Positions 1 to 64,000 of a stretch of 64,000 bases of DNA are shown one piece after another; positions within the stretch are counted from its first letter, which is position 1; every line of letters starts with the position of its first letter. The notes below the pieces were generated by a model, which was given only the letters and a program-made list of their open reading frames with translations, was not told the origin of the DNA and did not search any database. Origin of the DNA: Acidithrix ferrooxidans. Its GTDB lineage: Bacteria > Actinomycetota > Acidimicrobiia > Acidimicrobiales > Acidimicrobiaceae. The position numbers and the translations under genes were made by a program. The DNA lies in NCBI RefSeq assembly GCF_000949295.1, contig NZ_JXYS01000003.1, forward strand, positions 1 through 64,000. The letters are read 5' to 3'.

Positions 1-303
1 ATAGCTTGTCCGGTTTGCCATAGTGATTTCTTAGTATCGGGTCGTAAGACCTACTGCTCAGAGCGTTGTAGAGCTAGTGCTTATCGAACTCGACGCAACA
101 ACAGCCAACTCAAGGTACCTGTTGTAGGTAAGAAACAGCCGCTAAAGCCAATCACTGTATATGAGTGTGATATCTGCGGGGAGCGAGCCCTCGGGGAGCA
201 ACGCTGCGACGAATGTCAGAAATTCATGCGTCGTGTTGGCTTTGGAGGACTGTGTCCTCATTGTGATGGAGCAGTTGCCTATGACGAGCTAACCGTTGGT
301 TAA
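1..303 (+). CDS. small zinc-ribbon protein, 5'-truncated by window edge
   Basis: Frame 1 is open from the first base to TAA and gives about 100 residues; the start lies outside the window. It shows a CPVC pair near the beginning, YCSERCRASAYR soon after, and a second cluster YECDICG...CDEC, then a final CPHC. These paired cysteines indicate two to three zinc ribbons. Proteins of this look are, from memory, often found beside IS21-type istA/istB genes in actinobacteria. That fits the mobile-element debris downstream, but the neighbouring transposase is not visible. The role is unknown; DNA or RNA binding is an inference only. Confidence 0.7.
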   Translation: MACPVCHSDFLVSGRKTYCSERCRASAYRTRRNNSQLKVPVVGKKQPLKPITVYECDICGERALGEQRCDECQKFMRRVGFGGLCPHCDGAVAYDELTVG

Positions 304-478
304 GCGAATCTAACAAACTAAAGATCAGGCCATCTTTAGTGAGCGGTGGACGCCTGCACGCTTGCCTCGCAAATAATCTGACACATGTGAATAAGCGCTT
401 CGCGTTTACATGCAGGTGCCAGATCTCGACCACAGGGCCCACCGCTATCGCTACTACCGATAAACAAATAATAAAAAG

Positions 479-523
479 AAGGGTAACTGGTTCCGAAACT
501 ACCCATTGGGACCAGTTACCCTT
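479..523. terminator. 13-bp inverted repeat, terminator-like hairpin
   Basis: AAGGGTAACTGGT (479-491) is exactly complementary to ACCAGTTACCCTT (511-523) around a 19-nt loop. There is no long T-run on the plus strand, so it could be a terminator or an inverted repeat of a mobile element. Confidence 0.4.
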
Positions 524-718
524 CGTGCTACTCCTGGCTTAGAGTTGTCCGTAATCCTCAGAAAAGCGAAAGACAACTTTCTAATCCAACAACGAGAGGA
601 CTATGGACAAATAAATATCAAAAAGACGAGCCATTTAGGCATTAGTTAAGGGACCTTCTAGCCTGACATCTACCAGGATTGAGGTAACTTAGAGATAGGT
701 TAAAGGGATCAGGAAAGT

Positions 719-797
719 CTGGTCCAAAGACTTCGGTACAGTGGTCCAAAGATACTGGTGCTGTGGTCCAAAGATTCTACCAATAGTGGTCCAGAGA
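719..797. repeat. four spaced copies of a 12-bp motif (GTGGTCCAAAGA)
   Basis: Copies start at 719 (CT instead of GT), 741, 763 and 786 (GTGGTCCAGAGA), so the spacing is 22, 22 and 23 bp, about two helical turns. Regular spacing suggests binding of a multimeric protein on one DNA face. IS21-family ends are known to carry several spaced transposase-binding repeats, and the upstream zinc-ribbon gene fits that reading. A regulatory operator array is the alternative. Confidence 0.6.
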
Positions 798-843
798 ATC
801 GGAATAGTCAGCCTATCACCTCCTTAGTGCTATTGAGCTGACC

Positions 844-1056
844 TTGAGGCAAAATAACGATAAGAGAAGATGGTCAACCATTAAAGAGCAACTCAACAGT
901 CACCGCCGAGCCACCATAGTTCTTACATCAGATAAAGGCGTTGTCTATCACATCCGCACTAGTGGTGTTTCTGAGCCGGTTCACAAAGAGATCTACCGTC
1001 TCTTAGGAGTTAGTGATCCCCTTAAACGGATAAAGACCATTGCGACGCATTTGTAG
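844..1056 (+). pseudogene. C-terminal remnant of a transposase (IS1634/IS4-like)
   Basis: The frame opens with TTG and encodes 70 residues. The stretch with HIRTSGVSEPVHKEIYRLLG and a basic end resembles, from memory, the C-terminus of IS1634/IS4-type DDE transposases. Catalytic residues and the N-terminal part are absent, so it is a fragment at best. There is no clear ribosome binding site. Placement among other element remnants supports the reading, but the family assignment is tentative. Confidence 0.35.
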
Positions 1057-1083
1057 TGTCCCAACGTAAGACCACATACTCAA

Positions 1084-1404
1084 CTAGCTGGGAGAATAGG
1101 TTGATTTTCGGAAAGATGGGCTAAGCAATGCCCTCGCCTCGTCCATGAGTGTTGCCCCTAGGCGGATACTATGCAGTGGTACTCGAACAGGGATAGCACG
1201 TAACTCTTGGTCAAGGCGGTCAACTTCGCTTCGTGTTTTCGCTGCTATTGCTGTGAGTTCTTCGTTTTGTGCCTTGAACTTCAACATTGATGTCCACATC
1301 GGCTCCTCGAGTGCGACACCTATCGCTGCTTCTGCCTGAGATAGGGCGAGACGTGCCTTACGTAATTCAGTCTGGGCTGTCTTTTTCGCAGGATTTAGGA
1401 CCAT
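1084..1404 (-). pseudogene. coiled-coil fragment, probably from a large transposase
   Basis: The 106-residue frame has an Ala/Glu/Lys-rich heptad pattern (for example ELRKARLALSQAEAAIG) expected of a long coiled coil. Similar Ala-rich helical segments occur in C-terminal halves of large actinobacterial transposase-like proteins. No catalytic motif is present and the frame ends abruptly in low-complexity SPSFRKSTYSPS. The fragment is adjacent to an IS1595-type relic. It may instead be unrelated; confidence is low. Confidence 0.3.
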
Positions 1405-1529
1405 CCGAATAGGTTCGTCTCAATAAACGCGTAGAAGTCAAGTGCACCGTGCGCGAAGTGTTCTCTTGTATAACGGAGTGTGTTTTCCTGACGCCAGCGA
1501 GCAAACACACGATGAGTTATCTCTGGAAT

Positions 1530-2573
1530 CCTTATAAAGACTCGCAAGCCGTGGCCAGTTTCGCCCCACGGGTCGAGATAAAGGGATATTCTTCGGTGAG
1601 GGCGCAGGTGTTCAATAGACGATCGACCAACGATGATCGACTATCTCTGCGGTTGAATCGGTATATGAAATCTTCTAAATAGAGTTGTTTGTATACTTCT
1701 CTTCCATGGTAGGTGCCATCGATGAACTTCTTGGTATTTCCAATCAGTGTGTAAATCCATTTGAAAACTTCGTGCGCACTTTCATGACTCGATAACGTTA
1801 CTGTGTGGTTTATACCCATCTCTCTCGCACACGCTCGATAGGTGGGTGGGGTTGCCATCGGTTTCTAGAGCGATCTTCGAATTAACGCGTCTTTCTAAGA
1901 CATCAAGCACTGTTTCGGTGGTCGTATTGTCAATGACTTCCATGAAGCAATGGATAGGCGCACCGCTAGCTAGAGACACACCGATCATCACAGTAGTTTG
2001 GTCAGTTCCCCTACCTTATTTTCCTTCTCCATGGCTTATCCCACCAAGGCAGAATTCATCTAGCTGGACTTTCTCATTGAGTTTGTAAATGGAGTTTCGC
2101 TCCGACATTGCTTTGCGGAGCTTGTTTAGCATCAACCAAGCAGCTGGATACGAAACACCTAACTGTCGTGCCAGGGTGGTACCTGCAATCCCACGCTTGT
2201 CGTTCGAAACAAGATACGCCGCTAGGAAGCAGTTCGCGAGGGGAACCCTACTCTTATGAAAGATCGTGCCAGATGTAACGCTCGCTTGGCGGTGCCAAGA
2301 TTTACATTGAAAAAGTGGAGCTCGAGATGCTGCATTTCTTGAAATGAATTGGCCCTAATAAGGTAAATTGATCAGAGTCACACTTTGGACATCTAAAGCT
2401 CTCATAGCAATAACGATTTGATCAGATACTCTTCACGCGCTTATTGCGAAGCGGAAGCGTACCATAAAGGCTGAAATATCCGCCTAGACCGCTTAATCGA
2501 ACATCTGTTCTACTAGAGATTAGCTCCAATCTGGTCTCGGTGGAGGCGAAACTTATGAAACCTGATAAGTATG
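1530..2573. mobile_element. degraded IS1595-type (ISXO2-like) element, copy A, with both ends
   Basis: The right end (2548-2573) reads GAAACTTATGAAACCTGATA followed by AGTATG. Its reverse complement matches the left ends of copies B (34003) and C (62179), which share ACTTATCAAGTTTC. A weaker match, CTTATAAAGACTCGCAAGC, marks the left end at about 1531-1550. The length of about 1.04 kb is normal for IS1595-family elements. The transposase inside is broken, so the copy should be immobile. Confidence 0.7.
1532..2420 (-). pseudogene. IS1595/ISXO2-like transposase, frameshifted
   Basis: Read on the minus strand and stitched across frames, the pieces follow the ISXO2-like transposase order. First comes a zinc-ribbon start (RCPKCDSDQF), then a helical segment with SNDKRG and SYPAAWLMLNKL, then the DDE start KVQLDEF.LGG with MIGVSLASGAPIHCFMEVI. 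Last is a C-terminal segment with TYHG and YRFNRR. At least two frameshifts or stops separate these blocks, so no functional protein is expected. Copies B and C are homologous along most of their length and carry different lesions. Confidence 0.75.
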
Positions 2574-2715
2574 AACTTAAAATTTCCTGAAAACATCTTC
2601 AACTCCGGGGCTCAGCTTCATACTATTCTCGAAAATCCAAGTGTAACTTTACGTATAAAACTTTACGCAATTCAAGGTCATGGCAACATAAGCTGGAGCC
2701 GACTAAACTAAGCAC

Positions 2716-3354
2716 ATGCCGGCCAATACAAAGATAACCAAACGTACTCGCAACCCCCGAGGACAAGGAGACCATCTCCGCGAAGAGATAGTTCTTGCTT
2801 GCATTCGCCTGCTCGATCAAAGCGCATCCGAACTAACTCTCAGCCTTAGATCGATAGCCAAAGAAGCAGGAATTGCAGCCCCTTCCATCTCCCGCCATTT
2901 CCACGACGTCCACGAGATCATCGATACCGTTATCGCTAGGGAGCTTAATGCCTTCCTACGTTTACTTTATGAAGCCCGATCATCTTCACAGAACCCAAGA
3001 GACCAAATCATCGCTCTTGTGCAGGCCTATGTCAACTATGGGATTCAATCGCCAAGTCGCTATCGAGTCCTCTTCAGTCGCACATATTCACCAGATTGGA
3101 ACGAAGATAGACACCCAATGGTCGAAACCTCCCCGCTGATGGCTGAAGCCTTCGCTATCGTCACAGACACCATACAAGAGTGCATAAATATAGGAATTTC
3201 GACTGCAAGTGACACTACACTGGGCGCGGTATTGCTTTGGTATGGCCTTCACGGCCTTATAACTTTACGTCAGTCAATTACAAGCTTCCCGTGGCCTGAT
3301 CTAGACGTCACCGTCGATCGAATTCTTCGAGACTCCATAGCTTTATCCAACTAA
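2716..3354 (+). CDS. TetR/AcrR-family transcriptional regulator
   Basis: The product has 212 residues, normal for the family. Residues about 20-65 form the TetR DNA-binding domain, with the typical LRSIAKEAGIAAPSISRHF recognition-helix region. The C-terminal ligand-binding part (SPSRYRVLF...LLWYGLHGLITLR) resembles TetR proteins with a WHG-type C-terminal domain. A basic, probably unstructured N-terminus (KRTRNPRGQG) precedes it. No target gene is adjacent: upstream is an IS relic and downstream an intron RT relic, so it may be an orphan stranded by insertions. No strong ribosome binding site is visible; the ATG is chosen because it precedes the full HTH domain. The ligand is unknown. Confidence 0.85.
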   Translation: MPANTKITKRTRNPRGQGDHLREEIVLACIRLLDQSASELTLSLRSIAKEAGIAAPSISRHFHDVHEIIDTVIARELNAFLRLLYEARSSSQNPRDQIIALVQAYVNYGIQSPSRYRVLFSRTYSPDWNEDRHPMVETSPLMAEAFAIVTDTIQECINIGISTASDTTLGAVLLWYGLHGLITLRQSITSFPWPDLDVTVDRILRDSIALSN

Positions 3355-3625
3355 AAAAGTTCAGTCAGCTTCACCGTCCTTGGGAAATTTGTCATCTCGT
3401 ATCACCAGGAAATGGATAAGATCCGCAGCTAGAAAACTCCTAAAGCTTTCGCGGATGCGAGTAGCTGAGTACGCTATGACAACCCCGCCATCGAGCAATT
3501 CTATCGATCGCTCGCCGTTATCGTGACTTGATACGCGCCGGGTTTAATGGAGACTCAGTTACCTGTGAACCAACTGGTTCTCAAGGTCTAGTTTGATATT
3601 AGCAGATGGAGTTCTTCTCTCAAGA

Positions 3626-4200
3626 TTAGGAGTCTCCACTATTTCCGGGGCATATCACTTTCAACCAACGTTTGATGTAGAGAATTATCCATGGCTCTGA
3701 TACGTGCATAGAGACAGCTTTTAGCAGCAGTTCATGATCTATCGTGTCGAAGAAGGCCTTGATATCTAGATAAATGACCCAATCGTACTTCCAACATCTC
3801 TTGCGTGCTTTTTCAATGGCATCATGGGCTGAGCGATTCGGCCTGTAACCATAGGAGTCTTCGTGGAAGACCTCTTCCAATCTTGGCTCTATGTAGGCTT
3901 TAGCTACCCCTTGGGCGATGCGATCTTTGACGGTTGGAATACCTAGGATTCTTTTACCGCCATCTGACTTGTCTATCTCGACATATCTAGTTGCCGCTGG
4001 AAAATAACTTCCAGAAGCCATTCGATTCCAGAGTTGGTAGAGATTGTTCTTTAGATCCATCTCAAAGACTGAGATGGACTGCTTATCAATCCCTGGTGCT
4101 CGCTTTGTGTCTATTGTGATTGGCTTTTGCCTCTTTGTATGCTTTAAGTACGACGTACTTGTCTTTTGTCAAAAGCTTTTTCTTGTCGTGGTCTTGTCAT
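3626..4200 (-). pseudogene. ltrA: group II intron reverse transcriptase, truncated and frameshifted (RT1)
   Basis: An ATG at 4198-4200 preceded by AGGGAGGG begins MTRPRQEKAFDKRQV, the usual start of a bacterial intron RT. The frame then hits a stop, and the protein resumes in other frames as IDKQSISVFEMDLKNNLYQL followed by RT blocks GKRILGIPTVKDRI, SYGYRPNRSAHDAI and YLDIKAFFDTIDHELL. The sequence leaves homology after ILYIKRWLK, before the YADD catalytic block, so both catalysis and maturase domain are missing. It is a different RT lineage from the one just upstream at 4375-5797. Confidence 0.8.
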
Positions 4201-4304
4201 TTGATCCCTCCCTATCAACTTTTACCTTGAGAAGTTGTTCATTTGCCAATTACAACTAGATCTGCTGTTTACTCCATCTCTTTGGCTTACATCCTCATTA
4301 CAAG

Positions 4305-4317
4305 GACTTCGTAGCTA
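4305..4317 (+). pseudogene. possible 5' fragment of a tRNA-Arg gene
   Basis: GACTTCG followed by TAGCTA resembles a tRNA acceptor 5' strand plus the start of a D-arm. GACTTCG pairs with the CGAACTC acceptor strand at 6296-6302 with one mismatch. It lies just outside the 3' end of the antisense group II intron, whose other flank is the tRNA-Arg 3' half. The match is short, so this is only suggestive. Confidence 0.35.
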
Positions 4318-6261
4318 ATCCCGGTAGGGACCGCCCTTACGGGCGGCCCCCCGGACAGATCCCATCGAGTCGAACTACCGCAATGGGCTCCTGCCTTGGG
4401 TTCTGGCAGCGAAGCGCACGCTAGGATAGGGGTGCGCAATGCGGGCAGGGGGCAGCCATCGGTCGCTAATTCGACTGAAGCGATCCCAGGTCATCCGGTT
4501 GCGCTGGCTTCGACGCCGAAGCGTCTCTCGCCAGAGTCGTCTCACCTGTTTACGAAAAGCCGACACCGCGTCGATGTTACCAGGCACGGCGTAGTAGTTG
4601 AAGTGTCCCCTCAACACACTCGCCAGCCACCGCCCTTGTTCGGGAATGGACTGGTGACGACGACGCCGAAGCTCGGTTCTTACCTGCTTCAGCTTCATTC
4701 TCAGTCGTTTCTTGATAGTGACGCGCCTGAGCCAGAAACGCCCGTCCTTGGTCTTTCCACAGATGTGGGTAAATCCCAAGAAGTCGAAGGTCTCCGGCTT
4801 TTTGAGGCCCCGCTCCTTTCGGTTCTGAGCCGCAAAGCGACCGAACTCGATCAGGCGGGTCTTGTCCGGGTGCAGTTCTAAGTTGAACTTCACGAATCGT
4901 TCACGAAGGTCGCTGAGGAACTGCCTTGCATCACCAAGATACTGGAATCCAACCACGAAGTCGTCGGCAAACCTCGAGACGATCATGTCGCTCCGTGCAT
5001 GCTTGTATCTCCACTGTCGGACCCAGCGGTCGAAGACATAATGAAGGTACACGTTAGCGAGCAGTGGTGAAACCGATGCCCCTTGTGCTGATCCTTCGGT
5101 CGTCTTTGTGCACTTCGCATCCTCGATGACTCCTGCGGCCAACCATTTGTCGATCAGTCGCAGGATTCTTTTATCCGCAATGCGATGCTCGAGAAACTTC
5201 CTCAACCACGTCCGATCCAACTTGGAGAAGAAGTCGCTGATATCAGCGTCGAGTATCCAGTTCACCTTTTTCTCTAAGATCCCGACCGCCAGCGCATCAA
5301 GCGCATCGTGGGGGCTACGTCATGGTCGGAACCCGTAGGAGAATCCGAGAAAGTCTTCTAGTATATAGCGTTCAATACCTCCACCACCCAACGTTGGATG
5401 ATCTTGTCCTCCAGCGTTGCGATACCGAGTGGGCGTTGTCGTCCATCTGGTTTTGGTATGTATACCCTACGAGAAGGGCTTGCCCGTTAGGCACCGTTGT
5501 GGACCCTTTGAAGAAGATCCTCGAGGTTCTCCCTCAGATTCTCTTCGTAGGAGTGCCATGTCACGTTATCGATTTCATGGCGCAGCCTTCGGGTTAATCG
5601 CTAAATAGGCGGCCTTCAGGCGGTCTGAGTCGATGTGGTGCAATAAGTGCTGTGAACTTTGCTTGCTTGTCCTTTCTTGCTACTTCGCGCACACGATCCA
5701 GCCCGTTTGACACACCTTGTCCGCAAGTGGGTCCGGTTCTGAGTCCGGGGCGTGTTAGGTCGGTCGTGTTCCCCTTGGCCAACCCCCTTTCCTCCACTAC
5801 CTCCTTTCCTCCACTACCTCCGCTACCGGTCCCCCGGTTTTGTTCGACAGCTTCGTAGGTAATATGGGGTTGTCTGACTTCCCGCGCTCGTTCATCTCAG
5901 GCGTACGACCTTAGCCTTTCCTGAGCGGCCCACTGGGTGATCAACCCGACTGGCGAGCGCGGGATCTCCCGGTTCTCGCGCATGGAGGTTCCGTAGGTGC
6001 CATGGTTCTCTGACCGCGCGGGGCCCACAAGCAACTTGCGATAGCGCTAGCGGTGGTGTTGCCTTCCGCTTCCATAGACAGCGTCGGCACCTCGAATTCT
6101 CTGATTACGCGCCTCAATAGCCTGGCCTGCACGTGCCCCTGTCAACGCTTCGCCTGCGTCCTCGCGGACGCCGACGCATGACTCGGGGTCATCGTGGTTC
6201 GCTAGACCTTCGATGTAGGGCTCTTTCATCTCTTCCTCCATACCGGTTTATCCCGGCGCAC
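4318..6261 (-). mobile_element. degraded group II intron with broken RT gene
   Basis: On the minus strand the element begins GTGCGCC (6261-6255), matching the group II 5' consensus GUGYG. It continues through a GC-rich leader whose small frame (KEPYIEGLANHDDPESCVGV) is commonly seen upstream of this RT lineage. The RT relic follows. At the 3' side, GAGCCCATTGCGGTAG overlaps the RT stop codon and can pair with the GATGGGATC segment, and a second hairpin has a 10-bp stem and GTAA loop (4331-4354). These positions fit domains V/VI, but the helix sizes are not canonical, so the 3' boundary is approximate. The element is visibly GC-richer than its surroundings, indicating acquisition. Confidence 0.65.
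4375..5797 (-). pseudogene. ltrA: group II intron reverse transcriptase/maturase, frameshifted (RT2)
   Basis: Reading starts at MEERGLAKGN and, across frames, follows the family order. The blocks are a conserved N-terminus (LDRVREVARKDKQAKFTAL), then [40 protein letters not shown], then the long intact frame from NWILDADISDFFSKLD to the C-terminal RTQGRSPLR. Lesions seen are a frameshift near 5358 and an in-frame TGA near 5324 inside YGFRP-RSPHDAL, plus earlier frame changes. The catalytic block reads FADD rather than the usual YADD, and the preceding TPQG block reads SAQG. Loss of activity is therefore very likely. Confidence 0.8.
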
Positions 6262-6306
6262 CTACGGATCAGAACGCCAGGGGTTCGAATCCCTCCGAAC
6301 TCGCTA
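6262..6306 (+). pseudogene. tRNA-Arg(ACG) 3' half
   Basis: The segment begins exactly next to the intron 5' boundary with CTACGGA, an anticodon loop carrying ACG. The 3' anticodon-stem strand TCAGA follows. Next come a variable loop, a T-arm with loop TTCGAAT (6284-6290), acceptor strand CGAACTC, discriminator G and CTA. It therefore covers about tRNA positions 32-76. The 5' half is missing here; a candidate remnant lies at 4305-4317 on the other side of the intron. The outer T-stem pairs are imperfect, so the gene may have been decaying already. Confidence 0.6.
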
Positions 6307-6361
6307 CATATGTCCAGCTAAAAGCCTATTTCTAGGGGAGCCCGTCAATCTTTGACTTTCG

Positions 6362-6943
6362 TTTGGTCGGTAGTTGTGAGTTTTTTCTAATGTAAGAGTT
6401 CGGTACCTCTGTTACACATTGGCCTTACCACCTGTTTTACACTTTCCAGATCGGCTTTGGTAGCTGGGCGACACTGGCTCCGATACCTGTGTTACAGTTT
6501 TTTCTTTGAAAATTGGCGACGCAATCACTTGGATTGCCTAATACTTGGCCATCGAGGAGGTCGCCATGTTGGTGGAGCTAGCTGTGACAATGAGCGTCGG
6601 CGCATGTTCGGAAATTCGTATAGTTGATGGTGGCAAAGTATTAGGTAAGAGTGCGGACAAGCGGTGCCTGACCATAGTTTGCAGTCCAACCTGGTTCTAG
6701 ACAGAACTTGCCGCTTACCGCGTAAATGCTCTCAGGTGCACCAGGTGAGTGGTGTCGGGGAATTCTCGTTGAAAAGCTACATGCTGTAATTTCGCCAAAA
6801 AGAACTGCAAACGTGCACCTTTTGACTGCCAGTTATAAGTTACAGGGCTTTTACCAGGAACGATTCGAGTGTACTTTCGTGCAATACCTATCGTGACCTA
6901 CTATTAGCGTACAAGGATAATATTTTCCCAACTACCGACCAAA
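6362..6943. mobile_element. MITE-like element with 15-bp terminal inverted repeats
   Basis: TTTGGTCGGTAGTTG at 6362-6376 is the exact inverse complement of CAACTACCGACCAAA at 6929-6943. Inside are spaced repeats of ACCTGTGTTACA type (6404, 6430, 6484). There is also a good ribosome binding site (GAGGAGG, 6554-6560) with an ATG at 6566 starting MLVELAV, which resembles the first residues of IS481-type transposases before homology is lost. The whole looks like an internally deleted IS481-like element without its own transposase. No clear target-site duplication is visible. Confidence 0.55.
6404..6501. repeat. three copies of an ACCTNTGTTACA-type motif
   Basis: ACCTCTGTTACAC, ACCTGTTTTACAC and ACCTGTGTTACAG occur at about 6405, 6430 and 6485 in the same orientation. 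They sit near one end of the inverted-repeat-bounded element and are likely sub-terminal transposase-binding sites. Confidence 0.5.
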
Positions 6944-6944
6944 T

Positions 6945-7220
6945 TTATCGGTCATAGTGTTTTGACCAAGTTAGTAACCGCTTGGTTCCATCGTCTGCTC
7001 TCTTAAACGTTAGTCTTAGTACAACACTCGCGGACGCTGACCATGATCCACTTCGGTCGCCTTCAAGTTTATGCACCCGGACGGAAGGGTGTTTCTCGTT
7101 TTCGTCGAGAAGGCGTAATGCTTTTAGGAAAGTTTTGCGATCGGAGGGGGTAAAATCCCGAGACGCGAACGTCAGGAGGAAGGTTTCTGTAAATTCGAGA
7201 GATTGATATTCGTGGAGCAC
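6945..7220 (-). CDS. RelE/ParE-superfamily toxin of a type II toxin-antitoxin pair
   Basis: The 91-residue product has the size and pattern of small RelE/ParE/YafQ-fold toxins: FTPSDRKTFLKALRLL (helical pair), HPSVRVHKLEG, and the beta-sheet part GSWSASASVVLRLTFKR ending LTWSKHYDR. RelE-like members cleave mRNA at the ribosome and ParE-like members act on gyrase; the sequence does not decide between them. It starts at a GTG four bases after the antitoxin stop, with GAGG overlapping that stop, so translation is coupled. The stop codon lies one base from the terminal repeat of the MITE-like element, so the last residues may have been altered by its insertion. Confidence 0.75.
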   Translation of the reverse strand: MLHEYQSLEFTETFLLTFASRDFTPSDRKTFLKALRLLDENEKHPSVRVHKLEGDRSGSWSASASVVLRLTFKRADDGTKRLLTWSKHYDR

Positions 7221-7224
7221 TTCC

Positions 7225-7497
7225 TCAGCTACCTAGAGATTCCAGGTCCTCTTCGCTAAGTCTCTTGACGCGGCCCTCTTTGGAATCTCGATGTGCCCTC
7301 TCCATGAGTTCACGGTGATCAGGAGTGTACGCCCAAGCATCTTCTAACCTTAGGTAAACGACTCGTCGTAAGACAAGGGCTTCTTGCTCCATGTCCACCT
7401 CGATCTCGAGCTCCGTGCCCTCGGTCAGTCCAAGCTGCTTTCTTACAGATGCTGGTACCGTCAGTCTTCCCGATCCATGTACAGTTACAGTTTCCAT
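7225..7497 (-). CDS. AbrB/MazE-like antitoxin
   Basis: The 90-residue protein begins METVTVHGSGRLTVPASVRK, the swapped-hairpin AbrB/SpoVT DNA-binding fold (residues about 1-48). An acidic tail (residues 50-90) probably wraps the toxin. It is the first gene of the pair with the RelE/ParE-like toxin, the usual antitoxin-first order. A perfect-half-site palindrome lies 16 bases upstream and is the likely autoregulatory operator. Pairing of an AbrB-fold antitoxin with a RelE/ParE-fold toxin is common in environmental genomes. Confidence 0.8.
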   Translation of the reverse strand: METVTVHGSGRLTVPASVRKQLGLTEGTELEIEVDMEQEALVLRRVVYLRLEDAWAYTPDHRELMERAHRDSKEGRVKRLSEEDLESLGS

Positions 7498-7512
7498 AAC
7501 CTCGAGTGTACC

Positions 7513-7533
7513 TTATTGCCAGAATGGCAGTAA
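7513..7533. promoter_or_regulatory. palindromic operator upstream of the antitoxin gene
   Basis: Half-sites TTATTGCCA and TGGCAGTAA flank the centre GAA; eight of nine positions are complementary. It lies 16 bp before the antitoxin ATG. AbrB-fold antitoxins are known to repress their own operons, so autoregulation is the natural inference. Confidence 0.55.
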
Positions 7534-7755
7534 TACAATTCGGCATAATGGTGATTAGCCAGGTAAGTCCAAGCCAAAGCAATACGAGTTTACCTTCACG
7601 ACATGGGTGGAGTCGTCGGCTTGATAACTTGGCAATCCAAGGTTCAAGTTATGATCTTGAACCAGCAACATTACAAATTCAGGATGCCTCAGGGAAAGAA
7701 AGAAACGGATGAAGCTAGGTCCTATTTAAAGTAGCTTTAATAATAAGGAAGTCGG

Positions 7756-8064
7756 TTGGTGTCACCTGGATTCGCAACCTTGACAGGTGCGTGGGACGAG
7801 GAGGCACCGGATGTCTTCATCCTGGGTGCGGGGATTTCCATAGCCGCTGATTTATCATTCCCTGACACTGATACGTTGGGAACTAGAGCGCTTGACAAAA
7901 TTCACCATGCAAACCGTTTGGGTATTGACCTTTCTATTCTGCCGGAGCAGTTCAGACACGGCCTGTTTGAGGTATGGCTGGCTCAGATTGCGGAAGATCA
8001 ACCGTCCTTCTCAAGAGGGAAAAACAGCGCCGAGTCGAGCAAATATAGTCAACCCGTGAGATAA
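7756..8064 (+). pseudogene. 5' stub of a SIR2-like domain gene
   Basis: From a GTG start with AAGGAAG upstream, the first 80 residues read PDVFILGAGISIAADLSFP, then TLGTRAL and FEVWLAQIAEDQPSF. The GAGxS glycine loop of an NAD-binding Rossmann site and the FE-WL-LAEDQP block are typical of SIR2-like proteins, several of which act in anti-phage defence. After QPSF the homology stops and the frame runs into SRGKNSAESSKYSQPVR. The catalytic histidine region and the rest of the protein are absent. The break falls beside a convergent gene. Confidence 0.5.
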
Positions 8065-8441
8065 TCCGGTCCTTCTGGAATGTCGACTGCATGCTCTTGC
8101 AGCACGGCGAGCGGCACGATGTCCAGGACGCGCTCGTGGGTGGATGCGAGTACCACGTAGGCCGCAGCACCATCGTGGTGGGCCCGGAACCAGTTTGCCG
8201 CGGTTACGCACCAGCGGTCCCCGGGAATCAAGCCCGGGAAGCGATACTGCGGAGCTGGAGTGACGAGATCGTTGCCGATATTGCGCTGATGTTCGAGGAA
8301 GTCGGCTGTTACCACGGCACAGATAGTGTGGCTACCCAGATCTTCAGGTCCGGTGGAACAGCATCCATTCCGGTAGAAGCCGGTGAGCGGATCGGTGCCG
8401 CACGGCTCCAGTTCACCACCCAACACGTTGAATTCGCCCAT
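8049..8441 (-). CDS. DUF2237 family protein
   Basis: With the start set at MGEFNVLGG the protein is 130 residues, the usual DUF2237 length. The family signature is clear: FNVLGGELEPC, DPLTGFYRNGCC, TGPEDLGSHTICAVVT, GNDLVTP, FPGLIPGDRWCVTAANW and a final THERVLDIVPLAVLQEHA. The conserved cysteines (PC, GCC, IC, WC) suggest metal or redox chemistry, but the function is not established. The upstream 31 codons have no family match, hence the internal ATG. The gene is visibly GC-richer than the core genes and lies among mobile-element relics, so recent transfer is likely. Confidence 0.85.
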   Translation of the reverse strand: MGEFNVLGGELEPCGTDPLTGFYRNGCCSTGPEDLGSHTICAVVTADFLEHQRNIGNDLVTPAPQYRFPGLIPGDRWCVTAANWFRAHHDGAAAYVVLASTHERVLDIVPLAVLQEHAVDIPEGPDYLTG

Positions 8442-8628
8442 CCATGAAGTATAACACAACAGACTCGGCGCACCTTGGTGCTTCGAAGCTTTTGGTGGCC
8501 GCAAGTGAGTTATCAACCCATCGATAGTGACCATACGCCGACACCCGAGCCCAGAAACCAGACGTGTCCTAACCCGTCAATGACTGTAAACAACGACGAC
8601 GCCCATGGGGCCTTGACCTTCCTGTTGC

Positions 8629-8674
8629 CAGCAACATTAAATTGACCCAGGATCAGCAACATTAAATTGACCCA
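8629..8674. repeat. two direct repeats, IS21-type end
   Basis: CAGCAACATTAAATTGACCC occurs twice with a 24-bp period (about 8630 and 8654). About 55 bp further is an ATG opening an IstA-like N-terminus. Spaced direct repeats before istA are a feature of IS21-family left ends. Confidence 0.6.
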
Positions 8675-8727
8675 CCCTCCAGTAAGACTTGTCTGTGGAA
8701 CATTCAAAACCACGGAGGAGTCATCAA

Positions 8728-8786
8728 ATGCTGAAGGGCAGGACATTAATGAATTTAATTGAATTAAGATCACAAGGACACAGCTA
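8728..8786 (+). pseudogene. N-terminal stub of an IS21 transposase (istA)
   Basis: GGAGG precedes an ATG; the reading MLKGRTLMNLIELRSQGHSY is the start of the helix-turn-helix region of IstA-type transposases. Homology is cut after about 20 residues exactly where the tRNA-Thr-containing direct repeat begins, so a recombination event removed the rest. Confidence 0.5.
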
Positions 8787-8901
8787 TCACAAAATAATTA
8801 TGTATTTTCTTATACTGGTGTCAATCGGAAAGAGTAAAAACGGCTTCTGGACTGGAGCCCGAGAGGAGATTCGAACTCCTGACATGCTCATTACGAGTGA
8901 G
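8787..8901. repeat. direct repeat with tRNA-Thr 3' part (distal copy, attL-like)
   Basis: These 115 bp match 13085-13200 at most positions, including the last 49 nt of tRNA-Thr(CGT) with CCA (8853-8901, minus strand) and about 65 bp of its downstream flank. The match stops abruptly inside the anticodon stem. A displaced tRNA 3' end at one side and an intact tRNA at the other is the classic footprint of an element integrated at a tRNA gene. Confidence 0.7.
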
Positions 8902-9600
8902 GTCTATATCAGATCAGAAGAAACCTTAAATTACAAAAACGCATGTCATAGGCGGTGTCCCAACTACATATGGACAACCAAGAACGCTATTGTTTACAAA
9001 AATTATGTACTGATTTATGTAGTGCTGATTTTTACGGGAATAATAAAGGCCCTCTTCACCCTTGATCGGGAGCTCCCCCGATCTTCCTGGACTCATTGAA
9101 ACCTCCGTCGACCACTTGAGTAGGTCATCGGCACTCCAAAGCAGCGGGCTACTGTAAGTCAGAGGTGGGCTTTCCGTAAATGGGCTTCAATGTTTTCCGT
9201 AATTCTTTCCTGGTACTTGTGTGCTACATCTTAAAGGAAAACTACGCGTTTGTTTGCTACAGACACTAGTGCGTGCATGAGTGCGATATGCATCCGTATT
9301 CGCGCAACAAGGTCGCCACCTGTAATGGAGCCTAAGACCTGACTCTCACCGAGAATCTGCGGAATTATAACCTTATTTCATCCAGTCGTTTCGATGCAAT
9401 ACCCTCCAAGATTGCGGTTTCCAGCTTTGCCAAAGACATTGATATTCTTTCGCTTAGACCCGTGAGGCTTCCTAAAGCCGCTGATCTTGATAACGCGTAC
9501 CCTACTTGCTTCCACCCGCGACCAACGCGAAACACTTACCTGCGAGTGTGCACTCCCAAACCCTATGAATCCCTGGGAGAGTTCGCCAGGCTGCCCGCAA
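8902..9600. other. gene-free stretch inside the putative island
   Basis: No frame with family character is seen. A GATCGGG/CCCGATC palindrome lies at 9064-9083, without a T-run. The rest looks like decayed AT-rich sequence. Confidence 0.4.
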
Positions 9601-9939
9601 TCATGCTGATGCTTTCGTTGACCCCTCGACTTCTAACGATCCCAAATGGATGCTTATATTGAAGTCAATCCCAAGTTTCTCTGAAAGTCGTCTGAGCATA
9701 TCTATACTCGGGTTGTGTTCTCCTTCTTCAAGTCTCGCAATAGCAGGTTGGTGCATCCCGAGCCTTCTACCCAACTCCGTCTGAGAAATGCCATGCTCCA
9801 CGCGGTACTCGATTACTCGAACCGCCACGGCACGCGCCAAGGCAGTACGTTCCCACTCCTCCTGAAACTCGGGATCCTTGAGAAGACCCTCTAAGACCTC
9901 CTTGCCAGTCTTTGTTCCTTTTGGTGTCCTATCCATCAT
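9601..9939 (-). CDS. HigA-type XRE-family antitoxin
   Basis: The 112-residue protein has a helical N-terminus and an XRE helix-turn-helix at about residues 48-95 (HGISQTELGRRLGMHQPAIARLEEGEHNPSIDMLRRLSEKLG). It follows the HigB-like toxin gene with an ATGA overlap, the toxin-first order typical of HigBA systems. The protein should neutralise the toxin and repress the operon. Because the toxin frame is broken, the antitoxin may now be a solitary regulator. The C-terminus (SLEVEGSTKASA) is polar and looks unstructured. Confidence 0.8.
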   Translation of the reverse strand: MMDRTPKGTKTGKEVLEGLLKDPEFQEEWERTALARAVAVRVIEYRVEHGISQTELGRRLGMHQPAIARLEEGEHNPSIDMLRRLSEKLGIDFNISIHLGSLEVEGSTKASA

Positions 9940-10273
9940 TCTCCGTACTCCTTAAACCCGCTAAGACGCTCCTCAGCCAACCTAACACTCCGTCGGAAAC
10001 CTTTCGGACTCACCGAGGCCTCCGGTCCAACCGCTCCGATTGCAAACAGCTCAGGCCCTACGCGTCGGTAAAAAACCCGCCAACGGCTTCTCCCTCCTCT
10101 TGGTCGGAGCTCTCTCAGGCCGTCAGTTTCCGAATTGAACTCTGATGGGGGAAGGGTAGTCCACTACCCATTGTCTCTAATTTCACTTGAGCATCTCCAA
10201 TCGCTCTTTTCTCACTGACCGGCAGCGTTTCGAATTCGGCTACCGCTTCTTTGCACCACAGCGTTTCTGCCAT
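9936..10273 (-). pseudogene. HigB/RelE-type toxin with a single frameshift
   Basis: From ATG at 10271-10273 (GGGAG seven bases upstream) the frame reads MAETLWCKEAVAEFETLPVS to GLPFPHQSSIRKLTA and stops. In the -1 frame it continues as DGLRELRPRGGRSRWRVFYR through to KGFRRSVRLAEERL and stops at TGA overlapping the antitoxin ATG. LPFP, DGLRELR and RVFY are core HigB/RelE-fold blocks. Rejoined, the product would be about 112 residues, normal for the family. One extra base near 10120 explains everything; a sequencing error is the alternative to inactivation. A TATAAT-containing AT-rich stretch lies upstream (about 10320). Confidence 0.7.
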
Positions 10274-10509
10274 ACTCTCCCACTGAGTTTTTGCCTAAGA
10301 TATTGCTAAACATAACAACTTTATTATATTCTAAGTACTCTCATATACTTCCTGACCCGCTCAGCTTCCTACGCAAGTTTGGAATCTCTGCCAATGCTTT
10401 CTCTCTGCCCACAGAAAGACCGCTAAGATCTACTTGATCCGCTCCAGAAAACCTAGGCATTTCTAGGTATCCTTTTATTTTCGCTCTCCAGCCGCTGAGT
10501 CTCCCCCGT

Positions 10510-12313
10510 TCACACCGTGTGCTCGGGACTCTGCGAGTCGGTGGCATCGAAAACATTACCACCTTCCACAACGGGCTTGCGCCTTCGTGGTTTGCTTGGA
10601 GTCCTGCCGTGAGCGGTAGCTCTGTCTTCGATACACGCACCCTGGACACCGTTGCCGGTGATCCCCTGAAGGACGATACGTGCTCCAACTCGGCTTTCCT
10701 TTCGGCTACGGAACCTCTCGTTCTGGATCACCTTCACCTCGGTGTAGGCGGTGAAGACACTGATCTGTCGATCAGTGAGTCTGGATTTGAGGTTCGTGGC
10801 GGCTACGTGGTCTGCATCACCCTGGCGGTTGCAATCCCAATATGGATTGCGCCAGTGAAACGTGTCCCCCTGGCGGTTGTCCGATGAGACATACCCCCAG
10901 GTCGGTTCGGGACACGTTTGGCTGGTGTAGGCCGCGTTTACCGTTTTGGCATCGACACCGCCGATGCTCGTATGCACCACCATGCGACCTTCGTTCTCGG
11001 ATCGCATCCATGTGGAACATATCCGAGACATCTTCTTTGACTTGGCCTTGCCGCGCAAGTACGAGAGGTCTTCAGTAGCGAGGAGGCGCGGGCGCTGTGT
11101 TGGGTCTTGGGGAACCTTACCCCTCGCCCTGGTCCGGTTGCCTTTTCCGTAGATAACCTCTTTTGTCGCCTGACCCGACAGCGTGCGTACGCTGGCCTGG
11201 GCACGTTCACGTCGACGAGCCTGCTTCTTGTGGCCGAGGTTGTTCCTCGCTATCCTGGGGGCCTTCTTCGATTTGGTGTTTACCTTGCGAAGAGACCTGG
11301 TCCTCGCATGTGCTTTGCCTCGGACCTTGCCTGTTGCGTTGTTCTTTTCACTGAACTCTTCAAGGATCTCACCGAGGCTGATCCCGTGCTTGTGTCCTTT
11401 TGAGTCCGTGCACACCTCGGTAACACCCCAGTCGATGGCATCAATTGGTCCGGTCGCCTTCTCCGGGGCCTTGATGCCATAGACAACATGGACCGTTGCG
11501 CACTTCGATCCCTTTTCCGCCACGAGACGGATGTCGCCCGACACGCGTGAGACCCCAACAAGTGAAAGTGCGATCCGTGCATTGGTCTTGGCTCCGATGA
11601 TCTTCACGTACTGCGAAAGATGGGGCTGCCTGCACCTGCGGTCTTCGGGGTTACAGGTATGGTTCTTGGGAATTGCCATCGTGGTGAATGTCGCGTACAG
11701 GGTTTCTGCCAGAGCCATCGACCGCATCGCGTGTGCCCTCGGGTTCTTGTGCTTGGAGAGTGCCTTACGCAGTACCCGATGCAAGTAACGCACAACCTGG
11801 GCGTGTTCCTTTCCTCCTAAGCCGACAAGTACCTTCAAATTGATAGCAGGAACTCTACCTTGTGTGATTTCTCCGATCCATGCGTAACGAGTGAGACAGG
11901 TATAGGCAAAATGTTGCTGCATCTCGTTGTCTCTATAGTGCTTATGGATCTTGGCCTTCACGTTTTCTATGGCCAGGACTGACTCGATGTGGCGCACCCA
12001 GGTGTCCACAGCGTCGAAGGCTGCCTGGTCTACCAAGTGGACGTTGACGTCCTGTGGGTAGACGTCCGCCTTCTTCATAGCGTCTCGGAAGTCCCGCTTG
12101 GAATCGAGGAAACTCCACATCCCCATAGGAGCCAACTCCACCAAGAAACGATCTTTGGCATCTCTGTAACTGCGGAGCGCCTCGTCTATCTGCGCACGCT
12201 TATGTGTGGACAGAGGGAGCGTTCCGAGTCGTACGGTCCTCTTTTTAGCCTGGGGTATGGATTTAGCCTCAATACCATTCAGTTAAGCACCAGCACACAG
12301 ATACACCGCTCAT
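10510..12313 (-). pseudogene. tnpB: IS607 TnpB (RuvC-type RNA-guided nuclease family), decayed
   Basis: TnpB proteins are RuvC nucleases that cut DNA at sites given by an RNA from the element's own end. Blocks seen are the first RuvC aspartate (DAIDWGVTEVCTDSKG), the glutamate block (LLATEDLSYLRG) and the last aspartate (GDADHVAATNL). The zinc ribbon is damaged: CPEPTWG and FHWRNPYWDC carry Trp where family members have Cys. Translation should begin at the ATG overlapping the recombinase stop (MSGVSVCWCLTEWY), but a 1-nt shift near 12283 puts that start out of frame with the long frame. The long frame itself opens at a TTG at 12144. Both lesions point to inactivity. Confidence 0.75.
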
Positions 12314-12935
12314 GGTGAGATCTCCCTGGCTTTCGCTTGGAGTGTTTCCATCACTTTTTGGTTCTTGTTGCTTTTCGACCCGCACAACCTGGCCGAGAAG
12401 ACGGTTACGATCTCGATGACATGTCTGCTAGGTCTTCTCCAAAGGTGGAATCCTCGCTAGCGTTGATGATAACGACTTCAACTCCGAAATGCTCACAAAG
12501 GGACAAGACGAGTTCTGACCCAAAACGAAGCAGTCGATCCTTATGGCTAAGCACAAGCCGACCGACCTCGCCTGAACAGATCCTGGAGATAAGCTGTTTG
12601 AGTCCCCGCTTATGGTAGTTGAGTCCTGATCCCACATCGGAGATGACCTCGTAGATCCACCCGTTTGCCGCGCAGAAGGATTCGAGCAGTGCCACCTGGC
12701 GCACCAGGTCGTCCTTCTGTTGGTTTGTGGATACCCTGGCATAGGCAATCGTCGCTCTCGCTGATGGTCTCTGGCGTGGAGCGAGGTGGTGCATCTTGGC
12801 TAAGTCGTAGCGTCTTCTGCCACCAGCAGTGCGCTCGGCTGGAACTATGCGACCCTCTACTTCCCATCGCCGAAGTGTGTCAGGATGCACGCCAAGCTCT
12901 TTTGCTGCTATGGCGATAGGTACCAGTTGTCCCAT
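12310..12935 (-). pseudogene. tnpA: IS607 serine recombinase (TnpA) with frameshift
   Basis: The N-terminus has a MerR-like helix-turn-helix (IAAKELGVHPDTLRRWEVEG). Next comes a serine-recombinase catalytic domain with YARVSTNQQKDDL, where the S is the nucleophile, and the dimer helix region. The main frame ends early at DLADMSSRS. The -1 or +2 frame then resumes with the missing tail EIVTVFSARLCGSKSNKNQK and stops at a TGA that overlaps the tnpB ATG. A one-base deletion near 12418 explains this. The intact gene would be about 208 residues, normal for IS607 TnpA. Confidence 0.8.
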
Positions 12936-12952
12936 GACCTAAAGTACAATAC

Positions 12953-12979
12953 ATCAGTGCGACACTGATAAGTACTTAT
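12953..12979. promoter_or_regulatory. two abutting palindromes before the recombinase gene
   Basis: ATCAGTG-CGA-CACTGAT (12953-12969) is followed by ATAAGTACTTAT (12968-12979). They lie 18-44 bp upstream of the recombinase start and could be its operator or sub-terminal recombinase-binding sites of IS607. Confidence 0.4.
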
Positions 12980-13084
12980 GTCTGCCGAACTAGATGCGAA
13001 CAGCTTCGTGCCCCGTCACAGGATCGAGGCCGGCGCTTACCCGCAGTTTCCAGACGCCCGGTCGTATCTCTTTCTTGTGGCCTG

Positions 13085-13200
13085 TCACAAAACAATTATG
13101 TATTTTTTATGTACTGGTGTCAAGTAAAAAGAGTAAAAATAGTCTCTGGCCTGGAGCCCGAGAGGAGATTCGAACTCCTGACCTGCTCATTACGAGTGAG
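13085..13200. repeat. direct repeat with tRNA-Thr 3' part (proximal copy, attR-like)
   Basis: Partner of 8787-8901. Here the repeat joins the 5' part of the tRNA gene, so the tRNA is intact. Differences from the distal copy are concentrated in the downstream flank; the tRNA part differs at one base. Confidence 0.7.
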
Positions 13201-13227
13201 CTGCTCTGCCGACTGAGCTACCCGGGC
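13152..13227 (-). tRNA. thrT: tRNA-Thr (anticodon CGT)
   Basis: The minus strand folds as a complete 76-nt cloverleaf. Acceptor GCCCGGG pairs with CTCGGGC through one G-T pair, the D-arm is GCTC/GAGC, and the anticodon stem GCTCA/TGAGC encloses loop CTCGTAA. The T-arm is AGGAG-TTCGAAT-CTCCT, and CCA is encoded. The anticodon CGT reads ACG threonine codons. The 3' end faces the island at lower coordinates. Confidence 0.95.
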
Positions 13228-13264
13228 ATTATCGCCGTATTAATCATAGCGAACTTTTAGCGAT

Positions 13265-14344
13265 TTAGCGTCTCTGGCCAAAAAGGCTAGCTAGTGCAAT
13301 GGTTTCTGAAACCCCGGCATTGAGTTGGCGCAATGTCGTCCTCGAGGCGTCAATAACTTTCTGATAGTTTTCCGCTGCTTGGACGGGGTCTGCGCCTTCA
13401 AAAAATTGGGATCCACGATAATATGCTAGAAATATAGAGATCCCTGCATCGAATTCAACCTTCCGTCTAAATCGCAAAATCCGCTTATGTTCGTTCTCGA
13501 CTTCCCTAAAGATCCCTTTCATTCCTGAACTCTTTTGATTCGTAGCCTTGAAGCTAGAAAGCTCTATCTCCTGTTGTTTTTTTAGATCAGCCGTAACGCT
13601 ATCGATAAGATTGGTTACACGTGACGCATCTAAAATCAGCTCTTTTGCATTTGTGTAGCGTTTACCAGCTGGCTCCCCCCACGCCTCAAGGCGATTCTCC
13701 AACCTTCCATCGAGACCTAAATCCCGAGCTAAATCAAGATTTCCTCTAGCAAAGGATGAAGTAAGCTTCGCCTCTTTAGAACCCAGTCCTTGATCTTCTA
13801 ACCACTGAGTGACCTCCTGGTCTAAAAGGCCCGAGAACTCCACCCGAACACACCTAGAGGCGATTGTGGCCAAGGCCTTGTGGATGGTGCGAGCCACAAT
13901 AATGAAGACAGTAGATGCCGGCGGTTCTTCTATAACTTTCAAGAGCACAGGGGCTACCTCTGCTATGTTGTCAAACTCTTCGATGATGACAACCCTACGA
14001 GAAGATTGGTTTGGCGACAAAACAGCCAATCGGATTATGTCATCGCGGATTGTGTCAACCGAGAGCGAGCTCTTGAACTTCTCAAAATAGTTCAGATCCG
14101 GAGATCGCCGTGCAAGGGTCGCAAGACAGATCCCACAGCTTCCACACCCTCCGCTGGAACACAGAAGTCCCGCCGCAAAGGCCAAAGCCCAAAGCTCTTT
14201 TCCGCTACCAGGCGGACCATAGAAAAGGTAACTATTATTCGGATGAGATAGGTGAGCACCTAAAACAGGTGCTAAATCACGGTGGACAGAGACCGACTTC
14301 AATACCGGCGAAATTACGAGCGAATCGCTTTCAAAATCTGACAT
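13265..14344 (-). CDS. holB: DNA polymerase III subunit delta'
   Basis: A 359-residue clamp-loader subunit. It has Walker A GPPGSGK at residues 43-49, a zinc module of four cysteines at about 62, 67, 70 and 73, and a Walker B-like VVIIEEFDNI. The sensor-1 stretch ends in SRCVRVEF. In the replisome, delta' joins delta and tau/gamma to load the beta clamp. The gene is last in the topA-tmk-holB run on the minus strand, 90 nt after tmk, a frequent actinobacterial grouping. The C-terminal third (after about residue 210) is helical and poorly conserved, as is usual. Confidence 0.9.
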   Translation of the reverse strand: MSDFESDSLVISPVLKSVSVHRDLAPVLGAHLSHPNNSYLFYGPPGSGKELWALAFAAGLLCSSGGCGSCGICLATLARRSPDLNYFEKFKSSLSVDTIRDDIIRLAVLSPNQSSRRVVIIEEFDNIAEVAPVLLKVIEEPPASTVFIIVARTIHKALATIASRCVRVEFSGLLDQEVTQWLEDQGLGSKEAKLTSSFARGNLDLARDLGLDGRLENRLEAWGEPAGKRYTNAKELILDASRVTNLIDSVTADLKKQQEIELSSFKATNQKSSGMKGIFREVENEHKRILRFRRKVEFDAGISIFLAYYRGSQFFEGADPVQAAENYQKVIDASRTTLRQLNAGVSETIALASLFGQRR

Positions 14345-14434
14345 AATCCATCACTATCCACAGTTACTAAGGAAAATTCTAGGCGAAGCTAGTAACTTTC
14401 ACGAAACAACGTCACAGATCTGACAAATAAGCAC

Positions 14435-15052
14435 CTATGGATCCGATCTATGGCCGTCAATAACGTTAAGAATCCGATCTCGAATCTCAAAGACTTCACC
14501 ATCACCGTCTATGCAAACCCAACCAGATCTAAGTGCAAGTTGACCAAAGCCATCCCTGACACGCGACTGAAAGGTCTGTCCCTGACCCTCAAAACGATCC
14601 GAAGAAGAGAGCTCTCGCATTGCTCGATTCGTCGTTTCCATTATATAAAAGACCATTTCTGGATCCAGAGAGTCGGTGGCAAAGGAGTCCAAAAGCATCA
14701 ACTTGTCAAGGTCAATCCCATAGCCAAATCCCTGATAAGCCAAGAACGACCCTGAAAAACGGTCGCACACGACCCAAGCCCCACGTTCCAGTGCCGGCAA
14801 GATCACCGATTCACAATGTTGGGCACGAGCACTCGCCATCGCCAAGGCTAGCGCTCTAGCTCCTATCTTATATTTTCCAAAGATAAGATCCCGAAGTGCC
14901 TCGCCTAGGGGTGTTCCACCTGGTTCACGCGTTTCAACCACCTCGACCCCTCGTTGGCGCAACGCTTCAGAGACAAGTTGGGTTTGGGTGGATTTACCGA
15001 CACCGTCTAGTCCTTCTAAAACAAAAAAACGTCCCTTGAGCTCCTTGGCCAC
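14435..15052 (-). CDS. tmk: thymidylate kinase
   Basis: This cytoplasmic enzyme phosphorylates dTMP to dTDP with ATP. The 205-residue length is typical. The P-loop is GLDGVGKST (14-22), followed by TREPGGTPLGEALR, which contacts the nucleotide, and CDRFSGSFLAYQG, the DR(Y/F) motif with the SxxAYQG block. A LID-region arginine lies in SSSDRFEGQ. The gene begins ten bases after the topA stop, so the two are almost certainly co-transcribed; holB follows. Confidence 0.93.
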   Translation of the reverse strand: MAKELKGRFFVLEGLDGVGKSTQTQLVSEALRQRGVEVVETREPGGTPLGEALRDLIFGKYKIGARALALAMASARAQHCESVILPALERGAWVVCDRFSGSFLAYQGFGYGIDLDKLMLLDSFATDSLDPEMVFYIMETTNRAMRELSSSDRFEGQGQTFQSRVRDGFGQLALRSGWVCIDGDGEVFEIRDRILNVIDGHRSDP

Positions 15053-15062
15053 GACCTTATCC

Positions 15063-17840
15063 TTAGGAGTTCTTACTTTTGGGAGTCTTTGGGGTGGTTG
15101 CGCGAGGCGCTCTAGCAGAAACCCTTGCGCCGGTAGATCTCGTAGATCCTTTAGCGGTCGATGTGGCTTTAGCGGTCGATCTAGTTGTGCGCTTTTTAGG
15201 TTTTACGCCTTCTCCATCTTCGTTCGAAACCTCGGGCATCGACCCACGCTTTTCGGCTAAAAGCTCGACTGCCCGCTCCATGGTTAGACCCTCATCGACT
15301 TCAAACTGCTTTACCGTACAATTGATAGTTCCATCGGATACATATGGCCCAAAACGTCCCGAGCGAAGGACGATCGATCGTCCATCTGGATCGACCCCAA
15401 GTTCGATCGATGTGGCCGTTCGTCTACCGCGACCCGTAGCCGGTTGAGCCAAGATAGCTACAGCATCTTCCAGACCAATAGATAGAAGTTGCGACTCACT
15501 AGTTAAACTCCTAGAGAGACGCCCTCTTTTGACGTAGGGGCCGAACTTCCCATTCGACACCACAACGTCATCGCCTGTCTCTGGGTCACGCCCTACAATT
15601 CGAGGAAGCGAGAGAATCGAAACTGCATCTTCAAGAGTCACGGTCTCTGGGGTCATGGTAGAAAACAGCGAACCCGTCTTTGGCTTTTCACCTTTGGGTA
15701 GGAGTTCGGGATCTCCCAACTGTATAAATGGGCCGAAACGCCCTACTTTGACGAATATCGGATCGCCTATCTCCGGATGAAGGCCTAGAAAACGATCGCC
15801 ACTGCCTGCAGCCAACAATTCAATCGCTCGTTTTGTTGTAAGCTCATCTGGCGCTATGCCATCGGGAACTGGGGCCGTTGTGTCGCCTACGCTCAAATAG
15901 GGGCCGAACCGACCAACGCGAACTACGATAGGATTTCCCTCTTCGTCGTCGCCTATTGAAATTGAGTTAATAGCCCGAGGGTCAATTGCGTCAAGTTGAC
16001 TATCTACCAAGAATTTTAGACCTTGATCATTTGCACCGAAATAAAAGTCACGAAGGTACGGAACCGCGGGTATATCGCCATTGGCAATCTTGTCCAACGA
16101 GTTCTCAAGTTCAGCAGTGAAGTTATAGTCAACAAGTTCACCGAAATATTGCTCCAAAAGTGCAACTACGGAAAATGCTACAAACGAAGGAATGAGGGTA
16201 TTGCCCCGCTTGAAGGCATAACCTCTATCTTGAATCGTTGAGATAATACTTGCATAGGTGCTAGGCCTACCTACCCCATATTCCTCTAACGTCTTTACGA
16301 GGGAGGCCTCTGTAAATCGAGGCGGAGGGCTCGTCGTGTGACCTTCATAATTTGTACTTAGGACGGAAACCGCTTCACCTTCAACAAGAGGAGGAAGAAT
16401 GACGTCATTTTCATCAGAGGATGTATCGCCATCATCGCTATCTTCTACATAGACACGCAGAAAGCCAAAGTGATCGATGGTCCGCCCGCTAGCAGAAAGT
16501 AATGCGCGAGTGGGGTTCAAACGTGCACCTTGGTCACTTCCTATGCTTTCATTCAAAGCTAAAGGTGCACTAAGTCGAACCGAAACGGATGTACCCGTCG
16601 CATCGGTCATCTGTGAGGCTATCGTTCTCTTCCAGATCAACTCATAGAGGCGGGCTTCATCAGAAGATACCCTAGATGTAATCTGAGCCGGTGTTAGCCA
16701 CTGATCCCCAGCCGGACGAATAGCCTCGTGGGCCTCTTGGGCGTTTCTCACGGAATTCTTATAGTCTCTGGCTCGAGTTGGAACAAATTCATTTCCATAA
16801 AGCTCTTTTACGATCTCGCGGGTTTGAGCTAAGGCTGCATCGGCAAGGTACGTCGAGTCCGTTCGCATGTAGGTGATGAATCCAGCCTCGTATAACCTTT
16901 GGGCCGCCGACATCGTTCTAGTCGAGGAAAAACGGAGCTTCCGCCCGGCCTCCTGTTGAAGCGTTGAGGTCCTAAAGGGCGGAGCGGGACTTCGGCGATA
17001 GGGCTTGGGCTCGACAGATTCAACCAAAAGGCTCTTGCTCTTCAAATTTGATGCGATCAAGATTGCAGACGGCTCATCCAAGACAACAAGAGGAGCATTT
17101 TTAATTCGAGCTGGATCGATCGATCCAGCTGAAGAGAAGTCTCGCCCTGTTGCCACTCGAAGCGAATCCAAACCAATCAGATTAACACGGAATGCGCTCT
17201 TGGCCTTGGTTGCATTAGCCATTACCGAAAAATAACCAGCAGAGACGAAGGCCATCCTCTCGCGCTCTCGCTGCACCAAAATTCGAGTCGCCACGCTCTG
17301 CACTCTTCCCGCCGAGAGCGAGGGTTTGATCTTTTTCCAGAGAACCGGGGAGACTTCGTATCCATATAATCGATCTAATATCCGTCTAGCCTCCTGAGCG
17401 CTGACGAGCTGCTGGTCGATGTCTCTGGTATTTTCAATCGCCTCAGATATCGCACTTTTGGTGATCTCATGAAAGACCATTCGACGAATCGGGACCTTGG
17501 GAGCCAGAACTTCAGCCAAATGCCAAGCTATCGATTCACCTTCGCGGTCCTCGTCTGTTGCTAGAAGAACTTCGCTCGCTTGGCTTACAAGTGACTTTAA
17601 ATGCTTGATATGAGCTTTTTTCTTATCAGAGATGACATAAAGAGGCTTGAATGAATTTTCGACGTCTACACCTAAACGAGCCCATGGCTCTTTCTTGAGC
17701 GAATCTGGAATCTCCGATGCACTCTTTGGGAGGTCTCGTATGTGGCCGATCGATGACTCGACAAGAAATTCTGATCCCAAAAACTTCGAAATTGTCTTAG
17801 CTTTAGCCGGAGATTCTACGATTACAAGTGGCTTAGCCAT
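15063..17840 (-). CDS. topA: DNA topoisomerase I
   Basis: A type IA topoisomerase relaxing negative supercoils. The 925-residue protein starts with the Toprim domain (PLVIVESPAKAKTISKFLG, and ATDEDREGESIAWH with the DxD metal site). The active-site tyrosine lies in GFITYMRTDST near residue 330. The C-terminal region has no zinc fingers but several TopA C-terminal repeats of the GRFGPYV/GKFGPYV type, then a Lys/Arg/Ala/Thr-rich tail, the actinobacterial arrangement. It heads the topA-tmk-holB run. The ATG start directly precedes the Toprim domain. Confidence 0.95.
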   Translation of the reverse strand: MAKPLVIVESPAKAKTISKFLGSEFLVESSIGHIRDLPKSASEIPDSLKKEPWARLGVDVENSFKPLYVISDKKKAHIKHLKSLVSQASEVLLATDEDREGESIAWHLAEVLAPKVPIRRMVFHEITKSAISEAIENTRDIDQQLVSAQEARRILDRLYGYEVSPVLWKKIKPSLSAGRVQSVATRILVQRERERMAFVSAGYFSVMANATKAKSAFRVNLIGLDSLRVATGRDFSSAGSIDPARIKNAPLVVLDEPSAILIASNLKSKSLLVESVEPKPYRRSPAPPFRTSTLQQEAGRKLRFSSTRTMSAAQRLYEAGFITYMRTDSTYLADAALAQTREIVKELYGNEFVPTRARDYKNSVRNAQEAHEAIRPAGDQWLTPAQITSRVSSDEARLYELIWKRTIASQMTDATGTSVSVRLSAPLALNESIGSDQGARLNPTRALLSASGRTIDHFGFLRVYVEDSDDGDTSSDENDVILPPLVEGEAVSVLSTNYEGHTTSPPPRFTEASLVKTLEEYGVGRPSTYASIISTIQDRGYAFKRGNTLIPSFVAFSVVALLEQYFGELVDYNFTAELENSLDKIANGDIPAVPYLRDFYFGANDQGLKFLVDSQLDAIDPRAINSISIGDDEEGNPIVVRVGRFGPYLSVGDTTAPVPDGIAPDELTTKRAIELLAAGSGDRFLGLHPEIGDPIFVKVGRFGPFIQLGDPELLPKGEKPKTGSLFSTMTPETVTLEDAVSILSLPRIVGRDPETGDDVVVSNGKFGPYVKRGRLSRSLTSESQLLSIGLEDAVAILAQPATGRGRRTATSIELGVDPDGRSIVLRSGRFGPYVSDGTINCTVKQFEVDEGLTMERAVELLAEKRGSMPEVSNEDGEGVKPKKRTTRSTAKATSTAKGSTRSTGARVSARAPRATTPKTPKSKNS

Positions 17841-17984
17841 CAGTTTGCTTCAACCTACCCAATATTTAATGTGCCCACATAACAGACTTAGATCTATTAC
17901 CATACGAGCAATTGCGGTCAACTACCGCTATTTACTGCGATCGAATACCAAAGTTTCAATCAATTGCACTTTATCAAATACAAA

Positions 17985-18018
17985 ACTACAAGGTCATAAC
18001 GGATTAGGACCTTGTAGT
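17985..18018 (-). terminator. hairpin after the permease gene
   Basis: ACTACAAGGTC and GACCTTGTAGT form an 11-bp stem around a 12-nt loop. On the minus strand it is followed by TTTTGTATTTG. It lies just downstream of the permease stop and upstream of topA. Confidence 0.6.
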
Positions 18019-18036
18019 CATAACAACTTTTTTTAT

Positions 18037-20460
18037 TTAATCACTGGCATCAGATTCAGATGCCAGAAGTTCAAAGGTCGGATTCATGATTGCTATGTGC
18101 CCATCGATGTCTCCTACGGTCCCTTGAGCTATTAGGCGTTTACCTGGTTCTATACCAGGCACCCGGCGTTTACCAGGAAAGACCAGCATAAGTCCACCAC
18201 TTGAGTCCTCAAGACGAACCGCCAACGAGGCAATTGAATCCAGAGATTGAACGCGAACTGACTTTACCCTGCCAACCACCTTTGCGGGACGTCGATAGAC
18301 AACGCTCCCAATGGCAATCGCTCCGGGAACATCGGAGGTGGGCGAAGTGTTTGTGTTCCCCACTGCTCGCTTGATCTCATTTTCAGTCTCATTTTTACGA
18401 CGAAGGCTCGTGCGCAGGCGATCCTTGCCTGGCAAATTGACCTGGAAAGGAATTATCGTAGCATTTACATGAGGTAATTGGCTCAAAACTCGAGCTATCG
18501 AATCCGCAGTCCGATCGTGTAAGATTCGACGAAAAAATCCCGGATAGCTGCGTCGCGGTAAAAGAGCAGTAACCTCAGCATCCCCAGGGGAGACGGCTTC
18601 GGCAACGACATCAAGCGCGGCGCGACGTATCCGACGATCGGAACACTCTACAACTTCCAAATCGATTCTTCGAACACCAAGACGGCTCCAATCGGACTCG
18701 AGTTTCCTCGCCACTTTGACATCGAGCTCAATATGGACTGCCCGAATCTCATCAGGAACCAAAGTTCGTGCATACTGAAGTGCTCGAGCTGTTGCTAAAT
18801 CAAGCTCTTCCACAAAGAGAATCACCTTGTGCTTTCGCAAAACAGGCACCTCACAGGCGAGCGCGACATCGCCTTCGAGGCGCTCTTCTTCAGCAACATA
18901 TTGACGGTTGAGACGAATGAATAGATAAACAAGGATTGGCCCAACTACAACTACAACCCATGCGCCTTGGGTAAATTTGGTTACCAGAAAGACTATGACC
19001 ACGATAAAGGAGAGGATTGAAGCAATGAGGTTTACAACGAAGCCGCGTTTGTAACCCGGCTCCTTCTCTCTGAGGTGATGCTTTAGCATTCCCGTTCCGG
19101 CCATCGTAAAGCCGGTAAAGACTCCAATTGCGTAGAGGCCGATTAGTGCATTTACGCTCGCATTAGTTCCGATAAGAATAACTTCAGCAATTACCGTAAG
19201 GAGAATAATCCCATTTGAAAATGAAAGTCGGTGGCCACGCCTTAGAAATTGTCGAGGCAAAAACGAGTCCTCTGCCGCAAAGGAGACTAGAAATGGAAAT
19301 CCATTAAAACTTGTATTCGCCGCGAATATAAGGATCAGATATGTGCCAATCTGCAACAAGTAGTACATGACAGTACCAAAGGTTGATGAGCCATACACGG
19401 TCTTAGCGATAACGGAAATTACGGTGGGCGTTCCAGAGATTCTTGGAACTGGATGAATGTACGAAGCCAAAATTGACAGACCAAAGAACAAAGTTCCCAG
19501 GATAATAGCCATATACATAAGCACCCGTTGTGCATTTTTCCATTGAGGCGCCCTAAAGAGCGAAACTCCATTTGAAACGGCTTCAATACCCGTTACCGCA
19601 GAGCCACCATTGGCAAAGGCCTGAAGAAAGATAAATAGTGAAGCGCCCATCAAAAGGCCCGATCCTGGATGACCAAGGTGATAGCCGCCTGGAACGTGGG
19701 TTGAAAGTGGGTGTAGCTGTCCGCTTAGAGCCTTATAGATTCCCCAGCCCAACATTACAAACATATTCAAGATAAAGAAATACGCAGGTAGGGCAAATAG
19801 CCGGCCGGCCTCTTTGATCCCGCGCAAATTTCCATACGCAAGAACTAGGACAAATAAGAGCGAGAGTTCAAGATTGTATGGAGCTAGAGCTGGAACCGCC
19901 GATGATATCGCATCGACTCCAGCGGCAACCGACACAGCTACCGTGATCGTATAGTCAATCATGATCGCGACCGCGGCGATCTGTGCAATTCGTGGTCCAA
20001 AGTTGTCACGGGCTACCACATAGGCGCCACCGGCCTTTGGATATGCTTTGATAACCTGAAAATACGAGGCAGCGACCGTTACCAAAATTATCAAGATCAA
20101 GATTGATATCGGCAAAACCATGGAAAAGGCAGCTACGCCAATTACCGGTACCAGAATCGTCAAAATCTCTTCTGTCGCATAAGCAGAAGATGAGATGACA
20201 TCAGATGACAGTACCGCCATTGCGGTAAAGTTTCCGAGTCGCTCTCCCTTTAAATCCTCGTTGACAAGTGGTTTGCCTAGGAACTTATTTTTCAGGCGAT
20301 AGATTCTCGACTCTGGAAGATCATAAGAGCCCAAAGGCGCAAGAGTAGTTGGCTGCGATTCAAAACTCCGCGCACCGCGAAAACGTTCGCCACGACCGTC
20401 ACCGGCTGGTCCCTCTTCACCTTTAGATAAGGGGGGAACTTTTGGATTGCTTTCTGGCAA
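18037..20460 (-). CDS. APC-superfamily (KimA-like) permease with C-terminal OB-fold
   Basis: The 807-residue protein has a polar N-terminus (1-60). A 12-helix APC transporter core follows at about 80-530, beginning NFTAMAVLSSDVISSSAYATEE and including AYPKAGGAYVVARDNFG. A cytosolic alpha/beta domain of UspA-like character covers about 540-690 (HKVILFVEEL, AVHIELDV). The last 90 residues (GSVVYRRPAKVVGRVKSV, LAVRLEDSSGGLMLVFPG, GKRLIAQGTVG, MNPTFELL) look like the stand-alone OB-fold proteins encoded near ceoBC in mycobacteria. It is divergent from two TrkA genes, as the Rv2690c permease is in M. tuberculosis, so potassium import is the best guess; amino-acid transport is the alternative. The fusion is the odd point. 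Confidence 0.75.
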   Translation of the reverse strand: MPESNPKVPPLSKGEEGPAGDGRGERFRGARSFESQPTTLAPLGSYDLPESRIYRLKNKFLGKPLVNEDLKGERLGNFTAMAVLSSDVISSSAYATEEILTILVPVIGVAAFSMVLPISILILIILVTVAASYFQVIKAYPKAGGAYVVARDNFGPRIAQIAAVAIMIDYTITVAVSVAAGVDAISSAVPALAPYNLELSLLFVLVLAYGNLRGIKEAGRLFALPAYFFILNMFVMLGWGIYKALSGQLHPLSTHVPGGYHLGHPGSGLLMGASLFIFLQAFANGGSAVTGIEAVSNGVSLFRAPQWKNAQRVLMYMAIILGTLFFGLSILASYIHPVPRISGTPTVISVIAKTVYGSSTFGTVMYYLLQIGTYLILIFAANTSFNGFPFLVSFAAEDSFLPRQFLRRGHRLSFSNGIILLTVIAEVILIGTNASVNALIGLYAIGVFTGFTMAGTGMLKHHLREKEPGYKRGFVVNLIASILSFIVVIVFLVTKFTQGAWVVVVVGPILVYLFIRLNRQYVAEEERLEGDVALACEVPVLRKHKVILFVEELDLATARALQYARTLVPDEIRAVHIELDVKVARKLESDWSRLGVRRIDLEVVECSDRRIRRAALDVVAEAVSPGDAEVTALLPRRSYPGFFRRILHDRTADSIARVLSQLPHVNATIIPFQVNLPGKDRLRTSLRRKNETENEIKRAVGNTNTSPTSDVPGAIAIGSVVYRRPAKVVGRVKSVRVQSLDSIASLAVRLEDSSGGLMLVFPGKRRVPGIEPGKRLIAQGTVGDIDGHIAIMNPTFELLASESDASD

Positions 20461-20589
20461 GGGAAAAAGCCTCCGAACTCAATTTTAATAAATAGCATTT
20501 ATACTGTGTCGCGTCTTTGTGTCTAGAATCTAGCCACAGAATCTCTAAAATACTCAACGCGACCAGAATAGATTACTAGGTGATAGACC

Positions 20590-21252
20590 GTGCATGTAAT
20601 TGTTATAGGATGTGGCCGCGTCGGATCTGAATTAGCGGCACGACTCTCCTACGAGGGCCACTCAACCGTAATTATCGACAAGAACTCATCAGCCTTTCGT
20701 CGGCTAAGTCCGACATTTAACGGAAAGACCATAACGGGGCTCGGTTTCGACCGAGAGCGCCTCGAGGCAGCAGAGATAGATCGCGCCGACGCACTAGCAG
20801 CAGTCACAAGTGGAGACAACTCAAATATATTGACTGCAAGAATTGCAAAAGAGACCTTTGAAGTCCCAAAGGTAGTTGCCCGAATCTACGACCCCAAAAG
20901 AGCCGAGATCTATCAGCGACTTGGGATCGCTACGGTAGCTACGGTTACTTGGACGACAGAACAAGCTATGCGTCGCCTCTTCGAAGACTATGCACAGCCG
21001 GATTGGATAGAACCACACGGTGGATATGTCCTTTTGGAGAGGGGCCTTCCGCTTCACATGACTGGCCATCGTCTTACAAACCTAACCGAAATACCAAATG
21101 CCCTTCCGATTCTATTGACACGGGGAACCTCTGCAAAGCTCTTCAATAATGAGCTGGTCGCACAAGAGGGTGACGTAGTTCATTTCATGGTGGAACGCGG
21201 ATCGATTCAAGGCCTCGACAAGGCGCTTTTCGAGATTGGAAAAACGCAATGA
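20590..21252 (+). CDS. TrkA-family potassium regulator, first of pair (CeoB-like)
   Basis: A 220-residue RCK protein. Residues 1-130 form a Rossmann domain (MHVIVIGCGRVGSELAARL with GxGxxG, acidic VIIDKN at the end of beta-2). The rest is an RCK_C-like domain. Such proteins bind NAD(H) or nucleotides and gate potassium transporters from the cytoplasm. The start is GTG, and the stop overlaps the next gene's ATG (ATGA). Actinobacteria typically encode this tandem pair next to an APC permease in divergent orientation, as here; the 130-bp gap should hold both promoters. Confidence 0.85.
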   Translation: MHVIVIGCGRVGSELAARLSYEGHSTVIIDKNSSAFRRLSPTFNGKTITGLGFDRERLEAAEIDRADALAAVTSGDNSNILTARIAKETFEVPKVVARIYDPKRAEIYQRLGIATVATVTWTTEQAMRRLFEDYAQPDWIEPHGGYVLLERGLPLHMTGHRLTNLTEIPNALPILLTRGTSAKLFNNELVAQEGDVVHFMVERGSIQGLDKALFEIGKTQ

Positions 21253-21923
21253 AAGTCGTAATCGCAGGTGCTGGAAGCGTGGGTGCGTTCATCGCTCAAG
21301 ATCTCTTTGAAGCTGGCCACGACGTTATGGTCATCGAACAAAATGGTGATGAAGTAGCCAAACTCAAAGATCACATCGGATGTAAATTCTCTGTCGCCGA
21401 CGCATGTGAAGTTTCATCGCTTCAAGCCGCCGGCTTGGCAGATACCGACGTCGTAGTAGCAGCGACTGGTGATGACGAAGATAATCTTGTCATCTCGCTC
21501 CTCGCAAAGCAGGAGTTTATGGTTCCCAGAGTTGTCGCGCGTGTGAACAATCCAAAGAACCACTGGCTCTTCAATAAGACATGGGGCGTGGACGTCTCGG
21601 TTTCAACACCTCACCTTCTCTCTTCGTTGGTCGAAGAGGCGGTATCAGTAGGATCGCTTGTAAGGTTGCTCTCCTTTGAAAAGAGTGGTGCTCGCCTCGT
21701 CGAAGTTACATTAGCGGATAACTCTCCAGCCAATGACTTTGAACTAGCAACGCTTGCTTTCCCCAAAGAGGCCTCGATCGTCGCTATTATTCGCGACGGC
21801 AGCATTATCGTACCTCGAGGAGAGACGATATTTCGCTGTGGCGACGAAGTTGTAGCACTCGTGACAATCGATTCCGAGGCAGAGTTGAAGGCAATTTTGA
21901 TCGGCACCGCCCCCATGGGCTAG
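21249..21923 (+). CDS. TrkA-family potassium regulator, second of pair (CeoC-like)
   Basis: A 224-residue RCK protein with MKVVIAGAGSVGAFIAQDL (GxGxxG), MVIEQNGDEV at the beta-2 end and an RCK_C domain from about 135 (VRLLSFEKSGARLVEVTL, DGSIIVPRGETIF). It is translationally coupled to the preceding TrkA gene and probably forms heteromers with it to control the divergent permease or another potassium channel. A strong hairpin follows about 100 bp downstream. Confidence 0.85.
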   Translation: MKVVIAGAGSVGAFIAQDLFEAGHDVMVIEQNGDEVAKLKDHIGCKFSVADACEVSSLQAAGLADTDVVVAATGDDEDNLVISLLAKQEFMVPRVVARVNNPKNHWLFNKTWGVDVSVSTPHLLSSLVEEAVSVGSLVRLLSFEKSGARLVEVTLADNSPANDFELATLAFPKEASIVAIIRDGSIIVPRGETIFRCGDEVVALVTIDSEAELKAILIGTAPMG

Positions 21924-22019
21924 CAGAGATTAACAAATTAGCTGCAAAGCTCTAGAGTTTTTTACCAATGCCAGTCTCTCCAAAAAAAAACTGCCACCTT
22001 TACCCTAAATCCCTACTTC

Positions 22020-22057
22020 ATCCCTACTTCGTCAAGAAAATTTGACGAAGTAGGGAT
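22020..22057. terminator. 16-bp perfect hairpin after the TrkA pair
   Basis: ATCCCTACTTCGTCAA pairs exactly with TTGACGAAGTAGGGAT around a 6-nt loop GAAAAT. A partial extra copy of the left arm (TCCCTACTTCAT) precedes it. T-runs are weak, so it may act as an RNA-stabilising or bidirectional terminator hairpin. Confidence 0.55.
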
Positions 22058-22223
22058 TTGAATCGATTGAAAGATTCATAGTTTGCACAAAGATCAAGTG
22101 GAATAACCCAATTGACTTCTGACAAAAATGCAATATTAAAAGTCCCAACTAACACCTCTGGGGAACCTTTAAATTTTGGCGTAATCTTTAAATATTCTTG
22201 GAACACAAGAGCCAAAACTGCAA

Positions 22224-24503
22224 ATGGCTAAGGATATTATGGCTAGAGGATCTCTGGATGCTGCACAACAGAAGGCTTATTCACTACTTGAAGAGATGAT
22301 CGCTCAAGGCCCTCAAATAGTCATCGAATCGAGCACTCCCACCGATGAACAAGGCGGTGCCACCGAGATAACCGAAAAGATCCTAGAGTCAATCAATCAG
22401 ATCGGTCCAATGAGTCAAAGTCGCTTCAGCGTCATAGAGTGCTCTGAGACTACCGATGCATTAGACCTCCTACTCGATGCGATACAAATCACAAAGAGAT
22501 CCAACGAATCGATCTTGGTCTTTGTTGAGGGCGCATCAAGTGCAAGAAGCACGCTTCGGATCCTAAAGGCAAAGAACGCTTCGTTGGAGATTCTGGATCT
22601 ATCGCAAAAACATTCCCAAAAGAGTCTCGCCACAAATGGCCTAAGGGCCGATCTAATAATTGCGACACCCGAATCAATCCATAGACAACTTCTTCCTGAA
22701 CAGTTCAGCCTCTATCGTATTATCCAACGGATTTCGTCACTATGGATCTTTGATATGGTGGAGTTTCGTGGTCTTTTAGGTTCAAACCTTTTTCACATCC
22801 TAAAACGCTTCGAACTCGCGGCTAAAGATCTCGGCCGAGATATTTCCCTTGTTGGGGTCGGAATTGAATTAGGCGACGCCGATCGATTTGCGTGTGAATT
22901 ATTTGACTGTGGAGGCGACCAACTCGCCAAAATCTATCTACCACCTGACCGACCGGGCTCTATTTCAATTGGGTTTATCGATCCAAATATCGAGGTAGAT
23001 CCTTCTTCTGCACTTACAATCGCCTCTAAACTTGCTCGACTCGGATGGCAGGGAAATCTAAAGACGGCAGTGATCACCTCATCGCGACTCAAGGCAGAGC
23101 TAATCTCCAACTTCATAATCGAATCATCCAGTAACATTCCAGCAGAAGATCTCGTTCTCTATCGAGGAGGATACTTGGGGGAATTGAGAGTCGAGCTAGA
23201 AGAGCGACTCCTTGTGGACAGGGTGAAGATCGCAGTAGCCACATCCGCCCTAGCTCGAGATCTGACCCGCTTTGATCTAGTAGTTTTAGTTGGATTTCCA
23301 GGCACGATTGCTCGTTTTCGGCGCGATTTTCAGCGAATTTCAAAGGCGGGCGGGATGATAGTTTTGGTCGCCTCCGCAGATCAATTAGACCGTTGGATAA
23401 CTAGAAATCCCCACGAAATCATCACACGTAAAAATGAGGGGGCGGCCATCAACCCCTTCAATAAAAGTGTATGCCACCACCAGCTCATCGCAGCGTCTTC
23501 AGAAAGGTCGATCACTGCGAGTTCTTACCTTAGGGGAGAAAATGGAATTAGAGAGGTAACCGATTCACTCGAGCAACTAGTTGCCCAATCGACCTTGATA
23601 AAGACGCCGTTGGGATATCAATATGTAGGTTCAAGGCAACCAACAAGAAACTATGGTCTCAGGGGTTACATAAGTCGGAAATACCGAATGATCACCACTA
23701 CTGGTGAAGTGCTAGAAGAGATAAACGAAGATCAAATTCCAACGAGCGCCTTTATTGGAGCGGTCTATCGCCATCGCAGAGCAAGATTCAGGATCGTAGC
23801 GATCGACGATGACAATAGCTTTATCTTCGTCGAAAAGACCGAAGATCAAATTTACACAAAAGCACTCATCGAATCCAACTACCAATTTTCAAAGATGAGA
23901 TTACTTACCTCTCCATCGCTTGGCCTTTGGATTGGCGTAGCCGACCTCTTCGTCACCGAAACACACCTTGGATATGAGACCTACTCTGAGGCCGGAGCAC
24001 TCTTGGGCATTCAGCGAAATCGCCTTCCATCAAAAGAGTTAGATACTGAGGCATTCTTTATCTCCTTTAGTGATGATGCCACCTCTGATATTGAGACCGA
24101 ACTCCTTCCAGGCGCCCTTCATGCCATGGAACATTGTGCCATTGGAATACTTCCTATAGTTTCAATCTGCGATCGATGGGACGTCGGAGGCGTCTCCTTT
24201 GTGGCCTCACCAGGCTCTGCTAACGGCCTTGATCTGGACGAAATCTCCGGCGCTGTGGCAATTTACGATGGCTACGCTGGTGGAGTTGGAATTTCTTACG
24301 CCACCTACGAAGCCCAAGCTACTTTAATGGCCTCTACCCTTGAGACTCTCGTCAACTGTCCCTGCACCACAGGATGTCCCTCTTGCATAGTAAGCCCAAA
24401 GTGTGGAAACAATAATGAGCCGCTATCAAAACGCGGAGCCCTAGAACTGACACGACTTGTCGCAGATTCCTTAGCAGGCAAGAGAAATCTCAAAGGCTCC
24501 TAA
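22224..24503 (+). CDS. MrfA/YprA-like helicase homologue with DUF1998 cysteine cluster and degenerate ATPase motifs
   Basis: The 759-residue protein aligns by eye with the DEAD/DEAH helicases that end in DUF1998 (MrfA/YprA group, DNA repair). The C-terminus keeps the hallmark four cysteines, NCPCTTGCPSCIVSPKCG, at about 717-734. The helicase core does not keep its motifs. The Walker A position reads ESSTPTDEQGG with no GKS or GKT. The DEVH/DELH box reads IFDMVEFRG in the usual context before the GSNLFHILKRF helix. Motif VI reads FRRDFQRISKAGG instead of QQAGRAGR, although VLVGFPGTIARF just before it is conserved. ATP hydrolysis therefore looks unlikely, yet the frame is long and undamaged. 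Confidence 0.7.
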   Translation: MAKDIMARGSLDAAQQKAYSLLEEMIAQGPQIVIESSTPTDEQGGATEITEKILESINQIGPMSQSRFSVIECSETTDALDLLLDAIQITKRSNESILVFVEGASSARSTLRILKAKNASLEILDLSQKHSQKSLATNGLRADLIIATPESIHRQLLPEQFSLYRIIQRISSLWIFDMVEFRGLLGSNLFHILKRFELAAKDLGRDISLVGVGIELGDADRFACELFDCGGDQLAKIYLPPDRPGSISIGFIDPNIEVDPSSALTIASKLARLGWQGNLKTAVITSSRLKAELISNFIIESSSNIPAEDLVLYRGGYLGELRVELEERLLVDRVKIAVATSALARDLTRFDLVVLVGFPGTIARFRRDFQRISKAGGMIVLVASADQLDRWITRNPHEIITRKNEGAAINPFNKSVCHHQLIAASSERSITASSYLRGENGIREVTDSLEQLVAQSTLIKTPLGYQYVGSRQPTRNYGLRGYISRKYRMITTTGEVLEEINEDQIPTSAFIGAVYRHRRARFRIVAIDDDNSFIFVEKTEDQIYTKALIESNYQFSKMRLLTSPSLGLWIGVADLFVTETHLGYETYSEAGALLGIQRNRLPSKELDTEAFFISFSDDATSDIETELLPGALHAMEHCAIGILPIVSICDRWDVGGVSFVASPGSANGLDLDEISGAVAIYDGYAGGVGISYATYEAQATLMASTLETLVNCPCTTGCPSCIVSPKCGNNNEPLSKRGALELTRLVADSLAGKRNLKGS

Positions 24504-24673
24504 TCTCAAGGCGATCATTAATCTGCAAACCTCAGAGTAAGGTAAGTCACCAAAGAATGATAGAACCGTCCACTAGCAATCCCACTTCATGGAGACCTGG
24601 GCGTTAGCCCAAATAAAAGTCAACCAAATAATTTACCCAATCACCAAAGAGAGGTTGCAACTAGGATGTTATT

Positions 24674-25498
24674 GTGAGAGCTGCCTTCTTTGACCTTGAT
24701 AAAACTGTAATTGCCAAAGCATCTATGCTCGCCTTTGGAAGGACCTTCTACAAAGAGGGGTTACTATCCCGCCGAACCATTATGCGCTCCGCTTATGCCC
24801 AGGTCTTGTATAAATACACCGGGGCAAACGAGCGACAACTTCAAAAGCTCAGAGAAACAGTTCTTTCTCTGACCAAGGGTTGGGAAAAGTCATTGGTCTC
24901 AGCAATCGTTTCGGAGACAATGACCGAGATAGTGGAGCCTCTTATCTTCAAAGAAGCCCTCGACTTGATAGAAGAACATAAAAAAAATGGAGACCTTGTA
25001 TTCATTGTTTCGGCATCGCCCAGCGAGATCGTAGTTCCCCTTGGTGAACGACTCGCCGTCGACGGTGTAATCGCGACAATATCAAAGGTTGACGCCGACG
25101 GAAGATACACCGGGGAGATGGAGTTCTATGCATACGGCCCATACAAGGCCGAAGCTATGCAAAAGTTGGCCGAAGAATATGGATTTTCTCTAGAAGAATC
25201 GTACGCCTATTCCGACTCATACACTGATCTCCCAATGCTTGAAGCCGTAGGAAATCCAGTCGTAGTCAATCCAGATCGAGTCTTAGCTAAAATAGCCAAA
25301 GATCGATCCTGGAAGATACTCAGTTTCACCAATCCCGTGCGAGTTCGTGAAGGACGCGTCCGACCATCTACGCCAACCGCACTTGTAGCATTGACGCTGG
25401 GAATCGCATCCGTCGCGGCCTCAAGCTTCTACCTGCTCTATCGAGTACGACGTTTGTCTGCTCAGATTCGTTCCATTCTTTTGTCAGCGGCAGATTAA
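24674..25498 (+). CDS. HAD-IB family hydrolase (SerB/CicA-like) with C-terminal membrane segment
   Basis: The 274-residue protein starts with the HAD motif I FFDLDKTV (nucleophile D at about 7). Motif II is FIVSASPSEI and motif IV is YAYSDSYTDLPML, ordering a phosphatase of the IB, phosphoserine-phosphatase-like class. The substrate is not evident; relatives act on phospholipid precursors or phosphoserine. A hydrophobic stretch near the C-terminus (TALVALTLGIASVAASSFYLL) suggests membrane anchoring. The GTG start is supported by immediate placement of motif I. A clear terminator follows. Confidence 0.8.
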   Translation: MRAAFFDLDKTVIAKASMLAFGRTFYKEGLLSRRTIMRSAYAQVLYKYTGANERQLQKLRETVLSLTKGWEKSLVSAIVSETMTEIVEPLIFKEALDLIEEHKKNGDLVFIVSASPSEIVVPLGERLAVDGVIATISKVDADGRYTGEMEFYAYGPYKAEAMQKLAEEYGFSLEESYAYSDSYTDLPMLEAVGNPVVVNPDRVLAKIAKDRSWKILSFTNPVRVREGRVRPSTPTALVALTLGIASVAASSFYLLYRVRRLSAQIRSILLSAAD

Positions 25499-25579
25499 AA
25501 AAAGAGATCTCTGGCGCGGTCGAGCTATCGATATAGTCGATCCGTAATTGAGCTTTAGGGTTATGAGCTAAATCAACAA

Positions 25580-25621
25580 GGTGTCCGGCAAGCCAAAAGG
25601 CCACCGGACACCAGTTTTTTT
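25580..25621 (+). terminator. rho-independent terminator after the HAD gene
   Basis: GGTGTCCGG pairs with CCGGACACC around AAGCCAAAAGGCCA-type loop sequence that can itself pair (GCC/GGC). Seven T residues follow after CAG. Confidence 0.8.
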
Positions 25622-25752
25622 ACATTAAATATTCGAATCGTTCGCCTGCTATCAATTTGACACAAGACAACTCATCCAATAGATATCTTCATATCGTTGG
25701 TCCCTTGAATCTATGAGACAAAGCGATCACCACCGAAAAAGACGAATCTAGC

Positions 25753-25830
25753 CTACGCAGTGGCACGAAGTTTCTTGGCAGCAAGCGCTCCAAGGCCCGC
25801 AAGCAAAATTACAAATATTAGCTTCTTCAT
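25753..25830 (-). CDS. 25-residue hydrophobic small protein
   Basis: MKKLIFVILLAGLGALAAKK plus LRATA. A good ribosome binding site (GAGG, six bases before ATG) precedes it. The layout of two lysines, a single membrane helix with small residues, then a basic end matches short single-span membrane proteins common in actinobacteria. No partner is evident; it lies alone between the HAD gene and the MFS gene. The function is unknown. Confidence 0.5.
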   Translation of the reverse strand: MKKLIFVILLAGLGALAAKKLRATA

Positions 25831-26028
25831 AAACAGCCTCAATCTTTCAATACATCTATAGTTTTACAATATTTCATCAATCCTAGTTTCTCTTTATTTT
25901 AGGTCGCCTATCTCATCGACTCCAAAACCCCGATAACTAAAGTTCGAAAAACGATCGTCCATCCGAAAGCAAGCTCCAGATTCGCCCGACTTCTTATTGA
26001 AAAAACAATTCCTACTCGTCAATCTAGC

Positions 26029-27573
26029 CTAGGCGCCCTCAAAGCCAAGAATCAACTCTTCGTCAATCGCCTCAGCAAGTCGCTTTGGCGACTTCGGTAG
26101 CATCAATGCGGAAAGCGAGGCGAATACTGCAATTACCGCTGACGCTGTCATGGCGACACCGTACCCATGGGAGGCAGCCATTAAAACTGCGGCATGATGG
26201 CTCACGTGCACATTTGAGGCTAGCGAGCTCAGATTCGAATTAGTGACCGCTAAAGCCAGCGAAGAGAGCCCCGCAAGCCCGACCGCACCTCCAACCTGCC
26301 TAGCAGTATTCAAAACGCCTGAAGCCAATCCTGCGAGGTGACGATCGATTCCCGTCGTAGCGGAAAAGGCCAATGGAGTGAAACAAAGCCCCATCCCGAG
26401 TGTCACCAAGATGCTTGGAAGAAAGAGAGATCCTAAATAGCTCGAAGTTGGGGAGATGTTACCCAACATCAAAAGACCTATAGCAGTTATTATCGGACCA
26501 CCAATCACAAGTGGCCGCGACCCGATCTTAGATATCAATCGAGACGATATCTGTGCACCGGTAATGATGGCCAAGGTTTGAGGTACGAAGGCAAGACCTG
26601 CCTTTAATGGGGAATAGCCGAGGATCTCCTGCATAAATAGCGACAAGAAGTACCAGCTCGCAAAGATTGAGCCGCCTACCAAGAACATGGCAATATTGGC
26701 TACACTCAAAGCCCGATGTCTAAAGATACCGAGCGGAATGATTGGGCTTCCAGCGATTTTGGCTTCATAATAGACAAAGAACATCATCGAGGCTGCCCCA
26801 ATGGCAAACGCTACGAGGGTTTCAACGTTAGCCCAGCCTAGATTTCCCCCTTGTACTAGGCCATAGACGACCGCCGTGAGGCCAAATGTAATTAAGGCAG
26901 AACCCACAACATCAAGTCGCGCTCCTTTTGTTGCTTGGCTTCTCTTGAATTCAGAGAGAAACATCCATGCCAGAACGACTTCGAAGATGCCGATTGGCAC
27001 ATTGATGAGAAAGGTCCATCTCCAGCTCAAGTAATCAGTCAAAATACCGCCAAAGAGCGCACCTGCAGCACCACCTGCGCCCGCTACGGCACTCCATGCA
27101 CCCAAAGCTTTAGCTCGTTCACGGCCCTCTTCAAAGGTTGTAGTAATAATCGTCAATGTCGATGGAGAAAGGATCGCTGCTCCGACGCCTTGAAGCGTTC
27201 GAGCAATGATGATCTCCCTTTGTGACGTAGCGATAGCACCAACGAGCGAAGCCACCGAAAAGAGAAAGATGCCGCTGAAGAAGACTTTGCGTCGACCGAT
27301 AATGTCTACCAGGCGGCCACCGAGCAATAAAAGCCCCGCGAAACTCAAGGTATATGCATTTAGGATCCACTGCAGGTTAACCTGACTAAATCCCAAGGAG
27401 TTACGAATCGACGGTAGAGCGACATTCACAATCGAGACATCGAGCACCACCATGAACTGAGCCACACAGGCGATCGTTAAAATCAAACCCTTATGGGTCG
27501 AAATACTTTCCGATCTACCTTTAAAGCGTTGGCGCATTGAGCGAGCGCTACCCTGAGAAGTTGTTGGAGTCAT
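26029..27573 (-). CDS. MFS multidrug exporter, DHA2 (EmrB/QacA) type
   Basis: The protein has about 514 residues and 14 predicted membrane helices, as usual for the DHA2 group of proton-driven drug exporters. The first helix carries FMVVLDVSIVNVALPSIR (motif D1 of the family). Motif A is GGRLVDIIGRRKVFF and motif C is GAGGAAGALFGGILTDYLSWRW followed by FLINVPIG. The ATG at 27573 (MTPTTSQ) is preferred to the TTG three codons upstream. There is no adjacent regulator and 530 bp of gene-free sequence lies upstream. The substrate is unknown. Confidence 0.88.
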   Translation of the reverse strand: MTPTTSQGSARSMRQRFKGRSESISTHKGLILTIACVAQFMVVLDVSIVNVALPSIRNSLGFSQVNLQWILNAYTLSFAGLLLLGGRLVDIIGRRKVFFSGIFLFSVASLVGAIATSQREIIIARTLQGVGAAILSPSTLTIITTTFEEGRERAKALGAWSAVAGAGGAAGALFGGILTDYLSWRWTFLINVPIGIFEVVLAWMFLSEFKRSQATKGARLDVVGSALITFGLTAVVYGLVQGGNLGWANVETLVAFAIGAASMMFFVYYEAKIAGSPIIPLGIFRHRALSVANIAMFLVGGSIFASWYFLSLFMQEILGYSPLKAGLAFVPQTLAIITGAQISSRLISKIGSRPLVIGGPIITAIGLLMLGNISPTSSYLGSLFLPSILVTLGMGLCFTPLAFSATTGIDRHLAGLASGVLNTARQVGGAVGLAGLSSLALAVTNSNLSSLASNVHVSHHAAVLMAASHGYGVAMTASAVIAVFASLSALMLPKSPKRLAEAIDEELILGFEGA

Positions 27574-27582
27574 CCGTACCAA

Positions 27583-28111
27583 ACCGTTCTATCTATAAAA
27601 TCTGTAATTCACTGACGAATACTTTTAAAATGTTGCCAACTTATGGAGCACAAAACATTGAATAGCCCATCTAGGTATTCTTTGTGCTTTATGCAAATCA
27701 ACTCATGCCAGCAATTTAATTGGGCAATCGAATAGTTCGCATTGCAACTAACGACGCAAGCAAACTATAAATTCCCCCAAAGCTGAGAGAAATCAACCAA
27801 GTTGGCATCTACCAAAGGTTGAAGAATCAAACTGTATCCAAAACTATCGCCTAGCGGCAAAACTTTTGGCCCCTACATTCCGAGGTAGAACTTTACACGA
27901 AGTGATAAGCAAATTCGACCCCTCGTTAGAATGAATAGTGCTTTTCTATCTGCAATCGATCACTCCTGGCCAAAGTTCTAAAATCTACGTTGAAAATCTC
28001 GGGGTCCGAGGTAGAAATTTTACCTTCATCACAGCCAACACGTATTTTGGCAGTTTTTGGTCGAGTTCATTTACTATCCTTTTTCTAGCCAATGTGGATT
28101 AAATGAGCTAG
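27583..28111. other. intergenic stretch between MFS and thioesterase genes
   Basis: AT-rich and gene-free; it must contain divergent promoters for the two flanking genes. No repeat or RNA structure was recognised. Confidence 0.4.
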
Positions 28112-28927
28112 GTGATTCGAGTGCTAACAAAATTTGACAAAGATATAGAAGCTTCGTCGATTGGAAACAATAAGTTTCTCGGAGAAATTGCAACCGGATG
28201 GTCAACTGGAAGAGGCCCCAACGGCGGATACATCGCCGCGTGTCTTATGTCTGCGATGAACAAAACGATCGACGATCCCACACGTTTGATTAGGTCACTC
28301 ACCACCCATTATCTCTCCCCACCATCATTAGGCGAATATGAAATAACCCTAGAGACTGAAAAATCAGGGAGATCAGCTACCTTTATTACCGCTCTTATGA
28401 GGCAAAGAGAACGAGTAGTCGCCAAAGCATTCGGGGCATTCGCCATCAACCTTCCCGGCCCTTTCTTTCAAGACGTTCAACTAGGGGAGCCTCCCAGACC
28501 GAATCAAATTGCACCTTCAAGAGTAAATGAAGGTCGACTGGTCGAAATGCATGAACGATATATCTCCAAGGTGGTTCCTGATAAAGAGTCATTTCCCAGT
28601 GGGAGACTAGCTAAGAGCAGTGGTTGGCTTCGCCTAAGTGAAAATAGAAAAACAGACTCCTTGCTTCTCGCGGCATATAGCGATGCTTGGTTGCCTTCCA
28701 TCTTCACGAAGTTGGATGGGGACTTCGCCGTTCCAACTCTAGATCTAACGATTCACTTTCGCTCCGATTGTGATCCGTTAGATCTAGATGAAGATGCCTT
28801 TTGCTTTGTGAAGTTCAAATCACAATTAGCAAACGGCGGATTCATAGAAGAAGACGGCGAGATCTACGACCCCGGCGGCAGACTTCTGGCCCAATCACGA
28901 CAACTTGCACTTTTAGCGCCAATGTAG
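28112..28927 (+). CDS. acyl-CoA thioesterase, double-hotdog (4HBT_3/TesB-like)
   Basis: The 271-residue protein carries the family start GEIATGWSTGRGPNGGYIAACLM, then LIRSLTTHYLSPPSLGEYEI and EKSGRSATFITALMRQ, the first hotdog. A second hotdog covers about 150-268 (PTLDLTIHFRSD, DGEIYDPGGRLLAQSRQLALL). Such proteins hydrolyse acyl-CoA thioesters in the cytoplasm. The start is GTG. It is convergent with the sigma factor gene, with a shared hairpin between. The chain length preferred cannot be read from sequence. Confidence 0.82.
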   Translation: MIRVLTKFDKDIEASSIGNNKFLGEIATGWSTGRGPNGGYIAACLMSAMNKTIDDPTRLIRSLTTHYLSPPSLGEYEITLETEKSGRSATFITALMRQRERVVAKAFGAFAINLPGPFFQDVQLGEPPRPNQIAPSRVNEGRLVEMHERYISKVVPDKESFPSGRLAKSSGWLRLSENRKTDSLLLAAYSDAWLPSIFTKLDGDFAVPTLDLTIHFRSDCDPLDLDEDAFCFVKFKSQLANGGFIEEDGEIYDPGGRLLAQSRQLALLAPM

Positions 28928-28952
28928 TCGTCCTCGCAGGGTCCACAAAAAT

Positions 28953-29000
28953 AAGATGCTGGCTTTAGTGGCGACTTGAGCCAAAGAAAACCAGCATCTT
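28953..29000 (-). terminator. terminator between convergent thioesterase and sigma genes
   Basis: AAGATGCTGG pairs with CCAGCATCTT across a 28-nt loop. On the minus strand the stem is followed by ATTTTTG, so it should end the sigma factor transcript, and may work in both directions. Confidence 0.7.
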
Positions 29001-29043
29001 AATCCAACGACCCACGACAAAGAAATTTCATGTAACTAAGCAA

Positions 29044-29985
29044 CTAAAGAGTTAACAAGTCTCTCGCACCTGTATCCGAGGAAGGATGGCGAAGCTTTGA
29101 CATGGCTCGGGCTTCTATCTGTCGAATTCGCTCGCGTGTCAAATTAAAATGCTCCCCCACCTCTTCTAGAGTCCTGGGTTCACCTCGGTCAAGACCAAAA
29201 CGTAACTTCAATATATCTCGTTCACGATCATCCAAAGGTGCCAACAATCGAGCAATCTCGACTGGTAACAGCGTCGTCGCTGCGACTTCAAATGGAGATT
29301 CCGCAGCGCGATCTTCCACGACGTCTCCGAGTTCCGCGTCACCATCATCCCTCAGTGGCTCTGAGAGTGAGAGAGGCTCGGCACGAAACTTAAGAGCATC
29401 CAAAAGCTTAATTTCATCTATTTCAACCTCTTTAGCTAGCTGGGCCAAGGAAGGTGGGTAACCCAGTTTGAGCTCTAGACGCGCTGAAGCTCTTTGAACA
29501 CGAGAAAGCGTATCTCCTGCATGAACAGGAAGTCGTATAGTCCGGCCAGTGTTAGCGATCCCTCTGGTAATGGCTTGCCGTATCCACCAGGTCGCATAGG
29601 TGGAAAACTTAAAACCTTTACGCCAGTCGAACTTCTCAACTGCATGCATTAGTCCTAAATTACCCTCTTGAATTAGATCCAAAAGAGGCAGTCCAGAGGC
29701 CTGATACTTCTTGGCGATAGATACCACCAGCCGTAGGTTCGACTGGACAAAGGCTCTTTTTGCCGAATTACCCATAGTAATATCGACTTTTAAGCTTGAT
29801 CGACGCTCGATAGGCATATCTTTAGACCTGGACGAAAGCTCTTTTTGAGCTTTAGCGCCACGCTCGATATCCTTAGCTAGCCTTACTTCGTCATCTTTTG
29901 ATAGAAGGGGATATTGACCTATATCCGTCAGATACATCCTGACGAGGTCTTCTTCGTCCTTATCAATCCGGTCCTTGGCCACCAA
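29044..29985 (-). CDS. RNA polymerase sigma factor, RpoD/SigB group
   Basis: A 313-residue sigma-70 protein of the group 1/2 type. Region 1.2 is DLVRMYLTDIGQYPLLSKDDEV. Region 2 is NLRLVVSIAKKYQ...LLDLIQEGNLGLMHAVEKFDWRKGFKFSTYATWWIRQAITR, including the -10 recognition helix. Region 3 follows, and region 4 is the helix-turn-helix in RTLEEVGEHFNLTRERIRQIEARAMSKLRH. The long region 1.1 of the housekeeping factor is missing, so it may be an alternative primary-like sigma (HrdB/SigB-type). A mid-domain insert at about 45-70 (KELSSRSKDMPIERRSS) is unusual in length. The gene has 800 bp of gene-free sequence upstream. Confidence 0.88.
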   Translation of the reverse strand: MVAKDRIDKDEEDLVRMYLTDIGQYPLLSKDDEVRLAKDIERGAKAQKELSSRSKDMPIERRSSLKVDITMGNSAKRAFVQSNLRLVVSIAKKYQASGLPLLDLIQEGNLGLMHAVEKFDWRKGFKFSTYATWWIRQAITRGIANTGRTIRLPVHAGDTLSRVQRASARLELKLGYPPSLAQLAKEVEIDEIKLLDALKFRAEPLSLSEPLRDDGDAELGDVVEDRAAESPFEVAATTLLPVEIARLLAPLDDRERDILKLRFGLDRGEPRTLEEVGEHFNLTRERIRQIEARAMSKLRHPSSDTGARDLLTL

Positions 29986-30595
29986 GTCCCACCTTTTCCA
30001 AAGCAGTGTGAAAATTAAATATCTTCACAAAATTCAAACCAAACTAGTTGGCCGACTATTTCCGAATCTCAAGTCCGACGGCATTTTGACTGATCGATAG
30101 AATTTTACCTACTATTGATAAAAATCCATCAGTGCAATTATCGGGACTTGGATTAATCCAGTAAAAAGTGCGCCATATCGACTATCTCATTAAGATTGCA
30201 ATCATTGAGTTTTGAAGATCCCCATCCATTTCAAAATATCTCGATTTGCCTTTCCAAGTTCGGCACTGATTCATCAGTTACTCCCAACTTGTGAGGAACC
30301 CTTGAAGTTAGGTCACCCCCAATAACGGTTTAGCATGGCTTGAAATCATATTCAACAAATCTAAAGCCCAAAGCACCGTGACAAATTCGAAATGAAACAG
30401 TATCTAACCATAAGTATCATGCTCCATTTAGAAAATAGGTTAGCGTCGACTTGGGCTACCGACCTCAAAAGCTAACATTCACAATAATATCCTGATTCAA
30501 AATAAGACCAATGTGACAAAAAAGTAGATACAGCGCCCACACGATCACATTACGATCCAACAAATCCACATCGCTTCGCCCAGCCCAGCAGAAGG

Positions 30596-30650
30596 GTGGA
30601 AGAGACGTGGAAGAGACGTGGAAGAGACGTGGAAGAGACGTGGAAGAGAT
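30596..30650. repeat. five tandem copies of an 11-bp unit
   Basis: GTGGAAGAGAC repeated without spacers; four exact copies and a fifth ending in T. The period of about one helical turn puts all copies on one DNA face. Confidence 0.9.
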
Positions 30651-30719
30651 AAAGCCCTCGAAATTCCTATCGGATTAGATTGACTTACCATATGCTAACC
30701 AATTGATTCCAGTCAATCA

Positions 30720-30779
30720 CCACATATCTCATCCATAGTCCACATATCTCATACATAGTCCACATATCTCATACATAGT
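30720..30779. repeat. three tandem copies of a 20-bp unit
   Basis: CCACATATCTCATACATAGT three times, the first with one change (ATCC for ATAC), then a partial CCACGCAT. It ends about 30 bp from the nadE stop codon. Confidence 0.9.
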
Positions 30780-30810
30780 CCACGCATGCCTCTATTCGTC
30801 AAAAAGCAAT

Positions 30811-32631
30811 TCAGAGGCCATAGCGTCGCTGGTCAAAGCCATTGGTTATAGGCATTCGCCGATCTTTGCCAAACGCTCTCGGGGTAACTCGAACCCCGGG
30901 TGCACCCTGGCGCCTTTTATACTCGCTCCTATCGATCAAGGTCGATATCTCAGAAACCAATTCGGGATCAAATCCACTTGTGACCATTTGGCTCGTCGTC
31001 ATGTCTCGCTCCACCAACGCCATTAAAACTGGATCTAGCACTTCATAAGGAGGAAGCGAGTCTTGATCGAGCTGATCGGGACGCAACTCAGCGCTGGGAG
31101 GCTTTATGATCACCGACTCAGGAATGACCTCGCGACCAAATGCCACCTCGTTGATATATCTACACAACCTGAATACAAGTAGCTTTGGCAAATCCTTTAT
31201 CAAAGCAAACCCACCAGCGCTGTCTCCATAAAGAGTGGAATATCCAGTGGCTATTTCAGACTTATTGCCAGTTGTTATAACCATTGCGCCGGTTGCATTC
31301 GAGTATGCCATCAGTAGGACTCCACGAATTCTACTTTGGAGATTCTCATCGGTCAGACCTTTGGGATCTGATCCCAAAAGGCCCTTCAATACACCTCGAA
31401 ACTCTTGATGAAGAGATGATATCGCGACGACATTCATCGCGATTCCCAAGTTATCCGCCAAAATCTGCGCGTCATCAAGAGATGAACCCGCATTATAACG
31501 CGAAGGCATCGCTATACCAAAGGTCCGCTCTTTTCCTAGCGCTAGGGTACAGATTGCTGCACACAATGACGAATCTATACCTCCCGATAGCCCCATGACT
31601 ACCGAGCGAAATCCATTCTTATTTACGTAATCCCTAAGGCCCAAAATCAATGCCGAAAGCGTCTCGCCGAGATCATAATTATCCAGAGAATCAACCCAAT
31701 TCAAGTCAAAACGAGGCGCTGGATGTGTCCATAATGCAGCGTTATTATTGGAAGAACTCTGGTCACTTGGGTAAATGGATGGCACCTCTAACGAAGGCTG
31801 ATTATCTACCACTTTGATGATTTCCGGATCAAGGTCGCTCATTAGACCCCTAGGATCTAGTTGAAACTTCCGACCTCGACCTACTAGGTCTATCGAGACA
31901 ACTTCCACCTTTTCGACAAAGGCTTCGACACTCACTATCAAGGATCCGCTTTGATCAAATGCCATAGATCCCCCATCAAAGACGAGTTCATCTTGGCCCC
32001 CAACTAGATTCACGTAAACTATCGGAGTTGACAGATCGCTCGAGCGAACCGATAGCATCATTGCGCGCTGCCAGCGTCGACCGATAGAAAATGGAGATGC
32101 ATTCAAATTTAAAATGAGTTCTGCTCCACCTCTAACCTCATCTAGCGCTGGCCCTATCGGGCTCCAGATGTCTTCACAGATCGAGACACCCACCTTGACA
32201 CCACAGATCTCAAAGAGCTTGACAGGTGAGTTAGCTGCCACAAAATATCTTTGCTCGTCAAAGACCGCGTAATTTGGGAGTAATCGCTTCCTGTAACTCT
32301 CAAAGACCTCACCGCCAAAGGTAAACGAGGCTGAATTATAGAGACGCCCATCTTCTTCTGGATGACCGATAAGCAGAACAGATTCGGGGACACTTTTAGC
32401 AATCTCATTCAAATGCTCACGGGTCGCCCTTATGAATGAAGGCTTCAAAAGCAAATCTTCTGGCGGATAGCCACAAAGTGCCAACTCCGGAAAGACGCTA
32501 ATTTGACTACCTAGCGAATGTGCCTTCCTAGCCGTTTCGACTATCAAGTTGGCATTACCTTCTAAATCGCCCACCTTCGGATTGATTTGACAAATACCGA
32601 TCCGAATCGAGGCGAGTTCAATATCTGACAT
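30811..32631 (-). CDS. nadE: glutamine-dependent NAD+ synthetase
   Basis: The final step of NAD synthesis, amidating deamido-NAD with glutamine-derived ammonia. Residues about 1-270 are a nitrilase-type glutaminase: catalytic Glu in VFPELALCGYPPEDLL, Lys in YRKRLLPNYAVFDEQRYF and Cys in GVSICEDIW. Residues about 320-600 are the synthetase with VMGLSGGIDSSLCAA (the PP-loop) and TTGNKSEIATGYSTLYGD. The start chosen has GAGG eight bases upstream and fits the nitrilase fold (606 residues). A TTG 27 codons earlier would add an unmatched tail. Confidence 0.93.
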   Translation of the reverse strand: MSDIELASIRIGICQINPKVGDLEGNANLIVETARKAHSLGSQISVFPELALCGYPPEDLLLKPSFIRATREHLNEIAKSVPESVLLIGHPEEDGRLYNSASFTFGGEVFESYRKRLLPNYAVFDEQRYFVAANSPVKLFEICGVKVGVSICEDIWSPIGPALDEVRGGAELILNLNASPFSIGRRWQRAMMLSVRSSDLSTPIVYVNLVGGQDELVFDGGSMAFDQSGSLIVSVEAFVEKVEVVSIDLVGRGRKFQLDPRGLMSDLDPEIIKVVDNQPSLEVPSIYPSDQSSSNNNAALWTHPAPRFDLNWVDSLDNYDLGETLSALILGLRDYVNKNGFRSVVMGLSGGIDSSLCAAICTLALGKERTFGIAMPSRYNAGSSLDDAQILADNLGIAMNVVAISSLHQEFRGVLKGLLGSDPKGLTDENLQSRIRGVLLMAYSNATGAMVITTGNKSEIATGYSTLYGDSAGGFALIKDLPKLLVFRLCRYINEVAFGREVIPESVIIKPPSAELRPDQLDQDSLPPYEVLDPVLMALVERDMTTSQMVTSGFDPELVSEISTLIDRSEYKRRQGAPGVRVTPRAFGKDRRMPITNGFDQRRYGL

Positions 32632-33402
32632 ACTTCGAACCTCAGATGGAATGCTACTACCCAAAAGTCGTACTCCTTGCAATGAGTTAGCAGATGAAGT
32701 TACGTGCGACAAAATAACTCTGGAAAAGAGATGACATTGAGAATCTAGCTATTGCGATTCTCTGGGCAACCCCAGCTAAGTCGTTGGATCCTAGAATTGA
32801 TTCCTAGGCAAACTTGCGAGCAAGAGATCATGGCATGTGCGCCTACGTCAATCTTTGCTATCGGTACTTGAGGGCAAGTGATGGGTTCGTCCTAACAACT
32901 AGAAAAGATATTCGAACTAGCTATCATTGAAAACAAACTCCGTCGATATTCAAAACGGTATTGTTCCCTTTACTATCTAGACATATCGCACCTATGGCAG
33001 CGCAGCCAACAGAAATAATTATTTCCAAGACAACAAACAATTATCGGCAACGACATTTATAGACCGCTTACCAAAAAACATCAAACGACTGATTTGTCAG
33101 CAATTTATCCAAAAGCTCTTAGGGCTAATTTCAAATCGATCAACCTGTCGTTTAGGCCCTAATTGTGATAATTATCTCGAAATAGAATCAATTCGCTAAA
33201 CGTGCAAACCTAAAGTCAAAATTATAAGGTTCTATCAACTAGAAGTTAGGCGATATCAGACAAGGGGTTGATCGACTTCGAATCTTTGTCCAAATTGATT
33301 CAGGAGCAAACTTTCGCATCTAAAAGACCTGGTTGGGCAAATAGAGCCGTCTAGCCAAGATCATCCTAAATGAAGGCGCGTTATATGATATGATTTTCTG
33401 AT
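32632..33402. other. intergenic stretch, no gene seen
   Basis: AT-rich, divergent-promoter region between nadE and the acetyltransferase gene. No coding frame, strong hairpin or tandem repeat was found. Confidence 0.4.
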
Positions 33403-33927
33403 ATGGTAGCAGCACCAATTATCACTTCAAGGCTCCGCCTCGAGGCGCTCTATCCCGAAACGATCGAATCCTTACTCGCTCATGATATTGCGAGTGCCCA
33501 AAGCATCCAAGGGACTGTTTTTTGCAAAGAGTTCCTTGAATCAGCTGATGAGACTTTCTTATATATACAGCTCGAGCAGATGAAGTCACGACCATCCAGC
33601 CAGGAATGGGGTGTTCGAATTATTGTTCGCAAAGAAGATGGCGAAGTCATCGGGCATTGTGGTTTTCATGGCCCTCCCGAGATCATTGGTAAAACTGAGA
33701 TTGGTTACACTATCCTGTCTGGATATCGCAGACAGGGATACGCGGTAGAGGCAGCTCGGGGATTAGCAGATTGGGCGCGGCTGCAAGGGTCGGCCGTCGT
33801 CTTCGCTTCAGTCTCGCCGGGCAACTCTGCTTCAATTGGAGTTTTAAAGAGGTTGGGTTTTGTAATCACGGGAGTTCGAGACGACGAGGTCGATGGTCAA
33901 GAGTACATTTACGAACTTGCCTTATGA
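33403..33927 (+). CDS. GNAT-family N-acetyltransferase, RimJ/RimL-like
   Basis: The 174-residue protein has the GNAT pattern: an opening ITSRLRLEAL, then GEVIGHCGFHGPP (beta-4), EIGYTILSGYRRQGYAVEAARGL, which contains the acetyl-CoA-binding R-x-x-G-x-A loop, and NSASIGVLKRLGFVITG near the end. RimJ/RimL relatives acetylate protein N-termini, and others acetylate antibiotics or polyamines; the acceptor cannot be named. It lies next to the copy B IS relic and has no operon partner. Confidence 0.85.
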   Translation: MVAAPIITSRLRLEALYPETIESLLAHDIASAQSIQGTVFCKEFLESADETFLYIQLEQMKSRPSSQEWGVRIIVRKEDGEVIGHCGFHGPPEIIGKTEIGYTILSGYRRQGYAVEAARGLADWARLQGSAVVFASVSPGNSASIGVLKRLGFVITGVRDDEVDGQEYIYELAL

Positions 33928-34002
33928 CCACCCAGCCTTAAACCCTATAAGCTCAATGCACCCAAAATTAACCAAACACTATAGGTCGGTGGCTTTCACT
34001 TA

Positions 34003-35053
34003 ACACTTATCAAGTTTCACAAGCAACAGCTATTTCGGAGTCAGACTCTCAGAGTAGCGGATGGGGAGAATCAAAGACGCATCTATAGAGAAGTCGCTCG
34101 ACCAAGGATTTTTCAACCTGCCTTCAGTAGAATCGTTATAGAAATTCCTCGACGCACAAGTTGCTTACGTTCCCAGCGTCCGTGGTAGGTTCTGTCGATT
34201 AATTTCTTACAGTTTCCAATTGAGGATCTTGATCCAATTAAATGTTGCATGTTACGAATCGTATTTTGATAAGTAACTGAATGTGCTATCCCAAGTTCTT
34301 TGAGTACATGCTTCACAACTGGGGTTACCATTGCATATCAGCTTCGTCTCAAAATCTAGGGGCTTTGCATAAACATCTTTGGGCGATTTGGCGGTGGTGT
34401 CTTTGATAACCTTTATAAAAACAATTAGACCTCTGCTCCATTGCTAATCGACATTCCATTAGGACACATTGGTGCGGGTCGTTACTTTTCCTCTTCTGCC
34501 TTTGCTGTGGCTCTCACCACGAAGTAAGAACTCACCTAACTAGACGTTTGCTCCAAGTCTGTATAAGCCATTACTCCTAGCCCATTACTCCTAGCCCATT
34601 GCCTTTCGTTGCTTTATTAGCATTAACCGGCCAGTCGGATATGAGACTCGGACGAATTTAGCTAGGGTGGTGGCCGAAAGACCACGCTTGTCGTTGGACA
34701 ATAGGCAGCGAAGAACCACTGGGATAAAGAGATGCGACTTCGATAAAAGATAGACCTCGATGTAACTGAAGTTTGACAGTGGCACGATTTACATTGAAAA
34801 AGTAGAGCTCAAGATGCTGTATTTCCTGTAATGGCTTGGTCTAATTAAGGCAACTGATCGAAGTCACACTTTGGGCATCTAATGCCCTCTTTTGATCGCA
34901 ATTTGATCAAATGATCTTCGCATGCTTCTTGCTAAGAGAAACCTACCATAACATCCGAGATATCCACCGTATCACCTCAATCGAGCATCTGCCCTACCAA
35001 GAATTAGCTCCATTGCGGTCTCGGTGGAGTCGAAACTTACGAAAGTTGATGAG
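34003..35053. mobile_element. degraded IS1595-type element, copy B
   Basis: The left end, ACACTTATCAAGTTTCACAA, and the right end, GAAACTTACGAAAGTTGATG, are imperfect inverse complements (12 of 16 in the core). The length of about 1.05 kb and the internal order match copy A. The transposase frame is destroyed by multiple changes. A short tandem duplication is present at 34567-34600. Confidence 0.7.
34113..34900 (-). pseudogene. IS1595/ISXO2-like transposase remnant (copy B)
   Basis: Pieces read on the minus strand include the zinc-ribbon region near 34880 and SNDKRGLSATTLAKFVRVSYP with LMLIKQRKAMG. A C-terminal piece reads IGNCKKLIDRTYHGRWERKQL. Each lies in a different frame, and the DDE core is not readable in one frame. 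The same blocks occur in copies A and C. Confidence 0.7.
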
Positions 35054-35101
35054 TTTTTACTAATTTGTTGTGTTACAACTCCTTTAAAGTATTGTTGAGA
35101 G

Positions 35102-35820
35102 ATGGAAACCGCCGACCCGATCGTTGCAGCTACTCAAATCGTCAATGAGCGCTTTCCAGAGTGTCGGGGGGCGTTCTTGTCGAAGAGCGTGCTGACCTCT
35201 CACCGAACCCCAACTTCCGACCTCGACATCGTTGTGGTTCTGGACGGCCCTCCAGCTCCGTACCGGGAAAAGATTCGATCTCACGGTTGGATCACTGAAT
35301 TATTCGTCCATTCACGAGACTCGTTGACGCGCTTCTATGGCCTGGATGCACAATCGCGAACCTGCACGCTGGCCAACATGAGTGCGAACGGCTATGTGCC
35401 ACGAAGCAATGGTTATGAAGTGACTGAAATACAAGAAGAGGCCCGGGCAATTATCGATGCTGGCCCCGCCGCTTTGACGAATGAGGATCGAGCTCGACGT
35501 CGGTATCGGCTGACCGACCTGCTCGAGAATCTTCGTGGTACTTCAGACCATGTTGAGACTGTCTTTATAGCGAGTCAATTATTGAGAGAAGCCGGGGACT
35601 CGCTTTACTGAGTGAATGTCGGTGGCTGGGTGTAAGCAAGTGGATGGCACGCCACCTCATGGATGCACCGGATGGCTTCGCAAACCGCCTTGCTGACGCA
35701 TTCGCGTCACTGCTAGTCGATGACAGGAAGGAACCGATGATCGAGGTAGTGGGCGATATTCTACACTTAGCTGGCGGACCCCTGACTGAAGGCTTCGTCG
35801 CTCATAAGGCGACTGAATGA
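35102..35820 (+). pseudogene. nucleotidyltransferase-domain protein, frameshifted near the middle
   Basis: From ATG (GAGAG upstream) the frame gives 169 residues with the polymerase-beta-like signature HRTPTSDLDIVVVLDG (the DxD metal site) and ELFVHSRDSL, then stops at REAGDSLY. In the next frame the protein continues without interruption, LALLSECRWLGVSKWMARHL to GGPLTEGFVAHKATE, ending at TGA 35818-35820. Intact relatives of about 240 residues have both parts, so a one-base change near 35600 broke the gene. The usual GS motif reads LSKS, which may also impair nucleotide binding. Substrate unknown. Confidence 0.7.
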
Positions 35821-36337
35821 CCACCTTATTGCTGGTTCTTAATCCTACCCTCGGATTTGGTACGGTGTTCGTAGTGGCTCGCGGAGCTCAGGGAACGTCG
35901 TTAGAGTTGGAAAAAAGACACGCAGTTGAAACTCCTCTGATTTATAATCCGTAATTAGGTCCGCTATCACAAATCGACGATGGTTTTCGATCCATTTCGC
36001 AATAGAAAGCTTCCAGCCTAAAATCGTTAAAAGTTGTTCGATTGGCCACTAGCATTCGCCATGGCGCGGTCGATGGCCAGAATTCCTCCATGGAGTTGCA
36101 TTTGGTAAATCTAGTTTGCAACTGTTTGGCCTCAAGCCAACTTGGCTGGCTGGAATTGTATATGATGATATCTTAGGATTTTGGCCTGACTTCAATGCTA
36201 TCGGCGGTTCACCAACTTGAGCGACCCGACTGTGCATATTAAGAAATAGAAACGACCCAATCGATCGAGAGATCCCAGCACAAAGGACTATCTTTCATGT
36301 ACCACAACCGTAAATCGCCACAAAGCTCCGTGATGGC
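35821..36337. other. intergenic stretch upstream of ilvE
   Basis: No gene is recognised. It should contain the ilvE promoter; no leader peptide or T-box-like structure was recognised. Confidence 0.4.
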
Positions 36338-37456
36338 ATGACCAAAACATCTCAAGATTCCAGCGATCTGGTCCATGGCTTTTCGTTCGAATTGGGAGTG
36401 CGAGCCAGCGAGCAAGAGCGCAATTCCCACTTAATTCGCCCGGGGTTCGGGCGGATACACACCGATCACATGGTTTCAATTTCATATGATCGTCAGCGAG
36501 GCTGGGACGCCGGATCACTTCATCCTTATCGTCCGATAGTATTAGACCCAACAGCGATGGTGCTACATTACGGTCAAGCAATTTTCGAGGGGTTGAAAGC
36601 CTATCGCCAGCCAAATGGCACGATAGCCGTCTTTAGACCTATGGAGAATGCCAACCGCTTTAACCGTTCAGCAACACGACTATCAATGCCACAACTTCCG
36701 AATGACTTGTTTATACGCTCGATCCGCGCTCTTTTGCATGTGGATCGCGATTGGGTGCCCAAAAACCTCGGACAGAGCCTTTACCTTCGTCCGCTCATGT
36801 TCGCATCAGAGCCGATGTTGGGAGTGCGACCGTCGGATCAATATGAATACATCTTGATCGCAAGTCCTGCTGATCCATTCTTCTCCGCGGACCCGACCCC
36901 GCTACGCGTCTGGATTACTCATGAATATGTGAGAGCAGCCCCAGGAGGGACCGGCGAGGCAAAATGCGCCGGAAACTACGCCGCGAGCCTACTCGCTCAG
37001 GCCGAAGCTTTTGATGCAGGATGCGATCAGGTCGTGTGGCTCGACGCAATCGCCAGAACACAGGTCGAAGAGATGGGCGGCATGAACCTCTTCTTCGTGG
37101 AGCAATCTGGCGACCAAACACGTATAGTGACCCCGAGATTAACGGGAACACTTCTCGCTGGAATTACTAGGCTGTCGATCCTTCAGTTGGCCGCAGACGC
37201 AGGCTTTCAAGCAGCCGAGATAGACCTCTCAGTAGACGAATGGCGGGATAGATGTGCTAGCGGGACTATTACCGAGGCATTTGCTTGTGGAACTGCGGCC
37301 GTGATCGCTCCAATTGGCGAAGTTAGGTCTTCAAAGTCCTCATGGCTTGTAGGTGATGGAGGTGCTGGACCCATTACGATGCGTCTACGGAAGTCACTTC
37401 TCGATATCCAGCACGGGATCAGTGAAGATAGGCACGGCTGGATGGAAGAGATGTGA
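36338..37456 (+). CDS. ilvE: branched-chain amino acid aminotransferase
   Basis: A PLP enzyme exchanging amino groups between glutamate and the keto acids of Leu, Ile and Val. The 372-residue length matches the actinobacterial BCAT II-like type. The start of the fold reads LHYGQAIFEGLKAYR, with RPMENANRFNRSA after it. The PLP lysine is in GEAKCAGNYAAS near 210. The phosphate-cup region is GTLLAGITRLSIL and GTAAVIAPIGEV. The gene stands alone, with gene-free stretches on both sides. Confidence 0.93.
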   Translation: MTKTSQDSSDLVHGFSFELGVRASEQERNSHLIRPGFGRIHTDHMVSISYDRQRGWDAGSLHPYRPIVLDPTAMVLHYGQAIFEGLKAYRQPNGTIAVFRPMENANRFNRSATRLSMPQLPNDLFIRSIRALLHVDRDWVPKNLGQSLYLRPLMFASEPMLGVRPSDQYEYILIASPADPFFSADPTPLRVWITHEYVRAAPGGTGEAKCAGNYAASLLAQAEAFDAGCDQVVWLDAIARTQVEEMGGMNLFFVEQSGDQTRIVTPRLTGTLLAGITRLSILQLAADAGFQAAEIDLSVDEWRDRCASGTITEAFACGTAAVIAPIGEVRSSKSSWLVGDGGAGPITMRLRKSLLDIQHGISEDRHGWMEEM

Positions 37457-39135
37457 CCGATCCAACAACTCAGCGGCGAAAACTCTTTCAGTGACACGGA
37501 GGCATCGTCGAGCAATGAATGGGTGGCGGTAAGACTTCTATCGCGCAGATTTCTATTATCGCTAAGATTCTCAGCTATTGAAACTTGGGTACTTGCTCAC
37601 GTCGTCAAACTTACATGGCGGTCAAATAGGCCACTTGAACTAACTTCCAATTCGCCGACGTTCGGAAAGGAACACACCAATATCAAAGTGTTACTTTCTA
37701 AACGGTGTTGCATTGGGGTAAATTAGACGACGCAAAATTAATTTCAACATCCACTGTCTCAAACGAAAGAGCGAGGATCTCCCTGAAACAACTTGTTACG
37801 CCAAAGCTAGAATTACTCATTATCTGACAATCCTGACCAAATAGATACCAGGAGTGACAGTTTTTTGCCAACCGGATGCACCCAAGCATTAGTCTTACTC
37901 AAATTCTTGACAGGCAACCGCAACGTTCCCTGGGGACTCCTGGAGGAAAAAATCAACTCGGTGAATGAATCTATATTCTCTAGCCAAAATTCCACCCTGG
38001 GGTTTGGCTACGACAGTCACCGCAATTTCAAGATAGCGATCCGTTTGTTTGGCAGACGGTCTGACACCTCTGAGCTAGGTTATCAAAATGCTCTTTTACT
38101 TGCGTAACCAAGTGGAGCAATTCTAAACATAACTACCGGAACGCCAAGAAGTCTCTTCGATACAAGCCGATTTCCTTCATCTTTGGAGGGAGCAAGCTTT
38201 GATATTCGTTATAGCCCTGTCTTGCTTGGCTTGGTGTTTCATTCATATCTTTGAAATTAAGCTGTGGTGTTTCTTGAACGTCTCAATTTCTCGAGCAATT
38301 TATCGACAACTAAGACCTTACGCATTTGGATCAACTATGTTCATGAGTTACCTACCAGTGCATATTTAAAACCCCTTCATAAAATTAGATTTATCGCTCC
38401 AAAGTATTATCTGTTGGGCCGGTCAATTTCATCGCACTCTTTACGCCTTGATGCCAGTTCTCACATTCGACCTCCTCAGCATCCCGATTCGACTTTGCAA
38501 ATGATCTTTGGTGGTGGGCCAATTTAGTGTCGTTGGCAAAGTCCATTGGCGGATGAGAACACAGGAGCGAAGTTGAACCAGCTTGCCATCATCGGCCCAA
38601 CATCTACCGCTCCCATCGGTCGCCCCGCCAACGAAATAGCCCATCCAAAACTCCCGCAGATCGGCTGCTTAATATGCATAGTTGGCCTCGGAGGCCGAAA
38701 TGGAAACGCATGAGACAATGGGCTCCTCGGCTCTCCAGGTAGCAAGTGCCAACGGTACCCCGATCATCGGGGCGGAGGCAAGTAACACATGGGGGGGGGA
38801 TCCTGTACTAGAAGCGAAAAGACCCGCTATCACCTACCACAACCAGTCTGACATGGATCTACAACGTTGAAGGCCTGGCCTTGGGTTTACCAACAGCCTC
38901 CTCAATTATGACAACAAACTTGTCGCATCGGTTGGCCGACATTTAGCGGCTTAGGGCCAATGCTCAGGTGAGCGCGCCCCACAACCAAAAACCAATCCGC
39001 AACCGTTATAGTCAAGCAACAAAACTGAGTCATATTTATAAAAAAAGTGGCCAATTGTAAATACTATATTAACTGAGAGACCCATAAAGGGGTCAAATAG
39101 CGGGAAGTTGCAATCCATCTACTAGTAATAACTAT
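37457..39135. other. long gene-free stretch between ilvE and glnA
   Basis: About 1.7 kb without a frame of recognisable family character. It contains a 15-bp palindrome CCCCGAT-C-ATCGGGG at 38758-38772 and a GC-richer island around 38450-38800 that may be a decayed insertion. The right end holds the glnA leader. Confidence 0.45.
39005..39020 (+). promoter_or_regulatory. weak candidate GlnR box upstream of glnA
   Basis: GTTAT-AGTCAA-GCAAC differs at one position from the actinobacterial GlnR consensus GTnAC-n6-GnAAC and lies about 115 bp before the glnA start. A chance match in this AT-rich region is quite possible. Confidence 0.2.
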
Positions 39136-40476
39136 GTGGCAACTAAATCGGACAAACAATCAAAGATCGAGTACGTCCTAAAGACTGTTGAAGAGAGGAA
39201 AGTTGGTTTCATCCAACTTTGGTTTTCCGACATCCTGGGAACTCCAAAAAGCTTTCAAATCACTCCCGCAGAACTCTCCAGCGCGCTCGAAGAAGGGATG
39301 ACCTTCGACGGTTCGGCTATCGACGGATTCTCTCGAATTCAAGAGAGCGACGTGATCGCCTTACCTGACCCCACTACCTTTAGCCTTTTGCCATCGGACC
39401 AAACCGTCGCACAGGTCTTCTGCGATATTTATAATCTCGATGGCAGCCCATTCGAAGGATGTCCTAGAAATACCCTCCGAAGGGCCTTGGATCATGCACA
39501 CAGCTTAGGTTACTCATTCTTCGCAGCCCCCGAACTCGAATTCTTCTATTTCGACAAAGACGTATCCAACGGCCCCAAGCCCTTGGACTCGGGATCATAC
39601 TTTGAACTTACAGTCTCGAACCTTCCCTCGCAACTTCGAAAAAGAACCGTCCTCGCCTTAGAAGATATGGGAATACCAGTCGAATATTCGCAACATGAAG
39701 ACGCACCAAGTCAGCACGAAATCGACCTACGTTATACAGATGCCCTCACAATGGCAGACAACATTATGACTTCCCGCCTTATCATCAAGGAGATTGCTGC
39801 GGCGAGCGGCGTTTTGGCGAGCTTCATGCCAAAACCGATCGTTGGAGTTCAAGGTTCAGGAATGCATACACATTTTTCGCTCTTCAAGGATAACAAAAAT
39901 GCATTCTACGACGATCGTGACGAGACTGGCTTATCAAAGGTCGCAAAACACTTTATCGCCGGGCTCCTTCATCACGCACCTGAAATTACCGCGATTACAA
40001 ACCAATGGGTCAACTCCTACAAGCGTCTCGTCGTGGGATACGAAGCACCCGTTTACATCTCCTGGGCACGCAATAATCGATCGGCTCTAGTAAGAGTTCC
40101 GACACCAAAGACGACCAACTCACAATCCACAAGGATTGAATATCGGGCATTGGACCCAGCCGTAAATCCTTATCTAGCATTCGCGGCGATACTAGGAGCT
40201 GGCTTGGCTGGCATTGAAGGAGAATACGAACTGGCCCCACAAATCCAAGACAATCTCTACAAGCTCTCTACCGAAGAAGTGGATGCTCTTGGAATTGAAT
40301 CTCTTCCTGGGAACCTTGACGAAGCTGTAAGAGAGATGGAGCGATCATCCCTTGCGCGAGAAGTCCTTGGCGAACACGTCTTTGAATGGTACGTTAGAAA
40401 CAAAAAAGACGAATGGTCTAACTATAAGACACACGTATCTCAGTTCGAACTAGACCGATACTTAGAGCAGTTGTAG
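39136..40476 (+). CDS. glnA: glutamine synthetase, type I
   Basis: This cytoplasmic dodecamer makes glutamine from glutamate, ammonia and ATP. The 446-residue protein has the GSI signatures: MTFDGSAIDGFSRIQESDV, APELEFFYF (metal-binding E-x-E) and GSGMHTHFSLF. Further on are NSYKRLVVGYEAPVYISWARNNRSALVRVP and NPYLAFAAILGAGLAGI. The length and lack of the beta-type insertion suggest the GSI-alpha class (Bacillus/Thermotoga-like). The start is GTG and no good ribosome binding site is visible. Its stop codon directly touches the ATG of a GlnR-type regulator, so both are co-expressed. Confidence 0.95.
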   Translation: MATKSDKQSKIEYVLKTVEERKVGFIQLWFSDILGTPKSFQITPAELSSALEEGMTFDGSAIDGFSRIQESDVIALPDPTTFSLLPSDQTVAQVFCDIYNLDGSPFEGCPRNTLRRALDHAHSLGYSFFAAPELEFFYFDKDVSNGPKPLDSGSYFELTVSNLPSQLRKRTVLALEDMGIPVEYSQHEDAPSQHEIDLRYTDALTMADNIMTSRLIIKEIAAASGVLASFMPKPIVGVQGSGMHTHFSLFKDNKNAFYDDRDETGLSKVAKHFIAGLLHHAPEITAITNQWVNSYKRLVVGYEAPVYISWARNNRSALVRVPTPKTTNSQSTRIEYRALDPAVNPYLAFAAILGAGLAGIEGEYELAPQIQDNLYKLSTEEVDALGIESLPGNLDEAVREMERSSLAREVLGEHVFEWYVRNKKDEWSNYKTHVSQFELDRYLEQL

Positions 40477-41151
40477 ATGGAACCACTACTTATTTACCCC
40501 GAATCAGCACCCTTTCACGTGGTAAAAACGCTAGAAGAGGGCGGCTACCCATTTATACCGGTCGGCCTCATATCGCGAATTACCCAACTGGAGCCCGAAG
40601 AAGGATGGTCTGGAGCAATCATATGTGCGGATCAAAATCTCGACGATGCCTTCTTCATCTGCCGTCACCTTCGAACCAAAGAACGTCAGATTTCTCCGCT
40701 GCTGCTGATCGTGGATAGGACCAACCTCGACAAGCTTGAGCTGCGCGAAGATCTATTCGACGATTTTGTAACGTTACCTCTTGATCCTAGAGAATTCCAA
40801 GTTCGCCTCCAGAGACTCTTCTTTAGAACTGGCCGAGGTTTGACTCAAGAACTAATTGAATACGGTCCTCTAAAAGTCAACTTGGAGACCTATCAAGCCT
40901 CTGTGAGCGGAAAATTGTTAGATCTAACTTATATGGAGTATCAACTTCTAACCTTTTTGGCGTCGCATCCTGGCCGAGTTTTTGATAGAGAAACCCTTCT
41001 CTCTAGGGTGTGGGGGTATGAATATTACGGTGGTGCAAGAACAGTCGACGTGCATATCCGTCGCCTTCGAGCAAAACTCGGTGAGCAACACGAATCAATG
41101 ATTGAAACGGTTCGAAGCGTAGGCTATCGCTTTGGCCGTCATCAAAAGTAA
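40477..41151 (+). CDS. glnR: GlnR-like OmpR-family regulator
   Basis: The 224-residue protein has a degenerate receiver domain (1-110): no paired acidic pocket, and the phospho-acceptor region reads GAIICADQNLDDAF. A winged helix follows (about 130-222) whose LDLTYMEYQLLTFLASHPGR, FDRETLLSRVWGYEYYGG and RTVDVHIRRLRAKLGEQHES are strikingly like actinobacterial GlnR, an orphan regulator of nitrogen genes. Contact with glnA (zero spacing) supports the same role. In streptomycetes glnR is not in an operon with glnA, so the layout is unusual if orthologous. Another OmpR regulator such as a RegX3/MtrA relative remains possible. Confidence 0.75.
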   Translation: MEPLLIYPESAPFHVVKTLEEGGYPFIPVGLISRITQLEPEEGWSGAIICADQNLDDAFFICRHLRTKERQISPLLLIVDRTNLDKLELREDLFDDFVTLPLDPREFQVRLQRLFFRTGRGLTQELIEYGPLKVNLETYQASVSGKLLDLTYMEYQLLTFLASHPGRVFDRETLLSRVWGYEYYGGARTVDVHIRRLRAKLGEQHESMIETVRSVGYRFGRHQK

Positions 41152-41693
41152 CCTTTGTTAAGGCCCCTCGGATCAAAACATCCGACCTTATCAACAGTCT
41201 TTAGAATTACCTAGAAGCATTGAAACGACTCGCCCAAATCCGCGTCCGCATGGACGCCTTGCTTCGACAAAAGATGCGGTTATCTCAATCTTCTAGGTTG
41301 AGACTAGTTCGATCGTGTGCTCGGTCTAAAGATTTGGGAAAAGAGATCGGCTAGATTAAGTGCGATCTTCTTTGGTAATGAGGCAAAAAGATCGGCGCCC
41401 TGGCGGATAATTTCAACAACACCAATAAAAGATCACAAAAATGACAATATTCAACAGGTATATGACCTATCGAATGAGCCACCTGGCTCCACATTGTCAC
41501 AATCCCAGGTGAGGGCTATCAACACTTCTAAGTCTAAAAAGCCATAGAGCCAAAACAGTGCTAAGCTGAACACTTCAGCCACACTGATCGGCTCTAATTC
41601 GCAGATAAATATTCCCAGATAAATCCCGAGAGACAAAACGTCTAGGTTTCACCGTAAACACGAGAAGCTAGATTAGCCAAAGGACCTTGCTGA
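41152..41693. other. intergenic stretch between convergent glnR and erpA-type genes
   Basis: No gene seen. A short hairpin TCGGAT/ATCCGA with a 6-nt loop (41168-41185), just past the regulator stop, may be a weak terminator. Confidence 0.4.
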
Positions 41694-42059
41694 CTAGGAA
41701 AACGAGGATCCACATCCACAAGTTCTAGATGCATTCGGATTGGAAATGTGAAAACCCGCGCCTTGCAGACCGTCACGATACTCCAACGTTGCGCCCTTTA
41801 TCAACGAAAGAGACGAAGAGTCCACTACGACCTTGACATTATCAAACTCGCTGACGTTATCGTCATCAGCGAGTTCAGAATCAAAAAACATATCGTATGA
41901 AAAACCTGAACACCCGCCTGGCTTTACTGCAATTCTCAGAAATAGCGCCTCTGCGCCATCTTCCTCTGCGAGTAATTCGGCAACTTTAGACACTGCGTCT
42001 GGCGTAACCAAAATTGACGAAGGTCTCTTACCAATCTTTATGCTGCTTGCTGAAGCCAT
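41694..42059 (-). CDS. erpA: A-type iron-sulfur cluster carrier (ErpA/IscA/HesB family)
   Basis: The 121-residue protein has the three cluster-ligand cysteines: one in KPGGCSGFSYDMFF and two in the C-terminal SRTCGCGSSF. VDSSSLSLIKGATLEYRDGL and GFHISNPNA complete the family pattern. It carries Fe-S clusters to apo-proteins. It is divergent from the Mrp ATPase gene (330-bp gap), a further Fe-S factor. Whether it is functionally ErpA, IscA or SufA cannot be decided. Confidence 0.88.
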   Translation of the reverse strand: MASASSIKIGKRPSSILVTPDAVSKVAELLAEEDGAEALFLRIAVKPGGCSGFSYDMFFDSELADDDNVSEFDNVKVVVDSSSLSLIKGATLEYRDGLQGAGFHISNPNASRTCGCGSSFS

Positions 42060-42391
42060 ATGACCAGTCCTTTCAAAGATTCGATCCTGTTTAGAACAGT
42101 ATCTACCAGCGAACTACCAAAAAAATTCCAATTCATTTGTATTTCATAATTTATTCTACACAGATAGGAGAAATAGGACAATACTTTTTCACTATAGGTA
42201 GGCTCTGAGTAAAAGATAATGGTCGGCCCGAACCAACCTACCCAGAGAAGTCCAGAGTAAATCAGCGAATCCATAGAAGACCAAAGAGTCCAAGATCTTA
42301 AAATAAGACGAACCTATTGCTGGTAGAAGACATTTATAGCGGCTTTGATGCAAGGGTGCGAACCAAACTTAAATTGGAAGGAACTTTCATT
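42060..42391. other. divergent promoter region of the Fe-S genes
   Basis: AT-rich, no gene. The reading frame of the Mrp gene extends 25 codons further upstream (to a TTG at 42317) but without family similarity. Confidence 0.4.
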
Positions 42392-43621
42392 ATGTCATCT
42401 CGTGAAGATTCGATTGAGATCACAAACAGCGCAATGATAGAAAACCTTGAATTCAAAACGATTGCATCACAAATAAGAGCGACACTTAGTCCAATTATTG
42501 ACCCAGAATTAAAGGTCTCAATCGTTGAGCTCGGGATGATCGGAGGGATAGATCTCATAGAGGGAGAAGTGAAGATCGACCTTGCCCTGACGACGATCGC
42601 ATGCCCACTGAGAAGCCAGATTCAAAAAGAGATATCATCAAAGATCTCAACACTGCTTCCCAACGCCAAGGTATCGTTCAACGTAATAGCTATGTCTCAA
42701 GCCGACAAGGCAAAGGCAATGCAACTTGCTCGCTCGGCTGCAAGCAAAAATGCGCCCAATAACTCAATTCCCTCCAATGCGAGAATAATCGCAATAGCTT
42801 CAGGCAAAGGGGGCGTAGGCAAATCCACCACCACAAGTGCAATGGCTCTCGGTCTTGCAGAACTTGGATATCGCATCGGGATTCTTGACGCCGACATATG
42901 GGGGTTTTCGATACCGAAGATACTCGGAATGCAAGCTAAAGTCTCGGCGTCGGGGACGACAGACCAATGGAAGATTGATCCTCTAAAGATACAGTTCGGC
43001 GATGGAAGTATCTCGGTGGTCTCCATGGGATTTCTCTCTCAAGACCCCACTTCGGCGATAATGTGGAGGGGATTGGTTCTAAATCGCGCTTTCCAACATT
43101 TCATAGAGGATGTCGATTGGAGTGACATCGATTATTTGCTTATAGACATGCCTCCAGGTACCGGAGATATTCAGATGGGCCTTTCAAGGATGCTGCCACA
43201 AGCTCAGGTCATAATCGTCACAACCCCAAGTGACGCAGCCAACGAAGTTGCAATACGCATGCTAGATATGGCTCAACGGGGGAATCTCTCAGTGCTCGGC
43301 TTCATAGAAAATATGGCCTATTTTCTTTGCGACCACGGTCAACGTTACGAAATATTTGGCAAGAGCGGCCTTGACTCAAGTATGGCTACCAAGGACATTG
43401 AGGTATTGGCAAGAATTCCAATCTCCAAAGCAAATTCAGATCTGAACTTAAATGACATGCGAGCAAAGTGGACCTCGAACGACCCCGACCATTCCGTAGA
43501 AGTGATGAGGAAGTTCGCAAAACAGTTAACGACAGAAATTGCACCAATTCAAGAGATGTCCGGCTGTACTTCGAGAATTGAGCAACTCCTAAAAAAGATA
43601 GAGCTCGACAAAAAAGAGTAA
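42392..43621 (+). CDS. mrp: Mrp/ApbC-type iron-sulfur carrier ATPase
   Basis: About 409 residues. The N-terminal MIP18/DUF59 domain (about 20-110) shows SPIIDPELKVSIVELGMIGG. The P-loop domain has the deviant Walker A IASGKGGVGKSTTTSAMALG, then LDADIWGFSIPKILGM, LLIDMPPGTGDIQM, and VIIVTTPSDAANEVAIRMLDMA. The usual CxxC of Mrp is reduced: the expected NMxxFxCxxC reads NMAYFLCDHGQRY, one Cys only. It assembles or transfers Fe-S clusters. The start is set at an ATG with AAGGA nine bases upstream. Confidence 0.88.
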   Translation: MSSREDSIEITNSAMIENLEFKTIASQIRATLSPIIDPELKVSIVELGMIGGIDLIEGEVKIDLALTTIACPLRSQIQKEISSKISTLLPNAKVSFNVIAMSQADKAKAMQLARSAASKNAPNNSIPSNARIIAIASGKGGVGKSTTTSAMALGLAELGYRIGILDADIWGFSIPKILGMQAKVSASGTTDQWKIDPLKIQFGDGSISVVSMGFLSQDPTSAIMWRGLVLNRAFQHFIEDVDWSDIDYLLIDMPPGTGDIQMGLSRMLPQAQVIIVTTPSDAANEVAIRMLDMAQRGNLSVLGFIENMAYFLCDHGQRYEIFGKSGLDSSMATKDIEVLARIPISKANSDLNLNDMRAKWTSNDPDHSVEVMRKFAKQLTTEIAPIQEMSGCTSRIEQLLKKIELDKKE

Positions 43622-43761
43622 ATTCCCTAGATGAGATCGCTAGTTTGCCTTGGCCAGTGCCACCGATCATCCTAAAATCCATATAGGCAAACCAAAAGCT
43701 CAATAGAAGAAGAAGCTTCGGAGCTTCGTCTCGGACTTCGCGCTAAAAGCTGTTGTTTGCT

Positions 43762-44784
43762 CTAAATTGCAGGACCGCCAGGGCGCCCAGGCAATGGCAT
43801 AGTCGGAGAGAACTCCGCCGAAAGTGCCTCTTCGTATCCCTGATCTCCTGGGAGGAGTATCCGAACTCCGTTACCATCTGGCACCATTCGAGGAAGAACG
43901 GTCGGGATGGTTTCAAAGGCGCTGGCCGCACTGATCACCTCCGCCACATTTGAGAACCTTGCCAAAGCCTCCAAATTTTTGATCGTTGGAAGGATCAAAT
44001 CGAACTCCGAATTGCGATGGCGATTTAAGGCGTCATTTGGCGAGATCCAACAATTAGCGACGGTCTCGCCATTGTCGTGCAAAGCAACTTGATCTGGAGG
44101 GGCAACAGCGACAAAGAAACGCGTATCGTAGCGCCTTGGAGCTCCTTCGGGAGTTATCCAATGGCTAAAGTAAAAGATTGAATCCGATAGTAAAGTCAAA
44201 CCCTCTGCGCGAAGTATCGATTCAAAGGTTGCCTCCTTTCGATTCAACGCTTGACGATAGCCATCAAAAAGTGCGCGATCACCTGCATCTACGAGTGAAA
44301 GCACCCCCTCGGAAGCGCTTCTTCGCGCCAGCAGCACTCCTGCTTCTTCGAAACACTCCCTTATTGCTGCGACCCAAAACTTGACCCCTCCATCATTGGT
44401 TCCCAGAAGTGAGCCAGACTTATGGTCGGGGCGTCCAGCCAATTCCTGATCGTCGGCGATGGCTTGATCAAGTTCATCCACTGCTCCCCCAGGAAAGACA
44501 TAGGCACCTCCGACAAAGTCAAGATTGAGATTACGCCGGAGCATAAAGACCTCAATTGGACCTTCCGAAGAGTTGTCACTATTCCTAACTAGCATTACAG
44601 TTGCTGCATCACGAGGCTCCATAACCCATAAACCTAGTCCGTATATCACCTCAGATTCTTTCAAATTGATAGTTGGAAATAGTAATTCATCTTCAAAATT
44701 GTAAAAATAGCTCAAATTACAGCTAATGAGCTCCTCCAAGTAGTCATATTCCCCAGTAAGAGCGACTCGATCTAAGTTACTCAC
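43762..44784 (-). CDS. NUDIX hydrolase, NUDT19/CoA-diphosphatase-like
   Basis: The 340-residue protein has a Nudix domain starting at about residue 58 (DAATVMLVRN) and FVGGAYVFPGGAVDELD. The split Nudix box continues in FWVAAIRECFEEAGVLLA, which supplies the R-E-x-x-E-E metal site. The roughly 40-residue insert inside the box and the later FYFSHWITPEGAPRRYDTRFF are typical of NUDT19/RP2-like members, some of which cleave CoA. Residues 1-57 have no clear match, so the true start may be internal. Substrate not proven. Confidence 0.82.
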   Translation of the reverse strand: MSNLDRVALTGEYDYLEELISCNLSYFYNFEDELLFPTINLKESEVIYGLGLWVMEPRDAATVMLVRNSDNSSEGPIEVFMLRRNLNLDFVGGAYVFPGGAVDELDQAIADDQELAGRPDHKSGSLLGTNDGGVKFWVAAIRECFEEAGVLLARRSASEGVLSLVDAGDRALFDGYRQALNRKEATFESILRAEGLTLLSDSIFYFSHWITPEGAPRRYDTRFFVAVAPPDQVALHDNGETVANCWISPNDALNRHRNSEFDLILPTIKNLEALARFSNVAEVISAASAFETIPTVLPRMVPDGNGVRILLPGDQGYEEALSAEFSPTMPLPGRPGGPAI

Positions 44785-44971
44785 CCTTAGAACCGATCAA
44801 ACAAAGCGAAAGTCTTGGACTTATGTTCGGCATTTTTCAACACTGATATCGATCCCCATAACATTCAAATCACAGTAGGGAGCTCAAAAGGTCAAATTGC
44901 AATATTGAACAGTTCTCGCAACGAGTTAAGGGGCGGTTGAACTATGGGTCCGTTAGGCTGAGAGTTATCTT

Positions 44972-45778
44972 CTAATCCGCTAAAAAGCCACTAATCAGCC
45001 CCGAAAATTGCATGGGCGCCTCGAAAGCCCAGCTATGTGTTCCATCAAGTTCGACAGAACTGGCCCCAATAGCGTCGACCAAGCCCAAAAAACTCTCACG
45101 TGGAATAACAACATCGTCTTTGGTCCAAATGCAAAGGACAGGGAGTTGGCGACTCTTTATTTGGGCCATCTCAGCCCTTAGGTCAACTGCCTTTGCAATC
45201 AGTGCACACTTTACGACTCTTGCGGGATTCTTAGCAAATTCACCAACCGCCTCTACGATGACCTGAGGCAGGTAGGAACGCTCCTTGGTTCGTCGTAAAT
45301 CTACCAAAAAAGCTCCGGCCCAATCGTTAATTGAACGGTTGCCAAGAGTTGAGCTCAAACCCTTGCGATCTATCCAGTCGGGATGACCAACTGAACTTAT
45401 TAATACCAGTCTCGATACAAGCAAAGGGTGGTTAGCGGCCAAAGAAGTAGAGATGCCGCCACCAAGTGAGTGACCAATCAAACTAAAGGTCTCTCCGCCA
45501 AAAACAAATTCGCCAAACCTTGCAACAAAATTACTCAAGGAGCTAAGACCGTTGTCGAGGTTTATCTTTGAACTGCCGCCGTAGATCTCAGGTACAACCA
45601 CCCGATACCCTTGGCGAGCAAGTTCTAAGACGCTATCGCAATAGATCCGGGGAGAGAGAGACCATCCTGGAACCATTAAGACATTTCCTCCTGTTCCTAC
45701 GTCCAAGAATGAAACTTTGGAACCATCCAGAAATATCGATTGTGACTTAACACTCTGTCGCGTCAAATCCAACACCAC
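44972..45778 (-). CDS. alpha/beta-fold hydrolase
   Basis: The 268-residue protein shows the fold order: VLMVPGWSLSPRI (oxyanion strand-loop) and the nucleophile elbow SLIGHSLGGGIS (Ser at about 104). The acid is in LCIWTKDDVVIPRESF and the histidine in ELDGTHSWAFEAP. A cap domain covers about 130-200. Family members are esterases, dehalogenases or BioH-like; the substrate is open. A conserved position next to the NUDIX gene on the same strand suggests possible co-expression. Confidence 0.82.
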   Translation of the reverse strand: MVLDLTRQSVKSQSIFLDGSKVSFLDVGTGGNVLMVPGWSLSPRIYCDSVLELARQGYRVVVPEIYGGSSKINLDNGLSSLSNFVARFGEFVFGGETFSLIGHSLGGGISTSLAANHPLLVSRLVLISSVGHPDWIDRKGLSSTLGNRSINDWAGAFLVDLRRTKERSYLPQVIVEAVGEFAKNPARVVKCALIAKAVDLRAEMAQIKSRQLPVLCIWTKDDVVIPRESFLGLVDAIGASSVELDGTHSWAFEAPMQFSGLISGFLAD

Positions 45779-46295
45779 CTCTACTCACCTCCCTTGCTAT
45801 GGATAGCGAACCACAACCAGACCCTAAAGCAAAAATCGGCCATGAGAATCTGGGTCTCTCAAAACCGATATCGACACATGCTACAACCTTGATAACGATG
45901 TTTTTTAATGGTTTTAAAATTTTAAGTAACCCTGAGCTTCACATTTCAAACAATGTGAACCTAATAGCCAGCGAGATAGGGTGCGCCCTAAACAGAAGCG
46001 GTCCTGAAGCGACCCGGCACTCATCAACTGCCATGCACTAAAAATCAAAGGAAATCCCCCAGGTGAAGTTTTAGATCGAATCGCCAATTCCAATAGAGCA
46101 GCGTCGGCCCAACAGCGCTGAAAAAACGCTAATACTTCATTTGATTTTCTGATTGACAACCAATTTGAAGTGGATAAATGCCTCGAATTATCTCTTAAAA
46201 ACCCAAAGGGTACTAGGTTAAATGGCAAGAGTCAAAGCCACTGGGCGAGTTATTGACGGCGCTATCGTGCTACTACAAGGAGCTTGAAAAAATTT
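45779..46295. other. intergenic stretch upstream of the DUF929 gene
   Basis: No gene recognised; only shadow frames. The end carries the AAGGAG ribosome binding site of the next gene. Confidence 0.4.
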
Positions 46296-47183
46296 ATGGC
46301 ACAAAAAGCTAAAAAGTCAACGAAGTCCTCACGTCAAGTGACCGCCGCGAAAAATAGTGGATCACAAAAGGGTATGGTCTATTCGGCTACCGCCCTAGTT
46401 GTAATCGTTGCAGTCATTGCGACCTTTATTTTAATCAAGCTAAACAAAAGTTCATCATCGGCGACCGCGACAAACTCGCTTGCGCCAGCTGCAGTTGTTT
46501 CAGCTGTAACGAAGGTGCCGAACTCTGCACTTGCAGCAGCAACCGTGCCCACTAGTTCAATTCCACTTCCATATGCTGTAAAGAACACCGCGCTACTCAC
46601 CAGTAATTCAAAACCAGTAGTGCTTTACATGGGCGCCGACTACTGCCCCTATTGTGCAGCGCAACGCTGGCCCCTCATAATTGCTCTATCAAAATTTGGA
46701 ACCTTCAAGAATCTGCATACGACGTCCTCGTCAAGCACTGACGTCTATCCCAACACTCAAACCTTCAGCTTCTATGGATCGTCGTACTCAAGCCCCTATA
46801 TCAACTTCCAGAGCGTCGAGATGCAAACTAATATTCCATCCAACGGAAGCTACACCACACTTCAAACTCCAACAACAGCGCAAAATAATATCTTCAATAC
46901 ATACGACAAACCTCCTTACACTGCGACTGCGACTGGTATCCCATTTATCGACTATGGCAATCAGCTGATCGAGGGCGGACCAGCCTACTCGCCTGCAATT
47001 CTTGCCGGTCTTTCGAGAGCCTCAATAGCTGGCAGCCTTACCATTACAGGAACGGTAACCAATCAGGCCATTCTGCCATCGGCCAACCTTATAATTGCAA
47101 GCATCTGTAAGATTGATAAAAACCAACCGGGTTCTATTTGTTCGATGGCGCCAGTTGCCACCGTAGAAAAGCTACTTAAGTAA
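46296..47183 (+). CDS. DUF929 family, membrane-anchored thioredoxin-like protein
   Basis: About 295 residues. A basic, Ser/Lys-rich N-terminus is followed by one membrane helix (about 28-50, [20 protein letters not shown]). Next come a Ser/Thr/Ala-rich linker and then the extracytoplasmic domain with [20 protein letters not shown], a CxxC of thioredoxin type. [15 protein letters not shown] supplies the cis-Pro-like block. Other cysteines near the C-terminus ([15 protein letters not shown]) could form a disulfide. DUF929 proteins are known from acidophilic archaea and actinobacteria; an oxidative-folding role outside the cell is inferred. The ATG is chosen because AAGGAG abuts the TTG four codons upstream too closely. 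Confidence 0.8.
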
Positions 47184-47263
47184 TTATCAAGATTTGGGTA
47201 TAGCCCTAAAAGCGGCATTGTGGGGGTCCCTGGCGCGCCCTTTGGCCATTATGGAGAAGTAGA

Positions 47264-48169
47264 GTGATCGAGACGATCCAAAAGACCAAGGTCTTAATTG
47301 TCGCGGGTAAAGGCGGCGTGGGCAAATCAACACTTGCTGCCACGATCGCCAGTGCCGCAGCTTTCGCCAAACGAAAAACAGTTCTTGTATGTCTGGGCGA
47401 AAGCCCAATTACAGCCGAGCTAAGTGTTGCTCTTCAATCAAAATCAGAGCCATTCAACGATGATCTACGCCTTGATATCCTAAAGCTAAGGCCTGAAGAG
47501 ATACTTATTGAGTATCTAGAGGACCATGGAATGGCCTCTATGGGACGAAGGCTGATTTCAAGCGGAGTTGTATCAGTAATAGCCACAGCCGTTCCTGGAA
47601 TCAGAGAGCTACTAATTCTGGCCAAGCTAAAACAGATGGAACGCTCGGGCGAATATGACACGATTGTCCTAGATGCACCAGCATCAGGTCACCTCTTGAC
47701 CTTTTTATCTAGCCCAAAGGGGCTCAGTGATATCGCAAATGTAGGATTACTCAAGACACAATCCCAGGAGGTAGAGGAACTTCTTAAAGATCCAAGTCGA
47801 TCTCGACTCATAATGGTAAGCCTTGCCGAAGAGACGCCGGTTCTAGAGACGATAGAGACGATCTCACGACTGCGAGACCTTTCGGTGATAAACCTTGGGC
47901 CGGTAATTATAAATCAAGTCATCAATCCTCCTTCCTTGAGTGATGAAGCCAAGGCCACGCTCGAGGCCTCCGCAAGGTCTACATCGATCGCTGCAGCCTA
48001 TCAATACATTGCATCGCGTTCAGCCATGCAAGTCCGCAATCTAGAATTACTCGGTCGCTCCCTAAATGAAACCGATACGATTCAGTTGCCATTTTTGTTC
48101 ACAACACAAATTCGGATTCAACATATCGTTGAGCTCGCTCGCTTGCTCAATTCGCCATCAGTCAGATAG
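47264..48169 (+). CDS. ArsA/Get3-family ATPase, first of pair (BagA-like)
   Basis: The 301-residue P-loop protein has the deviant Walker A VAGKGGVGKSTLAATIASA with signature lysine, EYLEDHG and the switch-like TIVLDAPASGHLLTFLSSP. Actinobacteria encode two adjacent ArsA paralogues (Rv3679/Rv3680 in M. tuberculosis) that work as a heteromer in envelope-related processes rather than arsenite export. No arsB or arsR is nearby here. The second paralogue starts nine bases downstream. The exact cargo is unknown. Confidence 0.85.
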   Translation: MIETIQKTKVLIVAGKGGVGKSTLAATIASAAAFAKRKTVLVCLGESPITAELSVALQSKSEPFNDDLRLDILKLRPEEILIEYLEDHGMASMGRRLISSGVVSVIATAVPGIRELLILAKLKQMERSGEYDTIVLDAPASGHLLTFLSSPKGLSDIANVGLLKTQSQEVEELLKDPSRSRLIMVSLAEETPVLETIETISRLRDLSVINLGPVIINQVINPPSLSDEAKATLEASARSTSIAAAYQYIASRSAMQVRNLELLGRSLNETDTIQLPFLFTTQIRIQHIVELARLLNSPSVR

Positions 48170-48178
48170 AAGGTCATC

Positions 48179-49279
48179 TTGGACGCGAACAAAAATGCAA
48201 TCGCCATCAACACCTCAAAACTAAGCAGCCTGATTCGGGAAAAGACTGTCATCATAATGACTGGGCCGGGCGGTGTAGGTAAAACGTCAAACTCTGCAGC
48301 ATTAGCCATTGGGTCAGCTCTTTCAGGTATTGACACATGTGTTGTAACGATAGACCCCGCCAGACGTCTTGCTGATGCCCTGGGTATCGAGACGATAGGA
48401 AACGATCCAGTTGAGATCGGAACCAGTTCACCAGGAAGACTCTTCGCGGTAATGCTAGACGCAGATGCAACCTTTGACGAATTGATAGTCAAGTACGCAA
48501 AGACAAAAGAACAAGCTGGCAAAATCCTGTCGAATCGCGTCTACCAAAATCTAACCAAAAACCTCTCTGGAATCCAAGAGTACATGGCAATGGAGAAGTT
48601 ATTCGAACTACACAACGACTCAAGATTCAAACTCCTAATCGTCGACACTCCCCCTAGCTATAACGCCCTGGATTTTCTAGATGCTCCGCGCAGGTTAATG
48701 TCATTTCTCGACAATCGGGTCTTTCGGCTCATCATGACACCGGGCCCAGCAATTCTTCGACCCCTCACATTTGCCACTAAGGCAGTGCTACGGACCATAT
48801 CGCGTGTCGTTGGGTCAGAGATTGTCGATGAGGCCGTTGCGTTCTTTCAGGATTTCGAGGGCATGGAAGACGGCTTTAGATCGCGGGCTGAGGCGGTCCA
48901 GTCACTTCTTCATGAGCAAACCACAGCATTCGTTCTAGTTACCGCCCCCCGAGGCGACACCATCAGTGAAAGCATGACATTCGGGGAAAAGTTGACTGGT
49001 TTTGGATTTAGTCTCTCTGGATTGATTTCAAATAGGGAGACCCCCGACTTTTCGATTCCAGGTGAACCCATTGATCAAAATGAAGGCCTTTCAAAGGATG
49101 ATCTCGCCAAACTTCAGGACAATCTTTCAAAGATGAAGGTTTTAAAGGAGTTTGAGAACCGGGAAATTCAAAAGATCTCTGCAGCACTCGACTCCGAGAG
49201 AATCATAAGAATCCCCACGCTGAATCGAGATATTGCCAACTTAGAAGACCTTGCTCAAATGGCCCGCTATCTAATATGA
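48179..49279 (+). CDS. ArsA/Get3-family ATPase, second of pair (BagB-like)
   Basis: The 366-residue protein starts at TTG. Its Walker A is IMTGPGGVGKTSNSAALAIG; the signature lysine of the deviant P-loop is replaced by proline, as the second actinobacterial paralogue also tends to lack it. VTIDPARRLADALGIE, LLIVDTPPSYNALDFLDAP (switch II region) and FVLVTAPRGDTISES follow. It is expected to pair with the preceding ATPase. The C-terminus is helical. A stand-alone receiver domain gene follows 70 bp later. Confidence 0.85.
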   Translation: MDANKNAIAINTSKLSSLIREKTVIIMTGPGGVGKTSNSAALAIGSALSGIDTCVVTIDPARRLADALGIETIGNDPVEIGTSSPGRLFAVMLDADATFDELIVKYAKTKEQAGKILSNRVYQNLTKNLSGIQEYMAMEKLFELHNDSRFKLLIVDTPPSYNALDFLDAPRRLMSFLDNRVFRLIMTPGPAILRPLTFATKAVLRTISRVVGSEIVDEAVAFFQDFEGMEDGFRSRAEAVQSLLHEQTTAFVLVTAPRGDTISESMTFGEKLTGFGFSLSGLISNRETPDFSIPGEPIDQNEGLSKDDLAKLQDNLSKMKVLKEFENREIQKISAALDSERIIRIPTLNRDIANLEDLAQMARYLI

Positions 49280-49348
49280 TGCCAAAAAACCCTCTATATC
49301 CAAGCACACTTTTGCATCAACCTACATCTCCGGCTAGGATCTTTATCT

Positions 49349-49762
49349 ATGGCCCACATCTACGTAGTGAGCGACGCGAATCAAGTTTTAACCGAAGTCG
49401 TATCCGCTTTAGAATTCATCACCTCAGACATCACCACCTTCCCAAGTTCGCAAGAATTCTTGGAGGCGTGTCATAAGTCAGCACCAGACCTTGCCGTTTT
49501 GGACTTCCAAGTAACCAACATGGGCGCGATGGCGACGTGCCTTGAACTCCATTTAGAAGAGTCAGGTGGTCGACTTCCCCACATTCCAGTACTTATTTTG
49601 ATAGATCGCCGTCCTGATGTATTTCTAGCGCGAAGATCCAAAGCCGAGGGATTCCTCGTCAAGCCACTTGACTCTATCAAACTAACAAATGCTGCTAAGG
49701 CTGTTCTAAGTGGCAAGGGATACCAAGACGAGAGCTACAAACCAATATCTATCACACACTAG
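49349..49762 (+). CDS. stand-alone receiver (CheY-like) domain protein, degenerate
   Basis: The 137-residue protein matches the receiver fold: HIYVVSDANQVLTEVV (beta-1), PDLAVLDFQVTNMG (phospho-acceptor Asp at about 51), VLILIDRRPD in place of the usual Thr/Ser strand, and AEGFLVKPLDSIKL with the conserved Lys-Pro. The double acidic pocket after beta-1 is reduced to S-D. No output domain is present. It may be phosphorylated by an unlinked kinase or act without phosphorylation; co-expression with the ArsA pair is possible. Confidence 0.7.
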   Translation: MAHIYVVSDANQVLTEVVSALEFITSDITTFPSSQEFLEACHKSAPDLAVLDFQVTNMGAMATCLELHLEESGGRLPHIPVLILIDRRPDVFLARRSKAEGFLVKPLDSIKLTNAAKAVLSGKGYQDESYKPISITH

Positions 49763-49910
49763 AGCGATCTTCCAGCTTTGATTTAGATCTGAAGGTCCAA
49801 CCTAGGAGGCTATCAGACCTAAATAAGCAATCGAACTTCGACCGTAGGCTAGCTAATTTGCCTTAGAATAAAGATCTGTTCACGACGGAAACAAACCGTA
49901 GTGGATCGGG

Positions 49911-49987
49911 CGGGAAGTAGCGCAGCTTGGCAGCGCGCAGCGTTCGGGACGCTGAGGCCGCGGGTTCAAATCCCGCCTTCCCGACCA
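49911..49987 (+). tRNA. proT: tRNA-Pro (anticodon CGG)
   Basis: A 77-nt cloverleaf. Acceptor CGGGAAG pairs with CTTCCCG, and the D-arm is GCGC-AGCTTGGCA-GCGC. The anticodon stem CAGCG/CGCTG encloses loop TTCGGGA, and the T-arm is GCGGG-TTCAAAT-CCCGC. CCA is encoded. It is transcribed in the direction of the receiver-domain gene. Confidence 0.95.
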
Positions 49988-51117
49988 AGGTCACTGTTTT
50001 TGAGTTACACCAAAATCCCAAAACGACTTTGACCTTCTAATAACTTGCTCCTAAAAGAGTGGAACTTAGCCACCCTAGATGACAACTTTACTCATCTAGT
50101 TAGATCACCTAGTGCCGCTGCTTAGGGCTAGCCAAGCGCAGTTCACCCTAGCGAAAATTCATCCATAGCCGCTTTGGAAAGATAGGAGTTCAAAGCTTTC
50201 CAAAAATCAGTGGTACTTTGCCTATAGGCTATGGCCAGATTTGCAAAACAAGCTTTACGCCATTTTCATTCATCCTTACTTTACTTTGCTTCGCCGAAAG
50301 GTGCGATTAACAGGGTCTCTCACTTCCTCTTTTAGGGGCCGGTCTATCATCTTGGCTCTCATCGATTTTTTGATCCGTTCTACCTAGGCGCGCTACCATC
50401 TAGCTTCATCCTCGAAGACAGCAACTTACTCCGGTCCTATCGCGCCATATCTATCGCGCCATCTCCTTTAGTGATGAAGAGTAGAGCAAAGGATAGATTG
50501 AATCGGCCTCTAAATAAGATCTCACCCTGGCTCATATCACTGGTCGCCTAAAACAAAAAATGGCCGATAAAGGTTACCCGATTATAAAAGAGTTAACCTA
50601 TCCTTTAATTCCATCCACGAATTGCAACCGTTTCAACTTCGATAAACATCGAAAGACTCACCCATCCACGGCATCTTAGGATTCATTTCTTATGCGTTGG
50701 AATCACAGGTTCAATTAGCAAAGCTCATCAGGTCTATCTCTCATAACACATCGCTTGATGAGCGATCTAATACGATAAATAGTTGTCGCCGGCCGCGACC
50801 ATCACCAAATTAATAAGACATCTAGGGATAAATCCTCCTCGGTCAAGCCATAGTTTTTATCGGAGAACCACTTCGACTCGAAATTTAGGAAAAAAAACCC
50901 ATATTCGCTATAGGCTTACATCTAAAGGAGTCGTACGCAAAAACAATGAGGTAACAAAGACGACACATCGCATCTTTGAAAATGACAGAGTTGGGGTAAA
51001 GTCAACGTCTACTAAGGCGGCTTATCTCATCGCACTACTCCCAAACTTCTAATTAGAGTACCGAACCTACAATTAATTTTGGTACTCATCAGCAGCTAAA
51101 CGAAAGGCATTATTACT
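49988..51117. other. long gene-free stretch between tRNA-Pro and gnd
   Basis: About 1.1 kb, AT-rich. The only frame of note (50783-51052, 89 residues, Arg/Lys/Thr-rich) has no ribosome binding site or family character. The gnd ATG is preceded by AACGAAAGGCA. Confidence 0.4.
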
Positions 51118-52137
51118 ATGCAACTTGGAATGGTTGGACTAGGCAGAATGGGTGCAAACCTGGTTCGACGCTTAATGCGCGACGGACATGAGGCTGTCGT
51201 TTACGACGTCAATCCAGATGCGGTAAATGAGCTAGTCAAAGAGGGAGCGATCGGAGCAGATTCAATCGCTGACTTCGTATCTAAATTATCCACACCAAGA
51301 GCAGCTTGGATAATGGTACCTGCCGGTTCGATTACACATGATACTGTCGAAGAGTTGGCTAGTCATATGACAAAAGACGACATCATCATCGATGGAGGAA
51401 ACTCCTACTATCGCGACGATATCGATCGCGCTCATCGCCTCTTCGAATTGGGCATCCATTATGTAGACGTAGGCACATCAGGAGGCGTCTGGGGCCTAGA
51501 GAGAGGCTACTGCCTGATGATCGGAGGAGAGGTAGAAACAGTAAACCACCTCAATCCAATCTTTGAAACAATAGCACCTGGCTATGATGCAGCTCCCAGA
51601 AGCGCTACCCGAGTCGGCGAGATCTCAGCAGCAGAAAAAGGATATCTCCACTGCGGCCCAAACGGAGCTGGCCACTTCGTAAAAATGGTTCATAACGGCA
51701 TTGAATACGGGGCTATGGCTGCCTATGCTGAGGGATTCAACATTCTAAAAAATGCAAATATAGGAAAACATCAGCGAGATGCCGACGCTGAGACAGCTCC
51801 ATTGGATCACCCAGAATATTACCAATTTGACATCAACATAGCGGACGTCGCAGAAGTATGGCGTCGCGGCAGCGTAATTGCCTCTTGGCTTTTGGATCTA
51901 ACCGCCTTAGCTCTGGCTGAATCGCCAGATCTCAGTGAATTCTCCGGAAAGGTATCAGACTCCGGCGAAGGTCGCTGGACCGCTCTCGCAGCAGTGGAAG
52001 AAGGAGTTCCTGCTCCAGTCCTAACATCAGCGCTCTACTCTCGATTTGCATCACGAGACCTAGATCGATTTGGAAATCAAATCCTTTCAGCGATGCGAAA
52101 GGGATTTGGTGGCCACAATGAAAAGTCGGCTCAATAG
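51118..52137 (+). CDS. gnd: 6-phosphogluconate dehydrogenase (short, YqeC-type form)
   Basis: It decarboxylates 6-phosphogluconate to ribulose 5-phosphate, yielding NAD(P)H. The 339-residue length matches the short form (YqeC/GndA group). The start carries [19 protein letters not shown], then [33 protein letters not shown], and the catalytic block [19 protein letters not shown]. Arginine rather than aspartate follows in VYDVNPD-type beta-2, so cofactor choice is unclear. It heads a cluster with a HAD phosphatase, zwf and a ROK sugar kinase, that is the oxidative pentose phosphate route from glucose. Confidence 0.93.
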
Positions 52138-52190
52138 TTACCGGTCAAATAGGGACTTGGCTTGGTCTATCCAACTCGGAAAGCAGGACG

Positions 52191-52877
52191 ATGACAAGCG
52201 ATAAAGTAGCCATTTTATTCGATATCGATGGAACTTTAATTGTGACAGATGGTGCCGGTTCTACCTCTTGGTCTATGGCGTTCAAAGAAATCTATAACAT
52301 AGACGCACAAATCGATCGATATAGCGACATTGGAATGACCGACCCAGAGGTAGCTCGTCGCACCTTTGAAGCAGTCATTGGTCGAGCTCCAACAAAGGCC
52401 GAATTTTCACGACTCTTAGAACGAAGAATGCACTATCTGACCGAGAGCGTTCAAGATTCCAAAGGCTATCACGTCCTTCCTGGTGTCGAAGATCTCCTGC
52501 CAAAACTCATAGCACAAGGGTATCTACTTGGCCTGGTTACTGGCAACCTCGAAGCCGCCGCACACATAAAACTCCACAGAGCCTCGCTCAATCGATTCTT
52601 CTCCTTTGGTGGATATGGCTCTGATTCCCCAAGTCGAACCGAATTGACAATATTAGCCATGCGCCGTGCCAATGTCATATACGGAGGATCGATAACCCAT
52701 GATGAATTCATCGCAATAGGCGATACTCCAAATGATATAATCGCTGCACACGAAGCCGGAATCGAGTGCATTGCGGTTGCCAGCCATAAATATGATGTAG
52801 ACACCCTAAAAGCCGCTGGTGCTGACTTTGTTCTTGCAAGCCTTTTAGATGAACTACCATTCAAATTGAAGATGTGA
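52191..52877 (+). CDS. HAD-family phosphatase (Gph-like)
   Basis: A 228-residue class-I HAD with cap. Motif I is ILFDIDGTLI, motif II LGLVTGNLEAAA, and motif IV FIAIGDTPNDIIAAHEAG. Relatives dephosphorylate phosphoglycolate or small sugar phosphates. Placement between gnd and zwf suggests clearance of a damaged or inhibitory sugar phosphate, for example 6-phosphogluconolactone- or gluconate-related; that is inference. No 6-phosphogluconolactonase gene is seen in the cluster. Confidence 0.82.
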   Translation: MTSDKVAILFDIDGTLIVTDGAGSTSWSMAFKEIYNIDAQIDRYSDIGMTDPEVARRTFEAVIGRAPTKAEFSRLLERRMHYLTESVQDSKGYHVLPGVEDLLPKLIAQGYLLGLVTGNLEAAAHIKLHRASLNRFFSFGGYGSDSPSRTELTILAMRRANVIYGGSITHDEFIAIGDTPNDIIAAHEAGIECIAVASHKYDVDTLKAAGADFVLASLLDELPFKLKM

Positions 52878-52976
52878 AGCGACCTACCAAGGACGAAGAG
52901 CCAAAAACCGCATTTGAAAAGCTGCAATAACGCTTCAAAATTTTCATTCAACCCCTCGATCGATTGGGCAAAGAAG

Positions 52977-54428
52977 ATGAAACCACAAGACCAAGTGTCA
53001 GACCAAACAGTACCTACCACGGATGCTCTATTTGTGCTCTTCGGGGCTATGGGGGATCTAGCTAAACGCAAACTCATACCGGGCCTCTACCACCTGTACT
53101 TGGCGGGTTTGATGCCCAAGGACTTTCGAATTATCGGAACCTCACCGACCGAGATCAAAATGGAAACCCAATTATTTCAAACTCACGTCCATGAATCACT
53201 CGCCAACTTTGGAAGAAAAGAGATCGAGGAGGAGTCCTTCTCTATTTTCTCCAAAAAAATCTCTTATATCCCAGCTGACACCACTGACTTCTCCAAGTTG
53301 CAAGAGGCCATTCACGCCAACAAGGCAGCGCTGAGCGAGGGCGCTAAAACCATTCTTTATCTAGCGATACCTCCCCCTGCCTTCATTCCGGTTATCGATG
53401 CACTAGGAGCGAGTGGGATCGCCAAAGAAGCTCAATTGGTGATAGAAAAGCCATTTGGATCAGACCTCGCAACCGCGAAGGAGCTCAACTCGGCCATACA
53501 TCGATCATTCGACGAGGAGTCGGTCTACCGGATAGACCACTTCTTAGGGAAAGAGGCCGTCCAAAACATTCTGGCACTTCGATTCGCGAACGGGATTTTC
53601 GAGCCATCCTGGAACCATGACTCAATCGACTACGTCCAAATAGACATCCCAGAAACTCTCACGATCGAAGGCCGAGGCGCCTTCTACGAAAAGACTGGGG
53701 CGTTCCGAGACATGGTGGTAACCCACCTCTTCCAAGTCTTAGGTTTTCTGGCAATGGATCCGCCTGAGCGCTTAGATGGGATATCGCTAAACAAAGCCAA
53801 AACTAGCCTCTTTAAAGCCATGAGACCGATTACTAAAGATGACGTCATCTATGGCCAATACGCCGGATACCTTGACCAACCTGGCGTAGCTCCAAATTCA
53901 TGCGTTGAGACCTTTGTTGCCTGTCGAATATGGATAGACAATGACCGCTGGGCTGGAGTACCCTTTTACTTGCGAACTGGCAAGGCAATGGCAACAGGAA
54001 GATGGCTCTTGACTCTTGGATTCAAAGTACCAGATTTGAATAGATTCCACACATCAGGCCTTTCAAACGAGCACAGCAGTCCAAATGAGCTCGTTATCGA
54101 CATGGCCGACCCTGGATCAATTGAAATCAACTTTATGACAAAAAAACCTGGACCGTCATTAACGCTCGCTAGCGCATCATTGAACTTCAATTTTCTTGAC
54201 AACTTCAATGTCGCCTACGAACTAGAGGCGTATGAACGTCTAATTCATGATGTTATGATAGGCGACCGAGCACTCTTCAATGAGGCCGAAGGAATCGAGA
54301 CACTTTGGGAAGCCTCTGCGCCGTTGATATCGGATCCTCCCCGACCCCTAGCCTACGAGCAAGGCTCATACGGCCCACCCGAGGCACTAGAGACCCTCAT
54401 AAGTCCGTATCGCTGGTACCTTCACTAA
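52977..54428 (+). CDS. zwf: glucose-6-phosphate 1-dehydrogenase
   Basis: This is the first enzyme of the oxidative pentose phosphate pathway. The 483-residue protein has the nucleotide-binding LFGAMGDLAKRKLIPGLYHL at about 18-37, the substrate-site ESVYRIDHFLGKEAVQNIL, and EKPFGSDLATAKELN. Late blocks are WAGVPFYLRTGKAM and AYERLIHDVMIGDRALF. The start is set at the ATG 21 codons inside the longest frame because family proteins begin shortly before the Rossmann strand; the ribosome binding site is weak in both cases. Adjacent gnd and sugar kinase genes complete the route. Confidence 0.94.
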   Translation: MKPQDQVSDQTVPTTDALFVLFGAMGDLAKRKLIPGLYHLYLAGLMPKDFRIIGTSPTEIKMETQLFQTHVHESLANFGRKEIEEESFSIFSKKISYIPADTTDFSKLQEAIHANKAALSEGAKTILYLAIPPPAFIPVIDALGASGIAKEAQLVIEKPFGSDLATAKELNSAIHRSFDEESVYRIDHFLGKEAVQNILALRFANGIFEPSWNHDSIDYVQIDIPETLTIEGRGAFYEKTGAFRDMVVTHLFQVLGFLAMDPPERLDGISLNKAKTSLFKAMRPITKDDVIYGQYAGYLDQPGVAPNSCVETFVACRIWIDNDRWAGVPFYLRTGKAMATGRWLLTLGFKVPDLNRFHTSGLSNEHSSPNELVIDMADPGSIEINFMTKKPGPSLTLASASLNFNFLDNFNVAYELEAYERLIHDVMIGDRALFNEAEGIETLWEASAPLISDPPRPLAYEQGSYGPPEALETLISPYRWYLH

Positions 54429-54490
54429 AATCTATACCACAGAGAAAATAATCCAAAAATATCAAAAGAACAACGCTTCAAAAGGGCTAG

Positions 54491-55402
54491 GTGGAAACTT
54501 TGAATCAAAGTAACGACGAGCTAATTCTTGGTGCCGACATTGGCGGTACGCACTTTCGAATGGGACTTTGCGATGCCAGTGGCAAACTGCTAGCTCACCA
54601 AGTTTTACCTACCGCCACATTGGCTAGCGCCCAAGAGGGCTTTACGAAGTTAGCCGACATACTTGATCCAACCAAAAAGGCAAAATCCTTTGTCGTTGGT
54701 GTACCCGGGGTGGTTGACTATCGCGAGTCCAAAGCCATCTTTGCCCCAAATCTGCCACAAAACTTCATACCGGAGCTAAGCGGTGAAAAGATTGCCAAAT
54801 TGCTCGGACGCGAGGTCTTGTTGGTGAATGATGCTGACCTAGCAGCCATCGGCGAGGCGCACTTTGGAGCTGGTCGGACTAAAGAATCCATGTCATATGT
54901 AACCATTTCAACTGGTATTGGAGCCGCTGTAACCGTAGATAAAAAGCTGATCCGAACGCGATATTCCATAGCTGAACTAGGTCACAGCTTTATAGACGCC
55001 TCCGATGCGCTAGCAAATGGTCGGGGCTCGGTTGAATATCTAGCTTCGGGAACCGCGCTAGCACGAACCGCGAAAGAGGCCGGTCTCAGCCTCACAAACC
55101 AACAACTGGTGGTAGCCGCTCAAGCCGGCGAGCCAAATGCCTTACTAATTGTCAAAGAGATGGCACACAATGTCGGAGTAGCACTTGCTAACATGGTTCA
55201 TCTATTTTCCATAGAGTCGCTTGTCCTTGGCGGGGGTGTAATCCTCTCTGGAGACTTCATCTTCAACTTAGTGGAGGAATCATTTCAAGAATTAAAGCCA
55301 AGTTATCTAGAGGTAGAAGTAGCCAAAGCAGAATTAGGAGATGACGCTGCGCTGCGGGGATGCGCCGCAGCAATCGCCGCTTTCACATCACCATCTGGAT
55401 AG
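54491..55402 (+). CDS. ROK-family sugar kinase, probably glucokinase
   Basis: The 303-residue protein starts with the phosphate-binding LGADIGGTHFRMGLCD. FVVGVPGVVD and VLLVNDADLAAIGEAHFG (catalytic Asp) follow, then YVTISTGIGAAVTVD, AELGHSFID and LVLGGGVILSG. The zinc-binding CxCGxxGCxE loop that most ROK members have after the GH motif is missing; the same place reads ASDALANGRGSVEYLASG. It would supply glucose 6-phosphate to the neighbouring zwf. Fructokinase or other hexose kinase activity cannot be excluded. The start is GTG with GGGCTAGG upstream. Confidence 0.82.
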   Translation: METLNQSNDELILGADIGGTHFRMGLCDASGKLLAHQVLPTATLASAQEGFTKLADILDPTKKAKSFVVGVPGVVDYRESKAIFAPNLPQNFIPELSGEKIAKLLGREVLLVNDADLAAIGEAHFGAGRTKESMSYVTISTGIGAAVTVDKKLIRTRYSIAELGHSFIDASDALANGRGSVEYLASGTALARTAKEAGLSLTNQQLVVAAQAGEPNALLIVKEMAHNVGVALANMVHLFSIESLVLGGGVILSGDFIFNLVEESFQELKPSYLEVEVAKAELGDDAALRGCAAAIAAFTSPSG

Positions 55403-56531
55403 AGTCGATCCTCGCCAATTGATAATGAGAGACGTGACAACTCCTGCCATGGGGACCGTCTCTCCAGTACACCTAGTCTTCGCCTCCTAGCTCATTTAGC
55501 CTCCATAAGTGACCTTTTTACATAAAATAAAACAACAACCGACCAATGACATGGTTATTCCTTGGTGCCGTTTTCTTTCGATGTGAGCACTCATGGGAGA
55601 CATAAAGGAGCATGAACCTTCTCAAAAGATTGGGGCCATGCGATCCGTAACCCAATATAAGCCACCTAGCGACTTAGAGGACGACCATAATTTTTAGGCA
55701 ATTTCATTGCCAAAAATCAATCTATACAACGTGCAACGTTCTCGCAAATATTAAGTGAATCAATTATTGCGATAGTCATAATCGTTATGATCTTCAAACC
55801 GCATTTACACTAAACCTTATGAATCCACGTGCTTTCATTTCCAAATCATAAAACCTACCATTGCCCTTACACCTAGGGACTTCACCCAACCGCAGTAAGA
55901 CTAAGCCACGACTAGGGTCAAAAAAGCGTCGCAATTTGAGCGCTACTCAAAAGTTGGGAATCTATTAGGAAGCTTGCGATACTTTGGGCATCGATATCTC
56001 GACGATCGACCACACTCCTGGCACACCCAATGGCCCTTGCGTACATATCATAGGTAAATTTATAGATTTACCTCCTGAGTTATTCTTCTTATTTGAATAA
56101 TGATCCGTAAGGAAAAATCATCACCCAACTGGCAACTGCAATGGCATAGGGTAGCAATGAATCGGATCTTAATCTTCAAAAAGAGAATCGACTCATTAGA
56201 CATAGTCGACTTTGAATTGCACTAACTTGCTGAACCTAGTAACAAGGCGCAACGATCTTCGTCGTAAAAAGCGATCGAAGTCACCCGAAAAAGTCGTCGA
56301 TTGTACCAGAATCAACGCTTTTGTAAAAAGTCACGCGCAAAACCACATAGACCACTCAAAGCATTCAGATTCCAGAGTCTAACGCGACTAAAACCACATT
56401 GGGTTGTATGAAAAACCATAGCTTCCATAACCAATCCAAAATCAGTCATCTCCCAAACGCAATATAACACCAGTTCAAAGGCACTAAATGACCCCTGCCT
56501 CCAATAAAATTCCCAAAATCCTAAAGAACAG
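55403..56531. other. long gene-free stretch upstream of the protease gene
   Basis: About 1.1 kb, AT-rich, without recognisable genes or repeats. It should contain the promoter of the secreted protein. Confidence 0.4.
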
Positions 56532-58337
56532 ATGAGAAGTTGCGATATAGAATACATGAGCAAAACCTCACTCTCCGTAATAAAGTCACGAAATATAGTG
56601 AAGCGACCGAACTTCCGTATCGCTAGCGTGGCGGTCGCCACGGCATCACTCTCATTGGTAGGCATGTTCGCAACTAGCAATGCACCGGCAAAAACTACTA
56701 TTACACACACTTCTCTCATGGGGATGCTCGATCCGAGCGCAATCAGTGGAGCTGTTTCAATCGCCCCTGCTCCAAATGGTACCGGATATTGGATCACCAA
56801 TGCCCAAGGCCAGGTCTCCTCATATGGCGCAGTAACGTCATATGGAGACATGTCAGGTACCAAGCTTAATCAACCAGTCGTGGGCATTGCCGCTACGCCA
56901 GATGGTAAGGGCTATTGGTTAGTGGCGGCTGATGGTGGAATCTTCACCTTTGGTGACGCAGGCTTTTATGGATCTACGGGCGGAATGCACCTCTTCAGGA
57001 AGATAGTGGCCATGGTGGCCACCCCAGATGGCAAAGGATATTGGTTATTAGCGGCCGATGGTGGAATCTTCACCTTTGGTGACGCAGGCTTTTATGGATC
57101 TACGGGCGGAATCGCTCTCAATAGCCCAATCGTAGGAATGGCCGCCACCCCAGATGGTAAGGGCTATTGGTTAGTGGCGGCTGATGGTGGAATCTTCACC
57201 TTTGGTGACGCGGGCTTTTATGGATCCGCTGGGGCGTTAAAGTTAAATAGACCTATCGTGGGAATGGCCGCCACCCCAGATGGTAAGGGCTATTGGTTAG
57301 TGGCGGCTGATGGTGGAATCTTCACCTTTGGTGACGCGGGCTTTTATGGATCTGCTGCCAATGCTGGCGCATCTTCGCCCATTATGGGAATATCACCAAC
57401 CAGTGGTGGAACTGGCTATTGGGTGGTTACTCAAACTGGCCAAGCCTTCTCCTTTAGCTCCTCGAACGCTCCAGCTCCAGCTCCAGCTCCAGCTCCAGCT
57501 CCAGCTAATGTAAGCTTGACGCCGACAGCCGTTGTCCTGCCATCACCGATCAACTGCAAAACCGTAGCAACCGAGAACAATTGCATGCCTTCTAACCTTC
57601 CTTCGGGAACTTGGAATTCATTTGGCCTAACGTCTAACAACAGTGTCTATCCGACACTTGGCTCCATATGGCAAACCGAACCAAACGATGAAAACATTCC
57701 GGCCCTGCCCCCAACGTGGGCTCCGATGTTTGAGATTGGCACCAGTTCACATTCGCCTACGGCGGTTCCTGTCCGCTGGAACCCCTGCCAAGTGATTCAT
57801 CCTTATATAGATATGACCGATGATCCCACCGCAGGACCAACCACACCTGCCGAGCAAGCTTCTGCAACGGCAATGGTCCAAGACGCCTTAGCTCAGGTAG
57901 CCGCTGCCACTGGCCTTAGCTTTGCACCCCTACAAACCACCACGGCTTATTCAAATTCTTCGCTACCCTATGGCTCAATCCTCTTTAGTTGGCCATCAAT
58001 TGCTCACCTACAGGCTCAAATCGGCTCCACCTACCAATTGAGTCCGAACTACCTTGGCTTTGGCGGTCCCGTAGCAGAGACAACTTCATCAGGAATAACA
58101 CTTTACGTATCTGGCATCGTAGAGCTAAACAACGAAAGCTGGTTGAACCTATCGTCATCAACCCAACAGTCGCTCCTGCTTCACGAACTCGGCCATGCTA
58201 TCGGTTTGGACCATAGCAGCTCCCCCCAGAATGTAATGTACCCCTATGACAACGGTGTAACTTCCTACTCCACCGGAGATCTTAGCGGTCTAGCAAACCT
58301 CGGACTTGCCCGAGGTTGCCTTCCATCTGCATATTAA
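56532..58337 (+). CDS. secreted repeat protein with matrixin-type zinc metalloprotease domain
   Basis: The 601-residue protein has an N-terminal signal or anchor helix (about 30-55, ASVAVATASLSLVGMFA). Six blade-like repeats of 42 residues follow (about 80-310), the middle four nearly identical: PDGKGYWLVAADGGIFTFGD then AGFYGS. An (AP)n linker of about seven units comes next, and then a protease domain with HELGHAIGLDH (zinc site HExxHxxGxxH) and NVMYPY as Met-turn near the end. The protease part contains FEIG, RWNPC and a possible disulfide. The repeats resemble beta-propeller blades and may bind cell wall or substrate. A second ATG eight codons in is an alternative start. Strong hairpin downstream. 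Confidence 0.8.
   Translation: MRSCDIEYMSKTSLSVIKSRNIVKRPNFRIASVAVATASLSLVGMFATSNAPAKTTITHTSLMGMLDPSAISGAVSIAPAPNGTGYWITNAQGQVSSYGAVTSYGDMSGTKLNQPVVGIAATPDGKGYWLVAADGGIFTFGDAGFYGSTGGMHLFRKIVAMVATPDGKGYWLLAADGGIFTFGDAGFYGSTGGIALNSPIVGMAATPDGKGYWLVAADGGIFTFGDAGFYGSAGALKLNRPIVGMAATPDGKGYWLVAADGGIFTFGDAGFYGSAANAGASSPIMGISPTSGGTGYWVVTQTGQAFSFSSSNAPAPAPAPAPAPANVSLTPTAVVLPSPINCKTVATENNCMPSNLPSGTWNSFGLTSNNSVYPTLGSIWQTEPNDENIPALPPTWAPMFEIGTSSHSPTAVPVRWNPCQVIHPYIDMTDDPTAGPTTPAEQASATAMVQDALAQVAAATGLSFAPLQTTTAYSNSSLPYGSILFSWPSIAHLQAQIGSTYQLSPNYLGFGGPVAETTSSGITLYVSGIVELNNESWLNLSSSTQQSLLLHELGHAIGLDHSSSPQNVMYPYDNGVTSYSTGDLSGLANLGLARGCLPSAY
56776..57430. repeat. in-frame 126-bp tandem repeats in the protease gene
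   Basis: GATGGTAAGGGCTATTGG and its variants begin at 56901, 57027, 57153 and 57279, an exact 126-bp (42-codon) period, with a degenerate unit at each end. Near-identity at DNA level indicates recent duplication or gene conversion. Confidence 0.9.
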
Positions 58338-58404
58338 AGATGGAACTCCCAGACAAAGAAGATTTACAGAAGAATTCAATACCTCAAGTTATAGATTGAT
58401 CTAT

Positions 58405-58443
58405 CGCACAAGGCTCTTGGCATTCCACCAAGAGCCTTGTGCG
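58405..58443. terminator. 16-bp perfect hairpin after the protease gene
   Basis: CGCACAAGGCTCTTGG pairs exactly with CCAAGAGCCTTGTGCG around CATTCCA. No T-run follows, but its position 68 bp past the stop codon suggests transcript termination or protection. Confidence 0.65.
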
Positions 58444-58595
58444 TATCAAAATCCCAAAAAGTCCCATCTCATGCCGCTATCTCACAAATCGAAGTAACTA
58501 TAGACTCTGGCAATTACCTGGGCATCTCAGCGAACCAACAAACCATAAGCATCAAAGATAGATAGATCTGAGCTGGAAGTCAAAATTACGATTCC

Positions 58596-60023
58596 GTGCG
58601 AAAACTCGACTCTGTACGTGTTACATTTACCGATATGGCCTCTTTGCAATCCATTGATCCTTTAGTTACGAAACTCCGCGAGATACTCAGAGACGATTGC
58701 TTAATGGTTGAAGACGCGATCTCAATAGATTATTTCCACGATGAGAGCCTTGGAACGACTCCAGTTCCACCTCGATGCCTGGTATATGTGACCTCAACTC
58801 TTGAATGCGCGCAAGTCATCGCGACAGCAAACGACCTCAAAGTCCCAGTTACAGCTCGAGGAAGTGGCAGTGGTCTTAGCGGAGGAGCGCTCCCAATTCA
58901 GGGTGGTATCGTAATCTCGTTCGAAAAAATGAATCAGATTCTAGAGATTGATACTCAAAACCACACTGCAACTCTCGAAGCTGGGGTAACCCTGGAACAA
59001 CTTGAGTTATCCCTCGCCGAAGTGGGCTTTGTCTATCCGGTATATCCTGGCGAAATGTCCGCGACCATAGGTGGTAACGTTGCTACGAATGCGGGCGGAA
59101 TGAGAGCTGTCAAATACGGCGTAACTCGTCATAACGTCCTGGGTGTTGAATTTGTGACTGCAACTGGGGATGTAATTTCTAGCGGTGGAAAATTCGTCAA
59201 ATCATCATCTGGCTATGACCTAACACAACTTGTAATCGGATCCGAAGGAACGTTAGCCCTCGTAACGAAGGTTATAGTCGCCATTACGCCAATACCACAG
59301 GCCTCAGTGACATTGCTGATCCCCTTTGACAAACTCTCGTCTATCTCAGTGGCTATACCTGAAATACTTAGATCCAATTGCACACCTTCAATACTCGAAT
59401 ACGTAGATGCCGTGGGGTTGAAGGTAATGGCATCTAGGGAAGGGCTCGACTTAGGGTTGCCAAAAGCCATCCAAGATGAGGCTCGTGCCTATTTAATTTG
59501 CATGCTCGAAGAAGCAGACCCAGAGGGCCTCGAAAAACAACAGCTGATCATATCAAACCAAATGATTGAAAATGGGGCTCTGGACGTCTATGAGCTGTCC
59601 AAAAGTCAGGCACTGCGCCTTTTACGGGTCCGAGAAGCAGCATTCTGGGTTACAAAAGAACTTGGCGCGACCGATATAGTAGATATCGTCGTGCCAAGAG
59701 CACAAATTCCAAACTTCATGGATCAGATAGACCTAATAGCCCAAGAATATGGAACGATTATTAGCGCAGTTGGTCACGCAGGCGATGGCAATATCCATCT
59801 CTCGATATTTGAAAACGACCATGCCATCAAAGGATCAATCATGTCGAAACTTTATCGAATTGGACTCGACTTAGGTGGCGCTATCTCCGCTGAACACGGT
59901 ATCGGAACTGCTAAACGTCCATATTTCCTGGATCTAGAAGATCCAACAAAACTAGAACTAATGCGACGAATAAAGTACGCATTCGATCCCAACGGGATCC
60001 TAAACCCGGGAAAGGTCCTTTAA
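58596..60023 (+). CDS. FAD-linked 2-hydroxyacid oxidase/dehydrogenase, GlcD type
   Basis: The 475-residue protein is of the VAO/GlcD family. The FAD-binding half has VPVTARGSGSGLSGGALPIQ and YPVYPGEMSATIGGNVATNAGG, then VIGSEGTLALVTK. The C-terminal cap and the metal-site region have ISAVGHAGDGNIHLSIF and ISAEHGIGTAKRPYF. Family members oxidise D-lactate, glycolate or related 2-hydroxyacids to 2-oxoacids. The stop touches the ATG of a TPP-dependent enzyme gene, so product and substrate may be linked. GlcE/GlcF partners are absent here. The start is GTG; an internal ATG is also possible. Confidence 0.87.
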   Translation: MRKLDSVRVTFTDMASLQSIDPLVTKLREILRDDCLMVEDAISIDYFHDESLGTTPVPPRCLVYVTSTLECAQVIATANDLKVPVTARGSGSGLSGGALPIQGGIVISFEKMNQILEIDTQNHTATLEAGVTLEQLELSLAEVGFVYPVYPGEMSATIGGNVATNAGGMRAVKYGVTRHNVLGVEFVTATGDVISSGGKFVKSSSGYDLTQLVIGSEGTLALVTKVIVAITPIPQASVTLLIPFDKLSSISVAIPEILRSNCTPSILEYVDAVGLKVMASREGLDLGLPKAIQDEARAYLICMLEEADPEGLEKQQLIISNQMIENGALDVYELSKSQALRLLRVREAAFWVTKELGATDIVDIVVPRAQIPNFMDQIDLIAQEYGTIISAVGHAGDGNIHLSIFENDHAIKGSIMSKLYRIGLDLGGAISAEHGIGTAKRPYFLDLEDPTKLELMRRIKYAFDPNGILNPGKVL

Positions 60024-61595
60024 ATGAACGGTGCCGAATCACTCCTAAACACCCTTGTAGCTAACAAAGTCGAGGTCTGCTTTACCAATCCAGGCACCTC
60101 TGAGATGCACTTTGTGGCCGCTTTAGATAGGGTACCCAAGATGCGAGGCGTTCTATGCCTCTTTGAAGGCGTAGCCAGTGGGGCCGCCGACGGATATGGG
60201 AGAATCGCCAAAAGACCTGCGTCAACCCTTCTTCATCTTGGCCCAGGCATGGGAAATGCTCTCGCCAACTTCCACAATGCACGCAGAGCAAAGACTCCGA
60301 TAATTAACGTCGTTGGCGATCACGCAACCACCCACTTAGCCTATGACGCTCCCTTGACTAGTGACATCGAAGGAATTGCAAAGTCATTTTCAAAATTTGT
60401 AGTCACGCCCAAAACGCCGAACCAAATAGAACCGGCCGCACAATTAGCCCTCCAAGCTGCGACCATGGATCAACGTGGAATCGCGACTGTCATAGTTCCA
60501 GCCGATGCCAGCTGGAATGAGCTCACGCCAGAAAAATCGATGGACTTTGGGAGGGCACTTTGGAACAAAGAGGTCGAGACAATCGAGACGATCGGCTTTA
60601 CCGAGATGAAAGCACTCCTAGAACGTGGCAACGAAACAATGCTGCTGCTAGGCGGCCAAGCACTTAGCGCTGGGGGGCTTAGGTCAATTTCAAAGATTCT
60701 TTCCCTATACAATGTCTCCATATTGGCAGAGACTTTTCCCTCGGTCCTCGAACGCGGAGGGGACCTTCTCTCCATCGACCGCCTAGCATATCTGGGCGAA
60801 ATGGCTGTCGCACAACTTGCTAACGCTAGTCACGTAATCACAATCGGCGCAAACGAGCCCGTCTCCTTCTTCGCCTATCCCAATACACCAAGTCAACTAG
60901 CTCCAGCGAACGCGACGGTGCACCATTTTATAGCTCCCAATGAAAACTTGTTAGAAAAGCTAGACGCGTTGTGTGACTATTTAGGGGCAAAGACCCCACT
61001 TGCCAAGGTTGCCTATCAAACTCCAGAACTTCCCGACGGGGATCTTACGGGAACAAAAGCAGCCCAAACCATAGGCGCGCTGTTAAGGGAAGGTACGATA
61101 GTAGTTGACGAATCAAATACCTCAGGTCTCTTTCTGCCATCCTTTACCAAAGGCGCACCTGCCCACAGGTGGCTGACCTTGACCGGAGGCGCAATTGGCC
61201 AGGGCCTTCCATTGGCGACCGGAGCAGCCGTAGCAGACCCAAATTCTCGAGTACTTTGCCTTGAGGCTGATGGTTCTGCGATCTACACATTTCAAGCGCT
61301 TTGGAGCCAAGCCCGCGAAAAGCTAAACGTTACAACGGTCCTATTTAATAACCAAAGCTACGCCATCCTTGAACTCGAATTGGCCAAGGTCGGAGCACTA
61401 GAGTCCAGTCCCAGCGCGCGAGCCATGTTGGAGCTCAAACCTCCTTCCATCAGTTTTAGCCAACTCGCCCAAGCAATGGGGGTAGGGTCGCTAACAGTTC
61501 GAACCGTATCCGAACTCGCAAAAGCTATCACCCACTCCTTTGACAGCGTTGGGCCATTTTTGATTGAAGCGATTCTTCCGCCTGGCATCTCCTGA
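60024..61595 (+). CDS. TPP-dependent enzyme, acetolactate-synthase-like (IlvX/MdlC group)
   Basis: The 523-residue protein has the three domains of the family. The PYR domain shows FTNPGTSEMHF, LCLFEGVASGAADGYGR (catalytic Glu) and LLHLGPGMGNALANFHNAR. The middle domain is about 190-330. The PP domain carries GGAIGQGLPLATGAA and EADGSAIYTFQALWSQAREK followed by NNQSYAIL, the GDG-type TPP-magnesium site. It is shorter than IlvB (about 570) and lies apart from ilvN, so true acetolactate synthesis for Val/Ile is unlikely. A 2-oxoacid decarboxylase or carboligase acting after the preceding oxidase is the favoured inference. Confidence 0.82.
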   Translation: MNGAESLLNTLVANKVEVCFTNPGTSEMHFVAALDRVPKMRGVLCLFEGVASGAADGYGRIAKRPASTLLHLGPGMGNALANFHNARRAKTPIINVVGDHATTHLAYDAPLTSDIEGIAKSFSKFVVTPKTPNQIEPAAQLALQAATMDQRGIATVIVPADASWNELTPEKSMDFGRALWNKEVETIETIGFTEMKALLERGNETMLLLGGQALSAGGLRSISKILSLYNVSILAETFPSVLERGGDLLSIDRLAYLGEMAVAQLANASHVITIGANEPVSFFAYPNTPSQLAPANATVHHFIAPNENLLEKLDALCDYLGAKTPLAKVAYQTPELPDGDLTGTKAAQTIGALLREGTIVVDESNTSGLFLPSFTKGAPAHRWLTLTGGAIGQGLPLATGAAVADPNSRVLCLEADGSAIYTFQALWSQAREKLNVTTVLFNNQSYAILELELAKVGALESSPSARAMLELKPPSISFSQLAQAMGVGSLTVRTVSELAKAITHSFDSVGPFLIEAILPPGIS

Positions 61596-61752
61596 TCTCG
61601 AAATATTACTAACTAACTGGTATTAACTATTTTCAACCGCGCACTTCGGCCAAACCCACCGTTTGAGGTGAAACTTTTTATTCGAATAAATGAGGTCTAC
61701 GATTGGTTTAGTAAAGCAAGCTTCAAAAAACCTTCAACGAAAGCAGAAAAAG

Positions 61753-62133
61753 ATGGCCGAACTTCAAAAGATAGTCCGTGGAACCATGGAGCAAGTGGAG
61801 GCCGAGGTGCGTATTGCCCTCTCAAAATCAGGTTTCGGCGTTCTCACTGAGATCGACATATCTGCTACATTAAAAGAGAAACTAGGAGTCCAGAGGCCCC
61901 CTATGAAAGTCTTAGGCGCCTGCAATCCAAAACTTATAAACCAAGCTTTAGAGATCGACACCTCCGTCGCGCTTTACGTACCTTGCAATGTTGTATTAGA
62001 AGAAGTTACCGAGGGGATTCAAATCACGGGGTTGGACCCACTAAAGATCATGTCAACCCCAGAGTTGGAGACCCTTGGAAGTCAAGCTCGGACTCTTTTG
62101 GAGGATGCGATCACATCTGTTATTGGCTCTTGA
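61753..62133 (+). CDS. DUF302 family protein
   Basis: About 126 residues from the internal ATG (MAELQKIVRG). The family pattern is clear: KSGFGVLTEIDISATLKEKLGV, KVLGACNPKLINQALEID, VALYVPCNVVLEEV and a late LDPLKIM. DUF302 proteins are small, cytoplasmic or membrane-linked and of unsettled function, sometimes near heavy-metal or sulfur genes. A longer frame starting at 61690 adds 21 basic residues without similarity. The gene stands alone after the TPP enzyme. Confidence 0.82.
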   Translation: MAELQKIVRGTMEQVEAEVRIALSKSGFGVLTEIDISATLKEKLGVQRPPMKVLGACNPKLINQALEIDTSVALYVPCNVVLEEVTEGIQITGLDPLKIMSTPELETLGSQARTLLEDAITSVIGS

Positions 62134-62178
62134 CCATATAATCACTTGACCACACATTAAAGAGATGCCATTTTGAAT

Positions 62179-63026
62179 CATACTTATCAAGTTTCGTAAG
62201 CAAGAGCCATTTTGGAATCAGATTCGCGGAGTAGCGGATGTGGAGACGCAAACACACATGTATTGAGAAGTCGCTCTACCAATGACATTTCAAAGTGCCT
62301 TGGGTTGAATCGGTATGCGAATTCCTCGAGGCATAAGTTGCTTATGTTCCTCACGTCCGTGGTATGTTCCGTCGATAAATTTCTTGCAGTTCCCAATTTA
62401 GGATCTTGAGCCATTTGAATGTTACATGTGCTTGTTCGTCTTTGGATAAAGTGACTAAAATGCGCTAGTCCAAGGTCTTTCAGCACATACCCCGTAACTT
62501 GGGTTACCATCACTTATCAGCTTGGTATTAGAATCTAAACGTCTCACAAAAACATCTTTGGGTGATTTAGCAGTGGTATCTTTGATTACTTCCATGAAGC
62601 AATGAGTAGGAGCACCATTGCTAATCGATACTCCAATTAGAACATTGGTTTGTTTTGTTCCCTTTCCTCGTTAGCCTTCGCCATGGCTCTCACCACCTAA
62701 AAAGAACTCATCTACTCAGGCGTTTTCTCCAAGTTTGTATAAACCATCTCGGTCAGCCGGTACGCTCAGCCATTACGCTCAGCTATTACGCTCAGCTATT
62801 GCCTTAGGTAGCTTATTTAGCATCAACCAGCCAGTCGAATAAGATACTTGAACGAATTTAGCAAGGGCTCTGATGGCTGGGGGAGGTAGTAGCTGAAAGA
62901 CCACGCTTGTCGTTGGACAATAGATAGATAGCAGAAAACCACTAGGAAAAAGAGATATGACTTCGATGAAAGATAGTCCCGGAGGTAACGCTAGTTTGAC
63001 GTCGACAAGATTTACATTGAAAAAGT
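62179..63026. mobile_element. truncated IS1595-type element, copy C
   Basis: The left end CATACTTATCAAGTTTCGTA matches the reverse complement of the right end of copy A almost fully. Homology with copies A and B runs to about 63026 (GATTTACATTGAAAAAGTG) and then stops, so about 250 bp with the zinc-ribbon part and the right end are missing. A 13-bp unit is triplicated near 62760-62800. Confidence 0.7.
62187..63020 (-). pseudogene. IS1595/ISXO2-like transposase remnant (copy C)
   Basis: Minus-strand pieces include a middle block with ALAKFVQVSYSTGWLMLNKL and a C-terminal piece with TARNLSTEHTTDVRNISNLC then FAYRFNPRH, in different frames. The DDE part near 62600-62690 (VLIGVSISNGAPTHCFMEVI-like when read) carries stops. 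The start of the gene is missing. Confidence 0.65.
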
Positions 63027-64000
63027 GTGTTACTGGCCATTGAGAACTGCAAGTTGGTGGACACGAAGAATGCATACAAGTGGCCATCACTTTTGCACAT
63101 TTCACCACAGCTCGCGTTTATCTGAGGCCGCTTTTTTTACTATTACAGTAGCTATTTCATTCTGTCCTTCTATGGGCATTTCTTGTCGAGGAGGTGAAAT
63201 AATGTAACCTTTGGTCGCAAAGGTCTATTAACTACTCCAACTTGCATCCAAGAGCAGTTAATTGTCGATTAGATGAAAGTGCTCCATCGAGGCGCAGTGT
63301 GATTTTTAGATAGGGTTGAGATTTCGTTGAGGGCGACTTGGAAAAGATCTCTTTATTATTCTTTTTTATGGGTAGTAGCTACAGGTTGAAAGAGCCTCGT
63401 GGGCGAAGATCGTTGGATTGTGCGTAAACGCGAAGCGTTTTCCACATTTCAACTTTCGTTTGCGTAGCAATCGTCCACAACTCAATAACCCCCATTACGT
63501 TCCTGGATAGGTGGAGGTTATAGATTCTAGATTCTAGAGATCTAGCGAGTATTGACGGCACCGCAAGTTACCCAACCCAACCAAGAGGCCCCATCGTGAA
63601 CCCCAATGGCCCGTTGCGCGACGATAGAGCGACGATAGGTTTGCTTGCAATCGAACAAATTGGCCCCATCAGCTCTTGGGCATGAAGTTGACATGGCGAA
63701 TCAATGAGATCGTGGAACATTCGCGACAAGGGTTGGATCCCGTGGGCTTTGTCTATATGGTGACGATTCGCTATCCTTGTTGGTTCTCTTTGGTCAAGAG
63801 CTAAGACATATCGTCATTAGTTCTCTAAAGTGTGGGGTCTAAAGCGTGAGATCCATGTGTGGTCATTTGATTCATGAGGAACGGAGATTTCTCCGAGTCT
63901 GGTGACAGTAGGGCACCAGCAGCTATCAATCGAGAAACCGAATGGATGTATCAATCGTCCTGATAGTCGCCGATATAGATAGAGCACTACACAGATAGAG
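63027..64000. other. gene-free right end of the window
   Basis: No frame could be tied to a family. An isolated strong ribosome binding site followed by ATG-TAA lies at 63188-63207. A frame at 63379-63561 (minus, 60 residues) has no start signal. The region may contain decayed element sequence beyond copy C. Confidence 0.4.

What the first reader, a model, noticed from the sequence alone, without database searches (positions are those of the whole stretch)
8787..13227. 115-bp direct repeat carrying the tRNA-Thr 3' end flanks a 4.3-kb island
8787-8901 and 13085-13200 share the last 49 nt of tRNA-Thr(CGT) plus about 65 bp downstream; the match ends inside the anticodon stem. The intact tRNA is at one end and the displaced 3' part at the other, with a HigBA pair and an IS607 element between them. 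This is what a tRNA-targeting integrative element leaves. No tyrosine integrase gene is seen, so it is either lost or the repeat arose by another duplication. The distal repeat also cuts an istA stub precisely.
Basis: partly seen in the sequence, partly recalled or inferred. Interest (0 to 1): 0.62.

Follow-up and report, generated by a model that had tools for sequence, protein, structure and literature searches.

The report
Decayed tandem islands at a tRNA
The repeat marks two successive, now broken, mobile elements that inserted into the same tRNA-Thr gene, and a fragment of the integrase gene that inserted one of them is still there; this is an ordinary kind of genomic scar, read here in some detail.

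Summary
The repeat is real: 8784-8901 matches 13082-13200 at 87% (E 3e-35) and occurs nowhere else in the assembly. The "65 bp downstream of the tRNA" are the promoter and GTG start of a tyrosine integrase. Minus strand 13088-13011 encodes its first 26 residues (78% identical to an intact 374-aa integrase in a relative) and is then cut by IS607. In relatives this integrase family sits just after a tRNA 3' end (Thr, Lys, Arg, Met, Tyr, Gln), often with the same leader, and five loci show displaced tRNA 3' fragments that begin at the anticodon loop.

A simple attL/attR pair would share only the tRNA core. Here both copies carry core plus integrase leader, so both are integrase-proximal ends: two related elements accreted in tandem. 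int2 was deleted from its start codon, at a 4-bp microhomology with an IS21 istA remnant; this explains the "precise" istA cut. The tRNA parts are 98% identical and the leaders 80%, which speaks against one recent duplication. The last (third) tRNA fragment was not found. This is a new member of a known kind, of modest interest.

The parts
13152..13227 (-). intact tRNA-Thr(CGT), target gene, restored by the element
   Evidence: ARAGORN; Rfam RF00005
13152..13200 (-). proximal att core: tRNA 3' half from the anticodon stem to the 3' end
   Evidence: 48/49 identical to 8853-8901; same boundary region as displaced fragments in relatives
13089..13151 (-). integrase leader 1: motif CAGGCCAGAG after the tRNA, then TTGACA (13123-13118), 17-nt spacer, CATAAT (13100-13095)
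   Evidence: sequence; same promoter before intact or decayed integrases L132, L025, L024, L026, L027; leader motif survey
13011..13088 (-). int1 remnant: GTG start and 26 codons of a tyrosine integrase (VTGHKKEIRPGVWKLRVSAGLDPVTG)
   Evidence: translation; 78-81% identity to intact 374-aa integrase L025; that protein is PF00589
10437..13013 (-). IS607-family element (tnpA 12405-12935, tnpB 10510-12144) inserted in int1
   Evidence: NF033518, NF040570 and Pfam hits; ends defined by 98% copies in C2 and C152
9601..9939 (-). HigA-like HTH antitoxin, cargo of element 1
   Evidence: HTH_3 PF01381
9943..10280 (-). HigB-like toxin remnant, frame broken
   Evidence: three-frame translation; relative in the integrase-bearing element L154 (33% over 72 aa)
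8853..8901 (-). displaced tRNA-Thr 3' half: end of element 1 and start of element 2
8788..8852 (-). integrase leader 2 (TTGACA and CATAAT kept) up to the lost start codon of int2
   Evidence: 80% identical to leader 1; junction defined by istA copies
8622..8791 (+). IS21-family remnant: left end and first codons of istA, fused to leader 2 at microhomology TCAC (8788-8791)
   Evidence: 99% identical to copies in C39 and C6, no further istA in the window

Best explanation
Two related integrative elements inserted one after the other into tRNA-Thr(CGT) by tyrosine integrases that cross over at the anticodon loop. Each element carries, at its integrase end, a replacement tRNA 3' half, a short conserved leader with the integrase promoter, and the integrase gene reading away from the tRNA. 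The order (minus strand) is tRNA-Thr - leader1 - int1 - element 1 - tRNA 3' half - leader2 - [int2 lost] - element 2. Both are dead: IS607 interrupts int1 after codon 26 with loss of the rest, and a deletion joined an IS21 remnant to the start codon of int2. Shown: repeat, int1 remnant, leader conservation, family architecture, IS ends, istA junction. Inferred: that copy 2 came with a second integration, crossover position, order of events.
For: Repeat. int1 remnant and its intact relative. In 41 of 43 integrase-family loci with enough upstream sequence a tRNA T-arm lies 60-170 nt before the integrase start (one of the 41, L116, is probably a chance match), at Thr, Lys, Arg, Met, Tyr and Gln tRNAs. 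The same tRNA-Thr has an intact family member in G064 (L097) and decayed ones in G009 (L023) and probably G027 (L005). The leader motif CAGNYCARR follows the tRNA in 24 of 41 against 0.17 expected in shuffles and 0 of 17 tRNA-Thr control sites. Integrases directly after displaced tRNA 3' fragments are seen in L025, L105, L137 and L160 (pseudogene); L160 and L161 are displaced tRNA-Gln halves in one genome. tRNA part 48/49, leader 49/61 identical: Fisher p 0.006, as expected of two diverged elements sharing a constrained core. Ancestral neighbours are displaced.
Against: No int2 codons survive, so copy 2 is identified by its leader alone. No third tRNA-Thr fragment (the original 3' end) was found in the assembly nor before the sigma anchor; contig C3 ends at window position 1 and C26 begins in a tandem repeat. 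The DNA right of IS607 is not the rest of int1, so a deletion must be assumed. No xis, rep or transfer gene was recognised between the repeats.
Confidence: 0.82

Rival explanations
1. Local duplication: the segment tRNA 3' half plus integrase leader of one element was copied 4.3 kb away by IS activity or illegitimate recombination; there never was a second element.
For: int2 itself is missing; the genome is IS-rich; the distal copy is fused to IS21.
Against: The duplication would have to begin at the anticodon stem, where displaced tRNA fragments of this family begin in relatives. Mismatches are concentrated in the leader (12 of 61) and not the tRNA part (1 of 49), p 0.006; unselected copies should diverge evenly.
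Confidence: 0.1
2. One reading: one island with attL and attR, the whole 115 bp being the att identity block.
For: Intact tRNA at one end and displaced 3' half at the other, right orientation.
Against: The block beyond the tRNA is an integrase promoter and start, which belongs to the element's integrase end and should occur once per element; DNA left of 8784 is not ancestral.
Confidence: 0.05
3. Assembly artefact of a metagenome-assembled genome: joins at the IS21 or tRNA repeat are chimaeric.
For: 183 contigs, many IS copies, contig ends in repeats.
Against: The two copies differ by 13 of 110 bases, so they are not one collapsed repeat; int1 and its leader fit the tRNA-Thr locus as in G009 and G064.
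Confidence: 0.03

Closest known systems
tRNA-targeted genomic islands and their tandem arrays (Islander, PMC4383910)
   Same: Intact tRNA, displaced cognate 3' fragment in the same orientation, anticodon-loop type crossover, tyrosine integrase at the tRNA end.
   Different: Both integrases are destroyed, so Islander's rule for a tandem (each member with its own integrase and tRNA fragment) is met only by remnants; the terminal fragment is missing.
[quoted passage not shown] reviewed in PMC5704250)
   Same: A decayed element that keeps att sites but has lost integration and transfer genes, next to another element at the same target.
   Different: No intact partner element is present to mobilise it.
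Actinobacterial ICEs (AICE, pSAM2 type; PMC3218068)
   Same: Tyrosine integrase at a tRNA 3' end; tandem AICEs and repeats extending beyond the tRNA 3' end are described there; this genome has one at tRNA-Met (C104: int, HTH_17, RepSA, FtsK, NUDIX).
   Different: No RepSA or FtsK gene survives in the interval; the C104 integrase is only 38% identical to the L025 relative of int1. Not filed as AICE.

Membership tests
tRNA-targeted integrative island | intact tRNA plus displaced cognate fragment, same orientation | tested here: met
tRNA-targeted integrative island | tyrosine integrase gene next to the tRNA | tested here: met
   present as a 26-codon remnant with its promoter; intact in relatives
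tRNA-targeted integrative island | empty site in relatives | tested here: met
   five same-genus genomes have tRNA-Thr directly followed by the MarR-like, ClC-like and sigma genes; the exact empty site of this strain could not be reconstructed because the contig ends
tandem array of islands | each member has its own integrase and tRNA fragment | tested here: inconclusive
   int1 remnant and leader 2 are there, int2 codons and the terminal tRNA fragment are not
CIME | integration and transfer genes lost, att sites kept | tested here: met
   mobilisation in cis not testable
AICE (pSAM2 type) | RepSA/Prim-Pol replication and FtsK/TraSA transfer genes | tested here: not met
   no homologue of the C104 AICE genes in window 1-13000
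IS607 family | MerR-like plus serine resolvase TnpA with TnpB | tested here: met
   NF033518 1.4e-50 and guided_TnpB; the TnpB score is below NCBI's cut-off (41.7 against 100 bits)

The most novel reading that the evidence does not exclude
The integrase lineage keeps an almost fixed module (leader motif, promoter, start codon) while switching between at least six tRNA identities, and its small elements carry anti-phage genes in this bacterial family (Shedu-type SduA in L151, LmuB-like gene near the decayed copy in G009): a family of defence-carrying tRNA islands that may not have been described.
Probability: 0.25. Interest if true: 0.45.

Novelty: new member of a known kind. Interest (0 to 1): 0.27.

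Why it matters
It shows that repeats at a tRNA can be read as the integrase ends of successive elements even after the integrases are destroyed, because the integrase leader outlives the gene. The set of related integrases at different tRNAs with a shared leader is a usable natural series for asking how tRNA target choice changes while the rest of the module stays.

Tried and rejected
A search for a third tRNA-Thr 3' fragment in the assembly and upstream of the sigma anchor in C26 found none. A search for the rest of int1 right of IS607 found none. Distal att ends of intact family members (C104, G064, G063, G002, G020, G013) were not on the fetched stretches. A named close relative in genome contigs was not found. 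Phage origin was considered: the listed phage integrases are under 30% identical and the viral-contig hits 30-36%, so no phage assignment. AICE assignment rejected for lack of RepSA/FtsK. istA as a target of site-specific insertion rejected: no istA on the far side of the repeat, and the junction is a 4-bp microhomology.

Full report
Observation. tRNA-Thr(CGT) lies at 13152-13227 minus. The direct repeat 8784-8901 / 13082-13200 is 87% identical and the assembly holds no further copy. Its tRNA part is 48/49 identical and its remaining part 49/61.

The integrase is not missing. On the minus strand the 65 bp after the tRNA read as a promoter (TTGACA, 17 nt, CATAAT) followed at 13088 by a GTG start and 26 codons, VTGHKKEIRPGVWKLRVSAGLDPVTG. 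tblastn places this on the N-terminus of an intact 374-aa protein in relative G027 (L025; 81% over 26 residues; 78%), which is a tyrosine integrase by Pfam (PF00589, 5e-21). Homology ends exactly where IS607 begins: a 98% copy of the IS in contig C2 starts at window 13013, and its right end at 10437 is fixed by a copy in C152.

Family architecture. I surveyed the integrase family in 42 genomes of the same family and looked upstream of the better matches. In 41 of 43 loci with at least 150 nt upstream a tRNA T-arm lies 60-170 nt before the integrase start (one, L116, probably by chance). Targets are tRNA-Thr, Lys, Arg, Met, Tyr and Gln. The closest relatives share the promoter nearly letter for letter (for example L132 at tRNA-Lys: TTGACACCAGTACATAAAAAGTACATAAT). 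A motif CAGNYCARR directly after the tRNA is found in 24 of 41 leaders, against 0.17 expected in shuffles and 0 of 17 control tRNA-Thr sites. It is probably a recombinase-binding site (inference). The same tRNA-Thr carries an intact integrase of this family in G064 (L097) and a decayed one in G009 (L023).

Consequence for the repeat. In a single integration attL and attR share only the core. Here both copies share core plus integrase leader, so both are integrase-proximal ends. The same arrangement, an integrase straight after a displaced tRNA 3' fragment that begins at the anticodon loop, is seen in L025, L105 and L137 and as a pseudogene in L160; genome G020 has two displaced tRNA-Gln halves. 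The uneven divergence (1 of 49 against 12 of 61, Fisher p 0.006) fits two diverged elements with a constrained core better than one duplication.

The istA cut. IS21 copies in C39 and C6 match window 8622-8791 at 99% and run 5 bases further with one mismatch. int1 has TCAC at the corresponding place. The junction is therefore a 4-bp microhomology at the int2 start codon: a deletion, which removed int2 and the rest of IS21. No other istA sequence is in the window.

Surroundings. In five same-genus genomes tRNA-Thr is followed at once by a MarR-like gene, then chloride-channel-like and, in the four whose contigs run far enough, ECF sigma genes (names from reading the sequences). In this genome the sigma gene is on contig C26:2095, whose left end is a tandem repeat. 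So at least 13 kb of non-ancestral DNA, window 1-13151, lies between tRNA-Thr and its old neighbours (inference from these placements). It is a mosaic of IS copies, a group II intron, a MazE-like antitoxin and a DUF2237 gene.

Comparison with the known. Tandem islands at one tRNA are known: Islander counts 125 tandems and two main crossover classes (PMC4383910). Accretion and CIMEs are reviewed in PMC5704250, and tandem AICEs with repeats beyond the tRNA 3' end in PMC3218068. This locus is a decayed member of that kind. It is not filed as an AICE, because no RepSA or FtsK gene is present, although an AICE-like element with a related integrase sits at tRNA-Met in the same genome.

Limits. The second element is inferred from its leader; its integrase and its far tRNA fragment are gone or unassembled. 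The order of the two integrations is not determined. The genome is an unnamed, fragmented assembly.

Noticed in passing
G000 contig C104:2700-9905 (L087): AICE-like element of pSAM2 type in the same genome: tRNA-Met, tyrosine integrase, HTH_17 excisionase-like gene, RepSA (3.5e-152), FtsK/SpoIIIE protein, NUDIX protein. The distal att was not found.
   Followed up: partly
window 6263-6304 +: A displaced tRNA-Arg(ACG) 3' fragment (84% to the tRNA-Arg in C19), cut at its anticodon loop by the 5' end of a group II intron on the minus strand: a third att-like scar, in the opposite orientation.
   Followed up: partly
L151 (G063:C38) 809-4782: tRNA-Lys element with nearly the same integrase promoter as the window; its next gene is a short SduA (Shedu) C-terminal protein, followed by a STAND-like ATPase.
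   Followed up: partly
L023 (G009:C51) 7447-13553: At the same tRNA-Thr in G009: decayed integrase, an IS110-like gene (by reading), and a gene whose N-terminus matches LmuB (Lamassu) models, suggesting a defence hotspot.
   Followed up: partly
window 9943-10280 -: HigB-like toxin with a broken frame beside an intact HigA-like antitoxin.
   Followed up: no
G000 contig C26:1-300: Contig begins in a nearly perfect tandem repeat of about 25 bp (ggtgcaactgcacaacctggcgc), near the old downstream side of tRNA-Thr.
   Followed up: no
whole genome G000: 4.0 Mb against 1.9-2.8 Mb in same-genus relatives, with very many IS and group II intron copies.
   Followed up: no

Follow-up and report, generated by a model that had tools for sequence, protein, structure and literature searches.

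The gene described here lies in a window of 64,000 nucleotides (the whole stretch of DNA that was analysed) from the acidophilic actinobacterium Acidithrix ferrooxidans, the assembly of which comprises 4.02 Mb in 183 contigs. The gene is situated between a pair of TrkA-like genes (trkA1 and trkA2) and a gene for a HAD-IB family hydrolase (Table 1). As originally predicted, it is an intact frame of 759 codons without an internal stop. In the intergenic stretch between trkA2 and this gene, a perfect 16-nt inverted repeat with a 6-nt loop occupies positions 22020-22057, beside an 11-nt tandem copy at 22009; the core of the repeat is unique within the genome, and it is possibly a terminator or an operator. 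A promoter scan upstream of the gene returned nothing beyond chance.

Table 1. Genes, lost and retained motifs, and domains at the locus (window positions; residues are those of the 759-aa protein)
Feature	Position	Strand	Remark
TrkA-like gene 1	20590..21252	+	conserved upstream neighbour
TrkA-like gene 2	21249..21923	+	conserved upstream neighbour
Pseudo-helicase gene	22224..24503	+	759 aa; MrfA/YprA (TIGR03817-like) descent
Motif I (P-loop) site, residues 68-91	22425..22496	+	strand-turn-helix, without GK[ST]
Motif Ib-like block, residues 147-153 ATPESIH	22662..22682	+	kept; P149 and H153 invariant in active and pseudo-forms
DExH box (motif II) site, residues 176-179 FDMV	22749..22760	+	placed by alignment
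SAT (motif III) site, residues 213-215 GIE	22860..22868	+	placed by alignment
RecA2 SR...E and YRGGYL blocks, residues 287-318	23082..23177	+	kept
Motif V remnant, residues 340-346	23241..23261	+	placed by alignment
Lost motif VI (QxxGRxGR) site, residues 364-372	23313..23339	+	placed by alignment
MZB (MrfA zinc-binding) domain, residues 636-722	24129..24389	+	slowest-evolving part of the pseudo-form
CPCTTGCPSCIVSPKC, five invariant cysteines (712, 714, 718, 721, 727)	24357..24404	+	putative metal-binding cluster
HAD-IB family hydrolase (TIGR01490)	24674..25498	+	conserved neighbour immediately downstream

The sole Pfam match of the protein is to its MZB domain (PF09369; 59.3 bits against a cut-off of 24.2), and a PDB sequence search returned only MrfA/YprA (6ZNP; E 6e-41, residues 143-723). 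Among NCBIfam models, TIGR03817 is matched partially (303.6 bits, profile positions 129-740), with the RecA1 part of the profile unmatched. This score is below the curated cut-off of 874.1; since the intact orthologue of a sister genus (g6) likewise falls short of it, at 674.9 bits, the cut-off by itself cannot separate active from inactive members. The NCPCTTGCPSCIVSPKCG and VGFPGTIARF blocks are confirmed, and the cysteines of the DUF1998 region, said originally to be kept, form a putative metal-binding cluster that is invariant across 57 sequences. An AlphaFold2 model built from 57 sequences (pLDDT 87.2, pTM 0.89) predicts a complete MrfA fold, in which the RecA1-RecA2-canopy-MZB architecture is recovered, although the model is biased toward the family fold because its alignment contains active relatives. 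Its best solved match is DNA-bound MrfA (6znp_A; Z 28.8, rmsd 5.7, 702 residues aligned; Foldseek E 1e-45), and residues 68-91 are predicted to form the strand and helix expected around a P-loop, linked by a short turn. Together with the MZB, TIGR03817 and 6ZNP matches, this predicted fold bears out the proposed descent from MrfA/YprA.

Alignment of the protein with active relatives reveals that the ATPase motifs have been replaced. At the P-loop, SGK[ST] has given way to TTDA or a gap, and no glycine-rich loop is present. All nine full-length pseudo-forms carry [FWY]Dx[VTS] at motif II: an aromatic residue takes the place of the Mg-binding Asp of active forms (position 176), and Asp that of the catalytic Glu (position 177). 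Motif V, ALELG(I/V)D in active forms, is ALARD and two residues shorter in the window protein, and motif V and GFPG are separated by a spacing of 13 in 9/9 pseudo-forms versus 15 in 42/42 measurable active forms. Motif VI (QxxGRxGR) has become RDFQRI, in which GR is absent and both arginines are lost. The reported lack of Walker A, DExH and motif VI is thus borne out, and it extends to SAT, to the tail of motif V and to the Q-motif (HQ) and motif Ia (PTKALA), the last two of which were absent from the original list. No pseudo-form has GK[ST] where motif I should lie; a single GKT string (in L079) falls downstream of that position. Some members of the genus retain P-loop-like ghosts, GPPNSGQ and GAVNSGE, and these NSGQ/NSGE remnants are what could be cited in favour of continued ATP hydrolysis at a non-canonical site. 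Such activity is exceedingly improbable, however, because the lysine, the Mg-binding Asp, the catalytic Glu, SAT and both motif VI arginines were lost together and the window form lacks even the glycine-rich loop, whereas the P-loop Lys-to-Arg change alone abolishes the ATPase of E. coli PriA (PMC4504706). Judged from its sequence, the gene product would be devoid of ATPase activity.

The gene is carried by 11 of the 12 genomes of the genus, with 34-41% identity to the window copy, and the motifs are missing in all 11; nine of the copies are full-length and two are cut by contig ends, the latter showing the loss of motifs I and II. The orthologues sharing the motif losses, whose existence the original prediction had made a point to check, thus occur in ten further genomes of the genus, and because these show identical losses, chance or sequencing error is excluded. 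The nine full-length pseudo-forms constitute one clade (support 100/100) with common indels, within which type A (G002, G003, G004, G010, G011) and type B (G001, G007, G008) can be told apart, the window copy standing apart from both. The relatives compared are mostly metagenome-assembled genomes (MAGs). A contig scan returned 80 relatives; all 8 from the genus of the window are motif-less, and the other 72 possess Walker A and motif VI in so far as their contigs span these motifs, although a simple regular expression failed to pick up DExH or motif V in some of the 72. When 296 genomes of the class were surveyed, orthologues from the genus matched the TIGR03817 profile only from position 127-129 at about 300-330 bits, and nearly all other long intact orthologues matched it from near its start at 415-952 bits; low scores outside the genus come mostly from contig-end fragments or more distant helicases. 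Two relatives titled Bifidobacterium breve (L100 and L106) have helicase motif strings and frame length equal to those of an Acidimicrobiia MAG (L098) and are probably mislabelled MAGs.

The order trkA1-trkA2-X-HAD (TIGR01490) is conserved between genera, while the occupant of X varies. In the sister genus (G016 and G022) it is an intact helicase, and the motifs of G027 and G034 are likewise intact. In three further genera (g3, g4 and g7) X is missing, leaving trkA2 and HAD approximately 36-109 bases apart. The pseudo-helicase descends vertically from a motif-bearing helicase in the same operon slot, and the tree, the gene order and the common indels place the motif loss as one ancient event in the common ancestor, before the genus diversified. 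A half-eroded copy occupies the slot in G012, from a second genus, where GKS is kept but the DExH box reads AEVH, SAT reads AAN and motif VI is gone. This copy (L042 238-2655), which has lost the DExH Asp but keeps the MZB cysteines, lies on a very long branch and possibly represents a second, independent loss in progress; an AU test of a single versus a separate origin gave p 0.38. The distance between trkA2 and the pseudo-form extends to about 5.5 kb in G002, G003, G004 and G011, an interval that in G002 appears to be an oxidoreductase block. The block, present in part of the genus, resembles an iron-sulfur/molybdopterin oxidoreductase operon (L033 4912-10314; L167 2573-7908), and a similar-sized gap occurs at its position in G018, from another genus. 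In G009 the oxidoreductase-like block is present and the pseudo-helicase gene has been deleted (L167 1924-2573) with both neighbours retained, which indicates that the gene is dispensable.

The pseudo-form is kept by purifying selection. By the simple method of Nei and Gojobori, type A pairs (dS 0.1-0.9) have a dN/dS of 0.12-0.16; type B pairs are near dS saturation (pN 0.16-0.19, pS 0.72-0.79). None of the 11 frames contains a stop, whereas 28-96 nonsense hits would be expected per single branch under neutrality, given branch lengths assumed from dS (0.45-1.0 per site). Constraint is unevenly distributed, with RecA1 the fastest part of the pseudo-form and the constraint shifted to the MZB end. 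Relative to neighbouring genes, the rate of RecA1 is 5.8-8.1x in type B and 1.4-2.7x in type A versus 1.0x in the active g6 pair; the corresponding values for MZB are 1.8-2.3x, 0.9-1.2x and 1.4x. Of the columns that at least 90% of active forms conserve, those still present in all nine pseudo-forms number 8/56 in RecA1, 20/47 in RecA2 and 40/56 in canopy plus MZB, as would be anticipated had only the ATP cleft been given up.

These data bear on simple decay, in which the protein, once its ATPase was lost, drifts toward disappearance. The gene does evolve faster than its neighbours, by several-fold in type B, where G001 and G008 are 76% identical in the pseudo-helicase versus 93-96% in six flanking genes; this excess, the deletion in G009 and the empty slot in sister genera mean that the gene is dispensable and its constraint relaxed, and the half-eroded G012 copy would also fit decay. 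Nevertheless, decay is a quite improbable account, since it is largely refuted by the dN/dS values and also has against it the 11 stop-free frames, an MZB rate close to that of neighbouring genes and a confident full-length predicted fold. The original prediction held that normal motifs in close relatives would mark this copy as simply decaying; such motifs do exist in the sister genus, in the same slot, but the decay does not follow, as the loss is genus-wide and the gene is selectively maintained. Retention under selection, as first proposed, therefore stands.

With regard to what has been retained, the motif Ib, SR...E and YRGGYL blocks lie on the nucleic-acid side in SF2 helicases, and their survival in the pseudo-forms suggests that nucleic-acid binding may have outlasted the motor. 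Constraint is highest on the MZB, which, as far as rates can tell, is therefore the probable site of the key interaction, and an intact cysteine domain is consistent with a scaffold-like role. It is conceivable, albeit unlikely, that nucleic-acid binding was lost as well and that the protein is purely a protein-protein adaptor, with the canopy and MZB serving a partner such as the HAD-IB product. The constraint on MZB would fit an adaptor, and the HAD gene lies directly 3′ of the pseudo-helicase at every full-length locus of the genus that was read, only a few bases away in several; in addition, RecA2 is not positively charged, and its net charge is more negative in most pseudo-forms than the active-form mean and so gives no positive hint of DNA binding. 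On the contrary, the nucleic-acid-side positions P149, H153, SR..E and YRxGY are invariant from active to pseudo-forms, and HAD also neighbours the active g6 helicase, so that its link with the gene predates the motif loss.

Inactive helicase folds may also be kept as regulatory or structural subunits of an active helicase, a known route exemplified by RecC and AddB in RecBCD and AddAB. SF2 helicase-like proteins of about 1500 aa in several of these genomes could supply such a partner, but this arrangement is improbable here, given that six genomes of the genus (G001, G003, G004, G007, G008 and G011; 82-95% complete) show no second MZB protein and that no MrfB-type RNase H partner was found in the gene-bearing genomes of the genus. 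The partnership with an active paralogue that had been suggested originally is unsupported and was rejected, because most genomes of the genus have no other MZB helicase and the second MZB protein of the A. ferrooxidans genome is of the defence type, a fragment of a DISARM-like helicase close to an IS element. This fragment, on contig 34 (L051 2671-10513), carries an MZB, has apparently had its N-terminal part cut off, and adjoins an SNF2-like helicase and an IS3-type transposase. Membership of the pseudo-helicase in a DISARM system was likewise rejected, as the sole DISARM-like gene seen is the one on that other contig.

Among known systems, MrfA/YprA of B. subtilis (6ZNP/6ZNQ/6ZNS) shares with the window protein the predicted full-length fold, the RecA1-RecA2-OB/canopy-MZB order and the zinc-type cysteines, but differs in possessing the ATPase motifs and in its MrfB-type exonuclease (PF13482; DEDDh), no match to which came from the genome of the window or the other gene-bearing genomes of the genus; the one weak PF13482 match is in G009, which has no pseudo-helicase gene. 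TIGR03817, the 'helicase/secretion neighborhood' DEAH-box helicase, represents the same lineage, and the gene is positionally orthologous to the intact sister-genus helicase. Its name implies a secretion (Tad) link, but secretion genes do not lie beside the gene in the window; none of 41 relatives matched TIGR03819 above cut-off, which speaks neither for nor against such a link. DISARM DrmAB likewise combines an MZB/DUF1998 module with a YprA-like core, but as separate polypeptides in a defence context, and such genes are absent from the window locus. A parallel is the PriA of D. radiodurans, also a bacterial SF2 DNA-repair helicase, which one clade retained despite the decay of its motifs I and II; its ATPase and unwinding activities were lost and DNA binding was kept (PMC4504706). 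It belongs to another family and its P-loop shows only a K-to-R change, whereas the window form is far more eroded and its P-loop erased; by analogy, this case shows that bacterial repair helicases can take such a motor-loss path. Utp25 (PMC9539457) is likewise helicase-derived and termed a pseudohelicase, but is a eukaryotic ribosome-assembly factor acting on RNA.

Taken together, the gene probably encodes a clade-specific pseudohelicase, vertically descended from MrfA/YprA, maintained by selection and most likely acting as an ATP-independent nucleic-acid-binding scaffold. An ATP-driven MrfA/YprA-type ancestor in the same slot lost its ATPase motifs once, and the gene was then selectively retained. 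The two RecA lobes, predicted still to fold, would offer motif Ib, SR...E and YRGGYL on the nucleic-acid side, with the OB/MZB canopy closing over them, and the protein may thereby retain DNA that is damaged or single-stranded and make it, or a partner, available to further repair enzymes. It is tempting to go further and to regard the protein as the first motorless member of MrfA/YprA, an ATP-independent clamp or sensor that grips damaged or single-stranded DNA but does not translocate, whose working part is the canopy/MZB and which acts with the HAD-IB product in acidophilic Acidimicrobiia, but this fuller scheme is rather doubtful.

As far as the literature searched shows, a motorless helicase relic is new for the MrfA/YprA family. 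The pseudohelicase literature yielded no MrfA/YprA case, within a scope of mainly open-access papers, so that an earlier mention is possible. A 2025 survey of the YprA family (PMC12458937) mentions nuclease domains and a GTPase homologue that have been inactivated, and term searches of its text turned up no inactive helicase core. Within this scope, the idea of an undescribed pseudo-helicase class stands for this family and not for pseudohelicases as such, which are known.

Annotation by homology may mislabel the gene as a helicase. More broadly, within a family whose hallmark is ATP-driven translocation, one lineage has lost the motor, and selection acts on the remainder. The MZB canopy of MrfA is hard to study separately from the motor, and the intact, half-eroded, motorless and empty versions of one slot in close relatives provide a natural series for the function of the MZB canopy alone.
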